Positions 1-64,000 of a stretch of DNA of 64,000 bases are shown here, piece after piece. Source of the DNA: Burkholderiaceae bacterium. GTDB taxonomy: Bacteria; Pseudomonadota; Gammaproteobacteria; Burkholderiales; Burkholderiaceae_E. Numbering within the stretch: the stretch's first letter is position 1; each line of letters opens with the position of its first letter. A program made the position numbers and the translations under genes. Where the stretch lies: the NCBI GenBank assembly GCA_027493945.1, contig JAOSJU010000001.1, positions 1,364,001-1,428,000 on the forward strand, written 5' to 3'. Under the pieces are notes generated by a model. It searched no databases, was not told the origin of the DNA, and worked only from the letters and a program-made list of their open reading frames with translations.

Positions 1-541
1 CGCCCTTGGCCTTGGCAAAGACAATGAAGAACCTGGCCTCGGTCCCGAGCAGCACCCGGGCCTTCTCGCCGGTGATCGTCCACTTGCCCCCGACTCGGCG
101 GGCGGTGGTGGCGAGAGCGGCCACGTCGCTGCCCGCGCCAGGCTCGGTCAGGCAGAAGCCTCCAAAGAGGCTGCCCGCCCGCATCTGCGGCAGAAGACTC
201 GACCGTGCTTCGAGGGTGCCATGCCGAGCAACGGCCCACGCCACGTAGTTTTGCGCGAGCAGCGGCAGTGCGAAGGTGAGGCAGCCCGCGCCCATTTCCT
301 CCGCCACCCTCGCCACGCCAAGGTAGCTCGGGACGTCGGCGCGAGCTTCCTTCTCCGGTTGCAGCATCAGGGCGAGACCCTGCTGCGCGGCGAGCGCGAA
401 CGTCTCAGTGGGGACGCGCCGATCCAGTTCCCACCGTGACGCGTGCGAGGCAACGTGTTCGGCCACGAACTGCCGAGCCCGTCGCACCAGATCCAGGTCG
501 ACGTCGGTCAGGCCCTCGGTCCGTCCCTCTAGGCGAGCCAT
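1..541 (-). CDS. Acyl-CoA dehydrogenase, N-terminal part (cut by window edge)
   Basis: About 180 N-terminal residues are present and the frame is open to the window edge. The protein begins MARLEGRTEGLTD and reaches the family signature FCLTEPGAGSDVAAL near residue 140, the flavin/substrate loop of acyl-CoA dehydrogenases, followed by a KWTITGEKA-type stretch. The family oxidises acyl-CoA thioesters to 2-enoyl-CoA with FAD. Its ATG overlaps the livF stop by 13 bases, so it is translationally coupled to the upstream transporter. With the acyl-CoA synthetase at the head of the operon this implies uptake, CoA activation and oxidation of a carboxylic acid whose identity the sequence does not reveal. 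Confidence 0.9.
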   Translation of the reverse strand, partial: MARLEGRTEGLTDVDLDLVRRARQFVAEHVASHASRWELDRRVPTETFALAAQQGLALMLQPEKEARADVPSYLGVARVAEEMGAGCLTFALPLLAQNYVAWAVARHGTLEARSSLLPQMRAGSLFGGFCLTEPGAGSDVAALATTARRVGGKWTITGEKARVLLGTEARFFIVFAKAKG

Positions 542-1377
542 CGCTTCCTCCGACGGTAGACCTTGGAGTCGCGGAAGCTCTTCGTACCGGCCGTTGAAAT
601 GCCGAGGTAGAACTCCTTGACGTCCTCGTTGTCCTTGAGATCGGCCGCTCGGCCATCCATGACCACGCGACCGTTCTCGAGGATGTAGCCGAAATCGGAG
701 TAGCGAAGCGCGATACTCGTGTTCTGCTCGGCCAGAAGGAAGGAGACGCCATCCACCTGGTTCAAGTGCTTCACGATCTCGAAGATCTCCTCGACGATCT
801 TGGGCGCCAACCCCATGGATGGCTCATCCAGCAAGACCATGCGCGGCTTCGCCATCAACGCCCGGCCGATGGCACACATCTGCTGCTCGCCGCCGGACGT
901 GTAACCTGCCAGGCGACGTCGGCAGGTCTTCAATCGGGGAAAGTAGCCGTACACCGATTCCAGCGCGTCGTTCAGTTCTGCGCGGCTGAGCGGCCGGGAG
1001 TGCGCCCCGGTCATCAGGTTTTCCTCGATGCTCAGATGCGGAAAGCAATGGCGCCCCTCCATGACCAGTGAGAGCCCTTTTCGCACCAGGACATCTGGCG
1101 TGAGTTGGTCAACTCGCTCTCCCCTGAAGGTGACGTCTCCTTTGGTGACCGCGCCTCGTTCATTCCTCAGAAGCGTGCTGATGGTCTTGAGCGTGGTGCT
1201 CTTTCCGGCGCCATTGGCACCGAGTAGCGCAACGACTCCGCCGGAAGGTACGTGAAGCGAAACGCCCTTGAGAACGAGTATCGAGTTGTCATAGACGACC
1301 TCGATACTGTTGAGCGTCAGCAGAGGGCCCGTCTGCGTGCCCTTTGGCTGGCCCGCGGGTCCAGAGTTGTCATGCAT
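529..1377 (-). CDS. livF: Branched-chain amino acid-type ABC transporter ATP-binding protein LivF
   Basis: This is a 282-residue ATPase of the LivF class. Walker A (GANGAGKST) lies at about residues 53-61, the signature appears as TSGGEQQ near residue 160, and Walker B is MVLLDEPSMGLAP. It is somewhat longer than usual at both ends: about 18 extra N-terminal residues and a basic tail ending RRRKRW. It powers import together with LivG, LivH and LivM. It lies downstream of the binding-protein gene, separated by a stem-loop, and overlaps the acyl-CoA dehydrogenase start. The substrate may be an aromatic or aliphatic acid rather than an amino acid, since an acyl-CoA synthetase shares the operon. 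Confidence 0.93.
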   Translation of the reverse strand: MHDNSGPAGQPKGTQTGPLLTLNSIEVVYDNSILVLKGVSLHVPSGGVVALLGANGAGKSTTLKTISTLLRNERGAVTKGDVTFRGERVDQLTPDVLVRKGLSLVMEGRHCFPHLSIEENLMTGAHSRPLSRAELNDALESVYGYFPRLKTCRRRLAGYTSGGEQQMCAIGRALMAKPRMVLLDEPSMGLAPKIVEEIFEIVKHLNQVDGVSFLLAEQNTSIALRYSDFGYILENGRVVMDGRAADLKDNEDVKEFYLGISTAGTKSFRDSKVYRRRKRWLA

Positions 1378-1409
1378 GCGAGAGCTCGTGCGAACGAGGT
1401 TGACAAGAT

Positions 1410-1435
1410 CCCCGGAAGAGGTTTTTCCTCCGGGG
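1410..1435 (-). promoter_or_regulatory. Intercistronic stem-loop between binding protein and livF
   Basis: A GC-rich inverted repeat (CCCCGGAAGAGG, five T, CCTCCGGGG on the plus strand) sits in the 69-bp gap after the binding-protein stop. With no terminal U-run on the transcribed strand it looks more like an RNA-stabilising or attenuating hairpin than a strong terminator. Such hairpins after binding-protein genes commonly raise that protein's level over the ATPase; this role is inferred. Confidence 0.45.
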
Positions 1436-1446
1436 ACTGCCTGACG

Positions 1447-2769
1447 TCAGTTGGGGCAACTCACGGGTGTGATCTTGTTCTCCGCGGCGTACTTGGCTGC
1501 GGACTCCTCGATCAGCTTGCGCGTGAGCGCCTTGTCACCAACGATCCAGTTGGGCGTGATGGAGACCCACTTGGCCCCGTCCCACTGCTGCATCTTGATG
1601 GCGCCGGAACCCTCGTGATCCAGGCAGGAGGTCTTCACCGTCGGGAACAGACCCGAGACGCCGAGTTCCTGCTGGCGCTTGTCGTCGATGTTCAGGTTCT
1701 CGATGCCCCAACGCACCTGCTCGGGCGTCATCCGCTTGCCGACGCCGAACTTCCTCTGAGCGCTGGCGATGGCCTCGGTCATCAAGATCCCCGCCACGAC
1801 TCCGCGGGTGTGGTAGGCCGATCCGATTCGCCCTTGTTCCTTCAGATCGCCCTTGCCCGCGGCATACAGCTTGCGGATCTCGTCGAGCAACGGATAGTTC
1901 CCGGGCGTCGTGAAGCCCGCCGAGATGTAGCCCTTTCCGGCCTCGCCCGCCGGAACAACTTCCTCCTCGGACCCGCCCCACCAGGAGCCGATGATCCGAT
2001 CGCTTGGATAGCCGTTCCGGGCGGCGGTCTTCAGGGCCGTGGGGGTCATCACCCCCGTCGGCCACATCACGACGTAGTCCGGGTTCTCGCGCCGAAGGCG
2101 CAGCCACTGCGAATTCTGCTCGGTGCCCGGCGGCGTCACCGGGACCATGATGAGTTCGAAGCCATGCTTCTTGGCCTCAGCCTGAAGCACAGGAATGGGT
2201 TCATAGCCGAAGGCCGCATCCATATAAAGATATGCGATGCGCTTTCCCTTGAGCTTGTCCATCCCGCCGCTCTTCTCACCAATGAAGCGAATGATTCCGG
2301 CGGTCTGGTTCAGATAGTTCGTGACGAGAGGGAAAACATACGGGAAGACCCTGCCATCGGCGGCGTCGGAACGTCCGTAACCCAGCGTTGTGAGCGGGAT
2401 CTTGTCCTCGCGTGTCTTGCCAAGAAGGGCATAGGTGATGCCGGTCGACAGCGGCTCGATCAGCGAAGCGCCCCCGTTTCGGGTCTTGACGCGCTCATAG
2501 CACTCCACGCCACGCGAGACGATGAACTCCGTCTCGCACTCTTCCCAGACCATCTTGACACCGTTAATGCCTCCCTTCGCATTCACGATGTTCAGATAGT
2601 CGATGATGCCGCCGAAGAAGCCTGTCCCCGTCGTCGCGGAGAAGCCGATCCGGAACGAAAGCAGTGGGATGTATTGCTCCGCGGCCTGGGCGCGTGCGAC
2701 ACCGGATTGGACCGATAGCGCGACGCCCATCGCGAGAGCCAGCAAGGGGGCCTTGATTGACTTGATCAC
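1447..2769 (-). CDS. ABC transporter substrate-binding protein (LivK-like)
   Basis: A 440-residue periplasmic binding protein of the Peripla_BP_6 type. The N-terminus MIKSIKAPLLALAMGVALS followed by an ARAQA cleavage site is a clear Sec signal peptide of about 28 residues. The start is GTG with a GAGGAG ribosome binding site ten bases upstream. The body has the IGFSATTGTGFFGGIIDYLN opening seen in binding proteins for aromatic or other carboxylic acids and an ALLGKTREDKIPLTTLGYG segment. It delivers substrate to LivH/LivM. The ligand cannot be told from sequence alone. Confidence 0.92.
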   Translation of the reverse strand: MIKSIKAPLLALAMGVALSVQSGVARAQAAEQYIPLLSFRIGFSATTGTGFFGGIIDYLNIVNAKGGINGVKMVWEECETEFIVSRGVECYERVKTRNGGASLIEPLSTGITYALLGKTREDKIPLTTLGYGRSDAADGRVFPYVFPLVTNYLNQTAGIIRFIGEKSGGMDKLKGKRIAYLYMDAAFGYEPIPVLQAEAKKHGFELIMVPVTPPGTEQNSQWLRLRRENPDYVVMWPTGVMTPTALKTAARNGYPSDRIIGSWWGGSEEEVVPAGEAGKGYISAGFTTPGNYPLLDEIRKLYAAGKGDLKEQGRIGSAYHTRGVVAGILMTEAIASAQRKFGVGKRMTPEQVRWGIENLNIDDKRQQELGVSGLFPTVKTSCLDHEGSGAIKMQQWDGAKWVSITPNWIVGDKALTRKLIEESAAKYAAENKITPVSCPN

Positions 2770-2836
2770 TGAAAGATCTCCTCTCTAGGTGGTAGGGGCA
2801 AAGAACACGCATCGCCTGGCGTCGACCGCATCAGCA

Positions 2837-3894
2837 CTAACGCGGGAACGGCCAGATCAAGAGCTTGTGTTTCGCGGTACGCCATATTCGAGCCAGGCCA
2901 TGAGACTCGAACAACAGAAAAGTAACGATCAGCGCCCCGAACAGCATCATCTCCAGGTGGGATGCCACGCTGCTTGGAAGCGACAGCGCGTGTGCCGCGA
3001 AGTTCAGCCCAATGGGCAAGAGCACGATGAAGGCAGCACCGAGGAATGCGCCGAGCAGCGCCCCCATCCCTCCGATGATGATCATGAAAAGAATCTTGAG
3101 CGAGAGGTCCAGACCGAACGCGTCGGCCTCGAGCGTTCCCGGTACATGTAGAGGTACAACGCCCCCGCAACGCCGCAATAGAACGAACTGATCGCGAAGG
3201 CAAGCAGCTTGGTACGCATGACCTTCACGCCGATGACCTCGGCGGCCAGATCCATGTCCCGGATTGCGATCCGGGTTCTGCCGAGATTGCAGCGCAAGAG
3301 GTTTCGCGCCAAGAGCGCCAGCACCACGACGATCGACAGCGTGAGCAGGTATTTCGACGCCGGTGTGTCGATCCTGATCCCAACCACACTCACCGCCCGG
3401 GCCGTGATCGTTCTCGTGGCGCTGTAGTTCGTGAGCCAGCCGATCTTGTTCATGGCCCAGAGCACGAAGAACTGCGCCGCGAGCGTGGCCACGGCAAGGT
3501 AGAAGCCCCTGATCCTCAGCGACGGCAGGCCAATGACCAGCCCGAAGCCGGCCGCCATGAGACCGCCAAAGCCAAAGGCGAGCAGCGACGGGGTGCCTGG
3601 AACCCGCAGCATCAAGTTATAGGATGCGACCGCGCCGATCGCCATGAACGCAGCCGACCCCGGGGAGAACAGACCCGCGTACCCAGTCACGAGGTTCAAG
3701 CCGATCGCCGCCGGGGAGAGAATCAGGAATGGCAGCAACAAGGCCGAGAACACATAGGGAGAGGCGATGAACGGCACGACAAGAATGGCCGCCAGCAGTA
3801 CAAGGCCAACGAAGTAGCGGTCTTCGCGCAGCGGAAAGACGCGAAGATCCTGGGCATAACTCGTCGTGAGTTGCCCCGCTTTCCTATAGAACAT
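2837..3894 (-). CDS. livM: Branched-chain amino acid-type permease LivM (frameshifted)
   Basis: The permease is split over two frames. Residues up to GALYLYMY read from 3894, and the continuation GTLEADAFGLDLSLKILFMI reads from about 3140 down to 2837. Rejoined, it gives about 350 residues with the usual LivM run of hydrophobic segments and the loop INLVTGYAGLFSPGSAAFMAIG-type motif near residue 80. A single base change near 3130-3150 explains the break, and the flanking frames are otherwise clean, so an assembly indel is likelier than a dead gene. It forms the membrane channel with LivH. Confidence 0.85.
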
Positions 3895-3966
3895 CTCTTC
3901 GTCCTTTGCTCATCGACGTTCCCCGGACAGGTACTCGCAGCTGAACGCGGCGGGCGGCGATCAGGG

Positions 3967-4862
3967 TCAGATGCGTCGGATCACTTTTTCGCCGAACAAG
4001 CCTTCCGGCCTGACCAACAGAAAGAGCAGTGCAATCAGGTAGGGAAACCAGGCGTCTATGCCTCCGCCCACGTACTCGCCGAGATAGACCTCGCCGAGCT
4101 TCTCGAATAGTCCGATGACAACGCCTCCGACGATGGCGCCGGGCACCGAGGTGAACCCCCGAGAATCAATACCGGCAGCGCCTTCAGCGTAAGCAGCGTG
4201 AGGGCGATCTGCACGCCGTTTCGCGCCCCCCAGATCAGGCCGGCAACGAGCGCGATGCAGCCGGTGATCGCCCACACATACCGCCAGACCTGCTGCAACG
4301 GGATACCAACCACCAACGCCGCCTGATGATCGTCGGCCACCGCTCGCATGCTTCGGCCGATTTTCGTGAAGGCAAACACATAGGCAAGAATGCCGACCAT
4401 CAGGCCACAGACGATCGCAGCAAAGACGTCGAACTGAGAGACGATCAAGTCAGTGCGCTTCATGATGAATTCGATCGGGGTGTCCCGAACCGGCAGTTCC
4501 AGCCCATGCGGCTGGGAGTCCCATAACAGTTGCGCCGACGCATCGATGAAGATCCCCAGGCCGATCGTCGCCATGAACAGGGTCGTTTCGGGCTTGTTGA
4601 TCAGCGGCCTCAGGACGACGCGTTCGACCGCGATTCCGACCAGCACCATGACGACCATCGTGACCGGGATGGCCAATGCCAGACCCAGGTTGAACTTGAT
4701 CATCAGCTGGACGCAGGTCAAGGCCGCGAAGAAGACGAGCGCACCCTGCGCGTAATTGAAGACTCCCGAGGTCTTGTAGACGATGACGAAGCCCAGCGCG
4801 ACCAGCGCGTACAGGACCCCCGAAAGCAGGCCGGATACGACAACTTCGACGAAATAGCTCAT
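3967..4862 (-). CDS. livH: Branched-chain amino acid-type permease LivH (frameshifted)
   Basis: The start is taken at the ATG at 4862 (MSYFVEVVVSGLLSG), which has a perfect AGGAGG six bases upstream; an upstream in-frame ATG at 4877 would lie inside that ribosome binding site. The main frame runs to LTLKALPVLILGG and then shifts near 4150-4165 to FTSVPGAIVGGVVIGLFEKL, ending at 3967. Rejoined it is about 298 residues, the normal LivH length, with eight or so hydrophobic segments. It lies 11 bases after livG and about 70 bases before livM. Confidence 0.87.
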
Positions 4863-4873
4863 CGAATTCCTCC

Positions 4874-5698
4874 TCAATGAGCCACGCCAAGATAGGCGTC
4901 GATCACGGCCTGGTTCGAACTGACTTCCGCGGGAGTTCCGTCGCCGATCTTGTTGCCATAGTCGAGCACGACGATGCGATCCGAGATGTCCATCACCACT
5001 CCCATGTCATGCTCGATCAGGATGATCGTGGTACCGAACCGATCGTTCGTATCGAGGATGAACCGGCACATGTCCTGTTTCTCCTCCAGATTCATTCCGG
5101 CCATGGGTTCGTCCAGTAGCAGAATGTCCGGCTCGCTGACCAGGGCGCGGGCGAACTCGACGCGTTTCTTGAGCCCGTATGGCAGTTCGTCCACGGCCTC
5201 TTTGCGGATCGCCTGTATCTCGAGGAAATCGATGATCCGCTCTGCGATCAACCGATTGTTCAGTTCCTCTGAGCGCGCACGCCCGAAATAGATGGCTTGC
5301 TCGAGAAAGGTGCTTTTCACCTTCGTGTTGCGTCCCATCAGAATGTTGTCGAGCACAGTCATTCCCGGGAACAGCGCGATGTTCTGGAAAGTGCGACTGA
5401 TTCCAAGGCTTGCCGCCGAACTCGCTGCTGTCAGTCGCGCCTTCTGTCCGTGCAGACGTATCTCGCCGCGATGGGGCCGGTACACCCCGTTGATGATGTT
5501 TAGCATCGAGCTCTTTCCGGCTCCATTGGGCCCGATGATGGCGAGAATTTCTCCGCGGCGTACGTGAAACGAGACGTCGTGCAGCACCTTGATGCCGCCG
5601 AACGAGAGAGAGATATTCCGCGCATCCAGAACGACACCGCCGATCTGCCGGGGCTGCTGATTGAATTCCGCACTGATATCCGCGTAGTCGTGCGTCAT
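4874..5698 (-). CDS. livG: Branched-chain amino acid-type ABC transporter ATP-binding protein LivG
   Basis: A 274-residue ATPase. Walker A is GPNGAGKSS near residue 57, the signature region is ELPYGLKKRVEFARAL (a degenerate LSGGQ as in many LivG proteins), Walker B is ILLLDEPMAGMN, and the switch histidine is in ILIEHDMGVVMDI. The ATG overlaps the stop of the preceding acyl-CoA synthetase (ATGA), so translation is coupled. It forms the nucleotide-binding pair with LivF. Confidence 0.93.
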   Translation of the reverse strand: MTHDYADISAEFNQQPRQIGGVVLDARNISLSFGGIKVLHDVSFHVRRGEILAIIGPNGAGKSSMLNIINGVYRPHRGEIRLHGQKARLTAASSAASLGISRTFQNIALFPGMTVLDNILMGRNTKVKSTFLEQAIYFGRARSEELNNRLIAERIIDFLEIQAIRKEAVDELPYGLKKRVEFARALVSEPDILLLDEPMAGMNLEEKQDMCRFILDTNDRFGTTIILIEHDMGVVMDISDRIVVLDYGNKIGDGTPAEVSSNQAVIDAYLGVAH

Positions 5699-7665
5699 GC
5701 CGCCACCCGCCCGTTCTCGACCGTGTCGCCCGGAGGTGCGTGGTATGTCTTCGCATCACGAATCGCCACCTCGGCCTTGATCGAACCTCGGCGTCCATCC
5801 TCGAACTTGACTTCTGTCTTGATGTGTTGAGTGGATCGCCCTGCGTACATCGCATCGATCAGCACCGCATACTTCTCGAGCACGAACGACCGCCGCACTT
5901 TCCTGGTTCTGGTCAGTTCGTCGTCATCCGGATCCAGTTCCTTGTGCAGGATCAGGAAGCGGGAGATCTGCGAGTCGGTCAACTGAGTGGAGTCGGCCAG
6001 TTCCTTGTTTACCTTCTCGATGCACTCCTGGATCAAGTCATAGACCTGCTGCCTAGATGCCAGATCGGTGTATCCCGCGTATTGAATCCCACGCTTCTCG
6101 ACCCAGTTGCTGACCGCTTCCAGATCGATGTTGATCATTGCGCAGACGCGTTCCCGCCCGTTGCCCACCGTGACGGCCTCCTTAATGAAGGGGAAGAACT
6201 TCAGCTTGTTCTCGAGGTAATTCGGTGCGAAGAGGCCTCCGCGCGCGAGTCGCCCAACGTCGACGATCCTGTCGATGATCTTGACGTGGCCATCGGGTTC
6301 GATGATTCCTGCGTCGCCGGTACGCAGATAGCCGTTCTGGTCGAATGTCGAAGCCGTCGCTTCCGGTCGCTTGTAGTATTCCTTGAACATCGTTTTCGAC
6401 TTGACCCGGATCTCGCCGTCTTCAGCAATGATCAGATCGATGCCCGGAATGGGAGGGCCCACCGTTTCGTATCGCACGTCGTCGTTGCTTTGCAGGCATA
6501 CGAAGACGCAGGTCTCGGTCGATCCGTAGAGCTGCTTGAGTCGAATGCCGATGGAGCGGTAAAACCGAAACAGTTCGAGCCCGATTGCCGCTCCCGCGGT
6601 ATACGCAACACGAACGCGGCTCATCCCCAAGCTGTTCTTCAGCGGACCGTAGACGAGTACGTTGCCCAGGGCGTACAGCAGCCGTGCCGCCAGCGAGACC
6701 GGCTTGCCGTCGAGCAGGTCCGCCCCGTGGGTTGCCGCGATACGCATGAAGTACTCGAACATGCGGCGCTTCGGCCACGCTGCGTCTTCCATCCGGATCA
6801 GCAAGCTGGTCCGCGTGTTCTCGAAGATCCGCGGCGGCGCGAAGTAGTAGGTTGGACTGACTTCGGCCAGGTCGATGGGAACGGTGTCGCTCGACTCCGG
6901 GCAATGCACCGTATAGCCCGCCAGAAGGGCCTGTGCGTAGGAGAAGATGTAGTCACCCATCCGGGCCATCGGGAGATACGACAGGATCTGCTCGTGACGC
7001 GTCAGTCCTTCGATTTCGATCCCTCGCCGGGCTGCCTCGATGATGGCGCCGTGGGTCAGGCAGACACCTTTGGGTTTGCCTGTCGTCCCGGAGGTGTAGA
7101 GGATGACAGCGATCTCGTCTTCGCTGCCCTTGTCGACTTCCTGCTGGAAGAACTCGGGATGCCGGGAATGATAGTCGCGACCCAATCTCTGAATTGCGTC
7201 CAAGGAGACCAGCCCCGGATCACTGTAGTGGTGCATGCCGCGCACGTCATCGATGATGACGGTATGGATCTGCCGATTGCTGCTCCGAATCTCAAGAATC
7301 TTGTCGACTTGCTCTTGGTCTTCTGCGATGACGAAGCGGATTTCAGCGTCGTCAAGAACGAAAGAGAGATCGGCTGCCAGCGAGTCCTGATAAAGGGGAA
7401 TAGGGACGGAACCGAGGCTTTGCGCAGCGGCGATAGCCCAATAAAGGCGGGGGCGGTTCTCCCCAATAATTCCGATATTTGCGCCGCGTTTGAGACCGAC
7501 GGCCGCAAGTCCGCAGGCGAGATCCCGAACTTGATCGGCCACCTCAGACCATGTCCAGGTCTGCCAGATGCCAAGGTCCTTTTCCCTTACGGCCGGGAAG
7601 GCACCGTTCTTTCGTGCCTGTGCCAGCAGCGCCCTCGGGAACGTGAGCGCTTCGCTCGACCCCAT
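5695..7665 (-). CDS. AMP-binding long-chain-type acyl-CoA synthetase
   Basis: An adenylate-forming enzyme of about 656 residues, which activates a carboxylic acid to its CoA thioester using ATP. Visible motifs are the P-loop AVILYTSGTTGKPKG, the A5 motif YGSTET, the A7 region YLRTGDAG and the hinge region IDRIVDVGRLARGG. The start is placed at MGSSEALTFP because GGAG lies six bases before it; METTMGSS (7677) and a longer frame from 7761 are alternatives. Length and the CPESSDTVPIDLAEVSPTYY-like insert fit the long-chain FadD15-like group. It is the first gene of a minus-strand operon with livGHM, the binding protein, livF and an acyl-CoA dehydrogenase. Confidence 0.9.
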   Translation of the reverse strand: MGSSEALTFPRALLAQARKNGAFPAVREKDLGIWQTWTWSEVADQVRDLACGLAAVGLKRGANIGIIGENRPRLYWAIAAAQSLGSVPIPLYQDSLAADLSFVLDDAEIRFVIAEDQEQVDKILEIRSSNRQIHTVIIDDVRGMHHYSDPGLVSLDAIQRLGRDYHSRHPEFFQQEVDKGSEDEIAVILYTSGTTGKPKGVCLTHGAIIEAARRGIEIEGLTRHEQILSYLPMARMGDYIFSYAQALLAGYTVHCPESSDTVPIDLAEVSPTYYFAPPRIFENTRTSLLIRMEDAAWPKRRMFEYFMRIAATHGADLLDGKPVSLAARLLYALGNVLVYGPLKNSLGMSRVRVAYTAGAAIGLELFRFYRSIGIRLKQLYGSTETCVFVCLQSNDDVRYETVGPPIPGIDLIIAEDGEIRVKSKTMFKEYYKRPEATASTFDQNGYLRTGDAGIIEPDGHVKIIDRIVDVGRLARGGLFAPNYLENKLKFFPFIKEAVTVGNGRERVCAMINIDLEAVSNWVEKRGIQYAGYTDLASRQQVYDLIQECIEKVNKELADSTQLTDSQISRFLILHKELDPDDDELTRTRKVRRSFVLEKYAVLIDAMYAGRSTQHIKTEVKFEDGRRGSIKAEVAIRDAKTYHAPPGDTVENGRVAA

Positions 7666-7677
7666 CGTCGTCTCCAT

Positions 7678-8081
7678 CCATCCTCGTTCTGTGTGACAGC
7701 AGTGTTGAATAGTGGCGCGGCGCAGTCTGTCGGATTGCCGACAATTGCAAACCGTCGGCATCCTGCGCTCGAACTCTTCCCGCTGGTAGATGGATGCCGC
7801 GGCTTATTTAGTGGCGTCTCCCGGCGCACCAATCGACGCTGGCCGACATTCCGAGATTGTCGTTGTCCTTCTCGGAGGGGATTCAGTGATCTGTGCGCCG
7901 GTCCATTGCGCAGAGGGTTGCCGCGCTCTTGAGACCAATGGCCACGGTTCCCATTGCGTCCGCAAGTCGCTGCGGATGCACCATAGGCCGTCTCAGTGGG
8001 CCGTGACAGACCGCGTCGTTCGCTGACGGTCAGCGAAATGCGACACTGAGGCGGGGTCTATGTCGAACTGAGAAGTCTCTA
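7678..8081. other. Intergenic region upstream of the acyl-CoA synthetase operon
   Basis: No coding frame here looks real. It must hold the promoter of the minus-strand transporter operon, but no convincing -35/-10 pair stands out. The only clear structure is the 19-bp palindrome at 8019-8037. The right end abuts the IS630-type element. Confidence 0.5.
8019..8037. promoter_or_regulatory. Perfect 19-bp palindrome, possible operator
   Basis: TTCGCTGAC-G-GTCAGCGAA is a perfect inverted repeat around a single central base. Dyads of this size are typical of TetR- or GntR-type operators. It lies about 350 bp upstream of the acyl-CoA synthetase start and 45 bp from the IS630 left end. No regulator gene is visible nearby, so the assignment is inferred. 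Confidence 0.35.
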
Positions 8082-9244
8082 GTGTAGTGTTCGATTCTTG
8101 ACAAATCTTAAGGGATTGTGCTGATGCTCATGCTCTACTGCTGCAACCACAGGAGTCAGAGCGTGCGAGTTGCCCCGGCGATCGAGTTGAATGCGCAAGA
8201 GCAGGCCGAACTGACCCGCCTGTCGCGCGCGAAGACGACCAGCGTGCGATTGGCCGAGCGTGCGCGCATCGTCTTGCTGGCCGCGCAGGGGCTGCAGAAC
8301 CGCGAGATCGCCGAGCAGTTGGGCATCGACCGCATGACCGCCGGGCGCTGGCGCCAGCGCTACCTGGCGTCGGGGCTCGAGGGGATCGAGCGCGACTTGC
8401 CGCGCGGCGCGCCGCCCGTGAAGGTGGATGCGGCGCGACTGGTCGAGCTGACCACGCAGACGACGCCCGAGGCGGCCACGCACTGGAGCACGCGCAAGAT
8501 GGCCGCGGTGCTCGGCGTGGCCCCCAGCACGGTGATGCGCCACTGGCAGGCCCATGGCCTGAAGCCGCCCCTGGTGCGCGGATTCAAGATCTCGCGCGAC
8601 CCGCAGTTCGTCGAGAAGCTCGAAGACATCGTCGGCCTGTACATGTCCCCGCCCGAGCACGCGATCGTGCTGTGCTGCGACGAGAAGAGCGAGTCCGGGC
8701 GCTCGATCGCACGCAGCCCGGGCTGCCGATGAAGAAGGGCCGCGCGCAGACGATGACGCACGACTACAAGCGTCACGGCACGACGACGCTGTTCGCCGCG
8801 CTCAACGTGCTCGATGGAAAGGTGATCGGCCAGTGCCACGAGCGACACACCCACGCCGAATGGCTGAAGTTCCTGCGCAGGATCGAGCGCGAGACACCCA
8901 AGGACAAGACCTTGCATCTGATTGCCGACAACTACGCCACCCATAAGCACCCGGCGGTGCAGCAGTGGCTCGCCCGGCATCCGCGCATCGCCATGCACTT
9001 CACGCCGACCTCGGCGTCGTGGCTGAACATGGTCGAGCGGTTCTTCCGCGACCTGACCACCGAACGGCTGCGCCGAGGCGTGTTCACCAGCGTGCCGGAG
9101 TTGGTGGACGCGATCGACGGGTACGTTGCGCATCACAACACCGACCCCAAGCCGTTTATCTGGACGAAGAACGCGCGAGACATCCTGCAGAAGGTCATTC
9201 GGGCGAACTCGCGCTTAAGCGGCAAACAGAACGCAACACTGCAC
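8082..9244 (+). mobile_element. IS630-family insertion sequence
   Basis: The element is bounded by matching imperfect terminal repeats: GTGTAGTGTT at the left and the complement of GTGCAGTGTT at the right. Both ends are flanked by TA (8080-8081 and 9245-9246), the target that IS630/Tc1 elements duplicate; the sequence at each junction reads CTAG. It is about 1.16 kb and carries one transposase gene that is frameshifted in this sequence. Confidence 0.85.
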
Positions 9245-9247
9245 TAG
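8163..9247 (+). pseudogene. IS630-family transposase (frameshifted)
   Basis: The probable start is GTG at 8163, after CAGGAG. The N-terminal half has a helix-turn-helix ([22 protein letters not shown], positions about 8295-8360). The DDE catalytic part follows: first Asp in LCCDEKS, second in [12 protein letters not shown], Glu in [10 protein letters not shown]. The frame breaks near 8693 just after LCCDEKS, where a single base is missing, and continues as [17 protein letters not shown]. All catalytic residues remain once rejoined, so this may be an assembly indel or a recently inactivated copy. The stop lies in the right terminal repeat. Confidence 0.85.
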
Positions 9248-9308
9248 CGAGCCGATAAATACGCGAACGCGAGACCCGCAGCCTGTCGGGCTGCGTCTAT
9301 TCGCTTCA

Positions 9309-9566
9309 TCACCTACTTGCGACTCGCCACCTCCGCGGCCGCCTGAGGGACGGACCATCCGCCTTGCCCGGCGAAGGCGCCGCGTTTGCGCCCGCCTTGG
9401 CCACACGGATCTTCAGCAGCGTCTGCATGCGCTCGACGTCGCTCGAGCCGAGCCTTTGCGACATCGACTTGATGTCTTTGATGACCTGCGGATCGAACAA
9501 GAGCTCCTCGTCGCCATCTTCGATCCCCTGTTCGAGATCGTCCTTGCGGCGCCGCTCAAGGTACAA
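9309..9566 (-). CDS. Small charged protein, in frame behind the integrase stop
   Basis: An 85-residue frame beginning at TTG, rich in charged residues (MYLERRRKDDLEQGIEDGDEE). I recognise no family. It lies in exactly the same frame as the integrase upstream: between the integrase TAG and this start there are only ten sense codons (ATGIPVELIN) and no stop. It could be a separate small gene, or the real C-terminus of a longer recombinase interrupted by the TAG. Confidence 0.4.
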   Translation of the reverse strand: MYLERRRKDDLEQGIEDGDEELLFDPQVIKDIKSMSQRLGSSDVERMQTLLKIRVAKAGANAAPSPGKADGPSLRRPRRWRVASR

Positions 9567-9596
9567 GTTGATCAGCTCGACGGGTATCCCGGTCGC

Positions 9597-10661
9597 CTAG
9601 GCAATCTCCCTCGCGCGTGCGGCGCGGCGCGACGTTTCGAGCGCTTCGAGTTGCCCGCGATACCGAACGCCCCGCGCGTGCGTGTAGATCTGCATCGATG
9701 CCGGACTGTGGTGCCCGACGAGCGTCATGATCCGGGAGTCGTCGAGGTCGGATTCCTCCACGAGCGAGGAGATGTACTCATGTCGGCCGCTATGCGGGCG
9801 GAACCGCCTCGGGAGCAAACCTGCAGCCTTGATGTCTCGGACTGATCCGCTGTAGGCGAACGACGTGAGCTCCCCGTTTCGCGACACCGCGGGGAAGACC
9901 CATTCCGAGTCTGCGAAGGTTTCCATTTCCCGAATCGTGATGTCTTCGAGCTGATCGCCAAGCACGTGAATCGCCGCGCCGGTGAGCGGAATCGTCCGGG
10001 GCTCGTTCTTGTACTTCGTCGTGCGAAAAGTCATCTGGCGCGCATCGAGATCGACGTCGCGCCATTGCGCGCTCGCCCACTCGCCAGGGCGCGCGCCAGT
10101 CTCGCGAACGAGCAAGCAAAGCCGGGCAACCGCCCGGTAGCGGCACGTCGGATGCGTGAGCAACGTCATGAGCGCCCCCTGATCGCCGGGCGCCATCCGC
10201 CGGTTCTCGCGCGGGGCCGCCGGACGGCGCACGCCGATGCACGGATTCGCGCTTATCATCGTGCGCCTTTGCGCAAACGCGAGGACCGCCGAAACCGCAG
10301 CCACCTCGTTGCGCACCGTGTCCGGACGCATGCCCGCTTTCTGGCGTGCCAGGATCAACTCGTCGATGTCCTCGGCTGTAATCGAAGCCGGGGGCGCTCG
10401 CCCAGGCGCGCCAGGCCGGCTTTGATGTGCGTCTCCTGGGAGCGTCGCGTGCTCACCTTCTTTTTCGAGAAAGTCGCGCGACTCGAGGTAAAGCGCCCAG
10501 GCCTTCTCGAGCGTCGGCCCGGTGCGCCGGGCACCGCGCCCGAGGTACTTCGCCAGCGCCCGGCGCGCGGCGCCTTCGGTGTCGTAGGTGGCGTCCACGC
10601 GCAGGCTCGCCTGGCGGATCTGCAGGCGATAGCGGCCCGAAGGCAAAAGGTGAATTCCCAT
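9597..10661 (-). CDS. Tyrosine recombinase (phage-type integrase)
   Basis: A 354-residue integrase counting from ATG 10661 (MGIHLLPSGRYRLQIRQ), which has GGGGAG eight bases upstream. The N-terminal part is a DNA-binding arm domain. The catalytic set is visible: Arg in RETGARPGEW, Lys in TTKYKNEPRTIPL, His-x-x-Arg in HSGRHEYI, His in GHHSPAS and Tyr in MQIYTHARG. Between about 10385 and 10455 the frame looks displaced: the alternative frame gives STRRSQETHIKAGLARLGER, more typical of a core-binding domain than the GEHATLPGDAHQ reading. Two compensating indels are likely. It sits inside a mobile region next to IS66 and a tRNA-Phe scar. Confidence 0.85.
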   Translation of the reverse strand: MGIHLLPSGRYRLQIRQASLRVDATYDTEGAARRALAKYLGRGARRTGPTLEKAWALYLESRDFLEKEGEHATLPGDAHQSRPGAPGRAPPASITAEDIDELILARQKAGMRPDTVRNEVAAVSAVLAFAQRRTMISANPCIGVRRPAAPRENRRMAPGDQGALMTLLTHPTCRYRAVARLCLLVRETGARPGEWASAQWRDVDLDARQMTFRTTKYKNEPRTIPLTGAAIHVLGDQLEDITIREMETFADSEWVFPAVSRNGELTSFAYSGSVRDIKAAGLLPRRFRPHSGRHEYISSLVEESDLDDSRIMTLVGHHSPASMQIYTHARGVRYRGQLEALETSRRAARAREIA

Positions 10662-10727
10662 GTGCAACGCTCCCCGATGGCGCGCGACCCGATCGCAGTC
10701 TGTGCAATCGTGTGCAATCTGACTGCA

Positions 10728-10735
10728 GACTAAGC
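10728..10735. repeat. Left target-site duplication of the IS66 element
   Basis: GACTAAGC directly precedes the left terminal repeat and is repeated exactly at 13825-13832. Eight bases is the duplication length typical of IS66-family elements. Confidence 0.9.
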
Positions 10736-10823
10736 GTAACTGTCCGAGAGTCCCCGTTCTATCGCGCCGTCGTCATTTCGACGATCCTTGCACGCAAGAT
10801 GGACGAAGCGAGGATGCGCACCG

Positions 10824-11288
10824 ATGGGAGAAGCAACCGAGATAGTCGAGCCGGCGCCGGCCGAGACGCCGCCGCCGCGAAGGCGGATCGATTGGCGAAC
10901 GGGCAAGCAGACGCTGTGTCATCCGCGCTCGTTCTGGGAGGAGCACGAACGTCGGCGCGCTGCGAGCGGGCTGTCGATTTCGCAGTACTGCGAGCAGCAC
11001 GTCTTTGCGCTGTCGACGCAGCGGCGCTGGAGTGCGAGGCTTCAAGGCCGAGGTGCCAGGCGCACGGCGAGTTCGCCGCGTGAGGCGAAGGCGCCCAGGA
11101 GTGCGGCGGGCTTTCTGCCGGTGCCGATCGTGCCCGCGCCGAACGATTCCGGCAGTAGTGTGAACGCGCATGATGCGTGCCCTCGAATCGAGGTGCTCAC
11201 GCGAAGCGGCGCTCGCGTTCGCCTGTGCGGGGAGACGGCCGAGCGCGTGATGCAGGTCGTGATGTCAGAGCTCGCCGGGCAGCGATGA
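10824..11288 (+). CDS. tnpA: IS66 accessory protein TnpA
   Basis: A 154-residue protein starting MGEATEIVEP. The core SFWEEHERRRAASGLSISQY followed by CEQHVFALSTQRRW is the helix-turn-helix-like segment of IS66 TnpA proteins. The C-terminal part (PRIEVLTRSGARVRL) is the conserved tail domain. Its stop overlaps the tnpB start (ATGA), the usual coupled arrangement. Confidence 0.85.
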   Translation: MGEATEIVEPAPAETPPPRRRIDWRTGKQTLCHPRSFWEEHERRRAASGLSISQYCEQHVFALSTQRRWSARLQGRGARRTASSPREAKAPRSAAGFLPVPIVPAPNDSGSSVNAHDACPRIEVLTRSGARVRLCGETAERVMQVVMSELAGQR

Positions 11289-11632
11289 TCCTGTCGTCGG
11301 CGATTCGCGCCTACGTGTGCTCCGAGCCGATCGACATGCGCAAGTCGATCGACGGACTGGCAGCGCTCGTGCGGCCGATGCTCGGGTGCGACCCGTTCTC
11401 CGGCCAGGTGTTCGTGTTCATCGGGCGGCGGCGCGACCGCGTCAAGTGCCTGCTGTGGGATCGCACCGGGTTCTGGTGCCTGTACAAGCGCATCGAACGC
11501 GGCCGTCTTCCCGATCCGCAGGCGATCGCTCTTCGCGGCATCGCGATGGGCGAGCTCAGCGCGTGGCTCGAAGGCATCGATACGCACCGCACTCGCACAC
11601 TTGCAGAGGTGAAGGCGCGCCTTGTCGCATGA
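11285..11632 (+). CDS. tnpB: IS66 accessory protein TnpB (Orf2)
   Basis: 115 residues starting MILSSAIRAYVCSEPIDMRK. The motifs DMRKSIDGLAALV, FVFIGRRRDRVKCLLWD and GFWCLYKRIERGRLP define the IS66 Orf2/TnpB family, whose members are about 115 residues long. The ATG overlaps the tnpA stop. It is needed for transposition in IS66 systems, though its biochemical role is not clear. Confidence 0.93.
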   Translation: MILSSAIRAYVCSEPIDMRKSIDGLAALVRPMLGCDPFSGQVFVFIGRRRDRVKCLLWDRTGFWCLYKRIERGRLPDPQAIALRGIAMGELSAWLEGIDTHRTRTLAEVKARLVA

Positions 11633-11724
11633 AGGAGAACACGTACCTCGACGATCGTCATCGCAGTACAACGTGATGCGGTAAAGAGCTTCGTATTGCA
11701 TGGAGGATGCGATACGATTCGGGC

Positions 11725-13294
11725 ATGCTTCTCGCGCTGCCCGATCGCTCCTCGCTGCCCGATGATGTCGAGGCGTTGAAGGACCTGCTGATCGAGACGG
11801 TGCAACGCGCGCAGGTCGCAGCGCTCGATGCCAGAGGCGCGATCGAACGACTCGAGCTGCAACTGGTGACGCTGCGTCGCACGGTGTTCGGCGTACGCTC
11901 CGAGCGCATCGCGGGCCGGGCCGATCTGTTCGACGAGAAGGTCGCGCTGCCGCTACCCCCGGAGAACAATCTCACCATCACCTACGAGCGTCGCCACCGC
12001 GGCGGTGGCCGGCCTGCGTTGCCGGAGAATCTGCCGCGCGTTCGCATCGAGTACGAACTCTCGGAAGTCGAGCGCGCGCAGTTCGCCCGCGTGCAGCCGA
12101 TCGGCGAGGAGACGAGCGAGACGCTCGAATTCACCCCGGCACGCCCGGGTCGTGCTCGAAGCACGCCCGGCTGAAGTACCGCTGCGAGGACTTCGAAGGC
12201 GCGAGCACCGTGCGCACGGCCACGGCGCACCCGTCGCCCCTGCCGCGATCCAACGCCGGACCGGGGCTGCTCGCGCACGTTCTCGTCTCCAAGTACGGCG
12301 ACGGCCTGCCGCTGGCGCGCCAGGAGCGCATCTTCACCCGGCACGGCGCGGTGCTCTCGCGCAAGACGCTGTGCGACTGGGTGCTGGCGGCCTGCGAGTT
12401 GCTCGGACGGCTGCGCGCACCGCTGCACCAGCACATCCTCGGGGCGCCCGTGGTGTTCAGCGACGACACGACGCTCAAACTGCGTACCGAGGAGGTCCGG
12501 GGCCGCAGCGTGACGGCGCGCCTGTGGGGCTACGTCAGTGCAGGCTGGCAACGCAACGAATCGGATGCCTGGGTCGACTACCCCAAGGCGGTGCTCTACG
12601 AGTTCACCGAGGATCGGCGCGGCGAGCATCCGCAGCGCTTTCTCGCCCGCTACCGCGGCTACCTGCAGGCCGACGACTACGCGGGCTACCACGGGTTGTT
12701 CCGCAGCAGGCGCGTCTATCACGCTGCATGCTGGGCGCATGCCCGGAGAGGGTTTTTCGACATCGCGCGCAAGGACGCAACGCCCGGACTGGCACAACAG
12801 GCGCTGGACTGGATCCGGCAGATCTACCGCGTCGAGCGCGAGATTCGAGGGCGTCCGCCCGACGAACGACAACGCGAGCGTCAGCAACGCACCCGGCCGC
12901 TGCTGGATCGGTTCCGGCAGTGGCTCACCGGCATCGAGCGCGATCTGTTGCCCCGCGGGCCGATGGCGATCGCCGTGCGCTACGTGCTCTCGAACTGGCG
13001 CGCGCTGCTGCGTTTCACCCGCGTCGGAATGCTCGAGGCCGACTCCAACCTCGTCGAGCGTTGCATGCGCCCGGTCGCGGTGGGTCGGAAGGCCCGGCTT
13101 TTGCGGGATCGAAGCGCGGGGGCGAGGCGGCCGCAACGGCCCTGAGCCTGATCGAGAGTTGCAAGCTCAACGGTATCGATCCCTACGCGTACCTGCGCGA
13201 CGTGCTGGCCCGCATCGGCGGGCATCGCACCGATCGGCTCGCGGAGCTGCTGCCGTTTCACTGGACGCCGCTGCCTGCATCGCAGCCGGCGTAG
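11725..13294 (+). CDS. tnpC: IS66 transposase TnpC (frameshifted)
   Basis: Reconstructed across at least three indels: two near 12145-12170, where FTPAR must join HARLKYRCEDFEG, and one near 13095, where VGRK joins FAGSKRGGEAAA. Domains in order are an N-terminal coiled coil with leucine-rich LQLVTLRRTVFGVRSERI, a zinc-finger region (only partly readable), the DDE domain (VFSDDTTLKL; YLQADDYAGYHGLF; SNLVERCMRPVAVGRK) and the C-terminal IESCKLNGIDPYAYL segment. About 520 residues once repaired, normal for the family. Start at MLLALPDRSSLPDDVEAL; 11707 is an alternative. Confidence 0.85.
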
Positions 13295-13300
13295 ACGCCG

Positions 13301-13708
13301 ATGGTGCGCGCGCGGCGCAAGGGCGCGCCGAAGCCTTGGGTCGGCACGAAGATCTCGAGTACCATCGTTGAGTTCGGCCTGCCCTTGATCGCGCAGTTGC
13401 CGCCTGGACCCTCCCGGCAACTGTGCGAGCAGACCTTCGAGTTGATCATCCTGATCTGGAACGCGCACACGATGTCGCGCTTCTGGGGCGAGCCGCAGCA
13501 TCTGGCCGCTCTCGAAGACACGATTCGGAATGCGCTCGCCGAAGGTGTCCTGCCGATCGACGCACTCGAAGCGTTCGAGGCGCTCAGCGCGCGGCGTCAG
13601 CACTCGCCGTTCGCGGACGACCCCCGTGCCGTCGGGCACTGGGAGCTGCGCGAAACGGCAGCCGGGAAGTGGAACCTGCACTGCGATGCGCGCATGCCGC
13701 CGACGTAG
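13301..13708 (+). CDS. Hypothetical protein carried inside the IS66 element
   Basis: 135 residues, six bases after tnpC, starting MVRARRKGAPKPWVGTKISS. It contains a helical segment LIILIWNAHTMSRFWGEPQH and an acidic C-terminal half. I do not recognise the family. It lies before the right terminal repeat, so it travels with the element as a passenger. A nearly uninterrupted frame and in-phase spacing suggest it is translated with tnpC. Confidence 0.6.
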   Translation: MVRARRKGAPKPWVGTKISSTIVEFGLPLIAQLPPGPSRQLCEQTFELIILIWNAHTMSRFWGEPQHLAALEDTIRNALAEGVLPIDALEAFEALSARRQHSPFADDPRAVGHWELRETAAGKWNLHCDARMPPT

Positions 13709-13824
13709 TGCGCCGCACCTCGCATCGTGACGGCGCGACGCGATCTCGAAACTCGAAATCCACATCCGCGAACTCTATGTCGAATCGACGACATCGAGCG
13801 CAACGGGGATTCCCGGACAATTAC

Positions 13825-13832
13825 GACTAAGC
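13825..13832. repeat. Right target-site duplication of the IS66 element
   Basis: GACTAAGC, identical to 10728-10735, lies directly after the terminal TTAC of the right inverted repeat. Confidence 0.9.
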
Positions 13833-13841
13833 CGCGTGTCG

Positions 13842-13887
13842 CCTGAAGATCCTTGTGTCGGCGGTTCAATTCCGTCCTTGGCCGCCA
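13842..13887 (+). other. 3' half of a tRNA-Phe gene, probable attachment-site scar
   Basis: The sequence runs CCTGAAGATCC, TTGTGTCGGCGG, TTCAATT, CCGTC, CTTGGCCGCCA. This matches the anticodon loop (GAA), variable loop, T arm (stem GGCGG/CCGTC) and 3' acceptor with CCA of tRNA-Phe. The 5' half is absent, so it cannot encode a tRNA. Read in reverse it gives the NRRHKDLQ peptide typical of antisense tRNA-Phe. It lies five bases beyond the stop of an integrase remnant, the classical layout of an att site left by an element integrating into the tRNA 3' end. Confidence 0.75.
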
Positions 13888-13892
13888 TTGAA

Positions 13893-14090
13893 TCAAGGGC
13901 TTGGCGAAACCGCGCCGGACCCTTTGCTCTCCCGCGTAGCCTGATCGTAGCCGGTGAACGCATCGAGCCGGGCTGCCGCGTCCTGAAGCGCCTCCGGAGC
14001 GACGCGCGCGTAGCACTCGACCATCGCGCCGGTCTTCCAGCCCCCGAGCCGCTGCAGCTCGTAGGTCGGCGTACTGGCCTCCGTCCTCAC
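13893..14090 (-). pseudogene. Tyrosine recombinase, C-terminal remnant
   Basis: About 60 residues of an integrase tail: TPTYELQRLGGWKTGAMVEC, then YARVAPEALQDAAARLDAF. This contains the final box with the His/Trp region (LGGWKT) and the nucleophilic Tyr (VECYARVAPE). Everything upstream, including the Arg and His-x-x-Arg boxes, is missing. It is unrelated in detail to the integrase at 9.6-10.7 kb. It converges on the tRNA-Phe-like half, consistent with an old, degraded integrative element. Confidence 0.75.
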
Positions 14091-14175
14091 TACCCACCCG
14101 AACTACTACGGGGCCTTCGTCATCGGCCCCGACGGACACAACGTCGAAGCTGTCTGCCACAAGGCGGAGGCCTAA
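14083..14175 (+). pseudogene. VOC/glyoxalase-family protein, C-terminal remnant
   Basis: The frame ending TAA at 14173 reads HPNYYGAFVIGPDGHNVEAV then CHKAEA. The N-Y-Y-x-A-F-V-x-x-P-D-G-x-N-x-E-A-V-C-H string is the metal-binding C-terminal end of vicinal-oxygen-chelate (glyoxalase/bleomycin resistance) proteins. No upstream part remains; the frame is joined at about 14085 to the antisense integrase remnant. It marks the point where mobile DNA cut into an older chromosomal gene. Confidence 0.7.
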
Positions 14176-14272
14176 TCCTTCGCTGGGAGGGCCGCTGGAA
14201 ACAGATCGACTCGGTGCAGTTGATCGGCAAGGACACGCGCTGACGGCCGGTGCGGCAGCAGGTGTCGCCGAG

Positions 14273-14937
14273 TTATTTGCCGTTGATCAGAGGCGTGAAG
14301 TTCAGTTTCTGGAACCTGTCGATCATGGTCTTTGCCATGACTTTGGCATCGGCCATGCCGGTGCTGATCCACAGATCGATCTTCAGTTGGGTGGCGCCAT
14401 TGCGCGCGAAGCCGCGCAGCACGGTGTTGATACCCTTGGGGTGGCCTGCACAGTCCTCGGTATACTCTATTGCCACGATGTGACCGCCGGGTACCTGCTC
14501 GTTCTGCAGGGTGCCGACGGTTTTCACGTGGGTGTTGCTCTTCCGCAGGCGGGCCACGTGCTCCGGCAGCAACGTCCGGGCCTGTGCGACGTCGGCCTCG
14601 AACATCTGCACCGCCATGTCCAGCATGGGCGGCTCCCCCACGCCGTGTCGCCCTTGATCTCGACCCGCAATTCCGGGCCGACCGTGAAATCGCACGACGA
14701 GGAAAACTTCGGGAAACCGGCGCGCATGCCTGCGGTGAAGGTCTTGCCGAATTCGGTCTTGAACACGCCCCAGGAACTGCTGGCGAGCGTGGCCGCCGCG
14801 GGCAGCAACGCCGCGATCTCACCGGGTACCTTGTCCGAGGCATTGGCGTGGCCGGCGAGGCAGGAGACCGCCGCCAGCAGCACCGCCCGGGCGCGCGCCG
14901 ATCGTGCCCACGTCATCGATGTACTGCCCGTCGTCAT
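14273..14937 (-). CDS. Secreted protein of unknown function (frameshifted)
   Basis: Starts MTTGSTSMTWARSARARAVL with AAGGAG seven bases upstream, followed by a signal peptide ending near AGHANA. The mature part reads SDKVPGEIAALLPAAATLAS and so on. The frame shifts near 14640 from KGDTAWG to PPMLDMAVQMFEADVAQART and ends at 14273, giving about 220 residues. The C-terminal half has an alternating hydrophobic pattern (HIVAIEYTEDCAGHPKGINT) but I recognise no family. Its ATG overlaps the stop of the frame upstream, so it may be transcribed with the toxin-antitoxin pair. Confidence 0.7.
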
Positions 14938-15554
14938 CCCGTTCTCCTTGCCTGCACGTCGCTGCCACGAATCGAGCGGAGTATAGGACCAGGTTTCGCT
15001 GGCATGGAGCGGCGCAGTGAAACCAAACCGCTCCATCGAAGCCAAGCGTTACGGCTTGATGCCAGCGGCGAACTGCTGCAAGCGCAGCCCTCGGCGCGCG
15101 CCTCGGCCAGCAACTGGCTCCAGTCGTTTGGCGGGTGGCCGCCTTCCAGCATCTTGCGGAATACGCGGTAGGCATCGTCGCTACTCTCGTAGGCGCGTTT
15201 GGTGTCCCCGTCGTTGACCCACGCAAACACGATCACCTTGCTGGGGGCGTGGTAGCGGAAGTAGAGCCGGTACTGCTGGAAGAACTTCGCCCGGAACCAG
15301 TGCTTGTGGTCGTCGCCCAAGGTGCTGCCTTGGCGGTACTCTGGTCGGGCCGGATCTTGCGGGATGACGTCGAAGGCGAGCCCGGTGATCGCCGCCAGCC
15401 GCTTGCTGGCGCTCTTCTTCACGTATCCGACCGGGTCTTTTTGCTTGAAGGCTTCGACCTGCCGCGCCAGCGCCTCAATCTGTGCGATGAACAGCGGGTG
15501 CGCGAAAATCGTCCATCCGTGGATGACCAAGGGCGTGGTTTTGCCCGCGCTCAT
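14934..15554 (-). CDS. yhaV: Type II toxin YhaV (ribonuclease)
   Basis: The N-terminal 155 residues are typical YhaV: VIHGWTIFAHPLFIAQIEAL, the conserved KSASKRLAAI, then DHKHWFRAKFFQQYRLYFRY. YhaV is a RelE-fold mRNA endoribonuclease neutralised by PrlF. The frame runs 206 residues, longer than the family (about 155). Near 15085 a one-base shift would instead give EGLRLQQFAAGIKP and a stop at 15049, which fits the family length better, so the last 45 residues are probably artefactual. The start overlaps the prlF stop. Confidence 0.88.
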   Translation of the reverse strand: MSAGKTTPLVIHGWTIFAHPLFIAQIEALARQVEAFKQKDPVGYVKKSASKRLAAITGLAFDVIPQDPARPEYRQGSTLGDDHKHWFRAKFFQQYRLYFRYHAPSKVIVFAWVNDGDTKRAYESSDDAYRVFRKMLEGGHPPNDWSQLLAEARAEGCACSSSPLASSRNAWLRWSGLVSLRRSMPAKPGPILRSIRGSDVQARRTG

Positions 15555-15889
15555 TCATCATCTGCCGGCAGAGCGGCATCAAGATCGACCTCGATACCAC
15601 CGACCAGCGACTGGAGCCGTCGGACAAAGCCCGCATCCACGGTCTGCAGGCGCTCAGGATGGCTGGCAATATCGCGGGCCAGAAAGCCCAGGAAGTGGCC
15701 GAGCACCGGATCGTCAACTTCGGCCGCATTGACACGCGTCAGCACGACTTCACCGCTGGGGCGGATCGTGTACTGGATCTTGTCGCGCTTGCTGAGCTTG
15801 AGGGCGCGACGCACGGTTTCCGGCACCGTGGTCTGGTAGCGGTCGGTCAGTGTGGATTCGACGTCGATGGTGGCGGGCATGGCGAGCAT
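15551..15889 (-). CDS. prlF: Type II antitoxin PrlF (SohA)
   Basis: 112 residues with an AbrB/SpoVT-type N-terminal fold: STLTDRYQTTVPETVRRAL, then KLSKRDKIQYTIRPSGEVVL. The C-terminal part (DPVLGHFLGFLARDI) is the conserved toxin-binding segment of PrlF. It pairs with YhaV immediately downstream with a 4-base overlap (ATGA). Such antitoxins normally repress their own promoter together with the toxin; the promoter should lie in the 15890-15980 gap, where the DNA is conspicuously AT-richer (ATGGTAATGCAATAGCC). Confidence 0.9.
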   Translation of the reverse strand: MLAMPATIDVESTLTDRYQTTVPETVRRALKLSKRDKIQYTIRPSGEVVLTRVNAAEVDDPVLGHFLGFLARDIASHPERLQTVDAGFVRRLQSLVGGIEVDLDAALPADDE

Positions 15890-15982
15890 CCGGTCAAAAA
15901 AGCGATGCCTGTATGGTAATGCAATAGCCTTGTCAAATCAATGCAAATGCATTGCCTACGATGATCGCGACCTGTTCGGCGA

Positions 15983-16237
15983 TCACCCCTGCAGATCCCG
16001 CCGCTTCTCCTCGAACTCCGCCCTGTCGATCTCGCCGCGCGCATAGCGTTTCTTCAGGATGTCGAGCGCGGTCTCCGGCGGCGCAGGCGGTGGCGCCGCC
16101 GCCCCGCTCCCTGTGCCGCGCGCGAGCAGCCGCAGCAGCAGCACGATCCCGAGAATGACGAACACCCACCAAAGCAGGCCGTGGACCATGCCGATGCCCC
16201 AGGTCCAGCCCCATCCGTCCGTCCCGTACCACATCAT
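15983..16237 (-). CDS. SHOCT-domain small membrane protein
   Basis: 84 residues from MMWYGTDGWGWTWGIG. It has one transmembrane helix (LLWWVFVILGIVLLLRLLA) and a C-terminal SHOCT motif (ALDILKKRYARGEIDRAEFE). The Ala/Pro linker between them is typical. The start is taken at 16237, after GGAGGC, rather than at the longer frame. SHOCT proteins of this type often neighbour metal-stress genes, as here (ferredoxin-fold protein and a Spy-like chaperone). The molecular role is unknown. Confidence 0.85.
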   Translation of the reverse strand: MMWYGTDGWGWTWGIGMVHGLLWWVFVILGIVLLLRLLARGTGSGAAAPPPAPPETALDILKKRYARGEIDRAEFEEKRRDLQG

Positions 16238-16392
16238 CGAAGCCTCCTTTCGGCCAACGCCGAAACGAAACGGCAACAATCCGGCCAGCGGCTGAAATCG
16301 GCTCGTTACCTCTCGCGCTCAGAGTGGCGACCAGACGGACAGGGCGAGGCGCCCTGTGCGACCGAACCACATCCCCCGACAGGAGGCGCGCC

Positions 16393-16626
16393 ATGGACAA
16401 GCCCATCGTCAATGTGATCGTCGATCTCGAGCGCGGCCTCGACCCCGCACGACTGCACGAGGTCCGCTCGACGCTGGCCGATCTCGCCGGCGTCGTCCGC
16501 GCGGAACCGAGCGAGCGGCTCGAACGGATGATGCTGGTCGGCTACGACCCGCGCGTGGTCAGTGCGCAAGCGATTCTCGAGAGGGTGCGGCGACGCGGTC
16601 TGGGTGCGCACCTGGTCGGGATGTAG
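16393..16626 (+). CDS. Small ferredoxin-fold protein, heavy-metal-associated type
   Basis: 77 residues starting MDKPIVNVIVDLERGLDPAR, with AGGAGG eight bases upstream. The beta-alpha-beta pattern and the final SAQAILERVRRRGLGAHLVG resemble HMA-like domains, but the CxxC metal site is absent. It is divergently arranged with the SHOCT gene and convergent with the Spy-like gene. A structural or regulatory role in metal or envelope stress is a guess from context. Confidence 0.7.
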   Translation: MDKPIVNVIVDLERGLDPARLHEVRSTLADLAGVVRAEPSERLERMMLVGYDPRVVSAQAILERVRRRGLGAHLVGM

Positions 16627-16649
16627 CCAGCCGGCCGGGGCGGACGCGG

Positions 16650-17159
16650 CTACTCGCCGCCACCGTGCATCCACGACGGCCCCCAGCGCCTGAGTTGCTC
16701 GCGTTGCTGCTCGGTGAGGACCTTGTCGAGCCGGTCGGCCGCGTCGAGCGACTGCTCGACCGATTGCTGGCGCAGTTCGCCCAGCCGCTTGTAGGCGGCC
16801 AGGATCGCGGCGCGGTCGCGCCTGGGCGCCAGCCGGGCGTCGCGCAGCTTCGCCATTTCCTCCTGCGCCTTGCCGGCGAGTTCCCAGCGCTTCCTGCGCA
16901 GGTCGTCCTGGATCGCGAGCGCCTGCTTGCGCTGCGCCTCGTCGAGATCGAGCGCCCAGAGCGCGCGACCGATGCCCGGGCCCGTGCCGTAGCCCGGGCC
17001 GTAGCCGGGCCCGTAGCCCATCATTCCCGGCCCCCACCGCTGGCCGGCGGGCGGGGTGCCGGGTGCCGGCGGCGGCGTTTGCGAAGACTGCTGGGCGAGC
17101 GCTGCCCCAGTCACCAGCGCGAGCGCCAGGAACGTCGATCGAGGCAGGTTGAGCTTCAT
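16650..17159 (-). CDS. Spy/CpxP-family periplasmic protein
   Basis: 169 residues. Signal peptide MKLNLPRSTFLALALVTGAALA, then a Pro/Gly-rich linker with GYGPGYGPGYGTGPG repeats. The helical LTxxQ-type body follows (LDEAQRKQALAIQDDLRRKR; LTEQQREQLRRWGPSWMHGG). The family comprises ATP-independent periplasmic chaperones or metal-stress sensors. The C-terminal His-containing WMHGGGE tail and the neighbouring HMA-like and SHOCT genes suggest envelope metal stress. Confidence 0.82.
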   Translation of the reverse strand: MKLNLPRSTFLALALVTGAALAQQSSQTPPPAPGTPPAGQRWGPGMMGYGPGYGPGYGTGPGIGRALWALDLDEAQRKQALAIQDDLRRKRWELAGKAQEEMAKLRDARLAPRRDRAAILAAYKRLGELRQQSVEQSLDAADRLDKVLTEQQREQLRRWGPSWMHGGGE

Positions 17160-17314
17160 GGTGATCTCCGGTCGCGCAGATTGCGGAGGGTGGCTCGAGC
17201 CCTTGCGCGGACGGGCGTCGACGCCACCGGTAGCCGTTGGTCAGGATCCGGGGAAGCGGCTTGCAGCCGCGCCGCCGGCGGCCTCGGGTGGCTGCCGCGG
17301 CGGCAAGCCTGCGA

Positions 17315-18182
17315 TCAGCGCACCAGTTCGGCGCGCAGCGCGCGCAAGGCCTTCTTCATCCGGGCCGCGTGCTCGGGGCCGATGCGGATCATGATCTTGC
17401 GTCCCGCCGACAGCTTTTCGAGCAGCGGATCGGCGAACGTGTAGTTGACCTTCGGCTGTACCAGCCTGATCGGGCCGCTGACCTCGGGCGCAGTGAGCAT
17501 GTCGTCGATCGCCTCGATGACGCGATCGTGGAAGTGCGCATTGGGAAATCCCATCGCGCGGTATTCCTTCTGCAGCAACGGATAGAAGCGCAGGTAGATG
17601 GCGACCATCGTTTTCGGGTCGAGCGACTCGACCGAGGCGGACGAAGGTGTCGTAGCGCGCGAAGTTGGCCGGCGCGAGCGTCATCGAACCGTCGGCCGAC
17701 GCCACCGCGAACTGGCCGGGCACGCGCTTGACCGCGCTCAGTTGCGCCGGGATGAGTTCGCGCGGCAGGTGGTCGGCGGTGACCACGAAGCGACGCGCGA
17801 AGTCCTGCATGTTCAGCACCTGCGCCAGCGCATCGCGCCCGGCCAGCTTCAGCAGCGCCTCGAGGATCGGCGCATCGCTGTGCTCGGCCGGCGGCATCGT
17901 GGCCGCGTCGGGCACCGCGCCCGGCAGAGGATTCTTCGGCCCGTCGGCAACCGGGGCAGGAACCGGCGGCACGGCCTCGGTGGGCTGCGCGGGCGCCGGG
18001 GCGGCGCCGGCCGCGGCGGGAGTGCTCTCGGGAGCAGGCGCGCTGGTGGTGGGCGGCGGCACCGGCCGGGGCGTTTCGCGCTGCCACAGGTAGACGCCGC
18101 CGGCGATCGCGACGATCGCCAGCACGATGAGCCACCACGGCGGGCCCGCCGTCGAGGCCGGAGGGGCGTTCGGAGGTGGCAT
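17315..18182 (-). CDS. DUF3014 domain protein (frameshifted)
   Basis: About 288 residues after repair. There is an N-terminal transmembrane helix (WWLIVLAIVAIAGGVYLWQR), then a long Pro/Ala-rich linker to about residue 100, then the DUF3014 domain beginning DAPILEALLKLAGRDALAQV. The frame breaks near 17634 (YDTFVRL must join VESLDPKTMVAIYLRFYPLL) and runs to 17315. The domain is a membrane-anchored periplasmic module of unknown function. The single indel at an otherwise conserved site suggests a sequence error. Confidence 0.82.
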
Positions 18183-18227
18183 CGGCGTGTTACGCGGCGC
18201 GCGGCTCCCGGAAAGTTCGAGCGTACC

Positions 18228-19571
18228 TCAGATCACGCCTTGCGCGATCATCGCATCGGCCACTTTCACGAAGCCCGAGATGTTGGCGCCGTCGACGTAG
18301 TTGATGCTGCCGTCTTCGCGCTTTCCGTGACGCACGCAGCTCTCGTGGATCGCCTTCATGATCGCGTGCAGCCGCTCGTCGACCTCGGCGTGCGTCCAGC
18401 CGAGCCGCTGCGCGTTCTGCGCCATCTCGAGCCCCGACGTCGCCACACCGCCGGCGTTGCTCGCCTTGCCCGGCGCGTAGAACACGCGCGCGTGCTGCAG
18501 CACTTCGACCGCGTCGAGCGTGCTGGGCATGTTCGCGCCTTCGGCGACGCAGACCACACCGTTGGCCACGAGGTTCTTCGCGTCGTGCTCGTCGAGTTCG
18601 TTCTGGGTGGCGCAGGGCAGCGCGATGTCGGCCGGAATGTGCCAGGGCCTGCGCCCGGCCTCGAAGCGAAGGCCGAACTCCCGGGCGAACTGTTCGAGCC
18701 GCCCGCGGCGCTCGTTCTTCAGCGTCATCAGCGCGGCGAACTTGTCCTCGTCGAAGCCCTCGGGAACGTGCACGGTGCCGCCCGAGTCGGACGCGGTGAT
18801 CACCTTCGCGCCGAGGTCCATCGCCTTCTCGATCGCGTACTGGGCGACGTTGCCCGACCCCGATACCGAGACGGTCATCCCTTCGAACGAGCGCCCCGTC
18901 CGGCGCAGCATCTCCTGCGCGAAGTAGACGGTGCCGTAGCCGGTGGCCTCGGGTCGCATCAGGCTGCCGCCGTAGCTCAGGCCCTTGCCGGTGAACACGC
19001 AGGAGGCGTTGTTGGCCAGCCGTTTCATCATGCCGGCCATGAAGCCGACCTCGCGCGCCCCCACGCCGATGTCGCCGGCCGGAACGTCGGTGTCGGCCCC
19101 CAGGTGGCGGTGCAGCTCGAGCATCAGCGACTGGCAGAAGCGCATCACTTCGCCGTCGCTCTTGCCCTTGGGATCGAAGTCGGAACCGCCCTTGCCGCCG
19201 CCCATCGGCAGCGAAGTGAGCGCGTTCTTGAAGGTCTGCTCGAAGGCCAGGAACTTCAGGATCGAGAGGTTCACCGACGGGTGGAAGCGCATGCCGCCCT
19301 TGTACGGGCCGATCGCCATGCTGTGCTGGATGCGGAACGCGCGGTTCACGCGCGTGTTGCCTTCGTCGTCGACCCAGCAGACGCGGAACTGCAGTACCCG
19401 GTCGGGCTCGACCAGGCGTTCGAGCAGCGCATCGTCGGCGTAGTGCGGAAACTCCTGCAGGAACGGCCAGATGCTTGCGATCACTTCCTTGACAGCCTGC
19501 AGATACTCGGGCTGCTGCGGGTCGCGCTGCGCGACCGACGCGAGAAACGCTTCCGGGCTGGCGTATTTCAC
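18228..19571 (-). CDS. gdhA: NADP-type glutamate dehydrogenase GdhA
   Basis: 447 residues when started at GTG 19571 (MKYASPEAFLASVAQRDPQQ), the same length as classical hexameric GdhA; CAGGAG lies five bases upstream. The longer open frame to 19811 is not needed. Motifs: the glutamate-binding PYKGGMRFHPSVN, the catalytic-lysine region LPMGGGKGGSDFDPKGKS, and the nucleotide-binding VSVSGSGNVAQYAIEK. It interconverts 2-oxoglutarate plus ammonia and glutamate. It is divergent from the cPGS-like gene. Confidence 0.96.
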   Translation of the reverse strand: MKYASPEAFLASVAQRDPQQPEYLQAVKEVIASIWPFLQEFPHYADDALLERLVEPDRVLQFRVCWVDDEGNTRVNRAFRIQHSMAIGPYKGGMRFHPSVNLSILKFLAFEQTFKNALTSLPMGGGKGGSDFDPKGKSDGEVMRFCQSLMLELHRHLGADTDVPAGDIGVGAREVGFMAGMMKRLANNASCVFTGKGLSYGGSLMRPEATGYGTVYFAQEMLRRTGRSFEGMTVSVSGSGNVAQYAIEKAMDLGAKVITASDSGGTVHVPEGFDEDKFAALMTLKNERRGRLEQFAREFGLRFEAGRRPWHIPADIALPCATQNELDEHDAKNLVANGVVCVAEGANMPSTLDAVEVLQHARVFYAPGKASNAGGVATSGLEMAQNAQRLGWTHAEVDERLHAIMKAIHESCVRHGKREDGSINYVDGANISGFVKVADAMIAQGVI

Positions 19572-19757
19572 CTGGACTCCTGGTTCGTCATCGTTGCACG
19601 TGTGGAGCGGCGCGCCACCCGCGATGCATGTCAGGAGTCCGGAGGGGGTGCCGAGCACCCTGGCGAAGCGCGGGCAGCGAAACGCCGAACCGCGAATCCT
19701 AGCAGGTTCGCCAGATCGGCTACCGTTGCGATTTTGCGACCCCGAACCCGACAGGCC

Positions 19758-21084
19758 ATGACCCGCCCCACCCGAATCCTGATCCTCGGCGCCGCCGGGC
19801 GCGACTTCCACAACTTCAACCGGGTCTATCGCGACGACCCGGGGTCGAAGTCGTCGCGTTCACCGCGACGCAGATCCCGGGCATTGCCGGGCGGCGCTAT
19901 CCGCCGGAACTGGCCGGCCCGCGCTACCCGCAGGGCATCCCGATCGAGGACGAAGCGCGGCTGGAGGCACTGTGCCGCGAGCGGGAGGTCGATCGCGTCG
20001 TGTTCGCCTACAGCGACGTGACCCATGCGCACGTGATGCACTGCGCGTCGCGCGCGCTCGCGTCGGGCTGCGACGTGAGCCTGCTCGGTCCGGCGGCGAC
20101 GATGCTGGCGTCGAGCCGCCCGGTGATCGCGATCTCGGCGGTGCGCACCGGCTGCGGCAAGTCGCAGGTGGCGCGCTGGCTGTCGTCCTGGCTGCGCGAG
20201 CGCGGCTGGCGCGTCGCGGTGCTCAGGCATCCGATGCCCTACGGCGACCTGGTCGCGGCGCGGGCGCAGCGCTTTGCGACAATGGCCGACCTCGATGCCG
20301 CGGGCTGCACCGCCGAGGAGCGCGAGGAATACGAGCCGCATCTCGCCGCCGGCAACCTCGTGTTCGCCGGCGTCGACTACGCCGAGGTGCTGCGACAGGC
20401 CGAGAGGGAGGCCGACCTGATCGTCTGGGACGGCGGCAACAACGATTTCCCGTTCGTGCGTCCCGGCCTGCACCTGGTGCTCGCCGACGCGCTGCGCCCC
20501 GACCAGGTGGACACGCACCATCCGGGCGAGACGGTGGCGCGCATGGCCGACGCGCTCATCGTCAACAAGGTCGACGCCGTCGAGGCCCCGGCGATCGAAG
20601 CGCTCGAGCAGCGACTTCGCGCGGTCAATGCGCACGCGCCGATCGTCCGGGCCGCCTCGCCGGTGCGGCTCGATGATCCTCGGGCGGTCGCCGGGCAGCG
20701 CGTGCTGGTCGTGGAGGACGGCCCGACGATCACGCACGGCGGCATGGCGAGCGGCGCCGGGTACGTGGCGGCGCTGGCCGCCGGCGCAGCGGCGATCGTC
20801 GATCCGCGGCCGTTCGCCGACGGCTCGCTGGCCGCGACCTATGCGGCCTTCCCGCATATCGGACCGGTGCTGCCGGCGATGGGCTACGGTCCCGCGCAAC
20901 GCGCGGAACTGGCGCGCTGCATCGCCGCCAGCGGCGCGGAAGCGGTCGTCGTGGGCACTCCGTTCGACCTCGCCTCGATGCTGGGACTGTCGCTTCCGGT
21001 GGTGGCGCGCGCTATCGCTTCGAGCAGCGCGGCGGCGCGCGGCTCGACCAGATCGTCGGCGACTGGCTCAGAGCCTGTGAATGA
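19758..21084 (+). CDS. Cyclic 2,3-diphosphoglycerate synthetase-like protein (frameshifted)
   Basis: Reconstructed from ATG 19758 (MTRPTRILILGAAGRDFHNF), with one indel near 19840 (DDPG joins VEVVAFTATQIPGI) and one near 21005 (LPVV joins RARYRFEQRGGARLDQIVGD), ending TGA 21084. About 441 residues. It has an N-terminal Rossmann-like region, a P-loop VRTGCGKSQVARWL near residue 135, a Walker B-like DLIVWDGGNNDFPF and a switch-like ADALIVNKVDA. These fit the cPGS/SIMIBI-type GTPase family. In methanogens the enzyme closes 2,3-diphosphoglycerate into a thermoprotectant; the role of bacterial homologues is not settled. Confidence 0.8.
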
Positions 21085-21229
21085 GTCCGGCGCGCCCGAG
21101 CGGCTGGCCCGAACAGCGCCAATCGAGGCGCAAAGCGCAGCCGTAGCACGGGCTACGGCGAGCATTTGCAACGAAGAGTGGCGCCGTTCGGGACGGACGA
21201 GCGGGCGTGGCGGATTCTTTCACAGGCTC
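21071..21229. repeat. 159-bp imperfect palindromic repeat between convergent genes
   Basis: The two ends are complementary: GAGCCTGTGAATGAGTCCGG at the left pairs with the right end, which read inward is GAGCCTGTGAAAGAATCCGC. Further inward GAACAGCGCCA pairs with TGGCGCCGTTC, and the centre is a perfect hairpin (GCCGTAG, CACGGG, CTACGGC). Both convergent genes take their stop codons from the terminal CTGTGA. It resembles a mobile REP/MITE-type intergenic element and would also act as a bidirectional RNA stem-loop. Confidence 0.75.
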
Positions 21230-22002
21230 TCGCGCCTTGCCATCTCGAAGTCGATGACGCGTGTGCTGCCGCGCAGCCGGCCGAGCGGGGTGTCGATGTG
21301 CTGCTCGACCTCGAGGAACACGCCGAGTCGCTCGAAGTACATCACGGTTGCGCCTGCCTTCACCGGAATCCCGCGATAGCGCCCGCGGCCTTCGCACTCG
21401 ATCGAGCGCGCGCTGCCCGGCATGGCCGGATGCACGGTCGAGGCCGCCAGCGTGGCCCCGACGACACAGTGCTGCGTCAGCGACGAGCCGTCCTCGTCGT
21501 AATCGAGGCGGAAACGCGCGCCTGGCGACAGCGGCAGCTGCAGCCCCTGCACCTGCACGTCGAGCACGCTGTCGCCGGGCTGCACGACAGTGAGGCCACG
21601 CACGCCGATGCCGCGGTGCGGCCCGCGCGGCTTCGGCGCGAGCGTTTCGCGGATCACCGGGCTCAGGCCCACCGGCAGGTCGGGCGCTGCGCCGTCGAAT
21701 CGCTCGCGGACCCGGCGCGGCGGGCGTGTCGGCCGCTTGGTCTCCAGCGTCCAGTCGAATGCGGCAACCGGTTCGCCGCGGCCGATGAGTCCGGCCGCGA
21801 ACAACGCGTCGAGCAGCGCCGGGGGCAGTGAAGCAGTGCCCGGCTGCCCGGTCCCGGCCGCATCGGGGGACGGCGAAGGCGTCGCCGCGGCGGCCGGCCC
21901 GACGCACAGCGCAAGGCCGAGCGCCAGCCACGACAGCGCCGCGCACAGCGGCGAGCGCCGCGCCATCGGCCGCATGCCGGCGCGGCGCGGCGACGACATC
22001 AT
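21220..22002 (-). CDS. Secreted protein of unknown function downstream of ubiJ
   Basis: About 260 residues from MMSSPRRAGMRPMARRSPLC. There is a signal peptide with hydrophobic core LSWLALGLALCVGPAAA and a predicted cut after AAA. The mature protein has a Pro/Ser-rich start, then a beta-rich domain (FDWTLETKRPTRPPRRVRER; FRLDYDEDGSSLTQHCVVGA; IECEGRGRYRGIPVKAGATV; MYFERLGVFLEVEQHIDTPL). The two cysteines could pair. No family recognised. It lies 13 bases after ubiJ and ends inside the palindromic repeat. Export to the periplasm is the only supported statement about function. Confidence 0.7.
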   Translation of the reverse strand: MMSSPRRAGMRPMARRSPLCAALSWLALGLALCVGPAAAATPSPSPDAAGTGQPGTASLPPALLDALFAAGLIGRGEPVAAFDWTLETKRPTRPPRRVRERFDGAAPDLPVGLSPVIRETLAPKPRGPHRGIGVRGLTVVQPGDSVLDVQVQGLQLPLSPGARFRLDYDEDGSSLTQHCVVGATLAASTVHPAMPGSARSIECEGRGRYRGIPVKAGATVMYFERLGVFLEVEQHIDTPLGRLRGSTRVIDFEMARRESL

Positions 22003-22015
22003 GGGAAATGCCCTG

Positions 22016-22678
22016 TCAGCGGCCGACGGGCCGCGCGAGGCCACGGCTGCGGCCGCCCCGGGCTTCGAGCCGCGCGATGCGCGCTTCGAGGGCATCGAGC
22101 GCGGCGCCGAGCGGGGCCAGTTCGCCGCGCGCGACCAGATGGCGCCCGTCGCCCGCGAGGTGCGCGACGGCCGAAGTCTCGATCCGCGTGCGCAGGTCGC
22201 GCGCCACTGCCCGGCCGGATTCGACCCCGGTGCCGACGCGGCGCGCGAGCACGTCGCCCACCACGCGACTGAGGTCTTCCTCGACGTCCCAGCGAAGCTG
22301 CCGGGCGATCTCGCCCAGCGCCTCGGCCAGCGCCGCTTCACCGTCGATGCGCAGATGCGGCGTCAGCGCCCCAAGACCCTCGCGCAGCAGCGCGAAGGCG
22401 GCGCCGACCGAAGGCAGCAACAGCATCCGCACCGCGGCCTCGGGCTCGCCTTCGTCGGGCCAGGGCAGCAGTTCGAGCTGACCGTCGTCGAGGATTCGGG
22501 CGAGCAGTTGCGGAGGCGGCAGCCCCGTCAGTGGGGCTGCCTCGACGCCGATGCGGACGACGCGGCCGGCAAAGCCGGCGAGCCGGGCGCGCGCCCAGTC
22601 GTGCTGGCGCAGCAGGTGGCCGAGCGCCGCGAGCAGCGCGGACGCGCCGCCATCGACGAGGCGGCGCGCGAGCGGCAC
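22016..22678 (-). CDS. ubiJ: Ubiquinone biosynthesis accessory factor UbiJ
   Basis: 220 residues. The N-terminal half resembles an SCP2 lipid-binding domain (VVRIGVEAAPLTGLPPPQLL). The C-terminal half is helical with a coiled coil (LGAALDALEARIARLEARGG), as in UbiJ/YigP. UbiJ holds the Ubi enzyme complex and its lipid intermediates together. Identification rests on this architecture plus its position two genes after ubiE; ubiB, often next in Burkholderiales, is absent here. Confidence 0.85.
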   Translation of the reverse strand: MPLARRLVDGGASALLAALGHLLRQHDWARARLAGFAGRVVRIGVEAAPLTGLPPPQLLARILDDGQLELLPWPDEGEPEAAVRMLLLPSVGAAFALLREGLGALTPHLRIDGEAALAEALGEIARQLRWDVEEDLSRVVGDVLARRVGTGVESGRAVARDLRTRIETSAVAHLAGDGRHLVARGELAPLGAALDALEARIARLEARGGRSRGLARPVGR

Positions 22679-22686
22679 CGCGCCGT

Positions 22687-23613
22687 TCAGTTGAGTTGCT
22701 GGATGCCCGCGAGCACCCAGCCGCCGCTGCCGCTGACCGGCTTGACCAGGTTCCAGACCTCGTCGAACGGCCGTGCCTCGCCGTCGGCTTCTTCGCGGAT
22801 CATGCCGGTGAAGCGCAGGCTGGCGATGTGCTCGGCCCCGGTGGTCTCGATGCCGAGCAGCTGCGCGTCGAGCGTGACCACGTCGGTGCGGTTGGATGCG
22901 CCCTTGCGTTCGCCGATATCGACCGCGAGCTCGGCGTACATCTCGGGGGTGGTGAATTCGCGCAGATCGGCCAGGTCGGCCGCGTCGAAAGCAGCCTGCA
23001 GGCGCACGAACTGGACCTTCGCCGTGCGCACGAAGCCGTCGGCGTCGAAGCCGGCCGGAATGCCCCAGGCCTCGGTCGGAGCGGCGGCCGGGACAACCGG
23101 CGTGACCGTCCGGCGCTGATCAGCGTCGGCCCCGCCCTGCGGGAGCGGCGAATAGCGCACCGCGGCCTCCTGGCCGAGGCTGGCCTGCGAATAGCCCGCA
23201 CCCTGCCAGGCGGGCTGCTGCCCGCCCGCGGCGCGCCGGCCGGCGAGCATGCGCAATACCGCCAGCGCCGCGATCGCCAGCAGCGCGATCAGCATGAACG
23301 ATGCGAGCTCTTCGCCGAACCCGAGATGACTGGCCAGCGCGGCCAGCCCCAGGCCGGCGGCCGGGCCGGCGATCGGGCCGAGCCAGCGGTTGCCGGCGCC
23401 CGGCGCAGCCGCACCTGCCTGGCGCGCCGGAGCCTGCGGCGCGGCGGCTGGCTGTTGCGGGGCCGCGCTGCGCTGGGTCACCTTGCTGGATTGCTGGCCG
23501 AAGGACTTGCCGCCGCCCAGGCGGCGCGCCTCGGCTTCGGGAGAAACCAGCGCGATCGAGGCGACGAGGGCAACGAGCACCGACAGGATCCGGGACATCA
23601 GTTTCATGAACAC
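22687..23613 (-). CDS. Tim44-like domain membrane protein
   Basis: 308 residues. It has an N-terminal signal/anchor (ILSVLVALVASIALV), a Gln/Pro/Ala-rich linker, then two hydrophobic stretches (LGPIAGPAAGLGLAALASHL and MLIALLAIAALAVLRML), and the C-terminal Tim44-like domain starting near WGIPAGFDADGFVRTAKVQF. ATG 23607 (MKLMSR) is an alternative start. The domain is found in mitochondrial import factors; the bacterial role is unknown, but this gene regularly sits between ubiE and ubiJ in Burkholderiales. Confidence 0.9.
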   Translation of the reverse strand: MFMKLMSRILSVLVALVASIALVSPEAEARRLGGGKSFGQQSSKVTQRSAAPQQPAAAPQAPARQAGAAAPGAGNRWLGPIAGPAAGLGLAALASHLGFGEELASFMLIALLAIAALAVLRMLAGRRAAGGQQPAWQGAGYSQASLGQEAAVRYSPLPQGGADADQRRTVTPVVPAAAPTEAWGIPAGFDADGFVRTAKVQFVRLQAAFDAADLADLREFTTPEMYAELAVDIGERKGASNRTDVVTLDAQLLGIETTGAEHIASLRFTGMIREEADGEARPFDEVWNLVKPVSGSGGWVLAGIQQLN

Positions 23614-23689
23614 TCCGCATTGAGGGTCGTTCGAATGACCCGATAGTGGGGCCGGGCCCCGCCAAAACCAACGAGGAAAAACCCGCGGC

Positions 23690-24430
23690 CTACGCCTTGA
23701 ACCCCTCGTGCAGCGCGACGACGCCGCCGGTGAGGTTGAAGTAGCGAACCCGCGAAAAGCCTGCCTCCTCCATCATCGTCTTCAGCGTCTCCTGGTCGGG
23801 ATGCATGCGGATCGACTCGGCCAGGTAGCGATAGCTGGCCTCGTCGCCGGCCACGCGCTTTCCGAGCCACGGCAGCACCGAGAACGAGTAGAGGTCGTAC
23901 AAAGGCGCCAATGCCTTACGCACCTGCGAGAACTCGAGCACCAGCAGGCGGCCTCCGGAGGCGAGCACGCGGTGCATCTCGGCGAGCGCGCGCTCCTTGT
24001 GCGTCATGTTGCGCAGCCCGAAGGCGACGGTGACGCGATCGAAATAACCGTCGGGAAACGGCAGCGTCTCGGCGTCGCACTGAACCGCCGGCTGAAGGCA
24101 GCCGTCGTCGACCATGCGGTCGCGCCCGACCGAGAGCATCGAACCGTTGATGTCGGTGAGCCAGACCTCGCCCTTGGGCCCGACGCGGCGCGCGAACGCA
24201 CGCGCCAGGTCGGCGGTGCCGCCGGCCACGTCGAGCACGCGCATGCCGGGACGCACCGCGGCCTGTCCGATCGTGAACGCCTTCCAGATGCGGTGCATGC
24301 CGGCCGACATGAGGTCGTTCATCAGGTCGTAACGCGCGGCCACGGAATGGAACACGCCCGCGACGCGCGCCGCCTTCGACGCCTCGTCGACGGTTTCGTA
24401 GCCGAAGTGGGTGGTGTGGGGCTCGCTCAT
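23690..24430 (-). CDS. ubiE: Ubiquinone/menaquinone C-methyltransferase UbiE
   Basis: 246 residues; begins [20 protein letters not shown]. It contains the SAM-binding motif [18 protein letters not shown] and the UbiE signatures [17 protein letters not shown] and [17 protein letters not shown]. It methylates the ring carbon of the demethyl-ubiquinol intermediate. It lies 16 bases after the DUF971 gene, with Tim44 and ubiJ following, a standard ubiquinone block. Confidence 0.96.
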
Positions 24431-24446
24431 CGGCGCGATGCCCCTC

Positions 24447-24863
24447 TCAGTGTTTCGGCCGTTTGGCGGCGCTCGCCTGGATCGGTGACGGGGCGTGACG
24501 GCTCATTCCGGCCGCCTCGAGCCGCTTCAGGTATTCCTGCCACAGCGATTCCTGGTTGTCACCGAGCCAATAGAGGTACTCCCACGCGTAGATGCCGGTG
24601 GCGTGGCCATCGGTGAAGGTGGGCTGGATCGCGTAGTGACCCACCGATTCGACCGAGGCGATGCCGACGTCGGCCTTGCCGGCCTGCAGCGTCTCCTGGC
24701 CGGGGCCATGGCCGCGCACCTCGGCCGACGGCGAATACACGCGCAGCAACTCGAATGGCAGCCGGAACAGCTTGCCGTCGGAGAACTCGATCTCGAGAAC
24801 GCGCGAGCCCTGATGGACGACGACGCGCGTGGGAGATGCGCTGCTCGGATCGGATGCGGTCAT
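24447..24863 (-). CDS. DUF971 protein
   Basis: 138 residues. The DUF971 / gamma-butyrobetaine-hydroxylase N-terminal-like domain spans most of the chain ([40 protein letters not shown], then [10 protein letters not shown]). It lacks the catalytic oxygenase domain; the stand-alone domain is a small fold of unknown, possibly Fe-S-related, function. First gene of the ubiE block, with a 230-bp divergent spacer to the lipoprotein gene. Confidence 0.9.
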
Positions 24864-25092
24864 GAGTGTGTGGCGGGCTGCAATGCGCCTGCGCCGGCGC
24901 GATGTCTCATGTTAGCCCAGAACGCGGCGTGGGCCCTTGGCAGACCCTGGCTCGCGCACGCGACACGCGTTACGCACATGTGCGGATGTTCGCGCCCCGG
25001 CGCGCCCGCTAGGATCGTCGAACGGCGCCGGATTCCGCGGGCGGGGCGATCGGCCCACCGCCCGTGACGACGCCGGCGCATGGGAGAAGGCC

Positions 25093-26529
25093 ATGAGAGA
25101 ACGGACGCAAGCGGCGCCCGCCCGGCGCCTCGACAGGATCCTGACCGCAGTCGCCGCAGGAATCGTTCTGCTGCTTGCGGGTTGCGGAGGCGGCGGCGGC
25201 GACGATCCGACAGGCGCCGCGCCGGCGGCGCCCGCGGCCAGCGGGCCGACCCTCGCCACGCCGACCGACAAGTCGACGGCGGTCGATTACCAGTACCAGG
25301 CCGTCGCCGAAGCGCGCGCGGCCGTCGAAGCCATCCTGACGGCCGACAAGGCCGCCGTCCAGTCACTGGTCGACGGCAGGCACGCCGACTGGGATCGCTA
25401 CTGGACCACCGAGTACCCGCTGCTGCTCGAGCGACTGCGCGTCGCGACGGAAAACCTGAAGCTGAGCGAGAATTACATCCATAAGTACGTCTACGGTCTC
25501 GGTCCGGTCTACGCGAAGGATCTGACGAGCGAGAAGGTCGTCCCGCTGCCGATCGTCCTGGGGGCCATCGCGGCGATCAGCGGCATATACGCCCTCGAGC
25601 AGAGCGGCTACCAGGAGCGCTGGAAGGCTGCCAACGCCGCTGAACAGCAGGATCTCGTCGAGAAACTCAGGCAGGTCTACATCGACTCGGGCATGCCGAC
25701 GTCGGTCGCCGACGCCCGCTCGAAGATCGACGCGGGGATCATCACGACGCTGCGGCAGTTGCAGACCGGTATCGACACCGCCAGGACCTTCGTCGTCGAC
25801 AACTTCGCTCTCCCGGCCTTCGGTTCGTACCTTCCGGACGACGTCTCGACCATCGTCGACCTGAAGGATCTGGCGAAGCAGGTCGGGGAAATCAAGGACA
25901 ACCTCCTGGCGATCTTCACGACGAAAGAGTGCCGCCAGGTCATCCCCACGAAGGCGCTCGACGGCGACGGCTACCTGCAGCACCCGGAGCGTTCGGCGCT
26001 CGGGCCGGCGGTCGCGAAGGCGGACGCGGGCTGCAGGATCTACTTCTGCTCGACGAGCGACGGCACCTGCCCGAAGCTGCCCGCTGGCAACTGGGAGGCG
26101 GCCGTGTTCGCGCCGGGCCACCTGCGCGACACCGATCCGGACGTCGTCGCCGGCCCCGCCGGCGGCACGGTCGCGGTCGAGGGCACGCTCGTTGCGGCCG
26201 CCGACATCGGCGCGCCGCCGCCCGTGGCCCAGTGCAGCAAGGTGCAGAACGCCGGCGGCGACCAGGCCGACACGCGCAATGTGCCGCTCGGCGCCACCTC
26301 CGGCACCTTCACGCTCACCTACCAGATGTGGAGCATCAAGGACCGCATCCGCGTGCTCTACGACGGCGCGACGCTCTTCGACTCGGGCTGCGTCAGCGAC
26401 GGCAAGACCCAGCTTCTCCCGTACTCGGGGCTCGCCAGCTTCGTGACGATCCAGGTCGAACCGAACTGCACCGGCACCACCAGCGGTACGGCGTGGAACT
26501 ACACGGTCGCTTGTCCGGGGGCGAACTGA
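25093..26529 (+). CDS. Lipoprotein of unknown function
   Basis: 478 residues from MRERTQAAPARRLDRILTAV (GGAGAAGG upstream). It carries a signal peptide with lipobox LLLAGC followed by a glycine stretch, so it is lipidated at Cys and exported. The middle is helical (residues about 60-300), with a hydrophobic segment LPIVLGAIAAISGIYALEQS. The C-terminal 150 residues are Cys-containing and beta-rich (CRIYFCSTSDGTC; FTLTYQMWSIKDRIRVLYDG). No family recognised. It is followed in the same direction by a histidine kinase and its regulator, so it may be an accessory sensor or an output. Confidence 0.8.
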   Translation: MRERTQAAPARRLDRILTAVAAGIVLLLAGCGGGGGDDPTGAAPAAPAASGPTLATPTDKSTAVDYQYQAVAEARAAVEAILTADKAAVQSLVDGRHADWDRYWTTEYPLLLERLRVATENLKLSENYIHKYVYGLGPVYAKDLTSEKVVPLPIVLGAIAAISGIYALEQSGYQERWKAANAAEQQDLVEKLRQVYIDSGMPTSVADARSKIDAGIITTLRQLQTGIDTARTFVVDNFALPAFGSYLPDDVSTIVDLKDLAKQVGEIKDNLLAIFTTKECRQVIPTKALDGDGYLQHPERSALGPAVAKADAGCRIYFCSTSDGTCPKLPAGNWEAAVFAPGHLRDTDPDVVAGPAGGTVAVEGTLVAAADIGAPPPVAQCSKVQNAGGDQADTRNVPLGATSGTFTLTYQMWSIKDRIRVLYDGATLFDSGCVSDGKTQLLPYSGLASFVTIQVEPNCTGTTSGTAWNYTVACPGAN

Positions 26530-26616
26530 GGGCGCGGCGCCGCCCCGCGCCGCTTGACCCGGCCGGCGGCCCGGCGACATGATGAACGCGTTCCCGACTC
26601 CCGCTGGCGGTGCCAG

Positions 26617-28527
26617 GTGCCCGAGCAGACCGACGCGCGCCCATTGCCCCGGCGCCGCTCGTGGCGGAGCGCGGTCGCGCGCGCGCTGACCGGGTGCGGG
26701 GCGACCGTGCTGCTCGTCGCCAACGGGGCCGCGGCGGCGGCCGGCGTGCCGCTCCAGGTGCGCGTCGGCGTCGCCGCCATCGACGTCGCCGATTGCTGCA
26801 CCGAACCGCCCGCGCGATTCGATGGCGCACCGCTCGCCACCGTCGGCGTCGGCCCGCGCTCGAGCCCGCGCTGGCTGCGCATCGACGCGCCACTGGCCGG
26901 TGAGGTGCTCGCGCTCAGGCCGGTCGTCGATCGCGCCACCCTGTACTGGCGCAACCGCGCCACCGGGCGCTGGGAAACCTCGCTCACCGGCGACCACGTG
27001 GGTCCCGGAATGCGCACGCTCGCGGTGGCAGGCATGGCGCTGCCGGTGCCCGCGGCAGCCGACGACGGACCGGCCTATCTGCGCGTCGAGCAGCCGTCGT
27101 TCACCGTGCTGCGATTCGAGCGCCACCCGACGGGCGACTACGCGGCGCTGCAGGCGCGGCGCCTGAACCTCGACCTGCTGCTGCTCGGCTTCGTCTCCGC
27201 GATCGTCTGCTACAACCTCGCCGTGTCGGCGCTCATCCGCGACCGCGTGTTCCTGCTCAACGCGATCACTATCCTGTCGATGCTCGTGATCGCGGTCTAT
27301 CTCGCCGGCTATGGCCCGCTGTACCTGTGGCCGCAGCAGCCCGCACTGGGCGACCAGGCGATGAACCTCGCGATGGCGGTCGGCAACGCGAGCGGCGCGC
27401 TGCTGGTGCGCGAGCAACTGGCGCGTGGCGCCACGTACCGGGGGTGGCTGCGCGCGCTGCTCGGACCGGTCGCGCTGGCGCCGCTCGCGTGGCTCGCGGG
27501 GGTCGTTGCGCCGTACCACGTCGGGCGCCACGCGCTGCTCGTCGTGTCGGTGGTCACGCTGGCGACGGCCACCGCCGCGCTGGTGCCCGGGGTGCTGCGC
27601 GGCGAGCGCAACGCGCGACTGGTCGGCCTGCCGTTCCTGCTCGCGATGCTGCCCGCCATCGGCACTGCCGCGCTGCAACGACTCACCCGCCCCGGCACGC
27701 CCGGCCTGCCGGACAACGCCTTCGGCTCGTTCCTCGCGCTCGAGGCACTGCTGTTCTCGCTCGTGCTCGCGGCGCGCGTACGCAGCGCCGAGGCCGACCG
27801 GCGCACGGCCGACGCGGCACTCCTCGCGGCGCGGCGCGATGCCGGCGCGCGCATCCTGCGCGCGCAGGACGTCGAGCGCCAGCGCGTCGCGCAGGACCTG
27901 CACGACAGCGTGGGGCAGCGATTGCTGTTCCTGATCAACCGGTTGCGACTGCTCAGGCTCGAAGCGGCGCGGCAGGGCTTCACGGCGCAGGCCTCGGTCG
28001 GCGACGCGCTGGACGACGCGACCGACGTGCTCGACGGGATCCGGCGCATCTCGCGCGCGATGCACCCGGCGACCTTCGACTACCTCGGCTGGCGCGGCGC
28101 GCTCGAGTCGCTGGTCGACGCGATGAACCGGGACACGCCGATGAACTGCACGGCGACCTTCGACGTCGCCGCCGGGGAGCCGACCGGCGAGGCCGGGCTG
28201 CACCTGTACAGGATCGCGCAGGAGGGCTTCAACAACGTGCTCCGGCACGCCGGCGCGACACGCTGCACCGCGCGCTTCGCGTGCCGCGACGGCCGGGTCA
28301 CGCTCGCGATCGAGGACAACGGTGTCGGCCCGGGCGATCGCACCGACCCGGCAGACCGTGCCACGGGCCTGGGCCTGGTGTCGATCGACGAGCGCACGCG
28401 GTTGCTCGGCGGAGACTGGACGATCAGGCCCGGCGCCTCGGGCGGGACCCGGCTCGAGGTGTCGGTCCCCTTCGGGCCGGGCGCCGCGCCGGGTACCGGC
28501 GCCGCGTCTCCGGAGTCTGCGCCGTGA
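26617..28527 (+). CDS. 7TMR-DISM-type sensor histidine kinase (NarL-class partner)
   Basis: About 636 residues. There is an N-terminal signal/periplasmic beta domain (to about residue 175), then seven hydrophobic helices starting LNLDLLLLGFVSAIVCYNLA, the 7TMR-DISM arrangement. A HisKA_3 box follows with the phospho-accepting His in VAQDLHDSVGQRL. The ATPase has the N-box EGFNNVLRHAGAT and G-box EDNGVGPG. Such kinases sense extracellular ligands and phosphorylate LuxR-type regulators. Start uncertain: GTG 26617 is preferred; TTG 26554 is the longest possibility. Confidence 0.88.
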   Translation: MPEQTDARPLPRRRSWRSAVARALTGCGATVLLVANGAAAAAGVPLQVRVGVAAIDVADCCTEPPARFDGAPLATVGVGPRSSPRWLRIDAPLAGEVLALRPVVDRATLYWRNRATGRWETSLTGDHVGPGMRTLAVAGMALPVPAAADDGPAYLRVEQPSFTVLRFERHPTGDYAALQARRLNLDLLLLGFVSAIVCYNLAVSALIRDRVFLLNAITILSMLVIAVYLAGYGPLYLWPQQPALGDQAMNLAMAVGNASGALLVREQLARGATYRGWLRALLGPVALAPLAWLAGVVAPYHVGRHALLVVSVVTLATATAALVPGVLRGERNARLVGLPFLLAMLPAIGTAALQRLTRPGTPGLPDNAFGSFLALEALLFSLVLAARVRSAEADRRTADAALLAARRDAGARILRAQDVERQRVAQDLHDSVGQRLLFLINRLRLLRLEAARQGFTAQASVGDALDDATDVLDGIRRISRAMHPATFDYLGWRGALESLVDAMNRDTPMNCTATFDVAAGEPTGEAGLHLYRIAQEGFNNVLRHAGATRCTARFACRDGRVTLAIEDNGVGPGDRTDPADRATGLGLVSIDERTRLLGGDWTIRPGASGGTRLEVSVPFGPGAAPGTGAASPESAP

Positions 28528-29165
28528 CGTTGCGCGTGCTCGTCTGCGACGACCACCCGCTGTTCCGGGTCGGGCTGCGCGCCGCGCTGGCGGACCACCC
28601 CGCCGTCGACGTGGTCGGCGAAGCCGCCGACGGACGCGACTGCCTGGCGATGCTGCAGTCGCTCGAGCCCGACGTGCTGCTGCTCGACCTCGCGCTGCGC
28701 GAGATGGGCGGCTACGAGGTGCTCGCGTGGATCCGCGCGCACCGACCGGGGCTGCGTACCCTCGTCCTGTCGATGTATTCGGAGCCCGCCTTCGCCGAGC
28801 GCGCGCGCGCGCTCGGCGCGTGCGGCTTCATCGCGAAGGAGGACGCGTTGAGCGAGATCCACGCCGCGCTCGAACACCCGCGCGACGCGTTCTACGCGAG
28901 CGCGTCGGTGAGAACGACGCCGCGTGGGGCGCGCGCCGGGGAACTCGCCCGCATCGACGAACGTCTCCTCGCGCTGTCGCCAACCGAGCGCCGCGTGATG
29001 AGCCTGCTGTCGCAGTCGCTGACGAGCCGCGAGATCGCCCGGCGACTCGGGATCAGCCTGCGCACCGTCCAGACCCACCGGACGCACATCGCCGACAAGC
29101 TCGACGTGCACGGCGTCAATCGGCTGATGGAACTGGCGATCCGCTACCGGCAGATCTTCTCGTAG
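28524..29165 (+). CDS. NarL/LuxR-family response regulator
   Basis: 213 residues, GTG start overlapping the kinase stop (GTGA). In the receiver domain the acidic pair is in LVCDDHPL, the phospho-acceptor Asp in DVLLLDLAL and the Lys in GFIAKED. The C-terminal LuxR helix-turn-helix is LTSREIARRLGISLRTVQTH followed by RTHIADKL. It should control genes in response to the kinase; the targets are not evident, though the flanking lipoprotein is a candidate. Confidence 0.95.
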   Translation: MTLRVLVCDDHPLFRVGLRAALADHPAVDVVGEAADGRDCLAMLQSLEPDVLLLDLALREMGGYEVLAWIRAHRPGLRTLVLSMYSEPAFAERARALGACGFIAKEDALSEIHAALEHPRDAFYASASVRTTPRGARAGELARIDERLLALSPTERRVMSLLSQSLTSREIARRLGISLRTVQTHRTHIADKLDVHGVNRLMELAIRYRQIFS

Positions 29166-29176
29166 CGCCCGTTGCC

Positions 29177-30832
29177 CTACCCCTGAACGCCGGCGGGCGC
29201 AGCCTCGATCCTCAGCGACAGCCGCTCGTAGCCAGGCCCGCGCTCGATCAGCGAAACGAAGCGGATCGCCGCCTCGCGGCCGGGCTCGCGCAACACCGCG
29301 CAGGCGCCGGCATGGGCGCGCTTGGGCGGCAGCACGAGGCTGGGCAATTCGCCTGCCGCCGCATCGCCCGGCAGCAGCCACGCGTCGACGAAGAACAGGG
29401 CCTCGCCGATCCTGACCCCCGCGGGCACCGGCCTTCCGCCCCGGCACCGCAAGCCGAGCCGCTGGCCGCGAAGGCGCAGGTAGTCGGGGCCTGGAACCTG
29501 CTCGATCGACTCGATCGTCGCCAGCGACAGGCCGGAACCGCGCGCGACCGCGACCAGCGCGCCGAGCGCCGCACGCGGGGCCAAACCGTGGCGCAGCAGC
29601 GTGAGCCGATCGGCCTCGAGTTCTTCGATCCAATCGACGGCCTCGCCCTCGGCCATCACCAGCGCGACCGGATCGCGCTGGTCGACGTCGCGGCCGAGCG
29701 CCACGCGCATGATCGTGTTCTGCTCCCAGCGCCCGGTGTATTCGTACGGCGCGTCGGGCGCCGCCTGAGGGGCGCGCGTCTCGGCCACCGGCTGCATGTC
29801 GGCCGCGTGGATCCGCGGCAGGCCGAAGCGCAGCCGCGCGTCGCTCGGCCCGTCGGCGCCATCGCCGGCGATCTCGCGGCCGGCGCCCGGCGCGGCGAGC
29901 AGCGAAGCCTCGGTCCAGCGCCGCTCGAGGTCTTCGAGCAGCGCCCGGGTGGCGCTGCCGGCCAACGGCAGCGACTTGCGCGGCGGTGCCTCCGCCCCCG
30001 ATGCGAGCCACTGCTGTCGGCGCCGGGCGATGCTGGCCGGCAACCTGTGGGTATCGAGCCGCACGGCGTGCCCGGAGCCGGGCACGACGGTCGGGCCGTA
30101 CGGATTGGGCTGGGGTGCGCCGTCGTCGATGCGGTAACCGACCTTCGCGGCCAGCCGTGTGGCGAGCCGGTCGGCCACGCCCGCCTCCGCGCTCGCGCGC
30201 GACGGCAGCGCGGCCGCCTGCAGCAGCAGCGGATAGACGAACAGCGCGCGCGCCGTCGTCGGCTTGACCAGCGGCACTTCGTCGATCAGCGCCTCGTCCT
30301 GGAACGTGGTGCGGCGCATGTGACGCGCGAGCACGCACAGCGCGTCCCAGTCGGCGGCCAGCGGCGTGATCCGGTGACGCAGCAACAGCGACACGATGCG
30401 CGCCTGCGCGTCGAGCGCGCGAGCCAGCGGCATCGCGACGCGCAGCGCGTTCGTGGCGCCGGGGATGATCGAACGGGTGTCGTCGCCGTGGATGCCGAGC
30501 ATCAGCGAGTAGGCGCGCTTGAACAGGTCGCGACTGGCGCGCAGGCTGGCCAGCACGCCTCCCAGTCGCTCCCAGTCCGGCTCGGCGAAGGGCAATGCAA
30601 GCCCGGCCAGCGGCGCCAGGCAAGGGTCGATGGCGCGGACCTGCTCGATACGCGCCTGCTCCAGCATCTCGAACAGCGGGTCGGCGGCCGGGCCCGGCCG
30701 GGCCAGACGCGCGAACAGCCTGTCGATCGCCGACAGGCGCTGTTGCGCTTCCGCGGGCAGGTCGTCGAGCCATTGCCGGCACGATGCGGCGTCGCGCACG
30801 CGCGCGAGATCGGAATTCGGACCGTGGGTCAT
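29177..30832 (-). CDS. Large protein of unknown function
   Basis: 551 residues from MTHGPNSDLARVRDAASCRQ. The N-terminal half is helical (LSAIDRLFARLARPGP; FKRAYSLMLGIHGDD), and the C-terminal 170 residues are beta-rich (IMRVALGRDVDQRDPVALVM; DYLRLRGQRLGLRCRGGRPV, then PAGVRIGEALFFVDAWLLPG), reminiscent of a PilZ-like barrel but without the RxxxR motif I would require. No signal peptide or membrane segment, so it is cytoplasmic. It converges on the response regulator with an 11-base gap. Confidence 0.75.
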   Translation of the reverse strand: MTHGPNSDLARVRDAASCRQWLDDLPAEAQQRLSAIDRLFARLARPGPAADPLFEMLEQARIEQVRAIDPCLAPLAGLALPFAEPDWERLGGVLASLRASRDLFKRAYSLMLGIHGDDTRSIIPGATNALRVAMPLARALDAQARIVSLLLRHRITPLAADWDALCVLARHMRRTTFQDEALIDEVPLVKPTTARALFVYPLLLQAAALPSRASAEAGVADRLATRLAAKVGYRIDDGAPQPNPYGPTVVPGSGHAVRLDTHRLPASIARRRQQWLASGAEAPPRKSLPLAGSATRALLEDLERRWTEASLLAAPGAGREIAGDGADGPSDARLRFGLPRIHAADMQPVAETRAPQAAPDAPYEYTGRWEQNTIMRVALGRDVDQRDPVALVMAEGEAVDWIEELEADRLTLLRHGLAPRAALGALVAVARGSGLSLATIESIEQVPGPDYLRLRGQRLGLRCRGGRPVPAGVRIGEALFFVDAWLLPGDAAAGELPSLVLPPKRAHAGACAVLREPGREAAIRFVSLIERGPGYERLSLRIEAAPAGVQG

Positions 30833-30981
30833 GGCAGTCTTGGGGATCGTTCCAGGCTCGTCGTTCGTCAGCGGGCCCAGTGTGCGCCGGCACACGCGGC
30901 GCGCAACGGCATTGCCGCACACTGCCCGGCCGCGCGGGACCGGCGGCGACGGCGGGCCGACAGGCGGTCGATCGGGGGCGT

Positions 30982-31440
30982 TCAGGCGCCCGGGGCCAGC
31001 CGGCGTTCGAGCGCGTCGAGATACGACGGCAGGCGCGCCGCGACCCGGGCGCGCCGGGCCTCGACCGCGGCGTCGCGCCCGCCGGCCGCGCGGCCCCAGA
31101 CCGGTTCGGGGAAATGCCGGTCGTCGCGCCAGCGCGGAACCACGTGCCAATGCAGGTGAGGAACGACGTTGCCGAAGCAGGCGAGGTTGACCTTGTCGGG
31201 CGCCAGCACCGCGCGCTGCGTCTCTTCGACCGCGAGCACCACGCGCATCAGCTCGTCGCGATCGGCCGCGCCGAGCTCGCTCATCTCGGCGACGTGCGCG
31301 CTCCAGATCACGCGCGTGAAGGCCGGATAGTCGGGTTCGGCCGCCAGCACGACGCGCCAGTTGCCTGTGCGCGCCACGGGCGTGCCGCCCTCGCCGGTGC
31401 AGAGCGGGCAGCGCGAATCGGGGGTGTCGTTCCCGGCCAT
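30982..31440 (-). CDS. HIT-family nucleotide-binding protein
   Basis: 152 residues from [14 protein letters not shown]. The histidine triad is [10 protein letters not shown] (catalytic His in HxHxH). A Cys pair at the N-terminus (CPLC) and a long basic tail are present. HIT proteins hydrolyse nucleotide-phosphoramidates or dinucleotides. It follows the FAD/Fe-S oxidoreductase by 17 bases, a common Burkholderiales pair. Confidence 0.9.
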
Positions 31441-31457
31441 CGTGGCAGGCCGCGCGT

Positions 31458-34400
31458 TCAGACGAGCACGCGCTCGATGCCGCCGTCGTTGGCGCGGCGC
31501 ACGTAAGCCTGCAGCCAGTCTTCGCCGAGGATGTGCCGCGCCAGCTCGACGACGACGTAGTCGGCCTCGACCCCGGCGTCCTCCTCGTAGCGCACCAGGC
31601 CCTGCAGGCACGACGGGCACGAGGTGAGCACCTTGACCGGGCCGGTGAAGCGCTCGCCGGGCGCGCCGTCGCCGCACGCCACCGGCAGCGCGCGCAGCGC
31701 CTGCGCGTCGCGGCGCATCTCCTCTTCCTTGCGAAAGCGCACCTGCGTGCTGATATCGGGCCGCGACACGGCCAGCGTGCCCGACTCGCCGCAGCAGCGG
31801 TCGTTCTTCTCGATGCGCCCGTTCAGCGAATCGTTGATCAGCGCGTTGACCACCGTCAGCGGCGCGTATTCCTTGATCGGGCTGTGGCAGGGGTCGTGGA
31901 ACATGTAGCGCGCGCCGGTCACGCCGTCGAGCCGCACCCCCTTCTCCATCAGGAACTCGTGGATGTCGACGATGCGGCAGCCCGGGAAGATCGTCTCGAA
32001 CCGGTAGTCCTGCAGCTGGTCGTAGCAGGTGCCGCAGCTCACCACCACCGTGCGGATGTCGAGGTAGTTCAGCGTGGTGGCGACCCGGTGCAGCAGCACC
32101 CGGTTGTCGGTGATGATCTTCTCGGCCCGGTCGTACTGGCCCGAGCCGCGCTGCGGATAGCCGCAGCACAGGTATCCGGGCGGCAGCACCGCCTGCACGC
32201 CCACGTGCCAGAGCATCGCCTGCGTGGCCAGCCCCACCTGCGAGAACAGGCGCTCGGAGCCGCAGCCGGGGAAATAGAACACCGCCTCGGAGTCGACCGT
32301 GGTCGCCTGCGGGTCGCGGATGATCGGCACGTAGCGCGAGTCCTCGATGTCGAGCAGCGCGCGCGCCGTCTTCTTCGGCAGGTTGCCCGGCATCTTCTTG
32401 TTGACGAAGTGGATCACCTGCTCCTTCAGCGGCGCCCGGCCGACCGTGGCCGGCGGCTTGCGCGTCTGCTCCTTCGCCAGTCGCCGGAACAGGTCGCTGG
32501 CGAGACGCTGCGCGCGGTAGCCGATGCCGACCATCGCGGCGCGCGTGGCCCGGATGGTGTCCGGGTCGGTGGCATTGAGAAAGAACATCGCTGCGGCGTT
32601 GCCCGCGTTGAACTTCTTCCTGCCCATCTTGCGCAGCAGGTTGCGCATGTTCATCGACACGTCGCCGAAGTCGATGTCCACCGGGCACGGCGCCAGGCAC
32701 TTGTGGCAGACCGTGCAGTGGTCGGCCACGTCGGAGAACTCGTCCCAGTGGCGGATCGACACGCCGCGCCGCGTCTGCTCCTCGTAGAGGAAGGCCTCGA
32801 CCAGCAACGAGGTGGCGAGGATCTTGTTGCGCGGCGAATAGAGCAGGTTCGCGCGCGGCACGTGCGTGGCGCACACCGGCTTGCACTTGCCGCAGCGCAG
32901 GCAGTTGCGCACCGAGTCGGCGATCGAGCCGATGTCGGACTGCTGCAGGATCAGCGATTCGGCGCCCATCAGCCCGAAGCTCGGCGTGTAGGCGTTTCGC
33001 AGGTCGCCCGGCAGCGTGGGATCGTCGAGCAGCTTGCCGCGGTTGAAGCGGCCCTCGGGATCGACGCGCCGCTTGTAGGCGCGAAACGCGGCCACCCTCC
33101 TCGTCGCCGAGGAACTCGAGCTTGGTGATGCCGATGCCGTGCTCGCCGGAAATCACGCCGTCGAGCGAGCGCGCCAGCGCCATGATGCGCGCCACCGCCG
33201 CCTCGGCCTCCTTCAGCATCGCGTAGTCGTCGGAGTTCACCGGGATGTTGGTGTGCACGTTGCCGTCGCCGGCGTGCATGTGCAGTGCCACGAAGACCCT
33301 GCCGCGCAGCACCTTGCGTTGGGTCGCGTCGAGCGCCTGCAGCAGCGGCGCGAACGCCAGCCCCGAGAAGATGTTCTCCAGAGGCCCGCGCACCTCGGTC
33401 TTGAAGGACACGCGGATCGTGCGGTCCTGCAGCACGCGAAACAGCGTGGCGCCGGGCTCGTGCCCGAGCCGCTCGTCGAGCGCCGCCCGCAGGTGCCCGA
33501 GACCGAGCCCGGCGAGCGCGTCGCGCAACGGCGCGAGCGGCTCGTCGATGCGCTTTCGAGCAGGAAGCGCCAGCGCCGGCGCGCCGTCCGGACGACTTCC
33601 AGCGCCTGCAGGCGCCGCGCGACCGCCATCTCGCGATCGGCTGCCTCGTCGCGGCCGGCCACCGGGCGCGGCAGGTGGGCCTCGTCGGCGAGCAGGCGCT
33701 TCGAGCGCGTCGAGCGTCGCCAGCTTGTTCTTCGTCGACAGCTCGATGTTGATGCGCTCGATGCCGTCGGTGTACTCGCCCATCCGCGCGAGCGGGATGA
33801 CCACGTCCTCGTTGATCTTGAACGCGTTGGTGTGGCGCGCGATCGCGGCGGTGCGCGCGCGGTCGGCCCAGAACGCCTTGCGCGCCTCGGCCGACGCGGC
33901 GACGAAGCCTTCGCCGGCGCGCCGGTTCGCCAGCCGCACCACCTCGGAAGCGGCACGCGCGACCGCGTCGTCGTCGTCGCCGACGATGTCGCCGATCAGC
34001 ACCATCTTCGGCAGGCCGCCGCGGCGCGACTTCGTGGTGTAGCCGACCGCGCGCAGGTAGCGCTCGTCGAGGTGCTCCAGGCCGGCGAGGATCGCGCCGT
34101 GCGGCCGCTCGTCGAGGTACGACTTGATCTCGACGATCGACGGCACCGCGTCCCTGGGCTGGCCGAAGAATTCGAGGCAGACGGTACGGATGCAGCCGGG
34201 CATCCGGTGCAGCACCCAGCGCGCCGAGGTGATCAGGCCGTCGCAGCCCTCCTTCTGCACCCCCGGCAGCCCCGAGAGGAACTTGTCGGTGACGTCCTTG
34301 CCCAGGCCGGGCTTGCGAAAGCGTCGCCCCTCGATCTCGAGACGCTCGCTGCGGATCGGCTCGCCGCGCATCGCGCCATCGGCGCCGAGCTGCGCGGGGG

Positions 34401-35526
34401 CGTACCACTTCAGGTCGAACGACGCGCTGGGCGCTTCGTGGATCTTGCCCAGGTTGTGCCCGACGCGCGCGACCTCGAGCCAGTTGCCGTCGGGGTCGAC
34501 CATCCGCCACCAAGTGAGATTGTCGAGCGCGGTGCCCCACAGCACCGCCTTCTTGCCGCCGGCGTTCATCGCGATGTTGCCGCCGATGCAGGAGGCGTCG
34601 AGCGAGGTGGGATCGACCGCGAACACCAGCCCGGCGCGCTCGGCGGCCTCGGTGACGCGCCGCGTGACCACGCCGGCCTCGGAAAAGACGGTGGGCACCT
34701 CGCGATCGACGCCCGGCAGCCGGATGCGCTCGACTTCGCCCGGGCGCTCGAGCTTCTCGGTGTTGATCACCGCCGACATCGGCGTGAGCGGAATCGCGCC
34801 GCCGGTGTAGCCCGTGCCGCCGCCGCGCGGGATGATCGTCAGGCCCAGCTCGGTGCACGCGGCCACCAGCGCCGCAATCTCGCGCTCGCCGTCGGGCGCG
34901 AGCACGACGAACGGATACTCGACGCGCCAGTCGGTGGCGTCGGTGACGTGCGAGACACGGCTCAAGCCGTCGAAGCGGACGTTGTCGCGCGCCGTGTGAC
35001 GCGACAGCCGGCGCATCACGCGCGCGCGCAGCGTCGCGGTGCGCTCGCACTCGTCCTCGAACGCAACCACCGCCGAGCGCGCCAGCCCGAGCAGCCGGCT
35101 GACCCGGGCGCTGCGCTCGCTGGCGGCCCGGTCGTCGTGCTCGCTCAGGTCGAGCTCGCGCCGCTTTTCGATCTCGCCCAGCCGGTGATGCAGCGCCTGC
35201 ACCAGCAGACGCCGGCGCTTCGGGTTGTCGAGCAGGTCGTCCTGCAGATACGGATTGCGCCGCACGACCCAGATGTCGCCGAGCACCTCGTAGAGCATGC
35301 GCGCCGAGCGCCCGGTGCGCCGCTCGGCGCGCAACTCCTCGACGATCGCCCAGCCCTCGACGCCGAGCAGCCGGATCACGATCTCGCGGTCGGAGAACGA
35401 GGTGTAGTTGTAGGGGATCTCGCGCAGGCGCACCGCGTCGGCGGCCTGCTCGTCGGCGGCGGGCGGCGGTTCGGGGCGCCGGCCGGCAGCCGTGTCGGAA
35501 AGGGAAGCACTCATCGAACCCGGCAT
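31458..35526 (-). CDS. Giant FAD-linked oxidoreductase with Fe-S and CCG domains (DUF3683 type, frameshifted)
   Basis: About 1355 residues once repaired. Order: DUF3683 ([20 protein letters not shown], residues about 35-130); FAD-binding domain ([17 protein letters not shown]); FAD-oxidase C-terminal domain ([16 protein letters not shown]); [4Fe-4S] motifs [11 protein letters not shown] and CHKCLAPCP; and two CCG domains ([23 protein letters not shown]). The frame is displaced between about 33705 and 33560 and shifts again near 33095. The family resembles D-lactate/glycolate dehydrogenases fused to their Fe-S subunit; the substrate is unknown. Read naively, the frame would run into the HIT gene as one 1514-residue protein, which is an artefact. 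Confidence 0.88.
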
Positions 35527-35574
35527 TTTATCCGACCGCGGCCGCGCCGGCCGGCGCGCGGGGGAGGCGCAGCC

Positions 35575-36069
35575 TCAACCACCGGAGAACGGCCCGGCGA
35601 GCGTGTGCCACCAGGCGTCGGGCACGCCCATCAGCGCGGCCGTCATCAGCAGGTAGCGCAGGCACTTGCCCAGCGCCATCCAGCCCACGCACGGCCAGAA
35701 CGGGAGTCTGAGCCACCCGGCCACCGCACACAGCGGATCGCCGACCACGGGCAGCCAGGCGAAGAACAGCGCCTTCGGCCCCAGGCGCTCGAGCCACCTC
35801 AGGTGGACCGTGCGCTTGCCGCGGGCCACCGCTTCGTGCGCGCCCAGGCCGAGCCAGTAATCGACCGCGCCACCCAGCGTGTTGCCGACGGTGGCCACCA
35901 CGATCGCCAGCCAGAACTGCTCCGGATTGAGCTTGACGAAGCCGAAGACGGCCGGCTCGGAGCCCATCGGCAGCAGCGTCGCCGACACGAACGCCACGAC
36001 GAAGATCGTCGACAGCCCGATCTCGGGCAGCGCGAACCAGTCGAGCAGGGTCCGGAGCAGGGCTTCCAT
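35575..36069 (-). CDS. YqaA family membrane protein (SNARE-associated fold)
   Basis: 164 residues from MEALLRTLLDWFALPEIGLS. Membrane segments include IFVVAFVSATLLPMGSEPAV and LAIVVATVGNTLGGAVDYWL, with the conserved G-N-T-L-G-x-x-x-x-Y motif and LFFAWLPVVGDPLCAVAGWL. It belongs to the small DedA-related YqaA group, inner-membrane proteins of uncertain transport function. It lies between the oxidoreductase and the divergent ilvA. Confidence 0.9.
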   Translation of the reverse strand: MEALLRTLLDWFALPEIGLSTIFVVAFVSATLLPMGSEPAVFGFVKLNPEQFWLAIVVATVGNTLGGAVDYWLGLGAHEAVARGKRTVHLRWLERLGPKALFFAWLPVVGDPLCAVAGWLRLPFWPCVGWMALGKCLRYLLMTAALMGVPDAWWHTLAGPFSGG

Positions 36070-36154
36070 CGGCCGGGCAGTCTATCAGCGCCCGCGCCCC
36101 CGGCCCCGCGGGCAGCCACCGCCCTCGTCGCGGAACGGTAGAATCTGCCGCTTC

Positions 36155-37678
36155 ATGTCCATCGACTACCTAAAGCGCATCCTCACCGCGAAGGTCTACG
36201 ACGTCGCCGACGAGACGCCGCTCGACCCCGCGGACATCCTGTCGACCCGGCTGTCCAATCGCGTGCTGCTCAAGCGCGAGGACATGCAGCCGGTGTTTTC
36301 GTTCAAGCTGCGCGGAGCGTACAACCGGATGGCGCGGCTGTCGGCCGGGGAGCTGGCGCGCGGCGTCATCGCCGCCTCGGCCGGCAACCACGCCCAGGGC
36401 GTGGCGCTGGCGGCGCGCCGCCTCGGCTGCCGCGCGGTGATCGTGATGCCGGTGACCACGCCGCAGGTCAAGATCGACGCGGTCAGGGCGCTGGGCGGAG
36501 AGGTCGTGCTCACCGGCGAGTCGTACAGCGACGCAGCCGCGGCGGCGACCGCGCAGCAGCAGCGCGAGGGGCTCACCTTCGTGCACCCGTTCGACGACCC
36601 CGACGTGATCGCCGGCCAGGGCACGATCGGCATGGAGATCATGCGCCAGCACCAGGGCCCGCTGCATGCCATCTTCGTGCCGATCGGCGGCGGCGGGCTG
36701 GCCGCCGGCGTGGCCGCCTACGTGAAACAGGTGCGCCCCGAGGTCCGCGTGATCGGCGTGCAGACAATCGATTCCGACACGATGGCGCGCTCGATCCGGG
36801 CGGGCCGGCGCGTCGAACTGCACGACGTCGGCCTGTTCTCGGACGGCACCGCGGTCAAGAAGGTCGGCGAAGAGACGTTCCGGCTGTGCCGCGCCCTGCT
36901 CGACGACGTCGTGGTGGTGGACACCGATGCGATCTGCGCCGCGATCAAGGACGTGTTCCAGGACACCCGCTCGATCCTCGAGCCTGCCGGCGCGCTGTCG
37001 GTCGCGGGGCTGAAGGCCTGGGTCGAGCGTGAGAAGGTGCACGACCAGACGCTGGTTGCGGTGGCCAGCGGCGCGAACATGAATTTCGACCGGCTGCGCT
37101 TCGTCTCCGAGCGCGCCGAGATCGGCGAGCGCCGCGAGGCGGTGTTCGCGGTGACCATCCCCGAAGAGCGCGGCAGCTTCCGCCGCTTCTGCGAGACGAT
37201 CGGGCCACGCAACGTCACCGAGTTCAACTACCGGATCGCCGACCCCACCCAGGCGCACGTCTTCGTCGGCATCCAGACCTCGCGTCCCGGCGAGGCCGCG
37301 CAGATCGCCGCCGGCTTCGAGGCGGCGGGCTTTCCCGCGCTCGACCTCACCGACGACGAGCTCGGCAAGCTGCACCTGCGCCACATGGTGGGCGGCAACT
37401 CGGCGCTGGCGAAGAACGAACTGCTCTACAGCTTCGAGTTCCCGGAGCGCCCCGGCGCGCTGATGCGCTTCCTGTCGAGCATGAGCCCGAACTGGAACAT
37501 CTCGCTGTTCCACTACCGCAACCACGGCGCCGACTACGGCCGCATCCTGGTCGGCATCCAGGTGCCGGCCGGCGAAAAGAAGCAGTTCCGCGAGTTCCTG
37601 GCCACCCTCGGCTACCCGCACCGCGACGAAAGCCAGCACCCCGCCTACCGGCTGTTCCTGGGCGCGCACGCGAGCTGA
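36155..37678 (+). CDS. ilvA: Biosynthetic threonine ammonia-lyase IlvA
   Basis: 507 residues starting MSIDYLKRILTAKVYDVADE. PLP lysine in FSFKLRGAYNR; the glycine loop PIGGGGLAAGVAAY; two C-terminal ACT-like regulatory domains (AVFAVTIPEERGSFRRFCET and LLYSFEFPERPGALMRFLSS) that bind isoleucine and valine. It converts threonine to 2-oxobutanoate, the first step of isoleucine synthesis. A TAGAAT box at 36139 lies only 11 bases before the ATG, suggesting a very short leader. The gene ends ten bases before the first giant palindrome. Confidence 0.96.
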   Translation: MSIDYLKRILTAKVYDVADETPLDPADILSTRLSNRVLLKREDMQPVFSFKLRGAYNRMARLSAGELARGVIAASAGNHAQGVALAARRLGCRAVIVMPVTTPQVKIDAVRALGGEVVLTGESYSDAAAAATAQQQREGLTFVHPFDDPDVIAGQGTIGMEIMRQHQGPLHAIFVPIGGGGLAAGVAAYVKQVRPEVRVIGVQTIDSDTMARSIRAGRRVELHDVGLFSDGTAVKKVGEETFRLCRALLDDVVVVDTDAICAAIKDVFQDTRSILEPAGALSVAGLKAWVEREKVHDQTLVAVASGANMNFDRLRFVSERAEIGERREAVFAVTIPEERGSFRRFCETIGPRNVTEFNYRIADPTQAHVFVGIQTSRPGEAAQIAAGFEAAGFPALDLTDDELGKLHLRHMVGGNSALAKNELLYSFEFPERPGALMRFLSSMSPNWNISLFHYRNHGADYGRILVGIQVPAGEKKQFREFLATLGYPHRDESQHPAYRLFLGAHAS

Positions 37679-37688
37679 GCGTCGCGCC

Positions 37689-38003
37689 GCGGCAAGCGGC
37701 GGCGAGCCGGGGTGCGAAGGGCCTGAGCGGAGCGCGTGCGGCGGGCCCCTTGGGGCGCTGGCTGCAGCGGTCGGTGCTTCGCACCGACTCCCTCCGCTGC
37801 TCGCCTCGGGGTCGTGCGGCGCAACTCACTTCGCTCGCTACGCTCGCTTCGTTCAGACAGAGCGCCGCAAGTCAGATGTACGAAGCGCGCTTCGCGCGCC
37901 GACCCCGACGCTGCGCTGCTCGGCGCCGCAGACAGCGCCCCAAGGGGCCCGCCGCACGCGCTCCGCTCAGGCCCTTCGCCCCCGGCTCGCCGCCGCTTGC
38001 CGC
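37689..38003. repeat. Giant palindrome 1 (72-bp arms around a ~172-bp core)
   Basis: The left arm (37689-37760, starting GCGGCAAGCGGCGGCGAGCC) is complementary to the right arm (37933-38003) with about one mismatch and one length difference. The core (37761-37932) starts GGCTGCAGCGGTCGGTGCTT and is itself partly self-complementary (CGGGGTCG with CGACCCCG; TGCGGCGC with GCGCCGCA). No convincing frame. The same core recurs, inverted, in palindrome 2. It lies directly after ilvA and would form a very long RNA hairpin. Confidence 0.85.
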
Positions 38004-38174
38004 TCTGGAAACGTCAATGGTGTTCCAGGCGAAGACGGGACCGTTGCTCACGAATGCCACGACGTTGTCGGCATAAGCGCGGGCCATGCGCCGCGGGCGC
38101 GCCTCGTGCGTGGCCGAGAAGCGCAGCAGGCACACCCGCCAAGCGGGGGCAAGCACCTGGCGCACAACGTGAGC
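38004..38174. other. Unique spacer between the two giant palindromes
   Basis: 171 bases with lower repetitiveness than either side. On the minus strand a frame reads VRQVLAPAWRVCLLRFSATH, EARPRRMARAYADNVVAFVS, NGPVFAWNTIDV without a stop, but it lacks a ribosome binding site and runs into the palindrome, so I do not call it a gene. It could be a gene fragment. Confidence 0.4.
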
Positions 38175-38550
38175 TGATCGGAATCACCCCGGGCCGGAGC
38201 GGGGCTGGCGCGGCGCGCTAGCCCAGCGCGCGCTGGCGTGGCGAACGCGGAGTGGGCGCGGCCCGGCGAAGCGCTGTCTGCGGCGCCGAGCAGCGCAGCG
38301 TCGGGGTCGGCGCGCGAAGCGCGCTTCGTACTTCTGACTTGCGGCGCCCTGTCTGAGCGGAGCTCGCGAAGCGAGCGTAGCGAGTTGCGCCGCACGACCC
38401 CGACGTGAGCAGCGCGGGAAGTCGGTGCGCAGCACCGACCGCTGCAGCCAGCGCTTCGCCGGGCCGCGCCCACTCCGCGTTCGCCACGCCAGCGCGCGCT
38501 GGGCCAGCGCGCCGCGCCAGCCCCGCTCCGGCCCGGGGTGATTCCGATCA
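38175..38550. repeat. Giant palindrome 2 (~100-bp arms around the same core, inverted)
   Basis: The arms 38175-38275 and 38451-38550 start TGATCGGAATCACCCCGGGC on both strands and match over about 100 bases with one mismatch. Their sequence is unrelated to the arms of palindrome 1. The core 38276-38450 is the reverse complement of the core of palindrome 1 with scattered differences. It ends 39 bases before the hemA start, so the hemA promoter is squeezed between it and the gene. Confidence 0.87.
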
Positions 38551-38588
38551 AGCCAGAGGCGCCCGAATCCGATAATATTCAAGCTCTT

Positions 38589-39908
38589 ATGCAACTTCTC
38601 ACGCTCGGCCTGAACCACCAGACCGCGCCGCTGGCGCTGCGCGAGCGCGTGTCGTTCCCGGGCGAGACGCTGAGGGCGGCGCTGGCCGACCTGCGCGAGC
38701 GGTTGCATGCGGTGGCCCCCGAGTCGGCGATCCTGTCCACCTGCAACCGCACCGAGATCTACTGTGCGACGCGCGAGCCGCAGGAGGCGAAGGCTGCGAT
38801 CGCGGGCTGGCTCGACCATCGCCACCGGATCGACGAAGCGGCGCTGCTCGCGCACCTGTACGCGCTGCCCAACGGCGAAGCGGTGCGCCACGCATTCCGC
38901 GTCGCCGCCGGGCTCGATTCGATGGTGCTCGGCGAGCCGCAGATCCTCGGCCAGATGAAGCAGGCCGCGCGGGTCGCGCACGAAGCCGGCGCGCTGGGCT
39001 CGCACCTTCACCAGCTGTTCCAGCGCTCGTTCGCGGTTGCCAAGGAAGTCCGCAGCACCACCGAGATCGGCGCACATTCGGTGTCGATGGCCGCCGCCGC
39101 GGTGCGGCTGGCGCGGCGCATCTTCGAAGACCTGCGCGACACCCGCGTGCTGTTCGTCGGCGCAGGCGAGATGATCGAGCTGGCGGCCACGCATTTCGCC
39201 GCCCAGCACCCGAAAGCGATGGTCGTGGCCAATCGCACGATCGACCGCGCGGCCCGGCTCGCGCAGCGGCTCGGCGCCGAGACCCTGCGCCTGGCCGAGC
39301 TGCCCGAACGGCTCGACGAATTCGACATCGTCGTCTCCTGTACGGCGAGCTCGCTGCCGATCATCGGGCTGGGCATGGTCGAGCGCGCCACGCGCGCGCG
39401 GCGGCGCAAGCCGATGTTCATGGTCGACCTCGCGGTGCCGCGCGACATCGAAGCCGAAGTCGCCCGCCTCGACGACGTCTTTCTCTACACGGTCGACGAC
39501 CTCGGCCGGCAGGTGGCCGCCGGCCACGAGAACCGGCGCGCCGCGGTGGCGCAGGCCGAGGCGATCATCGAGACCCGCGTCGACGCGTTCATGCAATGGA
39601 TGTCGACGCGCCGCGCGGTTCCCGCGATCCGCTCGCTGCACGCGCGCGGCGACGCGATCCGCCGTGCCGAGCTCGAGCGCGCGCGCCGCGCGCTGGCCCG
39701 CGGCGAGACGCCCGAGCAGGTCGTCGAGCTGCTGGCGCACGCGCTCACCGCGAAGTTCCTGCACGGGCCCACCAGCCTGCTGCACGGGCCGGATACCCAG
39801 CGCGAGCACCTGCTGCCGATCATCGACCAGTTGCTCCCCGACCGTTTCGCCCCGGCGGCGCCCGACGCCCCCGGCAGCGACGACGACACGCGCGCCGCAT
39901 CCATGTAG
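38589..39908 (+). CDS. hemA: Glutamyl-tRNA reductase HemA
   Basis: 439 residues from [20 protein letters not shown]. Catalytic Cys in [11 protein letters not shown]; the substrate loop [17 protein letters not shown]; the NADPH Rossmann motif [15 protein letters not shown]-terminal dimerisation helices. It makes glutamate-1-semialdehyde, the first committed step of tetrapyrrole synthesis. First gene of a hemA-prfA-prmC run. A GATAATATT stretch at 38571 is a possible -10 element. Confidence 0.97.
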
Positions 39909-39919
39909 CTGACCCGGGC

Positions 39920-41005
39920 ATGAAGGCGTCGATGCAGGCCAGGCTCGAGCAGCTCGAACGCCGCCTGGCCGAAGTCAACCTGCTGCTGTCCGGCGAGGAC
40001 GCCGCGAGCGACCTCGAAGCGTTTCGCCGCGCCAGCCGCGAGCATTCGGAGTTGACGCAGGTCGTCGAATGCTACGAAGGCTGGAAGCGCGCCATCGCCG
40101 ACCTGCGCACCGCCGAACAGATGCGCTCGGAGCCGGCGATGCGCGAGTTCGCTGACGAGGAGGCGAGCGCGGCCACCGCCCGCGCCGCCGACCAGGAGGC
40201 GCTGCTGCAGCGGCTGCTGCTGCCGAAGGATCCGAACGACGAGCGCAGCGTGCTGCTCGAGATCCGCGCCGGCACTGGCGGCGACGAATCCGCGCTGTTC
40301 GCCGGCGCGCTGCTGCGCATGTACCTGCGCTTCGCCGAACGCCGCGGCTGGCGCACCGAGATCGTCTCGGCCAGCGAATCGGAGCTCGGCGGCTACAAGG
40401 AAGTGATCGTCCGCATCGACGGCGGCGGCGCCTGGTCGCAGCTGAAGTTCGAATCGGGCGGGCACCGGGTGCAGCGCGTGCCCGAGACCGAGGCGCAGGG
40501 GCGCATCCATACCTCGGCCTGCACGGTGGCGGTGATGCCCGAAGCCGACGAAATCGGCGAGATCGACATCGATCCCGACGAGATCCGCGTCGACGTGTTC
40601 CGCGCCTCGGGCGCCGGCGGGCAGCATGTGAACAAGACCGAATCGGCGGTGCGCATCACGCACCTGCCCACCGGCATGGTGGTCGAATGCCAGGACGACC
40701 GATCGCAGCATCGCAACCGCGATCGCGCGATGCAGGTGCTCGCCACGCGGTTGAAGGACCGTCGCACGAGCGAGGCGCAGGCGCGCGAGGCCGCGCAGCG
40801 CAAGTCGCTGATCGGCTCGGGCGACCGCTCGGAGCGCATCCGCACCTACAACTTCCCGCAGGGCCGGGTCACCGACCACCGCATCAACCTCACGCTGTAC
40901 AAGCTGCAGCAGGTGATGGACGGAGACCTCGACGAGATGATCGCCGCGCTGTCGGCCGAGCATCAGGCGCGCCTGCTCGCCGAACTCGGCGAGGGTGCCC
41001 AGTGA
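39920..41005 (+). CDS. prfA: Peptide chain release factor 1 PrfA
   Basis: 361 residues from [20 protein letters not shown]. The catalytic GGQ is in [20 protein letters not shown], and the RF1 stop-recognition region includes [14 protein letters not shown]. It terminates translation at UAA/UAG. It lies 11 bases after hemA, and its stop overlaps the GTG of prmC, which methylates the GGQ glutamine of this protein. Confidence 0.97.
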
Positions 41006-41921
41006 GCCGGCGCGATGCCATGCCGGCGCCGCAAGCGCACGCGCGCGTCCCCGCCGCGGGCGTGCCGGCTGCGATGCCGGCCACTGCCGCCGCGCCGAGC
41101 TGGGAGCGGCTGGTGCTCGCGAGCGGCCTGCCGCGGCTCGAGGCCCGGGCGCTGCTCGAACACGCCAGCGGCCGCCGGCGCGAGTGGCTGGTCGCGCACG
41201 GCGACGAGCCCGCCGAGGCGCGCGCGGCCGCCGCCTTTGCCGAACTGGCGCGACGGCGCCGCGACGGCGAGCCGATCGCCTACCTGACCGGCTCGCGCGA
41301 GTTCCTGGGGCGCGACTTCGAGGTGTCGCCGGCGGTGCTGATCCCGCGCCCCGAGACCGAACTGCTCGTGCAGGCGGCGATCGAGCGCGCCCCGCGCGGC
41401 GCCCGGGTGCTCGACCTCGGCACCGGCAGCGGCGCGATCGCGATCAGCCTGGCCTGCGAGCGGGACGACCTGCGCGTGCTCGGCGCCGATGCGTCGCCGC
41501 AGGCGCTGGCGGTAGCCACCCGGAACGGACAACGGCTGGCCGGCGACGCGCTGGCGAACGGCCGGCTGCGGCTGCGCGCGGGCAGCTGGTGGGAGGCGAT
41601 CGCCGCCGCGGAGCGATTCGACCTCGTCGTCTCGAACCCGCCCTACGTGCAGGCCGGCGACCCGCACTGGCGCAGGGCGACCTGCGCTTCGAGCCGCCGC
41701 AGGCGCTCGCGGCCGGACCCGACGGGCTGGCGGCGCTGCGAGAGATCGTCGCCGGCGCCGGCGATCGGCTGCGGCCCGGCGGGTGGCTGCTGCTCGAGCA
41801 CGGCTTCGACCAGGACGCGGCGGTGCGGGCGCTGCTGGCCGGCGCCGGCTTCACGGCGATCCTCACCCTTGCCGACGCCGCCGGCATGCCCCGCGTGACG
41901 CTCGGGCGCCGCCCCGAATAA
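41002..41921 (+). CDS. prmC: Release factor glutamine methyltransferase PrmC (frameshifted)
   Basis: About 306 residues after repair. GTG 41002 overlaps the prfA stop (GTGA); ATG 41017 is possible. SAM motif [20 protein letters not shown], catalytic [11 protein letters not shown], and [16 protein letters not shown] in the N-terminal substrate-binding part. After VQAGDPHL the frame shifts near 41670 to [20 protein letters not shown] and ends [10 protein letters not shown]. As prmC is close to essential, the break is most likely a sequence error. Confidence 0.92.
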
Positions 41922-41928
41922 CCCCGGT

Positions 41929-41958
41929 TTGACGCTGGGTCCGGCTCGTTCCTAGAAT
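41929..41958 (+). promoter_or_regulatory. Sigma-70-type promoter for grxD
   Basis: TTGACG (41929-41934) and TAGAAT (41953-41958) are separated by 18 bases and lie 46 bases upstream of the grxD ATG. This is the clearest -35/-10 pair I found in the window. Confidence 0.6.
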
Positions 41959-42004
41959 CGATCTTCCGCCGCATCCCGGCGCAGCCGTTCTTCCGAGGCA
42001 CTCA

Positions 42005-42325
42005 ATGGACGCAAAGGCATTCATCCAGAAGACCGTCACCGACAACCCCGTCGTGCTGTTCATGAAGGGCACGGCGGAGTTCCCCCAGTGCGGCTTCTCC
42101 GGCCGCGCGATCCAGATCCTGAAGTCCTGTGGCGTGAAGAACCTCGTCACGGTCAACGTGCTCGAAGACGACGAGGTCCGCCAGGCGATCAAGGAATACG
42201 CGAACTGGCCGACGATTCCGCAGCTCTACATCGGCGGGGAGTTCGTCGGCGGCTCCGACATCATGTCCGAGATGTACCAGTCGGGCGAGCTGCAGAAGCT
42301 GATTCCGCAGGCCGCGCAGGCCTGA
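42005..42325 (+). CDS. grxD: Monothiol glutaredoxin GrxD (Grx4)
   Basis: 106 residues: the KGTAEFPQCGFSGRAIQIL motif with the CGFS active site, then the TIPQLYIGGEFVGGSDI glutathione-binding region. CGFS glutaredoxins bind and transfer [2Fe-2S] clusters in Fe-S assembly. It follows prmC in an order frequent in Burkholderiales and has its own promoter. Confidence 0.97.
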   Translation: MDAKAFIQKTVTDNPVVLFMKGTAEFPQCGFSGRAIQILKSCGVKNLVTVNVLEDDEVRQAIKEYANWPTIPQLYIGGEFVGGSDIMSEMYQSGELQKLIPQAAQA

Positions 42326-42358
42326 GGCGGCTCGCAACGGCGCCAGTAGAATGGCGCC

Positions 42359-42955
42359 GTGAATTCCGGCCGACTCATCGTTGCGATCACCGGCGCCACC
42401 GGCGCCCTCTACGGCGTGCGCCTGCTCGAAGTGCTGCGGGCGACGCCGGGCATCGAGATCCACCTGATGGTCACGCCGGCCGGCTGGATGAACGTCGAAC
42501 AGGAACTGCAGCGCCCGCGCGGCGAGATCGAGGCGCTGGCCCACGTGGTGCACAGCGTGCGCGACGTCGGCGCGAGCGTCGCCTCGGGCTCGTTCCCCAC
42601 TGACGGGATGGTCGTCGCGCCGTGCTCGATGAAGACGCTGGCCGCGATTGCCCAGGGGCTGTCGGACAACCTGGTCACCCGTGCCGCCGACGTGGTGCTC
42701 AAGGAGCGCCGCCGCCTCGTGCTGCTCGCGCGCGAGACGCCGCTGAACCTCGCGCACCTGCGCAACATGACCGCCGTCACCGAGATGGGCGGCATCGTCT
42801 TCCCGCCGCTGCCCGCGTTCTATCATCGCCCGCAGACCATCGGCGACCTGATCGACCATACCTGCGCCCGCGTGCTCGACCTGTTCGGGATCGGGCACCG
42901 GCTGGCCCCGCGCTGGGGCGGCCTGCGCGCTGCCGAAGAAGGAGAACCCCGATGA
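42359..42955 (+). CDS. ubiX: Flavin prenyltransferase UbiX
   Basis: 198 residues with a GTG start (MNSGRLIVAITGATGALYGV). FMN-binding motifs ITGATGALYGVRLLE and VVAPCSMKTLAAIAQGLSDN, and ARETPLNLAHLRNM. It makes prenylated FMN for UbiD decarboxylases. Directly before the start is a 7-bp stem hairpin (GGCGCCA, GTAGAA, TGGCGCC; 42339-42358) whose loop contains a TAGAAT-like box, so a promoter and a start-adjacent hairpin overlap. Confidence 0.95.
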   Translation: MNSGRLIVAITGATGALYGVRLLEVLRATPGIEIHLMVTPAGWMNVEQELQRPRGEIEALAHVVHSVRDVGASVASGSFPTDGMVVAPCSMKTLAAIAQGLSDNLVTRAADVVLKERRRLVLLARETPLNLAHLRNMTAVTEMGGIVFPPLPAFYHRPQTIGDLIDHTCARVLDLFGIGHRLAPRWGGLRAAEEGEPR

Positions 42956-43383
42956 CGATGAAGATGCTCGTGGCCACCGACGGCTCGAAGAACGCGCTGA
43001 ACGCGGTGAAGTACGCGGCCCAGCTGCTCGCGCGCATGGCCGACGGCGGCTCGATCACGCTGATCAGCGTGCACGACGACGTCGCGCTCAGGCATGCGCG
43101 CCGCTTCGTCGGCAAGGAGGCGGTGAACGACTATCTTCGCGAGCTCGGCGAACAGGACATCGCCGAGGCGCGCAAGTATCTGGACAAGGCCGGAATCGCG
43201 CACGACATGATCCTGCGCACCGGGCACGTGCCCACCGAGATCGCCGCGGCGGCCGAACGCGGAAAGTTCGACCTGCTGGTGCTGGGCTCGAAGGGCCGCA
43301 GCGCGGTGAAGGACCTGCTGATCGGCTCGGTCGCCCGTCGCGTGGCCGAGATCTCGAAGGTTCCGGTGCTGCTGGTGAAGTAG
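42952..43383 (+). CDS. Universal stress protein (UspA family)
   Basis: 143 residues from MTMKMLVATDGSKNALNAVK; ATG overlaps the ubiX stop (ATGA). The ATP-binding signature LGSKGRSAVKDLLIGSVARR marks the nucleotide-binding USP subgroup. It is likely a cytoplasmic dimer. Co-transcription with ubiX is indicated by the overlap. Confidence 0.93.
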   Translation: MTMKMLVATDGSKNALNAVKYAAQLLARMADGGSITLISVHDDVALRHARRFVGKEAVNDYLRELGEQDIAEARKYLDKAGIAHDMILRTGHVPTEIAAAAERGKFDLLVLGSKGRSAVKDLLIGSVARRVAEISKVPVLLVK

Positions 43384-43411
43384 GCCGCAACCCACCGACA
43401 AGGAGCGCGCC

Positions 43412-43756
43412 ATGTCGCTGATCATCGGATGGGCGATCAACGCGGCGAGCCTGCTGGTGCTCGCCTGGCTCATGCCCGCGGTCACGGTGGCCGGCTTCGG
43501 CACCGCGCTGGTCGCGGCGCTGGTGCTCGGGCTGCTCAACGCGGTGATCCGCCCGGTGTTGCTGGTGCTCACGCTTCCGGTGAACCTGCTCACCCTTGGG
43601 CTGTTCACCTTCGTGATCAACGGCTTCCTGTTCTGGCTGGCGGCGCGCTTCCTCGAGGGCTTCGAGGTGCGCAGCTTCGGCTGGGCGATGCTCGCGGCGA
43701 TCGTCTACAGCCTGATCAGCTGGACGGTGAGCGCGCTGCTGCCCCGGGCTCGCTGA
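43412..43756 (+). CDS. Phage holin family 4-like membrane protein (YvlD type)
   Basis: 114 residues with four hydrophobic helices; starts MSLIIGWAINAASLLVLAWL with AAGGAG ten bases upstream. The motif GLLNAVIRPVLLVLTLPVNL, then LTLGLFTFVINGFLF, is diagnostic of the YvlD/phage-holin-4-like family, small inner-membrane proteins of unknown role. Its 3' end overlaps the convergent lipoprotein gene by 41 bases. Confidence 0.9.
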   Translation: MSLIIGWAINAASLLVLAWLMPAVTVAGFGTALVAALVLGLLNAVIRPVLLVLTLPVNLLTLGLFTFVINGFLFWLAARFLEGFEVRSFGWAMLAAIVYSLISWTVSALLPRAR

Positions 43757-44441
43757 CCGCCGCTGCCGGTCGCGCGGCCTGCGCGACCACCCAGTCCTGC
43801 GCCTCGTCGAGCAGCCGTCCCAGCGCCCGCCCGAACGCGGCCGCGGCCTGCGCGGCCGACTCGTTCGCCAGCGGCTCGGCCTGCGCGAAGCGACGCCGGC
43901 CGATCGTGCGACGCGCCGCCCGGCCGGTGAGCTCGGCCACCAGTTCGATGCGCGCCACGCCTGGCGGGGCGAGGTCGTCGTGATAGAGCTGCTCGAGTTG
44001 CAGCTCGAGCAGCCAGTCGCCGCGCACCGGCGCGGTCGCGGACGCGACGTCGGCAAAGGCGCCGCTCGTCGCGAGCCGTCGCGCAAGCAGGCGCGCGATG
44101 CGTGCCGCGGGCCGCTCGGTCCAGCTGGCGAACTGGTAGCTGGCGCGGGCGCCGGGCGCGCGGCTGTAGGCGATCGCGGTGCCGTCGAGAAACGCGTTGG
44201 CCGCGACGCCGTCGACGAGCAGCGTGCGCGCACTCGCCCTGGCGGCGGCGTTGCCGGCGGCGGTGGCGGTGCCTGCGCTGGCGCCGCCCCCGGTCGCACG
44301 CGGCGCCGCCGCTCCCGGATCGTCGAGCTCGTAGTACAGATGCGCGGGCGCCTGGCCCGGTCCGATGCAGCCGGGCAGGGCCGCGGCAAGCGGCATCGCA
44401 CCGAGCGCGCGCAGCAAGCGCCTGCGCAACCCAAGCTTCAT
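43716..44441 (-). CDS. ABC-type transport auxiliary lipoprotein (PqiC/DUF330 type)
   Basis: 241 residues. Signal peptide with MPLAAALPGC lipobox; then HLYYELDDPG, a Gly/Ala-rich linker, and the DUF330-type body (TAIAYSRAPGARASYQFASW; LELQLEQLYHDDLAPPGVAR). It is the outer-membrane-facing partner of MCE systems, comparable to PqiC. ATG overlaps the mlaD-like stop. Last gene of the mlaE-mlaF-mlaD operon. Confidence 0.87.
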   Translation of the reverse strand: MKLGLRRRLLRALGAMPLAAALPGCIGPGQAPAHLYYELDDPGAAAPRATGGGASAGTATAAGNAAARASARTLLVDGVAANAFLDGTAIAYSRAPGARASYQFASWTERPAARIARLLARRLATSGAFADVASATAPVRGDWLLELQLEQLYHDDLAPPGVARIELVAELTGRAARRTIGRRRFAQAEPLANESAAQAAAAFGRALGRLLDEAQDWVVAQAARPAAAVSEPGAAARSPSS

Positions 44442-45406
44442 TGCAGTTTCTCCCCGGGACCAAGCTGCGCCGGCGACGGCCCGAGCAGCGCAGCGCGCGG
44501 ATCGCGCAGCCGCTCGGCCGCGCGCGACAGCTGTTCGGCGCCGTGCCGCAGCTCGCGCGCGGTGGTCCGCAATTCGAGCGCGCCGGCATCGGCGGTAACG
44601 TCGAGCCGCTGCGCGATCGCCGCGGATTCGCGCTCGAGCGCCTTCGCGGCCGCCGAGAGGTCGGCAAGCGTCGCCTGTGCCTGCCGGCCCAGCGGCTGCA
44701 TCTCGCGCAGCAGCGCGCTGCCGTCGCCGGCCACCTGGCCGATCGACGCGGCAATGTCGCGGCTGGAGCGCTGCATCGCCAGCGCCGTCTCGCGGATGCT
44801 GTCAGCGGCGAGATCGAGCCGCTGCAGCCGCGCGTCGAGCCCGCCGGCCAGGTCGCGCACTGCCGCCACCGCCTCGACCAGCGTCTTGCGGTTTTCCGCG
44901 TTCAGCAACTGCTCGAGGTTCGCCAGCGCCCCCTCGCCGGTCACCGCGAGCCGGCTGAGCGCGCCGGCGATCTGCTCGAGGCCGGAGGTGCCCTCGGGAA
45001 TCACCGGATAGCGCTCGCCCGGTGACACCTCGACCAGTTCGGGGCCGGGCGTGCCCGGCGTGATCAGGTCGATGCGCGCCAGGCCGGTGACCAGGTTGCG
45101 CGCGATCACCGCTTCGGTGTTGCGGCTCACCGGCGTCTGGCGGTCGACGCGCACGGCGACCTCGACGCGGTTGATGTTGTCGCGCGAGATCGAGTATTCC
45201 TGGACGCGGCCGACCTTCACGCCGCGCATGTTGACGTCGCTGCCGAGTTGCAGGCCGTCGAGCGACTGCTTCTCGAAATGGATCGAATAGAAGCGGTAGC
45301 CCGCCGCCCCACCCTCGCGCGCGAGCCACACGTAGGCGATGCCGACGGCCGCGATCAGGGCCAGCACGACCGCGCCCACCAGCGTGTACCGGGCTTCAGG
45401 CTCCAT
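44438..45406 (-). CDS. mlaD: MCE-domain protein MlaD-like
   Basis: 322 residues from MEPEARYTLVGAVVLALIAA. An N-terminal transmembrane helix, then the MCE domain (YRFYSIHFEKQSLDGLQLGS; VNMRGVKVGRVQEYSI), and a long C-terminal coiled coil (ALEAA-rich, residues about 180-310). MCE proteins form hexameric rings that pass lipids between membranes. The long helical tail makes it closer to the tunnel- or needle-forming type than to short MlaD. Overlaps mlaF by 11 bases. Confidence 0.9.
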   Translation of the reverse strand: MEPEARYTLVGAVVLALIAAVGIAYVWLAREGGAAGYRFYSIHFEKQSLDGLQLGSDVNMRGVKVGRVQEYSISRDNINRVEVAVRVDRQTPVSRNTEAVIARNLVTGLARIDLITPGTPGPELVEVSPGERYPVIPEGTSGLEQIAGALSRLAVTGEGALANLEQLLNAENRKTLVEAVAAVRDLAGGLDARLQRLDLAADSIRETALAMQRSSRDIAASIGQVAGDGSALLREMQPLGRQAQATLADLSAAAKALERESAAIAQRLDVTADAGALELRTTARELRHGAEQLSRAAERLRDPRAALLGPSPAQLGPGEKLQ

Positions 45407-46166
45407 TCGACGATGCCTCCGCGAGCATTCTACGGCCCTCGAAATACGCGCGTATCCACGGATCGGCACTCGCGGCCACCCGCTCGAGCGTGCCGTCGGC
45501 CACCACGCGCCCCTGCCCGAGCACGACGACGCGCTGCGCGATCGACGCGAGCGTGTCGAGATCGTGCGTCACCAGCAGCACGGTGATCCCGAGATCGCGG
45601 CACAGCGACGCGAGCAGCGCGTCGAAAGCACGCGCGGTGATCGGGTCCAGCCCCGCGGTCGGCTCGTCGAGGAACAGCACCTCGGGTTCGAGCGCGAGCG
45701 CGCGCGCGATCGCCGCGCGCTTGCGCATGCCGCCCGAGAGCTCGCTCGGCCGCTTCGTGCCTGCCTGCGGCGCCAGCCCGGCCATCGACAGCCGCAGGTC
45801 AACCAGCGGGCCGACGAGATGGGCGGGAATGCCGCCGTGCTCGAGCATCGGCGTGGCCACGTTGCCGGCCACGGTCAGCGACGAGAACAGCGCGCCGTCC
45901 TGGAACATCACCCCGATCCGGCGCCGCAGCGCGGTCAGCTCGCGCGCCGACGCCGCCCAGACGTCGGTGCCCAGCAGCCGGATGCGTCCCGCGTCCGGCC
46001 GCTGCAGCCCGATGATCTCGCGCAACAGCACCGACTTGCCGCTGCCGCTGCCGCCCACCAGCGCGACCAGCTCGCCGCGCGCGATCACCAGGTCGACGCC
46101 GTCGTGCACCCGCTGCGCGCCGAAGCGCGTGCGCACCGCCTCGATCTCGATCACCGGCCCGCTCAA
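45396..46166 (-). CDS. mlaF: ABC transporter ATPase MlaF-like
   Basis: 256 residues. Walker A GGSGSGKSVLLR; signature LSGGMRKRAAIARAL; Walker B VLFLDEPTAGLDP; switch His in LLVTHDLDTL. The start is TTG overlapping the mlaE stop (TTGA), supported by AGGAG seven bases upstream; GTG 46154 is an alternative. It drives the MCE lipid transporter with MlaE. Confidence 0.92.
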   Translation of the reverse strand: MSGPVIEIEAVRTRFGAQRVHDGVDLVIARGELVALVGGSGSGKSVLLREIIGLQRPDAGRIRLLGTDVWAASARELTALRRRIGVMFQDGALFSSLTVAGNVATPMLEHGGIPAHLVGPLVDLRLSMAGLAPQAGTKRPSELSGGMRKRAAIARALALEPEVLFLDEPTAGLDPITARAFDALLASLCRDLGITVLLVTHDLDTLASIAQRVVVLGQGRVVADGTLERVAASADPWIRAYFEGRRMLAEASSNGA

Positions 46167-47299
46167 AGCCCGAGCTCCTGCAGCAGCACCGCGAACAGCG
46201 CGTCGAGCAGGATCACCGCGACGATGCCCTGCACGACCGTGGACGTGGTGTTGATCCCGATCGACCGGGTGTCGCGGCTCACCGACAGGCCCATGCGGCA
46301 GCCGATCACCGCGATGAACAGCGCGAACACCGGCGCCTTTACCAGCCCGATCACGAAATGACGCGGCGCGAGCGCGTCGTGCAAACGGTCCACGAAAGTG
46401 GCCGGCGTGATGTCGAGCATGCGCTCGGCGATGACGATCGCGCCCAGCGCTCCCATCAGGTCGCCGACGAACACCAGCAGCGGCAGCGACAGCACCAGCG
46501 CCAGCACGCGCGGCACCACCAGCACCTGCTCGGCCGACAGTCCGAGCGTGCGGATCGCGTCGATCTCCTCGGTGAGCTTCATCGTGCCCAGCTGCGCGGT
46601 GAACGCGGCGCCCGAGCGGCCGGCGACGATGGTGGCGACGATCAGCGGCGAGAACTCGCGCGCCAGCCCCAGCGCCACGCCGTCGACGACGAAGATGTTC
46701 GCCCCGAACTTCTCGGCCTGCAGGCCGAGCAGGTAGGCCACCACGAGGCCGATCAGGAAGCTCACCAGCGCGACCACCGGGATGGCGGTCACGCACACCT
46801 GGGCGAGTTGCGCGGCCAGCTCGCGGCGGCGCAGGATCGCCGGTCGCGCGACTGCGCGGGCCAGCCCGACGATCACGCGGCCGAGGAAGTCGAGGTGGCC
46901 GTGCAGCAGCTCCATCAGCTGCAGGCTCGACGCGCCGAGCTGGCCCAGGGCGCCGCGGGGGCGCTGCGGAGCGACCGGCTGCAGCTCGGGCAGCCGCTGG
47001 CGCACGAGCTCGACGATGCGCACCTGCGCGCCGCCGAAGCCGCGCAGGGCGACCTCCGCGGCCGGCACGCCGCCCTGCGCAAGATGGCGCCACAGCAGCA
47101 GGGCCGCCGCGGTGTCGATCTCCGCGAGGCGAGAACCCTCGACCGCGACCGGGCGGCGCCAGGCGCCGGCCGCGACCGGCAACGCGCGCAAGGCCGCGTC
47201 GAGCTCGGCAAGATGCGCCAGCCGCCAACTGCCCGCCAGCCGAAGCACGCTGCCATCGGCACCGTGCTCGAGCAGACAGCTGGCGTCGGCGGGGTTCAT
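46163..47299 (-). CDS. mlaE: MCE transporter permease MlaE with N-terminal STAS domain
   Basis: 378 residues. The first 100 form a STAS-like domain (LAGSWRLAHLAELDAALRAL; GSRLAEIDTAAALLLWRHLA). The rest is the MlaE permease with the classical FGANIFVVDGVALGLAREFS, PLIVATIVAGRSGAAFTAQL and GTMKLTEEIDAIRTLGL motifs and about five helices. The STAS fusion replaces the separate MlaB subunit of E. coli. First gene of the four-gene operon. Confidence 0.94.
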   Translation of the reverse strand: MNPADASCLLEHGADGSVLRLAGSWRLAHLAELDAALRALPVAAGAWRRPVAVEGSRLAEIDTAAALLLWRHLAQGGVPAAEVALRGFGGAQVRIVELVRQRLPELQPVAPQRPRGALGQLGASSLQLMELLHGHLDFLGRVIVGLARAVARPAILRRRELAAQLAQVCVTAIPVVALVSFLIGLVVAYLLGLQAEKFGANIFVVDGVALGLAREFSPLIVATIVAGRSGAAFTAQLGTMKLTEEIDAIRTLGLSAEQVLVVPRVLALVLSLPLLVFVGDLMGALGAIVIAERMLDITPATFVDRLHDALAPRHFVIGLVKAPVFALFIAVIGCRMGLSVSRDTRSIGINTTSTVVQGIVAVILLDALFAVLLQELGL

Positions 47300-47416
47300 C
47301 GCGCGGGCAACCGGGGCGGCGCAGTGTGGCCGTGGCGGGTCTCGTCAGCTTGGGACACTAACATAGGGGGCAGATGCGCACCGCAGGCTTGCGGCGCGCC
47401 GCGAACAGGGGACCCG

Positions 47417-48058
47417 GTGAGCGACGAGGCGGCTGCAGTTCCCGCATGGATGGCGTGGCGCCGGGCCGAGCGCAGCCGGCTGATCGCGGCGCGGCTGGCC
47501 ATGCCGGCCCGGGCACGGCGCGAATGCGCGCGCCTGATCGGCGCCGCGCTCGACCGCTTGCTGCCCGAGCCCGCCGGTCTGGTCGTCGCGGTCTACTGGC
47601 CGATCCGCGGCGAACCCGACCTGCGGGCGTGGATCGACTCGATCCGCAGCCGCGGCGCGCGTTGCGCCCTGCCGGTCGTCGCCGCCCGCGGCGCACCGCT
47701 CGTGTTTCGCGAATGGAGCGCCGACGCGCGCCTCGTTCCCGGCGTCTGGAACATCCCGGAGCCGGCAGACGGCGAAGCGCTCGCGCCGCAGGTAGTGATC
47801 GCCCCGCTGGTCGGCCACGACCGCCGCGGTTACCGCCTCGGCTATGGGGGCGGCTACTACGACCGCACCCTCGCCGCCTGCGCCGCGCGGCCCTTCGCGA
47901 TCGGCGTCGGCTACCGTGCCGCGGGGCTCGCCGGCTTCGAGCCGCAGCCGCACGACATCCCGATGGACGCGATCGTGCACGAGGGCGGAGCGAGCCTTCA
48001 CGGCCATGAAGATCCCACCAGGCTGCCCACTTTTGTGGTGGGACCTGAAAAGCCTTGA
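47417..48058 (+). CDS. 5-formyltetrahydrofolate cyclo-ligase
   Basis: 213 residues, GTG start (MSDEAAAVPAWMAWRRAERS). Substrate/ATP motif RLGYGGGYYDRTLAAC, and PQVVIAPLVGHDRRGYRLGY. It converts 5-formyl-THF to 5,10-methenyl-THF. It stands 57 bases before the methyltransferase/MetF-like module and near a formate-THF ligase, so three or more folate-C1 enzymes are clustered. Divergent from mlaE. Confidence 0.93.
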   Translation: MSDEAAAVPAWMAWRRAERSRLIAARLAMPARARRECARLIGAALDRLLPEPAGLVVAVYWPIRGEPDLRAWIDSIRSRGARCALPVVAARGAPLVFREWSADARLVPGVWNIPEPADGEALAPQVVIAPLVGHDRRGYRLGYGGGYYDRTLAACAARPFAIGVGYRAAGLAGFEPQPHDIPMDAIVHEGGASLHGHEDPTRLPTFVVGPEKP

Positions 48059-48115
48059 CATCCCACTGGCGATCCACTCAAATCGGTCGTCGATAGGCAA
48101 CAGGCTGGTACGGGT

Positions 48116-49523
48116 GTGCAGGTGGAGGCCGACACGCTGCTGCGCGAAATCGTCGAATACTGCCGCAGGGCAGGCGTCGCCGAGTCGACGTTCGGGCGAT
48201 TCGCGGTCAATGACGGCAAGTTCGTCAACCGGCTGCGCGACGGCGGGCGGATCACGACGGCCACCGCCGAGCGGGTGCGCCGCTTCATTGCCAACGACGC
48301 GCGCGCCGGCGCGCGCAACGGCCGCGGCTTCCTGATCGACGCGCCGCCCGGCGCGCCGCTGCCGATGCCGCGGATCGACCCGCAGGAACCACCAGCGCAC
48401 GCCGACCGCAATTTCCGCTTCTTCGACAACCGGCAGAAGTACCAGCTCTTCGTCAGTACCTGCTCCGAGAAAGCGGTGGTGGCGCAGCGCGTGGCGATGG
48501 AACTGGTCAACATCCACCCGACGCCGCCGGCGGTGCGCATCTTCGACGCCGGCTTCGGCGACGGCACGGTGCTGGTGCGCGTGATGCGCGCGATGCACAA
48601 GCGCTTCGCGACGATGCCGTTCTACATCGTCGGCAAGGAAATCAGCGTCGAGCACGTGAGGCTCACTCTCGAGAGGATGGCCGATCGCTTCTTCGAGCAT
48701 CCGGCCACGGTGCTCGTGCTCACCAACCTGAACTACACCGAAGCGCCGTCGCTGGCGCCGGCCTCGATGGCCGCGGCCACCACGCTCGTCTGGCACGAGG
48801 TCGCGCTCACCGGCGCCACTTCGCACGACTTCGAGGAGCAGATCGCCGCGCTCGGCCCGTTCCTCGCCGAGAACTGGCGCGTGAACATCGACCCGGCCAC
48901 CGGCAACCCGGTCTACGCGCGGCCGACGGTGCTGGTCCTGTATCGCGACGATCACCGCTTCCTGCTCGAATCGGTGATCCCGAAGCGCGGCGGCAGCGAG
49001 GCCGGCTACGACCTGGTCATCGCGTCGCAGCCGTACCGCGCGCGCGCCGACCTGCGCTTCAAGGCCTCGCGCGTGATCGCGCCGCTGGCGCGCAGCCTGG
49101 CTCCGGGCGGGCGGCTGCTGGCGATCCATTCGCGCGGCGACGATCCCGGACTCGGAGATCCTGCAGAAGATGTGGCCCGGCGAGAACCCGTTCGTCCACG
49201 ATCGCCACCAGATGCTCAAGGCGGTGAAGGAGGCGCTCGGCGCGGCTGCGCGCGGCCTGAATTTCAACGCCTATTCCGACGCGCGCTCGCTGTTCCGGTT
49301 CGACATGCACGCGCTGCCCACCGAGCTGTCGGCGTCGATCGGCACCTCGATGCTGTTCGCCGCCCGGAACGCCGCGATCTACGTCGGCCAGATCGACGAC
49401 GCGCGGCTCGAGAGCGCGATGGGCGACCGGCGCTACCTCGAGATCACCGGCGAGGTGCTGCACCGCTACAACGGGCTGTGGTTCCAGGACGAGTCGTACA
49501 TCATTTCGCGGCATCGCGACTGA
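48116..49523 (+). CDS. Class I methyltransferase-like protein, copy A (frameshifted)
   Basis: About 469 residues after joining near 49152 (GDDPG joins SEILQKMWPGENPFVHDRHQ). It has an N-terminal winged-helix-like segment (residues 1-65: LLREIVEYCRRAGVAESTFG), then a Rossmann methyltransferase domain with FDAGFGDGTVLVRVMRAMHK and a conserved NRQKYQLFV entry motif. It is a close paralogue of copy B, which lacks the N-terminal extension. A function cannot be assigned. It is followed after 11 bases by a MetF-like gene. GTG 48116 is used; GTG 48122 is possible. Confidence 0.8.
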
Positions 49524-49534
49524 AGGACGGGAGC

Positions 49535-50473
49535 ATGGATCTCGGGCACGCGACGGCAGGCGCTGCCGCTACGATCGCCGACACGAGTCTGCGCGAGGCC
49601 ATCGCGCGGCTCGCGCGCACCGCGTCGATCGAAACCTCCACCCGCAACGTGGCCGACGTCGCCGGCTACGCGCGGATGCTGCCGCCAGGCAGCGACGTCT
49701 ACATCACCTTCCTGCCCGGCACGCCGTACCACCACATCCTGAGCACGGCAACCCGGCTGCGGCAGGTCGGCCTGAATCCGGTGCCGCACCTGGCGGCGCG
49801 GCGGTTCGCGAGCGCGGCGGCGGTGGCCGACTTTCTCGCGCGGCTGCGCGACGAGGCCGGCGTCGCCCGCGTGCTGCTGGTGGCCGGCGACAGCGACGCC
49901 ACGGCCGGCCCGTTCGACTCGAGCCTGCAGGTGCTCGAGACCGGCGTGTTCGAGGCCTGCGGCATCCGCAGCATCGGCGTGGCCGGCTACCCGGAAGGCC
50001 ACCGGCGCATTTCGCAGCAGGCGCTCGACGATGCGCTCGAGCGCAAGACCCGCTACGCCGACGCGCACGGGCTCGAGCTGTTCGTCGTCTCGCAATTCTG
50101 CTTCGAGCCGCAGCGCGTGCTCGACTGGCTCGCGCGGCTGCGCGCGCGCGGCGTCACGCTGCCGGTGCGCGTCGGCGTGGCGGGCCCGGCCAGCGTGCGC
50201 ACGCTGCTCGCGTACGCGCTGCGCTGCGGAATCGGCGCCTCGATGAAGGCGCTGGGCTCCCAGCCGGTGTCGCTGAACCGCATGCTCGCGCGGCACGGCC
50301 CGGACGATCTCGCGCGCGCCGTCGCGCCGCAGGCCGACGCGCTCGGCGTCGCCGGGCTGCACCTGTTCGCCTTCGGCAATTTCGCCGACTCCGCGCAATG
50401 GATCCGCGAAACCGCGGCCGCCCGCGTCGGTCCCGAAAACGGCAGCGCCGGTTCCGACGCCGCCCGCGGCTGA
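49535..50473 (+). CDS. Short MetF-like methylenetetrahydrofolate reductase, copy A
   Basis: 312 residues from [20 protein letters not shown]. The TIM-barrel MetF pattern is visible: the catalytic-type Glu in ASIETSTRN, the [13 protein letters not shown] folate-side strand, [15 protein letters not shown] with the flavin-side Asp, then [20 protein letters not shown] and [20 protein letters not shown]. It is diverged from classical MetF but keeps its order of motifs. Paired with methyltransferase copy A and convergent with fhs (4-base gap). Confidence 0.85.
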
Positions 50474-50477
50474 GGGA

Positions 50478-52143
50478 TCAGAACAGCCCGACCACCTTGC
50501 CATCGACCAGGTCGATGCCGTCGGCCGACGGCACCTTCGGCAAGCCGGGCATCGTCATGATGTCGCCGCAGACCATCACCACGAAACCGGCTCCCGCCGC
50601 CAGGCGCACCTCGCGGATGTTCAGCACGTGCCCCTCGGGGGCGCCGCGCAATTTCGGGTCGGTGGAGAACGAATACTGCGTCTTGGCCACGCAGACCGGG
50701 AAGCGCCCGTAGCCGTCCTCCTGCAGCTTGCGGATGCGCGCGCGCACCTTGCTGTCGGCAGTGACTTCGGAGGCGCGATAGACCGTCTTCGCGACCTTTT
50801 CGATCTTCTGCCACAGCGGATCGTCGTCTTCGTAGACGAAGGCCGGCCGGCCCGGCGTGCCGCACAGCGCGACCACCGCGCGCGCGAGATCGGCGGCGCC
50901 GCGGCCGCCCTCGGCCCAGTGGTTCGCGGTGATCGTCTCGACGCCGAGCCTGGCCAGCCGCTCGCGCACCGCCTCGATCTCGTCGGCCGAATCGAAGGCG
51001 AAGCGGTTGATCGCCACCACCGCGGGCAGCCGGTAGACCTTGCGCAGGTTCTCGACGTGGCGCTCGAGGTTCGCCGGGCCCTTGGCGAGCGCCTTCATGT
51101 TCTCGTGGTCGAGTTCGCGCGGGTCGACTCCGCCGTGGTACTTGATCGCGCGGATCGTGGCGACGAGCACCGCGACGTCGGGCATCAGGCCGCTGCTGCG
51201 GCACTTGATGTCGAGGAACTTCTCGGCGCCGAGGTCGGCGCCGAAGCCCGCCTCGGTGACCACGTAGTCGGCCAGCTTCAGCGCCGAGCGCGTGGCGATC
51301 ACCGAATTGCAGCCGTGCGCGATGTTGCCGAACGGGCCGCCGTGGATCAGCGCGGGGTTGTTCTCCAGCGTCTGCACCAGGTTGGGCTTGAGCGCGTCCT
51401 TCAGCAGCACGGTCATCGCACCGTGGGCCTTCAGGTCGCGCGCGCGCACCGGGCGCCCGTCGCGGGTCGAGGCGACGACGATCTCGCCCAGCCGCGCCCT
51501 CAGGTCGTCGAGCGAAGTGGCCAGGCAGAAGATCGCCATCACCTCGGAAGCGACGACGATCTCGAAGCGATCTTCGCGCGGATACCCGTTCGCCGTGCCT
51601 CCGAGCCCCACCACGATCTCCCGCAGCGCCCGGTCGTTCATGTCGACGACGCGCCGCCACTCGATGCGGCGCGGATCGATGTCGAGCTCGTTGCCGTGCG
51701 CGATGTGGTTGTCGATCAGCGCCGCCAGCAGGTTGTTCGCGAGGCCGATCGCCGAGAAGTCGCCGGTGAAGTGCAGGTTGATGTCCTCCATCGGCACCAC
51801 CTGCGCGTGCCCCCGCCGGCCGCACCCCCTTCATGCCGAACACCGGCCCCATCGACGGCTCGCGCAGGCAGATCAGCGCCTTGCGGCCGATGCGGTTCAG
51901 CGCGTCTCCCAGGCCCACGGTGGTGGTCGTCTTGCCCTCGCCGGCCGGCGTCGGGCTGATCGCGGTGACCAGCACCAGCTTGCCGTCGGGGCGGTCGCGC
52001 AGCGACGCCAGGTAATCGAGCGAGATCTTCGCCTTGTAGTGGCCGTAGGACTCGACGTGCTCCTCGGGAATGCCGAGCTTCTCGAGGGCGATGCGCGAGA
52101 TGCGCTGCATCTTCGCGGCCTGCGCGATCTGGATGTTCGACAC
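50478..52143 (-). CDS. fhs: Formate-tetrahydrofolate ligase Fhs (frameshifted)
   Basis: About 556 residues after repair. The start is GTG 52143 ([20 protein letters not shown]). ATP loop [20 protein letters not shown]; after [11 protein letters not shown] two one-base deletions near 51808-51832 break the frame, which resumes as [20 protein letters not shown]. Further signatures [20 protein letters not shown] and [17 protein letters not shown]. It makes 10-formyl-THF from formate and ATP. The start codon touches a three-unit octamer repeat that occupies the ribosome-binding region. Confidence 0.94.
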
Positions 52144-52166
52144 GGTGACTCGGTGACTCGGTGACT
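52143..52166. repeat. Octamer tandem repeat at the fhs start
   Basis: CGGTGACT is repeated three times, followed by a degenerate fourth unit (CGGTAGCT). It spans the region where the fhs ribosome binding site should be, between the metA stop and the fhs GTG. No Shine-Dalgarno sequence is visible there. Confidence 0.75.
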
Positions 52167-52173
52167 CGGTAGC

Positions 52174-53116
52174 TCAGAAATCGGCGTGCATGGCGCCCGC
52201 CGGAATATCGCCCGGGTGGAACGGGGGTGACCTGGTAGACGAGATAGTTCAGCCAGTTCGCGAACAGCAGGTTCGCGTGGCCGCGCCAGCGCACCAGCGG
52301 CGGGCGCGACGGATCGTCGTCCGGGTAATAGTTGCGCGGCACGTCGATCGGCAGGCCCCTGGCGACGTCGCGGTCGTATTCGGCCTTCAGCGTGAGCGGA
52401 TCGTACTCGGAGTGGCCGGTGACGAAGACGTGCCTGCCGTCGCTGGAGCCCACGAGATAGACGCCCGCGTCGTCGGATTCGGCGAGGATCGCGACCTCGC
52501 GGACCCGTTCGATGTCGGCGCGGCGCACCTCGGTGTGCCGCGAATGCGGCGCGAGGAAGACGTCGTCGAAGCCGCGCAGCAGCCGGTCGGTGGGCGCGAG
52601 CGTGCGATGCTCGAACACGCCGAACATCTTGCGCGGCAGCGGGTGCTTCGGGATGCCGTAGCGGCGATACAGCGCCGCCTGCGCGCCCCAGCAGATGTTC
52701 ATCGTCGAGGAGACCGCCTCGTCGGCCCAGTCGATGATCGCCGCGACCTCGGGCCAGTAATCGACCTCCTCGAACGGCATCTGCTCGACCGGCGCGCCGG
52801 TGATCACGAGACCGTCGAACTTCTCGTGGCGCACCTGCTCGAACGTGGAGTAGTGCTCGAGCAGGTGCTCGGCCGCCACGTTCTTCGACTCATGGGTGGC
52901 GGTGTGCAGCAGCGTCACGTCGATTTGCAGCGGGGTGTTGCCGAGCAGCCGAAGCAGCTGCGTCTCGGTGGCGACCTTCGTCGGCATCAGGTTGAGGATC
53001 GCCACGCGCATCGGACGGATGTCCTGGCGCGCGGCGCGCTCCTCGCCCATCACGAAGACGTTCTCGCGCTCGAGCACGGCTCGGGCGGGGAGCGTCGACG
53101 GGATCCTGACCGGCAT
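52174..53116 (-). CDS. metA: Homoserine O-acyltransferase, MetA family (frameshifted near C-terminus)
   Basis: About 313 residues; starts [20 protein letters not shown]. Catalytic Cys in [16 protein letters not shown], and the His-Glu region [20 protein letters not shown]. This is the MetA fold, which acylates homoserine with succinyl- or acetyl-CoA. Near 52222, in a run of five G, the frame slips; the other frame gives [18 protein letters not shown] and a stop at 52174. Read straight through it would fuse to the fhs region, an artefact. Whether it prefers succinyl or acetyl cannot be told here. Confidence 0.92.
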
Positions 53117-53181
53117 GATCGGCTCCGGCTACGGCCTTTTTCGCGTCGGGCGGGTGCGCAACGCCCCCGCCTCGACCCTGC

Positions 53182-54473
<1,292 letters not shown>

Positions 54474-54508
54474 CGAACGTCCCCTTGTGAATGTGGTTCG
54501 TAAACGGG

Positions 54509-55408
54509 TCAGCCGCTCGCCATATTAGCCGGCTCCTCCGCGCTGCGGGAGAGCCATTGCGCCGTCGGGGTCATGCCGCCGAACGCGAACAGGTGCAGCG
54601 AGAGCGGATCGAGCGCCGGATGGGCCAGGCGCGCCCTGGCGACCTCGCGGATCACCTCCGCCGGATCGTGGGTCGCGGCGAGCCGGGTCAGCGAGCCGAG
54701 CCGCCCCTTCAGCGCCCGCAGCGAGTTGCCGATGCCGCACTGCACACCCAGCTTGAGCAGCCGCGCGACCGAGGTCGGCCCGGCCACCCCGATGCGCAGC
54801 GGCAAGTCGACGCCGCCAGCGCGCAGCTCGCCCGCCCAGCGGGCAATCTGCGCGCCGTCGAAGCAGAACTGCGACACCACGAACAACCGCAGCCCGTGGC
54901 TTCGCGCATGGCCGAGCTTGAGCTCGAGATCCTCGCGCAGGACCGCGTCGGGGATCCGCGGATGGCCCTCCGGATAGCCGCAGACGCCCGCCTGCGCGAA
55001 GCCGCAGTCCTGCGGCAGCCCGCTGCGCAGCAACTCGAGGCTCGAGCGGAACGGGCCGGCGGGCTCGCGCAGGTCTCCGCCCACCAGCAGCACCGCTTCC
55101 GCGCCGCGCCGGCGCAGCTCGCCCAACAGCTCGCGGGCCGCGGCAGCGCTGGCGAGGCGTCGCGCCACCACGTGCGGCACTGGCGCCAGGCCCAGTTCGC
55201 GCGCGCGCGAGGTCGCGGCGATCATCGCCGGTGCGCCGAGATTCGGGGTCCACGGGATGAACACCTGGCGCCCCTTCGCCAGAGCAACCGCGTGGTCCAG
55301 TTCGCGCGCGGCAATCTCGACCGAGGCACCGGACAGCAGTTCGCGCACGGCCGCGGCGACGCCGGGAGTCCGGGACGGGGATGTGGATGGGGATGAGGAC
55401 GGCATCAT
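54509..55408 (-). CDS. Short MetF-like methylenetetrahydrofolate reductase, copy B
   Basis: 299 residues from [20 protein letters not shown]. Same motif order as copy [106 protein letters not shown]. Clearly paralogous to copy A though diverged. Its start is 26 bases from the end of a 278-bp inverted-repeat element that separates it from methyltransferase copy B. Confidence 0.87.
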
Positions 55409-55433
55409 GTTCGCGGCCTGCCGCGGCGAGTCG

Positions 55434-55711
55434 CTAGTGTCGTGAGTTGCAAATACGTGGCGTCGAGACGGGTCGAAACGGCGTGGGAACAAGGCGCGCG
55501 AGTGGGTCGATACCGGGTGGTATCGACCCGCTTGCGCAACGCAGTGCCCACGCCGTTTCGACCCGCCCCGCAGGGGTTCGACCAGACGGCGCCCTCGCAC
55601 GCCCGACCGCCATGGCAGATACCACCCGGTATCTGCCATGGCGGATCGGCCGCACGATCATCACCGTCTGGTCGAATCTCGACACCACGCATTTGCAACT
55701 CACGACACTAG
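55434..55711. mobile_element. 278-bp TA-flanked inverted-repeat element (candidate IS630-type MITE)
   Basis: Terminal inverted repeats of about 35 bp start CTAGTGTCGTGAGTTGCAAA at both ends with two mismatches. CTAG at each end fits TA duplication, and the first bases resemble the IS630 ends at 8080 and 9246. Inside are two long hairpins whose tips are GATACC-GGGT-GGTATC and its exact reverse complement, plus a small CCCCGCAGGGG stem, so the whole could fold as a cloverleaf. It codes for nothing convincing. Its right CTAG supplies the TAG stop of methyltransferase copy B. Confidence 0.75.
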
Positions 55712-56890
55712 AAGCTGCGGCGCCGCGAGATGCCGAAGGCCTCGTCCCAGAACCACAGGCCCCCGTGCCGGCGCAGGACCTCGCGGGTGACTTCGAGATA
55801 GCGGCCCGAGGCGAGCGCCTGCTCGAGCCGGGCATCCTCGATCTGCCCCACGTAGACCGCCGCGTTCCGGGGCCGCGAACAGCGTCGAGGTGCCGATCGA
55901 ACCCTCGATTTCGGCCGGCAGCGTGTGCATCTCGTGCCGGAACAGCGCGCGCTCCTCGGGATTGGCGCTGAAGTTGAACGACCTCGCCGCCGGGCCGAGC
56001 GCCTCGCGCACCGCCTTGAGCACCTGGTGGCGGTCGTGGACGAACGGATTCTCGCCGGGCCAGACACCCTGCAGGATCTCCTGGCCCGGGTCGGCGCCGT
56101 GCGACTGCACGATCAGCAGGCGCCCGTCCGGGCCGAGCGCCTTCGCCAGCGGGGCGAGCACGCGCGAAGCCTTGAACTCGAGCGGCGCGCGCAGCCGGTA
56201 GGGCTGCGACGCGATGACCAGGTCGTAGTCGGCACGCGTCGAGCCGCGTCGCGGAATCACCGAGTTGAGCAGGAAGCGGTGGTCTTCGCGATAGATCACC
56301 AGCACCGCCGGCCGCTCGTAGCCGAGCGCGCCGGTGGCCTTGTTCACCACGGTGCCCCAGTTCCCGGCGAGCAGCGGCTGCAGGTCGGTGATCTGCTTCT
56401 CGAACTCGCGCGCGGTGGTGCCGGTGAGCGCGACCTCGTGCCAGTTCAGCGTCGAGGCGGCGGTGACCGACTGCGGGTTCAGCCACGGCGCTTCGCGGTA
56501 GTAGAGGTTGGTGATCACCAGCACCGTCGACGGGTGCTCGAAGAAGCGGTCGGGCGTCTTCTCGAGCGTCAGCCGCACGTCCTCGAGGCTGATCTCCTTG
56601 GCGACGACGTAGAACGGCAAGGTCGGATAACGCAGGTGCATCGAGCGCATCACGCGCGTGAGCACCGTGCCGTCGCCGACGCCCGCGTCGAACATCCGGA
56701 TCGCCGGCGGCTTCGGATGGATGTTCTGCAGTTCGCGCTCGACCCGTTCGGCCACCGCCCATTTCTCGGTGCAGGTGTTCACGAACATCAGGTACTTCTG
56801 GCGATTGTCGTAGAAGCGGAAGCTGGTTCGGGAATCGCCGTCGATCGGCGCCACGTCGCGTTCGACCAGTGCTGCGCTCGATGTCTGCAT
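55708..56890 (-). CDS. Class I methyltransferase-like protein, copy B (frameshifted)
   Basis: About 394 residues, starting MQTSSAALVERDVAPIDGDS with AGGAGG eight bases upstream. Motif I FDAGVGDGTVLTRVMRSMHL; entry motif FYDNRQKYLMFVNTCTEKWA; shared KEISLEDVRLTLEKTPDRFF, YDLVIASQPYRLRAPLEFKA and WPGENPFVHDRHQVLKAV. Near 55875 (GTSTLFAA to RNAAVYVGQIEDARLEQALA) one base shifts the frame. Same family as copy A without its N-terminal domain. A divergent spacer of 189 bp separates it from the MaoC-like gene. Confidence 0.82.
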
Positions 56891-57079
56891 GCTGCGATCC
56901 CTCCTGCGTGGCCGCTCCTGCCGGACGATTCAATCGGCGCGGTGCGCCAGTGTCAACCCACTTCGAACCCACGCGGATAATGGGAAGATTCTTGGGCTCC
57001 CTCCCCGCGAAGTGGGAACCGGACACGACTTTTCGGGCGAGAATGGGCGCCCGAACGAACCGACCGCAAAGGCAGCCCG

Positions 57080-57531
<452 letters not shown>

Positions 57532-57547
<16 letters not shown>

Positions 57548-58672
57548 TCGACCCTTGCGTTCCCGACGAGGCCTGCGAGCGGCTGCGTCTCGAGGTGCGC
57601 GAATTCCTCGCCGAAGCGCTCGCCGGCTATCCCGCCGCCGCGCGCGCGCACCACTGGAGCGTCGCCGACCCCGAATTCAGCCGCCGGCTCGGCGAGCGCG
57701 GCTGGATCGGCATGACCTGGCCGGCCCGCTACGGCGGCCATGAGCGCTCGCAGCTCGAACGCTACGTGGTGATCGAGGAGCTGCTCGCGGCGGGCGCCCC
57801 GGTTGCCGCGCACTGGACCGCCGACCGGCAGAGCGGGCCACTGCTGATCCGCTTCGCGCCCGAGACGCTCGCGCCGAAGATCGTGCCCGGGATCGTTCGC
57901 GGCGAGACTTTCTTCTGCATTGGCCTGAGCGAGTCCGATACCGGTTCCGATCTCGCGTCGGTGCGCACCCGCGCCACGCGCAGCGGCGATGGCTGGGTGC
58001 TCGACGGCGCGAAGCTGTGGACCACGGGCGCACACCGCGCGCACTACATGATCGCGCTGGCGCGCACCTGCCCGCCCGACGGCGCACGGCACACCGGCCT
58101 GTCGCAGTTCCTGGTCGACCTCCAGACACCCGGCGTGAAGATCCGCCCGATCCGCAACCAGGCCGACGAGCACGACTTCAATGAAGTCGCCTTCGAGCGC
58201 GTCGAGTTGCCCGGCGAGTGCCTGATCGGGCGCGAAGGCGAGGGCTGGGAGCAGGCGACGACCGAGCTCGCCTTCGAGCGCAGCGGCCCCGAGCGCTACC
58301 TGAGCGGGATGCGGCTGCTGCTGGAAATGCTCGACGCGGCCCCGGCCGGCGACGCGCGAGCGCAAGTGGCGCTCGGTCGCCTGGTCGCGCATTACGCGAC
58401 GCTGCGCCAGATGTCGCTCGGCGTGGCCGGAGTGCTCGCGCGCGGCGAGGACCCGTCGCTCGCCGCCGCGATCGTGAAGGACCTTGGCGCCACGCTCGAG
58501 CAGTCGCTGCCCGACGTGGCGCACGAACTGTTCGGCGGCGCGATGCCGGCCGGATCGACGCTCGAACAGGTGGCCGACTACGTCACGCGCGCCGCACCCT
58601 CGTTCTCTCTGCGCGGCGGCACGCGGGGAGATCCTGCGCGGCATCGTCGCGCGCGGGTTGGGGCTGCGATGA
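57532..58672 (+). CDS. Acyl-CoA dehydrogenase, subunit-type A (frameshifted)
   Basis: About 380 residues from MPIPLIDPCVPDEACERLRL. The FAD/substrate motif FCIGLSESDTGSDLASVRTR lies near residue 125, then GWVLDGAKLWTTGAHRAHYM. The C-terminus shifts near 58620 from FSLRGGTRG to REILRGIVARGLGLR, a normal ACAD ending. The stop overlaps the next gene (ATGA). Paired ACADs of about 380 residues with a MaoC-like hydratase are known from steroid-like side-chain and ring degradation; here the substrate is unknown. Confidence 0.9.
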
Positions 58673-59810
58673 CGACGGCCGATCGATCGCCTCGGCCGGG
58701 CACCGGCGAACAGCCAGGGGCCGACGACGCGATCCGCGCGCAGATCGAGCGCAGCGTCGAGCGCGTGTTCAGCGACCACGCCGACGCCGCGGTACACGCG
58801 GCGGTCGAGCGCGGCAACTGGCCGCAGCAACTGTGGCAGGCGGCGACGCAGGCCGGCTTCGCCGCGGCCACCTCGCGGTCTTCGCACGGCGGAATCGAGG
58901 CGGGATGGGCCGATGCCCGGCCGATCCTGTTCGGGCTCGGGTACTGGCAGGTGCCGCTGCCGCTGGCCGAAACCATGATCGGTGCGATGCTGCTGTCCAT
59001 CGCGGGCGAGGAGCCGCCTGCGGACGCGATCACGCTGATCGAGGACGGAAACGATGCGCAGTTGACCCTGGGCGGCACCGCCCAACGGCCCACGCTCGCG
59101 GGCCAGGCCCATCGCGTGCCGTGGGCCGGGCACTGCCGCTGGGCGCTGGCGTCGATCCCCGCCTCACAAGAGTTGCTGCTGATCGACCTGCGGCAGGATG
59201 AATGCGTGCACCTGAAGGCGGGCGCGAACCTGGCCGGCGAGCCGCGCGACGAGATCGCGTTCGACGCGGCGCGCGTGGCGCTGCGCTTCGAGCAACCGCT
59301 GGCTGGCCTGGACGCGCCGCTGCGGCAACTCGGCGCGTTGGCGCGCAGCGCGGCGATCGCCGGCGCGCTGGAATCGGCGCTCGCGCAATCGGTGCGCTAC
59401 GCGGGCGAGCGGATCCAGTTCGGCCGTCCGATCGGCAGGTTCCAGGCGATCCAGCATTCGCTGGCGATCCTCGCGTCCGAGGCGGTTGCGGCACGCACCG
59501 CCGCGCTGGTTGCGGCCGGCTCCATGCCATCGGTGGCCGCGGGCGACCCGTCGCGGGCCGGCTTCGACGTCGGGGTGGCCAAGCTGCGTTGCAGCGAGGC
59601 GGCGACCCGCGGCGCGCCGATCGCCCACCAGTGCACGGCGCGATCGGCTTCACGCGCGAGCACCCGTTGCATCGCGCGACCTGCCGGCTGTGGGCCTGGC
59701 GCGCGGAGCACGGCAGCGACGCGCAGTGGGCCGGCTGGCTCGGACGCGCGGCGATCGGCGCGGGATCGCAGGGGTTCTGGCCGGGGCTGACGCGGCGGCG
59801 GTTCGGCTGA
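58669..59810 (+). CDS. Acyl-CoA dehydrogenase, subunit-type B (frameshifted)
   Basis: About 380 residues from MTTADRSPRPGTGEQPGADD. A poorly conserved N-terminal half without the usual FCLTEP-type loop, then the C-terminal ACAD domain (RYAGERIQFGRPIGRFQAIQ; HQVHGAIGFTREHPLHRATC after repair near 59630). The weak FAD loop and strong C-terminus fit the partner subunit of a heteromeric dehydrogenase. ATG overlaps the stop of the first dehydrogenase. Confidence 0.88.
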
Positions 59811-59862
59811 GAATCTGACTCCAATTTGCGTTCAATCAGATCGCCGTTTTATTCATCTCGCA

Positions 59863-60259
59863 TCACGTGGCCCGAAGCGGCGCCGGGGAATCGATGACGA
59901 GGTTCAAGGCTTTCTCGACTTGTCTCTGGTCAGTGTCCGCCTGATAGACCTTCTGCACGTCGTATCTGGACAGTACATGCCAGATGGTTGGCTGAACTCC
60001 GTGCCGGGCAAGGCTGCTCTTGACACAAGAAAGCGCGCATCCGTCAATGGCGATGATTGGGCGTCCGGACTTGGCGACTTTCACCAAGCTCGGCACGTCG
60101 CCGCCGACGCCGGCGATGCAGGACATCTCCGCAAGGTTGCGGCGATCCAGAGCAATGGCAATGTCATTACTCGTCTGTGCTGCGCTTCGAGCATCCAGAG
60201 CATGAGTACACAAGTGGTAGCTTCGAACGGTCTGCGGTGCCAGCGGCATCAGTAGTCAC
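59863..60259 (-). CDS. DGC-domain zinc-binding protein (frameshifted)
   Basis: About 131 residues. The start is GTG 60259 (TTDAAGTADRSKLPLVYSCS) with AAGGAGG six bases upstream. After LVYSCSGCS the frame shifts near 60185 to SAAQTSNDIAIALDRRNLAE, then MSCIAGVGGDVPSLVKVAKS and the DGC box IAIDGCALSCVKSSLARHGV. The conserved Cys residues of the DGC family are present on both sides of the shift. The family is small, cysteine-rich and zinc-binding, of unknown function; it usually stands beside catabolic genes. Confidence 0.8.
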
Positions 60260-60440
60260 TTATTTCCTCCTTCTCGCGGAGACGCCCATCGGCTTGGTCC
60301 GCCACACCATGGAACCGGGCCGCATTGGCCCAGAGTATCTTGTGGCGCCCCTCCCTCGGTTACGTCGGCCAATCAGCGCCCTCGACCGATCCTTGCGCAA
60401 CTCGCTGTTGTCGCGGGGAACTCGGAGGAGGAAGGCAGGT
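60249..60440 (-). pseudogene. Amidohydrolase-family C-terminal remnant
   Basis: On the minus strand the last residues read RHKILWANAARFHGVADQAD, then GRLREKEEISDY and a stop that overlaps the DGC start. KILWxNAARFxG is the hallmark C-terminus of amidohydrolase family 2 (metal-dependent TIM-barrel hydrolases and decarboxylases). Upstream, frames are broken (RDNSELRKDRSRAL in another frame) and the gene body is missing, replaced by the end of the enolase-superfamily gene. A deletion or recombination joined the two. Confidence 0.6.
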
Positions 60441-60462
60441 TGTCGACCCCCACCGGTGTGCC

Positions 60463-61638
60463 TCAACCCATGCTGCGCACGGCGTGTCGTTCCAGAAACA
60501 CCGGGTCGGGGGTGATACCCAGACCGGGACGGTCCGGTATCTCGATGAAACCCGCCTCCACCGGAAACGACTCCCGAACGAGCTCGTGAATCATCGGATT
60601 GGCACCCAGCGAATACTCCAGAATGAACCCGCACGAACTCGCCGCAGCCACGTGCAACCCTGCGGCAAAGGCCGGAGCTCCAGCCCAGAGGTGAGGCGCG
60701 AGCCTCAGATTGGCCGCCGAAACGAGCGAAGCGATCCGTACGGCCTCGGTGACTCCGCCGCAGATCGCCAGATCGGGCTGGACGATGTCGACCGCGCCAG
60801 ATTCGATCAGGACCCGGAAATCGAAGCGCGTGAACTCGCTCTCGCCGGCGGCGATCGGGATGTGGGTCGATCTGCGCACCTCCGCCAATCCGCGAGGATC
60901 ATCGGCCGTGACCGGTTCCTCGAACCAGGCAAGGCGGCAATCGCGCACCAGGTAGCAGAACTCCTTCGCCTCCGACACGGTCAGCGTGCCATGTGCGTCG
61001 CACATGAGGTCGACGTCGGGCCCGATTGCCTCGCGCGCAGCGATCACCCGTTCAGCCGATCGCCACGGTGATCCGTCCCCGATCCCGACGCGCATCTTCA
61101 CCGCCCGGAATCCGCCCGCCTCGAGGTAGCTGCGCAACTGGGCGCCGATTCCGTCGGCGGCCGCCCAGCCGCCGGAAGCGTAGGCCGGCATGCGATCGAC
61201 ACGCTTGCCGCCCAGCAGCTGGTGCAGGGGCGTGCCGAGCGACTTGCCGAGGATGTCCCACAGGGCGATGTCGATCCCACTCATCGCGGCGATCGAAATC
61301 CCGCGCCTCGCCATGACAGGGAACACATGGCCCCGGTCGAGCGCGAAGTGCGCTCGGGACCCGTTGTAGAGCACTTCCCAGATGCGGTTGATACCGAGCG
61401 GATTTTCCCCGCGCAGAATCGGGCCCATTTCCTCGTTGATCAGAGCCACCAGACCTGCATAGTGGCCCGAACTGCCTGCCGCGATCTTCGCCTCGCCCCA
61501 ACCGGTGATGTCAGCGTCGGTATCGATCCGAACGATCGCGGTGTCGAACGTTTCTGCGCGCCCGAAGTCGCTGGTGTGCTGTCGGGCCTCTGGAATCGGC
61601 ACCCGGATCCAGGTCGCGGCAACGTCGGTGATCTTCAT
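60463..61638 (-). CDS. Mandelate racemase/muconate lactonizing enzyme family protein
   Basis: 391 residues from MKITDVAATWIRVPIPEARQ. It is an enolase-superfamily barrel: KxK-type base region RAVKMRVGIG, metal ligands in DLMCDAHGTL, WFEEPVTADD and AAGESEFTR, and the His in LAPHLWAGAP. The C-terminal ILEYSLGANPMIHEL segment is also typical. It abstracts an alpha proton from a carboxylate, for dehydration or racemisation of an acid-sugar-like or hydroxy acid. The substrate is unknown. Preceded by an aldehyde dehydrogenase in the same operon. Confidence 0.92.
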   Translation of the reverse strand: MKITDVAATWIRVPIPEARQHTSDFGRAETFDTAIVRIDTDADITGWGEAKIAAGSSGHYAGLVALINEEMGPILRGENPLGINRIWEVLYNGSRAHFALDRGHVFPVMARRGISIAAMSGIDIALWDILGKSLGTPLHQLLGGKRVDRMPAYASGGWAAADGIGAQLRSYLEAGGFRAVKMRVGIGDGSPWRSAERVIAAREAIGPDVDLMCDAHGTLTVSEAKEFCYLVRDCRLAWFEEPVTADDPRGLAEVRRSTHIPIAAGESEFTRFDFRVLIESGAVDIVQPDLAICGGVTEAVRIASLVSAANLRLAPHLWAGAPAFAAGLHVAAASSCGFILEYSLGANPMIHELVRESFPVEAGFIEIPDRPGLGITPDPVFLERHAVRSMG

Positions 61639-61678
61639 CTCAACTCCATGGCGCCTTCGATGCACTCGGCGCGACTCG

Positions 61679-63148
61679 TCATCGATGCCGCTCCGTGACG
61701 AACTTCGTAACCAGGTAACCGTCGAAAGTCTCGGCCCCGCCCTCGCTGCCGACGCCGCTCTCCTTGACCCCGCCAAACGGTGTTTCCGCCAACCCCAGCC
61801 CCCAGTGGTTGACCGTCACCATGCCAGACTCGATCGAGGCGGCAGCCGCCTGCGCTGTCGCGGCAGAGCCAGTGAATACCGCCGCGGCCGGGCCATAGGG
61901 CAATCCGTTGGCGCGCGCCATGACGTCCTCGAACTCCGAAAACCGAGCGATCGGCGCAATCGGCCCGAAGGGTTCGACCCTCATCAGTTGCGCGGATTCT
62001 GCGACGCCGGTGACCACCGTTGGAGCGAAGAAACTCCCGGTCGAGCCGATCCGCTCACCGCCGCGCTCTACACGAGCGCCAGCCGAGACCGCATCGTCCA
62101 CGAACGACAGCATCGACGAGATCCGGCGCTCATGGGCCAACGGTCCCATTCGAGTCGTCGGGTCAAGTCCGTTACCGACCGTGATTCGCTCGACTTCCTC
62201 GAGAAACGTCGCCATGAACCGATCGTAGACCTGCTCCTGGACGTAGAAGCGGGTTGGCGCCACGCAGACCTGCCCCGCATTGCGGAACTTCTGCTGGACG
62301 AGGAGACGCGCGGCAGATTCCACGTCTGCATCCGAAAAGATGATCACTGGCGTATGCCCGCCGAGTTCCATCGTTACGCGCTTCATGTGTGCACCGGCCA
62401 ACGCGGCAAGGTGCTTGCCCACCGCAATCGACCCGGTGAACGAGATTTTGCGCACGATGGAGGAACGGACCAGGAAGTCGGAGATCTCCGCCGGGACGCC
62501 CCAGACCATATTGACGCAACCAGGCGGACATCCGGCCTCCTCGAAAAGGCGGGCCAGTGCCATGACAGCGCTCGGCGAGTCCTCCGGACCCTTGAGAACG
62601 ATCGTGCAGCCAGCCCCGAGTGCTGCAGCGATCTTGCGGATCGCCTGGTTGAATGGAAAGTTCCACGGAGTGAACGCCGCGACGACACCAACGGGCTCCC
62701 GGGTGACGGACTGGCGAACGCCGGGCACGCGCGGCGGAATCAGCCGGCCGTAAATCCTGCGGCACTCCTCTGCATGCCATTCGGCGTGGTCGGCGCAGGC
62801 CCTGACTTCGGCGATCGCTTCGACCAGGGGCTTTCCCTGGTCGAGCGTCATGTTGCGACCGATCGCCTCAGCGCGCTCACGGGCAAGCTCGGCAACGCGT
62901 CGCAAGACCTTGCCGCGCTCGAGCGGCGAGGTGTGTCGCCATTCCCCAAAGGCCCTCTGCGCGGCCGCGAGCGCAACCTCCAGATCGCGTTGCGACGCGT
63001 GCGGAAGCCTTCCGAGAACCGAGCCGTCCGCCGGATTTGTGACTTCCTGTTCGCGCCGCCCTTCGCCCGACAGCCACTGTCCATCGATGAAGAGAGCGAG
63101 CTTCTCGTAGCTGCCTGCGTCGGTGACAGTCATCTGTTCAACACTCAT
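61679..63148 (-). CDS. NAD(P)-dependent aldehyde dehydrogenase (succinate-semialdehyde type)
   Basis: 489 residues from MSVEQMTVTDAGSYEKLALF. Catalytic Cys in FRNAGQVCVAPTRFYVQEQV, general-base Glu in VTMELGGHTPVIIF, coenzyme loop SFTGSIAVGKHL, and the ending PFGGVKESGVGSEGGAETFD. Closest in style to succinate-semialdehyde dehydrogenases. The ATG overlaps the stop of the dimethylformamidase-like gene by 11 bases, so they are translationally coupled. Confidence 0.93.
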   Translation of the reverse strand: MSVEQMTVTDAGSYEKLALFIDGQWLSGEGRREQEVTNPADGSVLGRLPHASQRDLEVALAAAQRAFGEWRHTSPLERGKVLRRVAELARERAEAIGRNMTLDQGKPLVEAIAEVRACADHAEWHAEECRRIYGRLIPPRVPGVRQSVTREPVGVVAAFTPWNFPFNQAIRKIAAALGAGCTIVLKGPEDSPSAVMALARLFEEAGCPPGCVNMVWGVPAEISDFLVRSSIVRKISFTGSIAVGKHLAALAGAHMKRVTMELGGHTPVIIFSDADVESAARLLVQQKFRNAGQVCVAPTRFYVQEQVYDRFMATFLEEVERITVGNGLDPTTRMGPLAHERRISSMLSFVDDAVSAGARVERGGERIGSTGSFFAPTVVTGVAESAQLMRVEPFGPIAPIARFSEFEDVMARANGLPYGPAAAVFTGSAATAQAAAASIESGMVTVNHWGLGLAETPFGGVKESGVGSEGGAETFDGYLVTKFVTERHR

Positions 63149-64000
63149 AGGGACCGTCCCGCACGGGCAGCGGCGTGGGATCGAGAAACCGGTCGAGCAC
63201 GTTCCGCGTGATCCGGATGACGGCGGCGTCGCCGCAATTGGCGGACAGCCCGCCGATCCAGGCCACCGAGCCGACCGAAAAGACAGCGCCACCACCTTCG
63301 GTCGCCAGAAGAAACACGTCGGATCTCACCGTCGATGAATAGTCGCCCGAAACCGTCGGGCGCGTGACCAGGAGCTCTTCATTAGCCATGAAGTAGGTGT
63401 CGTCGAACGGATGTGAGCTGGCCAGCAAGTATCCTTCGCGTGGCGAGCCCAAGAGTTCGTCCGCGCGGTCGATTTCGATTCCGGCACATCCACCTCCGAA
63501 TGCGCCCCGAGTGCCGAAGTCGGAGCCGGCAACGCCATCGAAGACGAATGCGACTTCGGCGCGCTCGCTGTCGGCTCCTCGCCGATACCCGACGCTGCGG
63601 CGAAAGCCTTGACCGCTGTACCCGACGCCGAGCCAGCTCTGCGGCGCGACGCCGCTGCGGCGCCAGAGCCCGCCGTACTGTCCGTCGAGTTGGTGGTAGT
63701 ACTCGCAAGGCTCCTCCGCCCAGCTCCTGTTCCCGTCTTCGGCGCGACGCAATTCGATCAATCCGGGACGCGCCGGATCCGTGGCGACCTTCCAGTAGAA
63801 GCCATTCCCGCCGAGATACATGAGGCGCCCCCGGCCTGCGGCAAATGCGCGATACGCCGCCAGCATGTTCGGCGTCGCGTACTCGGGATGACTACCCGTG
63901 AGCACGACTTCGTATGCGCGGAGCACCCGCTCACCCTCGCGGTCGATGTCCTCGTCGGTCAGCGCCTCCCAGGCAATGCCTTCCCGATGCAGCCATTCGA
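63138..64000 (-). CDS. N,N-dimethylformamidase large-subunit-like protein (start outside window)
   Basis: The C-terminal 287 residues are present; the frame is open to the window edge (EWLHREGIAWEALTDEDIDR). Typical stretches are VVLTGSHPEYATPNMLAAYR, GRLMYLGGNGFYWKVATDPA, LIELRRAEDG and GGCAGIEIDRADELLGSP. The family hydrolyses amides such as dimethylformamide, but many relatives act on unknown substrates. It heads the coupled operon with an aldehyde dehydrogenase and an enolase-superfamily enzyme. Confidence 0.82.
   Translation of the reverse strand, partial: EWLHREGIAWEALTDEDIDREGERVLRAYEVVLTGSHPEYATPNMLAAYRAFAAGRGRLMYLGGNGFYWKVATDPARPGLIELRRAEDGNRSWAEEPCEYYHQLDGQYGGLWRRSGVAPQSWLGVGYSGQGFRRSVGYRRGADSERAEVAFVFDGVAGSDFGTRGAFGGGCAGIEIDRADELLGSPREGYLLASSHPFDDTYFMANEELLVTRPTVSGDYSSTVRSDVFLLATEGGGAVFSVGSVAWIGGLSANCGDAAVIRITRNVLDRFLDPTPLPVRDGPYEC

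Follow-up and report, generated by a model that had tools for sequence, protein, structure and literature searches.

A SAM-methyltransferase-fold protein and its MetF-like partner suggest an undescribed methyl-oxidation route

Introduction

In the LigM-S6MTHFR module, found in Sphingobium lignivorans SYK-6 and as Atu1420-Atu1418 in Agrobacterium fabrum, the SYK-6 MTHFR has been reported to oxidise methyl-THF (PMC12585457). The chloromethane pathway (CmuA/CmuB, MetF2, FolD and PurU) takes methyl-THF to formate via MetF and PurU, and growth on chloromethane, during which methyl-THF is oxidised, requires both purU and metF (PMC3621897). Methionine synthases of the MetE type without folate domain are known as core methionine synthases (MesA-D and others). 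The regulator SahR consists of a winged-helix ArsR-type domain fused to a methyltransferase-like domain. Members of its regulons include ahcY, metF and metK (PMC4239095). Here we describe a locus in a window of 64,000 nt (the whole stretch of DNA analysed) and its relatives in other genomes, in which a protein with a SAM-methyltransferase fold (MT) is combined with genes of folate and SAM metabolism. These pairings suggest an undescribed methyl-oxidation route, with the methyl groups perhaps coming from plant aromatic compounds.

Results

The locus comprises two units of an MT gene and a short MetF-like gene, placed on opposite strands around fhs, metA and metY, which confirms the layout of the original prediction. 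The predicted 5-formyl-THF cyclo-ligase gene just outside the units was also found: MTHFS (47417..48058, plus strand), named by eye from its sequence, lies directly upstream of MT-A and shares 86% identity with the congener protein over 47417-48055 (tblastn). It also lies 5' of MT-A in L017-L020 and L023, and is not listed in L021. The plus strand continues with MT-A, which carries an N-terminal helix-turn-helix (HTH) domain (48116..49523), and MetF-A, a short MTHFR of the 7xg9 (SYK-6) type (49535..50473). On the minus strand lie fhs, for formate-THF ligase (50478..52143; NF010030, 685 bits for the larger piece versus a cut-off of 652); metA, for homoserine O-acetyltransferase (52196..53116; NF047918, 478.7 bits versus 460.5), with an approximate 3' end, as the congener alignment stops at 52196, residue 307/313; metY, for O-acetylhomoserine sulfhydrylase (53129..54473), the first piece of which alone gave 393.6 bits with TIGR01326, below the whole-protein cut-off of 495.1; MetF-B, a second short MTHFR of the 7xg9 type, its start set at the ATG that fits the congeners (54509..55408); and MT-B, a second MT without HTH (55708..56890). 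The reading frame changes once each in MT-A (near 49146-49153), fhs (near 51781-51812) and MT-B (near 55866-55871) and twice in metY (near 53722-53727 and 53418-53432); the congener frames are open. The placing of fhs-metA-metY between two MT-MetF units is special to the source genus, and among 81 MT loci fhs was within 9 kb of MT only in L017 (congener) and L039. Of the 18 genomes in the genus, the same 8 carry MT, fhs and metA; since the congeners are related, this common pattern may amount to one gain or loss. In G012 (L021), MT-B is present without MetF-B. Rfam gave no match at the gathering score in the window or in 8 loci, and 47000-57200 had none even with E values up to 0.5 allowed; riboswitch control of the locus was set aside on these scans.

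The two units had been described as an inverted duplication. They do form an inverted pair, and both MTs contain the sequence blocks listed for them (including NRQKY, FDAGxGDGTVL and RPxVLVxYRxDHRFLL), but "duplication" is a loose term here. In the congener locus L017 the two MTs are 66% identical over 370 residues and the two MetFs 41%; the DNA identity between the copies is 71% over 1.8 kb. MT-A groups with other betaproteobacterial MTs (with L033, support 100/98), apart from MT-B, which joins L029 at 89/85, below the starred level, and stands alone on a long stem in another MT tree. Because of these identities and the tree placement, a recent segmental inverted duplication is not supported.

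MT has a Rossmann-like methyltransferase fold, as judged from a structure model of the congener protein, and its closest structural matches are methyltransferases for histamine, xanthines, carboxylic acids or thiols (HNMT, SABATH, TmtA/GtmA). Across 102 MT domains identity is 97% or higher at 111 columns; D142, G144, G146, D147, G148 and E173 each reach this level and, from their position, probably represent the glycine-rich SAM motif and the acidic residue after strand 2. The MT-A pieces and the intact relatives tested gave no Pfam or NCBIfam match over the cut-off. PF01571 (GCV_T), the domain of the THF-dependent O-demethylases LigM and DesA, was matched neither by the MT-A and MT-B pieces (E value limit 5) nor by five intact MTs (limit 0.1). 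The extra N-terminal domain occurs in copy A only, as had been predicted, but it is not the proposed winged helix: it is all helical, without strands, in the model, which sets it apart from the ArsR type, and resembles a lambda-repressor-like (XRE/POU) HTH, with the modest scores of a small domain. The five intact MTs matched no Pfam HTH family. In close relatives the HTH was found in 79 of 80 MT rows by pattern (L017 and L038 among these rows being one locus) and by eye in the remaining one, L036. MTs without HTH appear in the tree at two or more separate places and still have such partners (MT-B with MetF-B; L130, L140, L142 and L144). This count leaves out L032 and L037, which are HTH-less by the strict pattern and have an HTH motif found otherwise; L147 is HTH-less by one pattern and HTH-bearing by a laxer one.

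The family is represented by at least 497 tblastn-confirmed stretches in genome contigs and, in an even draw, by 13 of 298 other Pseudomonadota genomes. Plasmid spread was set aside, as one MT used as tblastn query had no match in the PLSDB plasmids. The locus seems to lack a methionine synthase, but this role for MT was also set aside, since the window's genome encodes, outside the locus, a canonical MetF as well as a protein of the MetH type (PF02574, open frame 1113).

The adjacency of MT and MetF-like genes was tabulated across loci: in 64 of the 75 loci with enough sequence, MT is followed within 600 nt on the same strand by a MetF-like gene, which is far beyond chance. The other 11 have no MetF at this position, and 8 of them none in the locus, some loci being incomplete. 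In phmmer searches MetF-A matched 7xg9 with an E value of 8e-57 (2e-10 for the next MTHFR) and MetF-B with 4.7e-43 (1e-5); the corresponding values were 5e-56 (1e-7) for the protein of L093, from the cultured Pseudolabrys sp. Root1462, 2.5e-62 (3e-7) for L130 and 1.7e-46 (1e-4) for L134. All five are thus closer to 7xg9 than to the E. coli and Thermus MTHFR; the MTHFR of L049 is not of the 7xg9 type. With PF02219 (cut-off 24) MetF-A gave 28.7 bits and MetF-B 22.7 bits, just below the cut-off. Four crude MetF motif patterns were all matched by 30 of 55 proteins, and no conclusion was drawn from them.

Genes of the SAM cycle recur beside MT. Both metK and sahH lie 3' of it in L040, L041, L042, L049, L055, L135, L138 and L139; metK in L136 and L133 was recognised by motif only. 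The gene order in L130 is MT-metK-ahcY-MetF-like-purU, with metK, ahcY and PurU all over their NCBIfam equivalog cut-offs. Genes for core MetE were near MT in 17 of 35 loci (2.1 expected) and gentisate-dioxygenase-like genes in 8 of 35 (0.43 expected); the background was taken from genome counts for 37 loci, of which the 35 with 7 kb on both sides were used, and the P values treat the loci as independent although they are related. Within 9 kb of MT, ring-cleavage genes of the gentisate type were present in 15 and of the protocatechuate type in 15 of 81 loci, and a feruloyl-CoA-synthetase-like gene in 12, these names having Pfam support from one representative each. The protocatechuate setting is limited to one MT clade. 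A LigM-like GCV_T gene, which matches PF01571, was within the same distance in 6 of the 81 loci and in none of the 15 of gentisate type.

The PF01717 neighbours (about 370 aa) keep the Zn motifs (HxC, E, C) in 52 of 53 cases, the exception being a 256-aa ORF, and all six Zn and homocysteine motifs were found by pattern in 35 of 53. The window's own genome has one YxjG-type protein with Zn motifs, at C1:1889895, unlinked to the MT locus; its other PF01717 matches belong, by eye, to other families. The genome G014 (97% complete) has MT and no PF01717 match, which shows that the entry need not be core MetE.

Adjacency to unrelated genes, named in the original prediction as evidence against it, was mostly not seen. 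The exceptions are divergent: neither MetF nor metK is directly downstream of MT in L126-L129, L131, L146 and L152-L155, and L131 and L153-L155, all of family f81, are near cysteine-desulfurase-like genes (named by eye).

Discussion

The genomic context gives good support to a C1 module that joins folate and SAM, since a MetF-like gene or metK (with or without sahH) follows MT, core MetE is nearby, purU or fhs occurs, and the genes share a presence pattern in the genus. The original prediction of a C1 system had included homocysteine as well, a role for which would be based on metA/metY in the source genus and on the neighbours core MetE and SahH elsewhere.

We tentatively favour, at less than even confidence, a methyl-oxidation module that passes the methyl group of SAM to THF and on to formate. 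MT would convert SAM and THF into SAH and 5-methyl-THF, the MetF-like protein would oxidise the latter to methylene-THF, and housekeeping FolD would carry this to 10-formyl-THF. Formate could then be released by Fhs in the source genus, working in reverse and gaining ATP, or by PurU in L130, while SahH and MetK would close the SAM side. Homocysteine would be the methyl carrier, perhaps supplied by MetA/MetY in the source genus; in other loci the core MetE proteins may load it with methyls, the donor perhaps being methoxylated aromatics. With MetH alone, MT as proposed would yield an ATP-wasting cycle. A literature search found no SAM-dependent THF methyltransferase. The stronger claim is an unlikely one: that MT is the founding S-adenosylmethionine:tetrahydrofolate N5-methyltransferase, forming with core MetE, MetK, SahH, an oxidising MTHFR and Fhs/PurU a cobalamin-independent cycle in which homocysteine/SAM, rather than a corrinoid or GCV_T demethylase, carries methyls from methoxylated or methylated compounds into folate. 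The L130 MetF-like protein could, as a reductase, make methyl-THF itself, so MT is not the sole candidate source.

The same gene set would also serve a forward methyl cycle with the MetF-like protein as reductase. MT may then be an ordinary SAM-dependent methyltransferase acting on a small molecule, such as an aromatic acid, an amine or a thiol, with a private SAM-regeneration set of MetF, core MetE, MetK and SahH in its operon, a possible though somewhat doubtful explanation. It agrees with the small-molecule methyltransferases among the nearest folds and with metK and sahH directly 3' in several loci; purU in L130 and fhs in the source genus, however, point to C1 disposal, and the tested MetF-like proteins match the oxidising SYK-6 enzyme best. 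The aromatic neighbourhoods would suit a demethylase that moves the methyl of methoxylated aromatics to SAH or THF, giving SAM or methyl-THF, the latter oxidised by the MetF-like protein. Ring-cleavage and feruloyl-CoA-synthetase-like genes speak for it, as does the lack of a LigM-like gene in the gentisate-type loci. Yet SAH should be an energetically unfavourable acceptor for the methyl of an aryl ether, the LigM-like gene present in six MT loci would be redundant, and only one clade shows the protocatechuate setting; we consider this reading improbable.

It is more improbable still that the window holds a methionine-biosynthesis island (metA, metY, fhs and MTHFS) with unrelated passengers. 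The first three are standard enzymes, and fhs is rarely near MT (2 of 81 loci); but the genome has a canonical MetF and a gene of the MetH type at other sites, and MT is found paired with MetF in widely differing gene surroundings. The least probable explanation is a SahR-like, SAM/SAH-sensing regulator of its own operon. The HTH, the position of MT ahead of its partner genes and the content of SahR regulons fit such a role, whereas HTH-less MTs in separate tree parts keep such partners, the MT domain is nearly invariant at 111 columns, and an HTH can also form part of an enzyme, HppE being one of the matches.

If the SAM-to-folate reading is true, it connects SAM to C1 oxidation, a link so far missing, and possibly provides a cobalamin-free route for lignin-type aromatic methyls. 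Even if it is false, an MT tied in an operon to metK, ahcY, MetF and purU poses a substrate question, in a family that is widespread and unusually invariant and whose tested members have no Pfam or NCBIfam model.

MT resembles SahR/SamR in joining a DNA-binding-type domain to a SAM-binding methyltransferase-like domain and in its linkage to SAM-cycle genes, but its HTH is lambda-repressor-like and dispensable. Its PF01717 neighbours can be likened to MesA-D by their Zn and homocysteine motifs; in contrast to these, the L138 neighbour (the one tested) falls in NF005085/PRK06520, and up to four tandem copies occur near MT. With the LigM-S6MTHFR module the locus shares a MetF-like protein of the same type by sequence (7xg9), an aromatic-catabolic setting in many MT relatives and, in the source genus, fhs alongside, the SYK-6 counterpart being ligH. 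MT differs from LigM in its SAM-methyltransferase fold without GCV_T match, and its partners are SAM-cycle genes and core MetE, a LigM-like gene being nearby in few loci. As in the chloromethane pathway, a MetF-like gene and purU are combined, in L130 in one operon with MT, but the proposed methyl source is SAM and not chloromethane through a corrinoid.

Organization and integrity of the locus

Between window positions 47417 and 56890, the genes for 5-formyl-THF cyclo-ligase (MTHFS), MT-A and MetF-A lie on the plus strand, followed on the minus strand by fhs, metA, metY, MetF-B and MT-B. MT-A and MT-B are two copies of a protein with the SAM-methyltransferase fold (MT), with and without an N-terminal HTH, respectively; MetF-A and MetF-B are their short MTHFR-like partners. 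This layout is conserved across the genus, and MetF-B adjoins MT-B in five of the six congener loci that include MT-B (the exception is L021). Comparison with one congener revealed five frame breaks in window 48116–56890 (one each in MT-A, fhs and MT-B, two in metY). The counterparts of these genes were all open in an ORF survey of congener loci (MT-A and MT-B 406–498 residues; fhs 556 residues wherever the locus is uncut (six loci); metY 429 residues in 4/6 loci and longer in 2/6). The breaks are most likely assembly errors; since they are absent in the congeners, the assembly (4.28 Mb, 4 contigs) probably contains many indel errors, and other broken genes of the same genome are therefore to be distrusted.

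A 278-bp palindromic, MITE-like element is located between MT-B and MetF-B (window 55434–55711), with 48-nt terminal inverted repeats that are 83% complementary and perfect inner 17-nt arms. Within the window its 16-nt terminal word was found at its own two ends only, and a 9-nt word of the element occurs once in six congener loci (in L020), distant from the MT-B/MetF-B site.

The original prediction described the two units as an inverted duplication. A recent duplication is not supported, given the identities of the copies in the congener locus L017 (66% for the MTs, 41% for the MetFs) together with their separate tree positions. MT-B formed a clade with full support and a long stem in a tree of 80 MTs; in a second tree (56 rows), MT-A grouped with L033 (100/98) and MT-B with L029 (89/85). 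MT, fhs and metA share a single distribution in the genus: 8 of its 18 genomes have all three, and the remaining 10 gave no match; the chance of identical sets would be 1 in 43758 for independent genomes, which those of a genus are not. Canonical MetF was found in 17/18 genomes and PF02574 in 15/18.

Partner genes of MT

The MT family has no name in the family libraries searched. A scan of genome_contigs yielded at least 497 confirmed stretches with MT relatives, of which the best 80 were retained; removal of L038 (the same locus as L017) and addition of L024 and L017 gave a set of 81 loci. When adjacency was tabulated, a MetF-like gene was found 3' of MT, on the same strand and within 600 nt, in 64 of the 75 loci of this set whose sequence extends 1.1 kb or more past MT. 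MetF comes after metK–sahH in L041, L042 and L049, and L040 and L055, which end early, contain metK and sahH. Neither MetF nor metK–sahH was seen in L034, L037, L058 (which ends 1.3 kb past MT), L071, L084 and L098.

In an even draw of Pseudomonadota, 14/299 genomes contained MT, the window's own counted; 14 loci were taken from the other 13 genomes minus G293 and G340. The arrangement was MT–MetF in L132, L134 and L137, MT–metK–sahH in L135, L138, L139 and (metK by motif only) L136, and MT–metK–ahcY–MetF-like–purU in L130; metK, by motif, follows MT in L133. No MetF or metK partner was present directly downstream of MT in L126–L129 and L131. In the family of G401, which may be sphingomonad-like, MT occurred in 14/298 genomes. 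Among 16 further stretches, L140 and L142 have MT–MetF, L144 and L151 have MT–metK up to the contig end, L148 and L150 are truncated, and L146, L152–L155 and the second copies L141, L143, L145, L147 and L149 have other neighbours. Conserved adjacency to unrelated genes, which would speak against the original prediction, is mostly not seen; the divergent members L126–L129, L131, L146 and L152–L155 have neither MetF nor metK directly downstream. Because of such loci the partner rule is strong, not universal. The MT–MetF pairing is real and recurrent, and probably functional.

Judged by eye, an HTH-less MT subgroup of one bacterial family (L131, L153, L154, L155) lies beside or near cysteine-desulfurase-like genes rather than C1 genes, these being in tandem pairs in L154 (9915–13657) and L155 (9958–13620), the latter also with a small ferredoxin-like ORF. 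The clusters around the HTH-bearing second copies of the same family (L129, L141, L143, L149) look catabolic: they contain flavin-reductase-like genes, joined in several cases by genes for luciferase-like monooxygenases (names again given by eye). In L126, a lone MT is separated by about 3 kb from a divergent MetK gene on the opposite strand (14223–15407); the product of the latter is 36% identical to L049 MetK and scores 322 bits against TIGR01034 (cut-off 309).

Core MetE and ring-cleavage genes

Within 9 kb of MT, the 81 best-matching loci contain core MetE (the PF01717 protein lacking the folate domain; 31/81), protocatechuate dioxygenase (15/81), gentisate-type dioxygenase (15/81), feruloyl-CoA-synthetase-like (12/81), LigM-like (6/81), metK (6/81), sahH (5/81) and fhs (2/81) genes. 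Pfam backs these names for one protein per group (PcaH, PcaG, GCV_T, PF01717, AMP-binding, cupin and AdoHcyase); the other names were given by eye. Among the 35 loci flanked by 7 kb of sequence on each side, 17 contain core MetE (2.1 expected from whole-genome counts) and 8 contain gentisate-type dioxygenase (0.43 expected). The protocatechuate setting is confined to a Pseudolabrys-like clade, and the gentisate setting occurs in three parts of the MT tree. In the even draw, core MetE is upstream of MT in L135 (directly) and in L136, L138 and L139 (one ORF between).

The core MetE neighbours kept the zinc motifs and mostly the homocysteine motifs. Four such genes follow MT in seven loci that are complete or almost so (L068, L074, L076, L081, L089, L090, L097), in a row or nearly so after MT–MetF and within pcaHG/thiolase-type clusters, their products being 47–58% identical to the L024 protein. 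This multiplication suggests several methyl-donor substrates, and since the tandem copies adjoin ring-cleavage genes, methoxylated aromatics may be the methyl source. PF01717 matches number at least 39 each in G167 and G155 (the genomes of L067 and L042), far above the need of methionine synthesis. As G014 contains MT but lacks any PF01717 match, methyl entries other than core MetE must exist.

Proposed methyl oxidation and relation to known systems

The operons that join MT with MetK and SahH link it to SAM and SAH, and those with a 7xg9-type MTHFR link it to methyl-THF. A flow toward formate is suggested by purU (L130) and by the window's fhs. In the simplest scheme, MT would convert SAM and THF to SAH and methyl-THF, and the latter would then be oxidized. 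Core MetE would load homocysteine from a methyl donor, possibly methoxylated aromatics. Corynebacterium MetY can reportedly use methanethiol or methanol, which might provide methyl entry at the window locus. Methyl-THF in L130 could also arise from the MetF-like protein run as a reductase; MT fits better as its source, because purU lies downstream and the MTHFR is of the oxidizing type. The C1 system originally proposed is partly borne out, the link of MT to folate and SAM being well supported by gene context; the acceptor of MT, presumed here to be THF, is the main uncertainty.

The partner MTHFRs of L093, L130 and L134, like MetF-A and MetF-B, are far closer to 7xg9, the SYK-6 enzyme, than to other MTHFRs; the MTHFR of L049 is not. 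The methyl oxidation proposed here has a counterpart in SYK-6, whose MTHFR, according to a review (PMC13001107) and an abstract (PMC12585457), oxidizes methyl-THF and acts together with LigM. As described in PMC7797058, Atu1418 of Agrobacterium fabrum is 29% identical to SYK-6 MetF and sits in a ferulate region that includes a THF-dependent demethylase.
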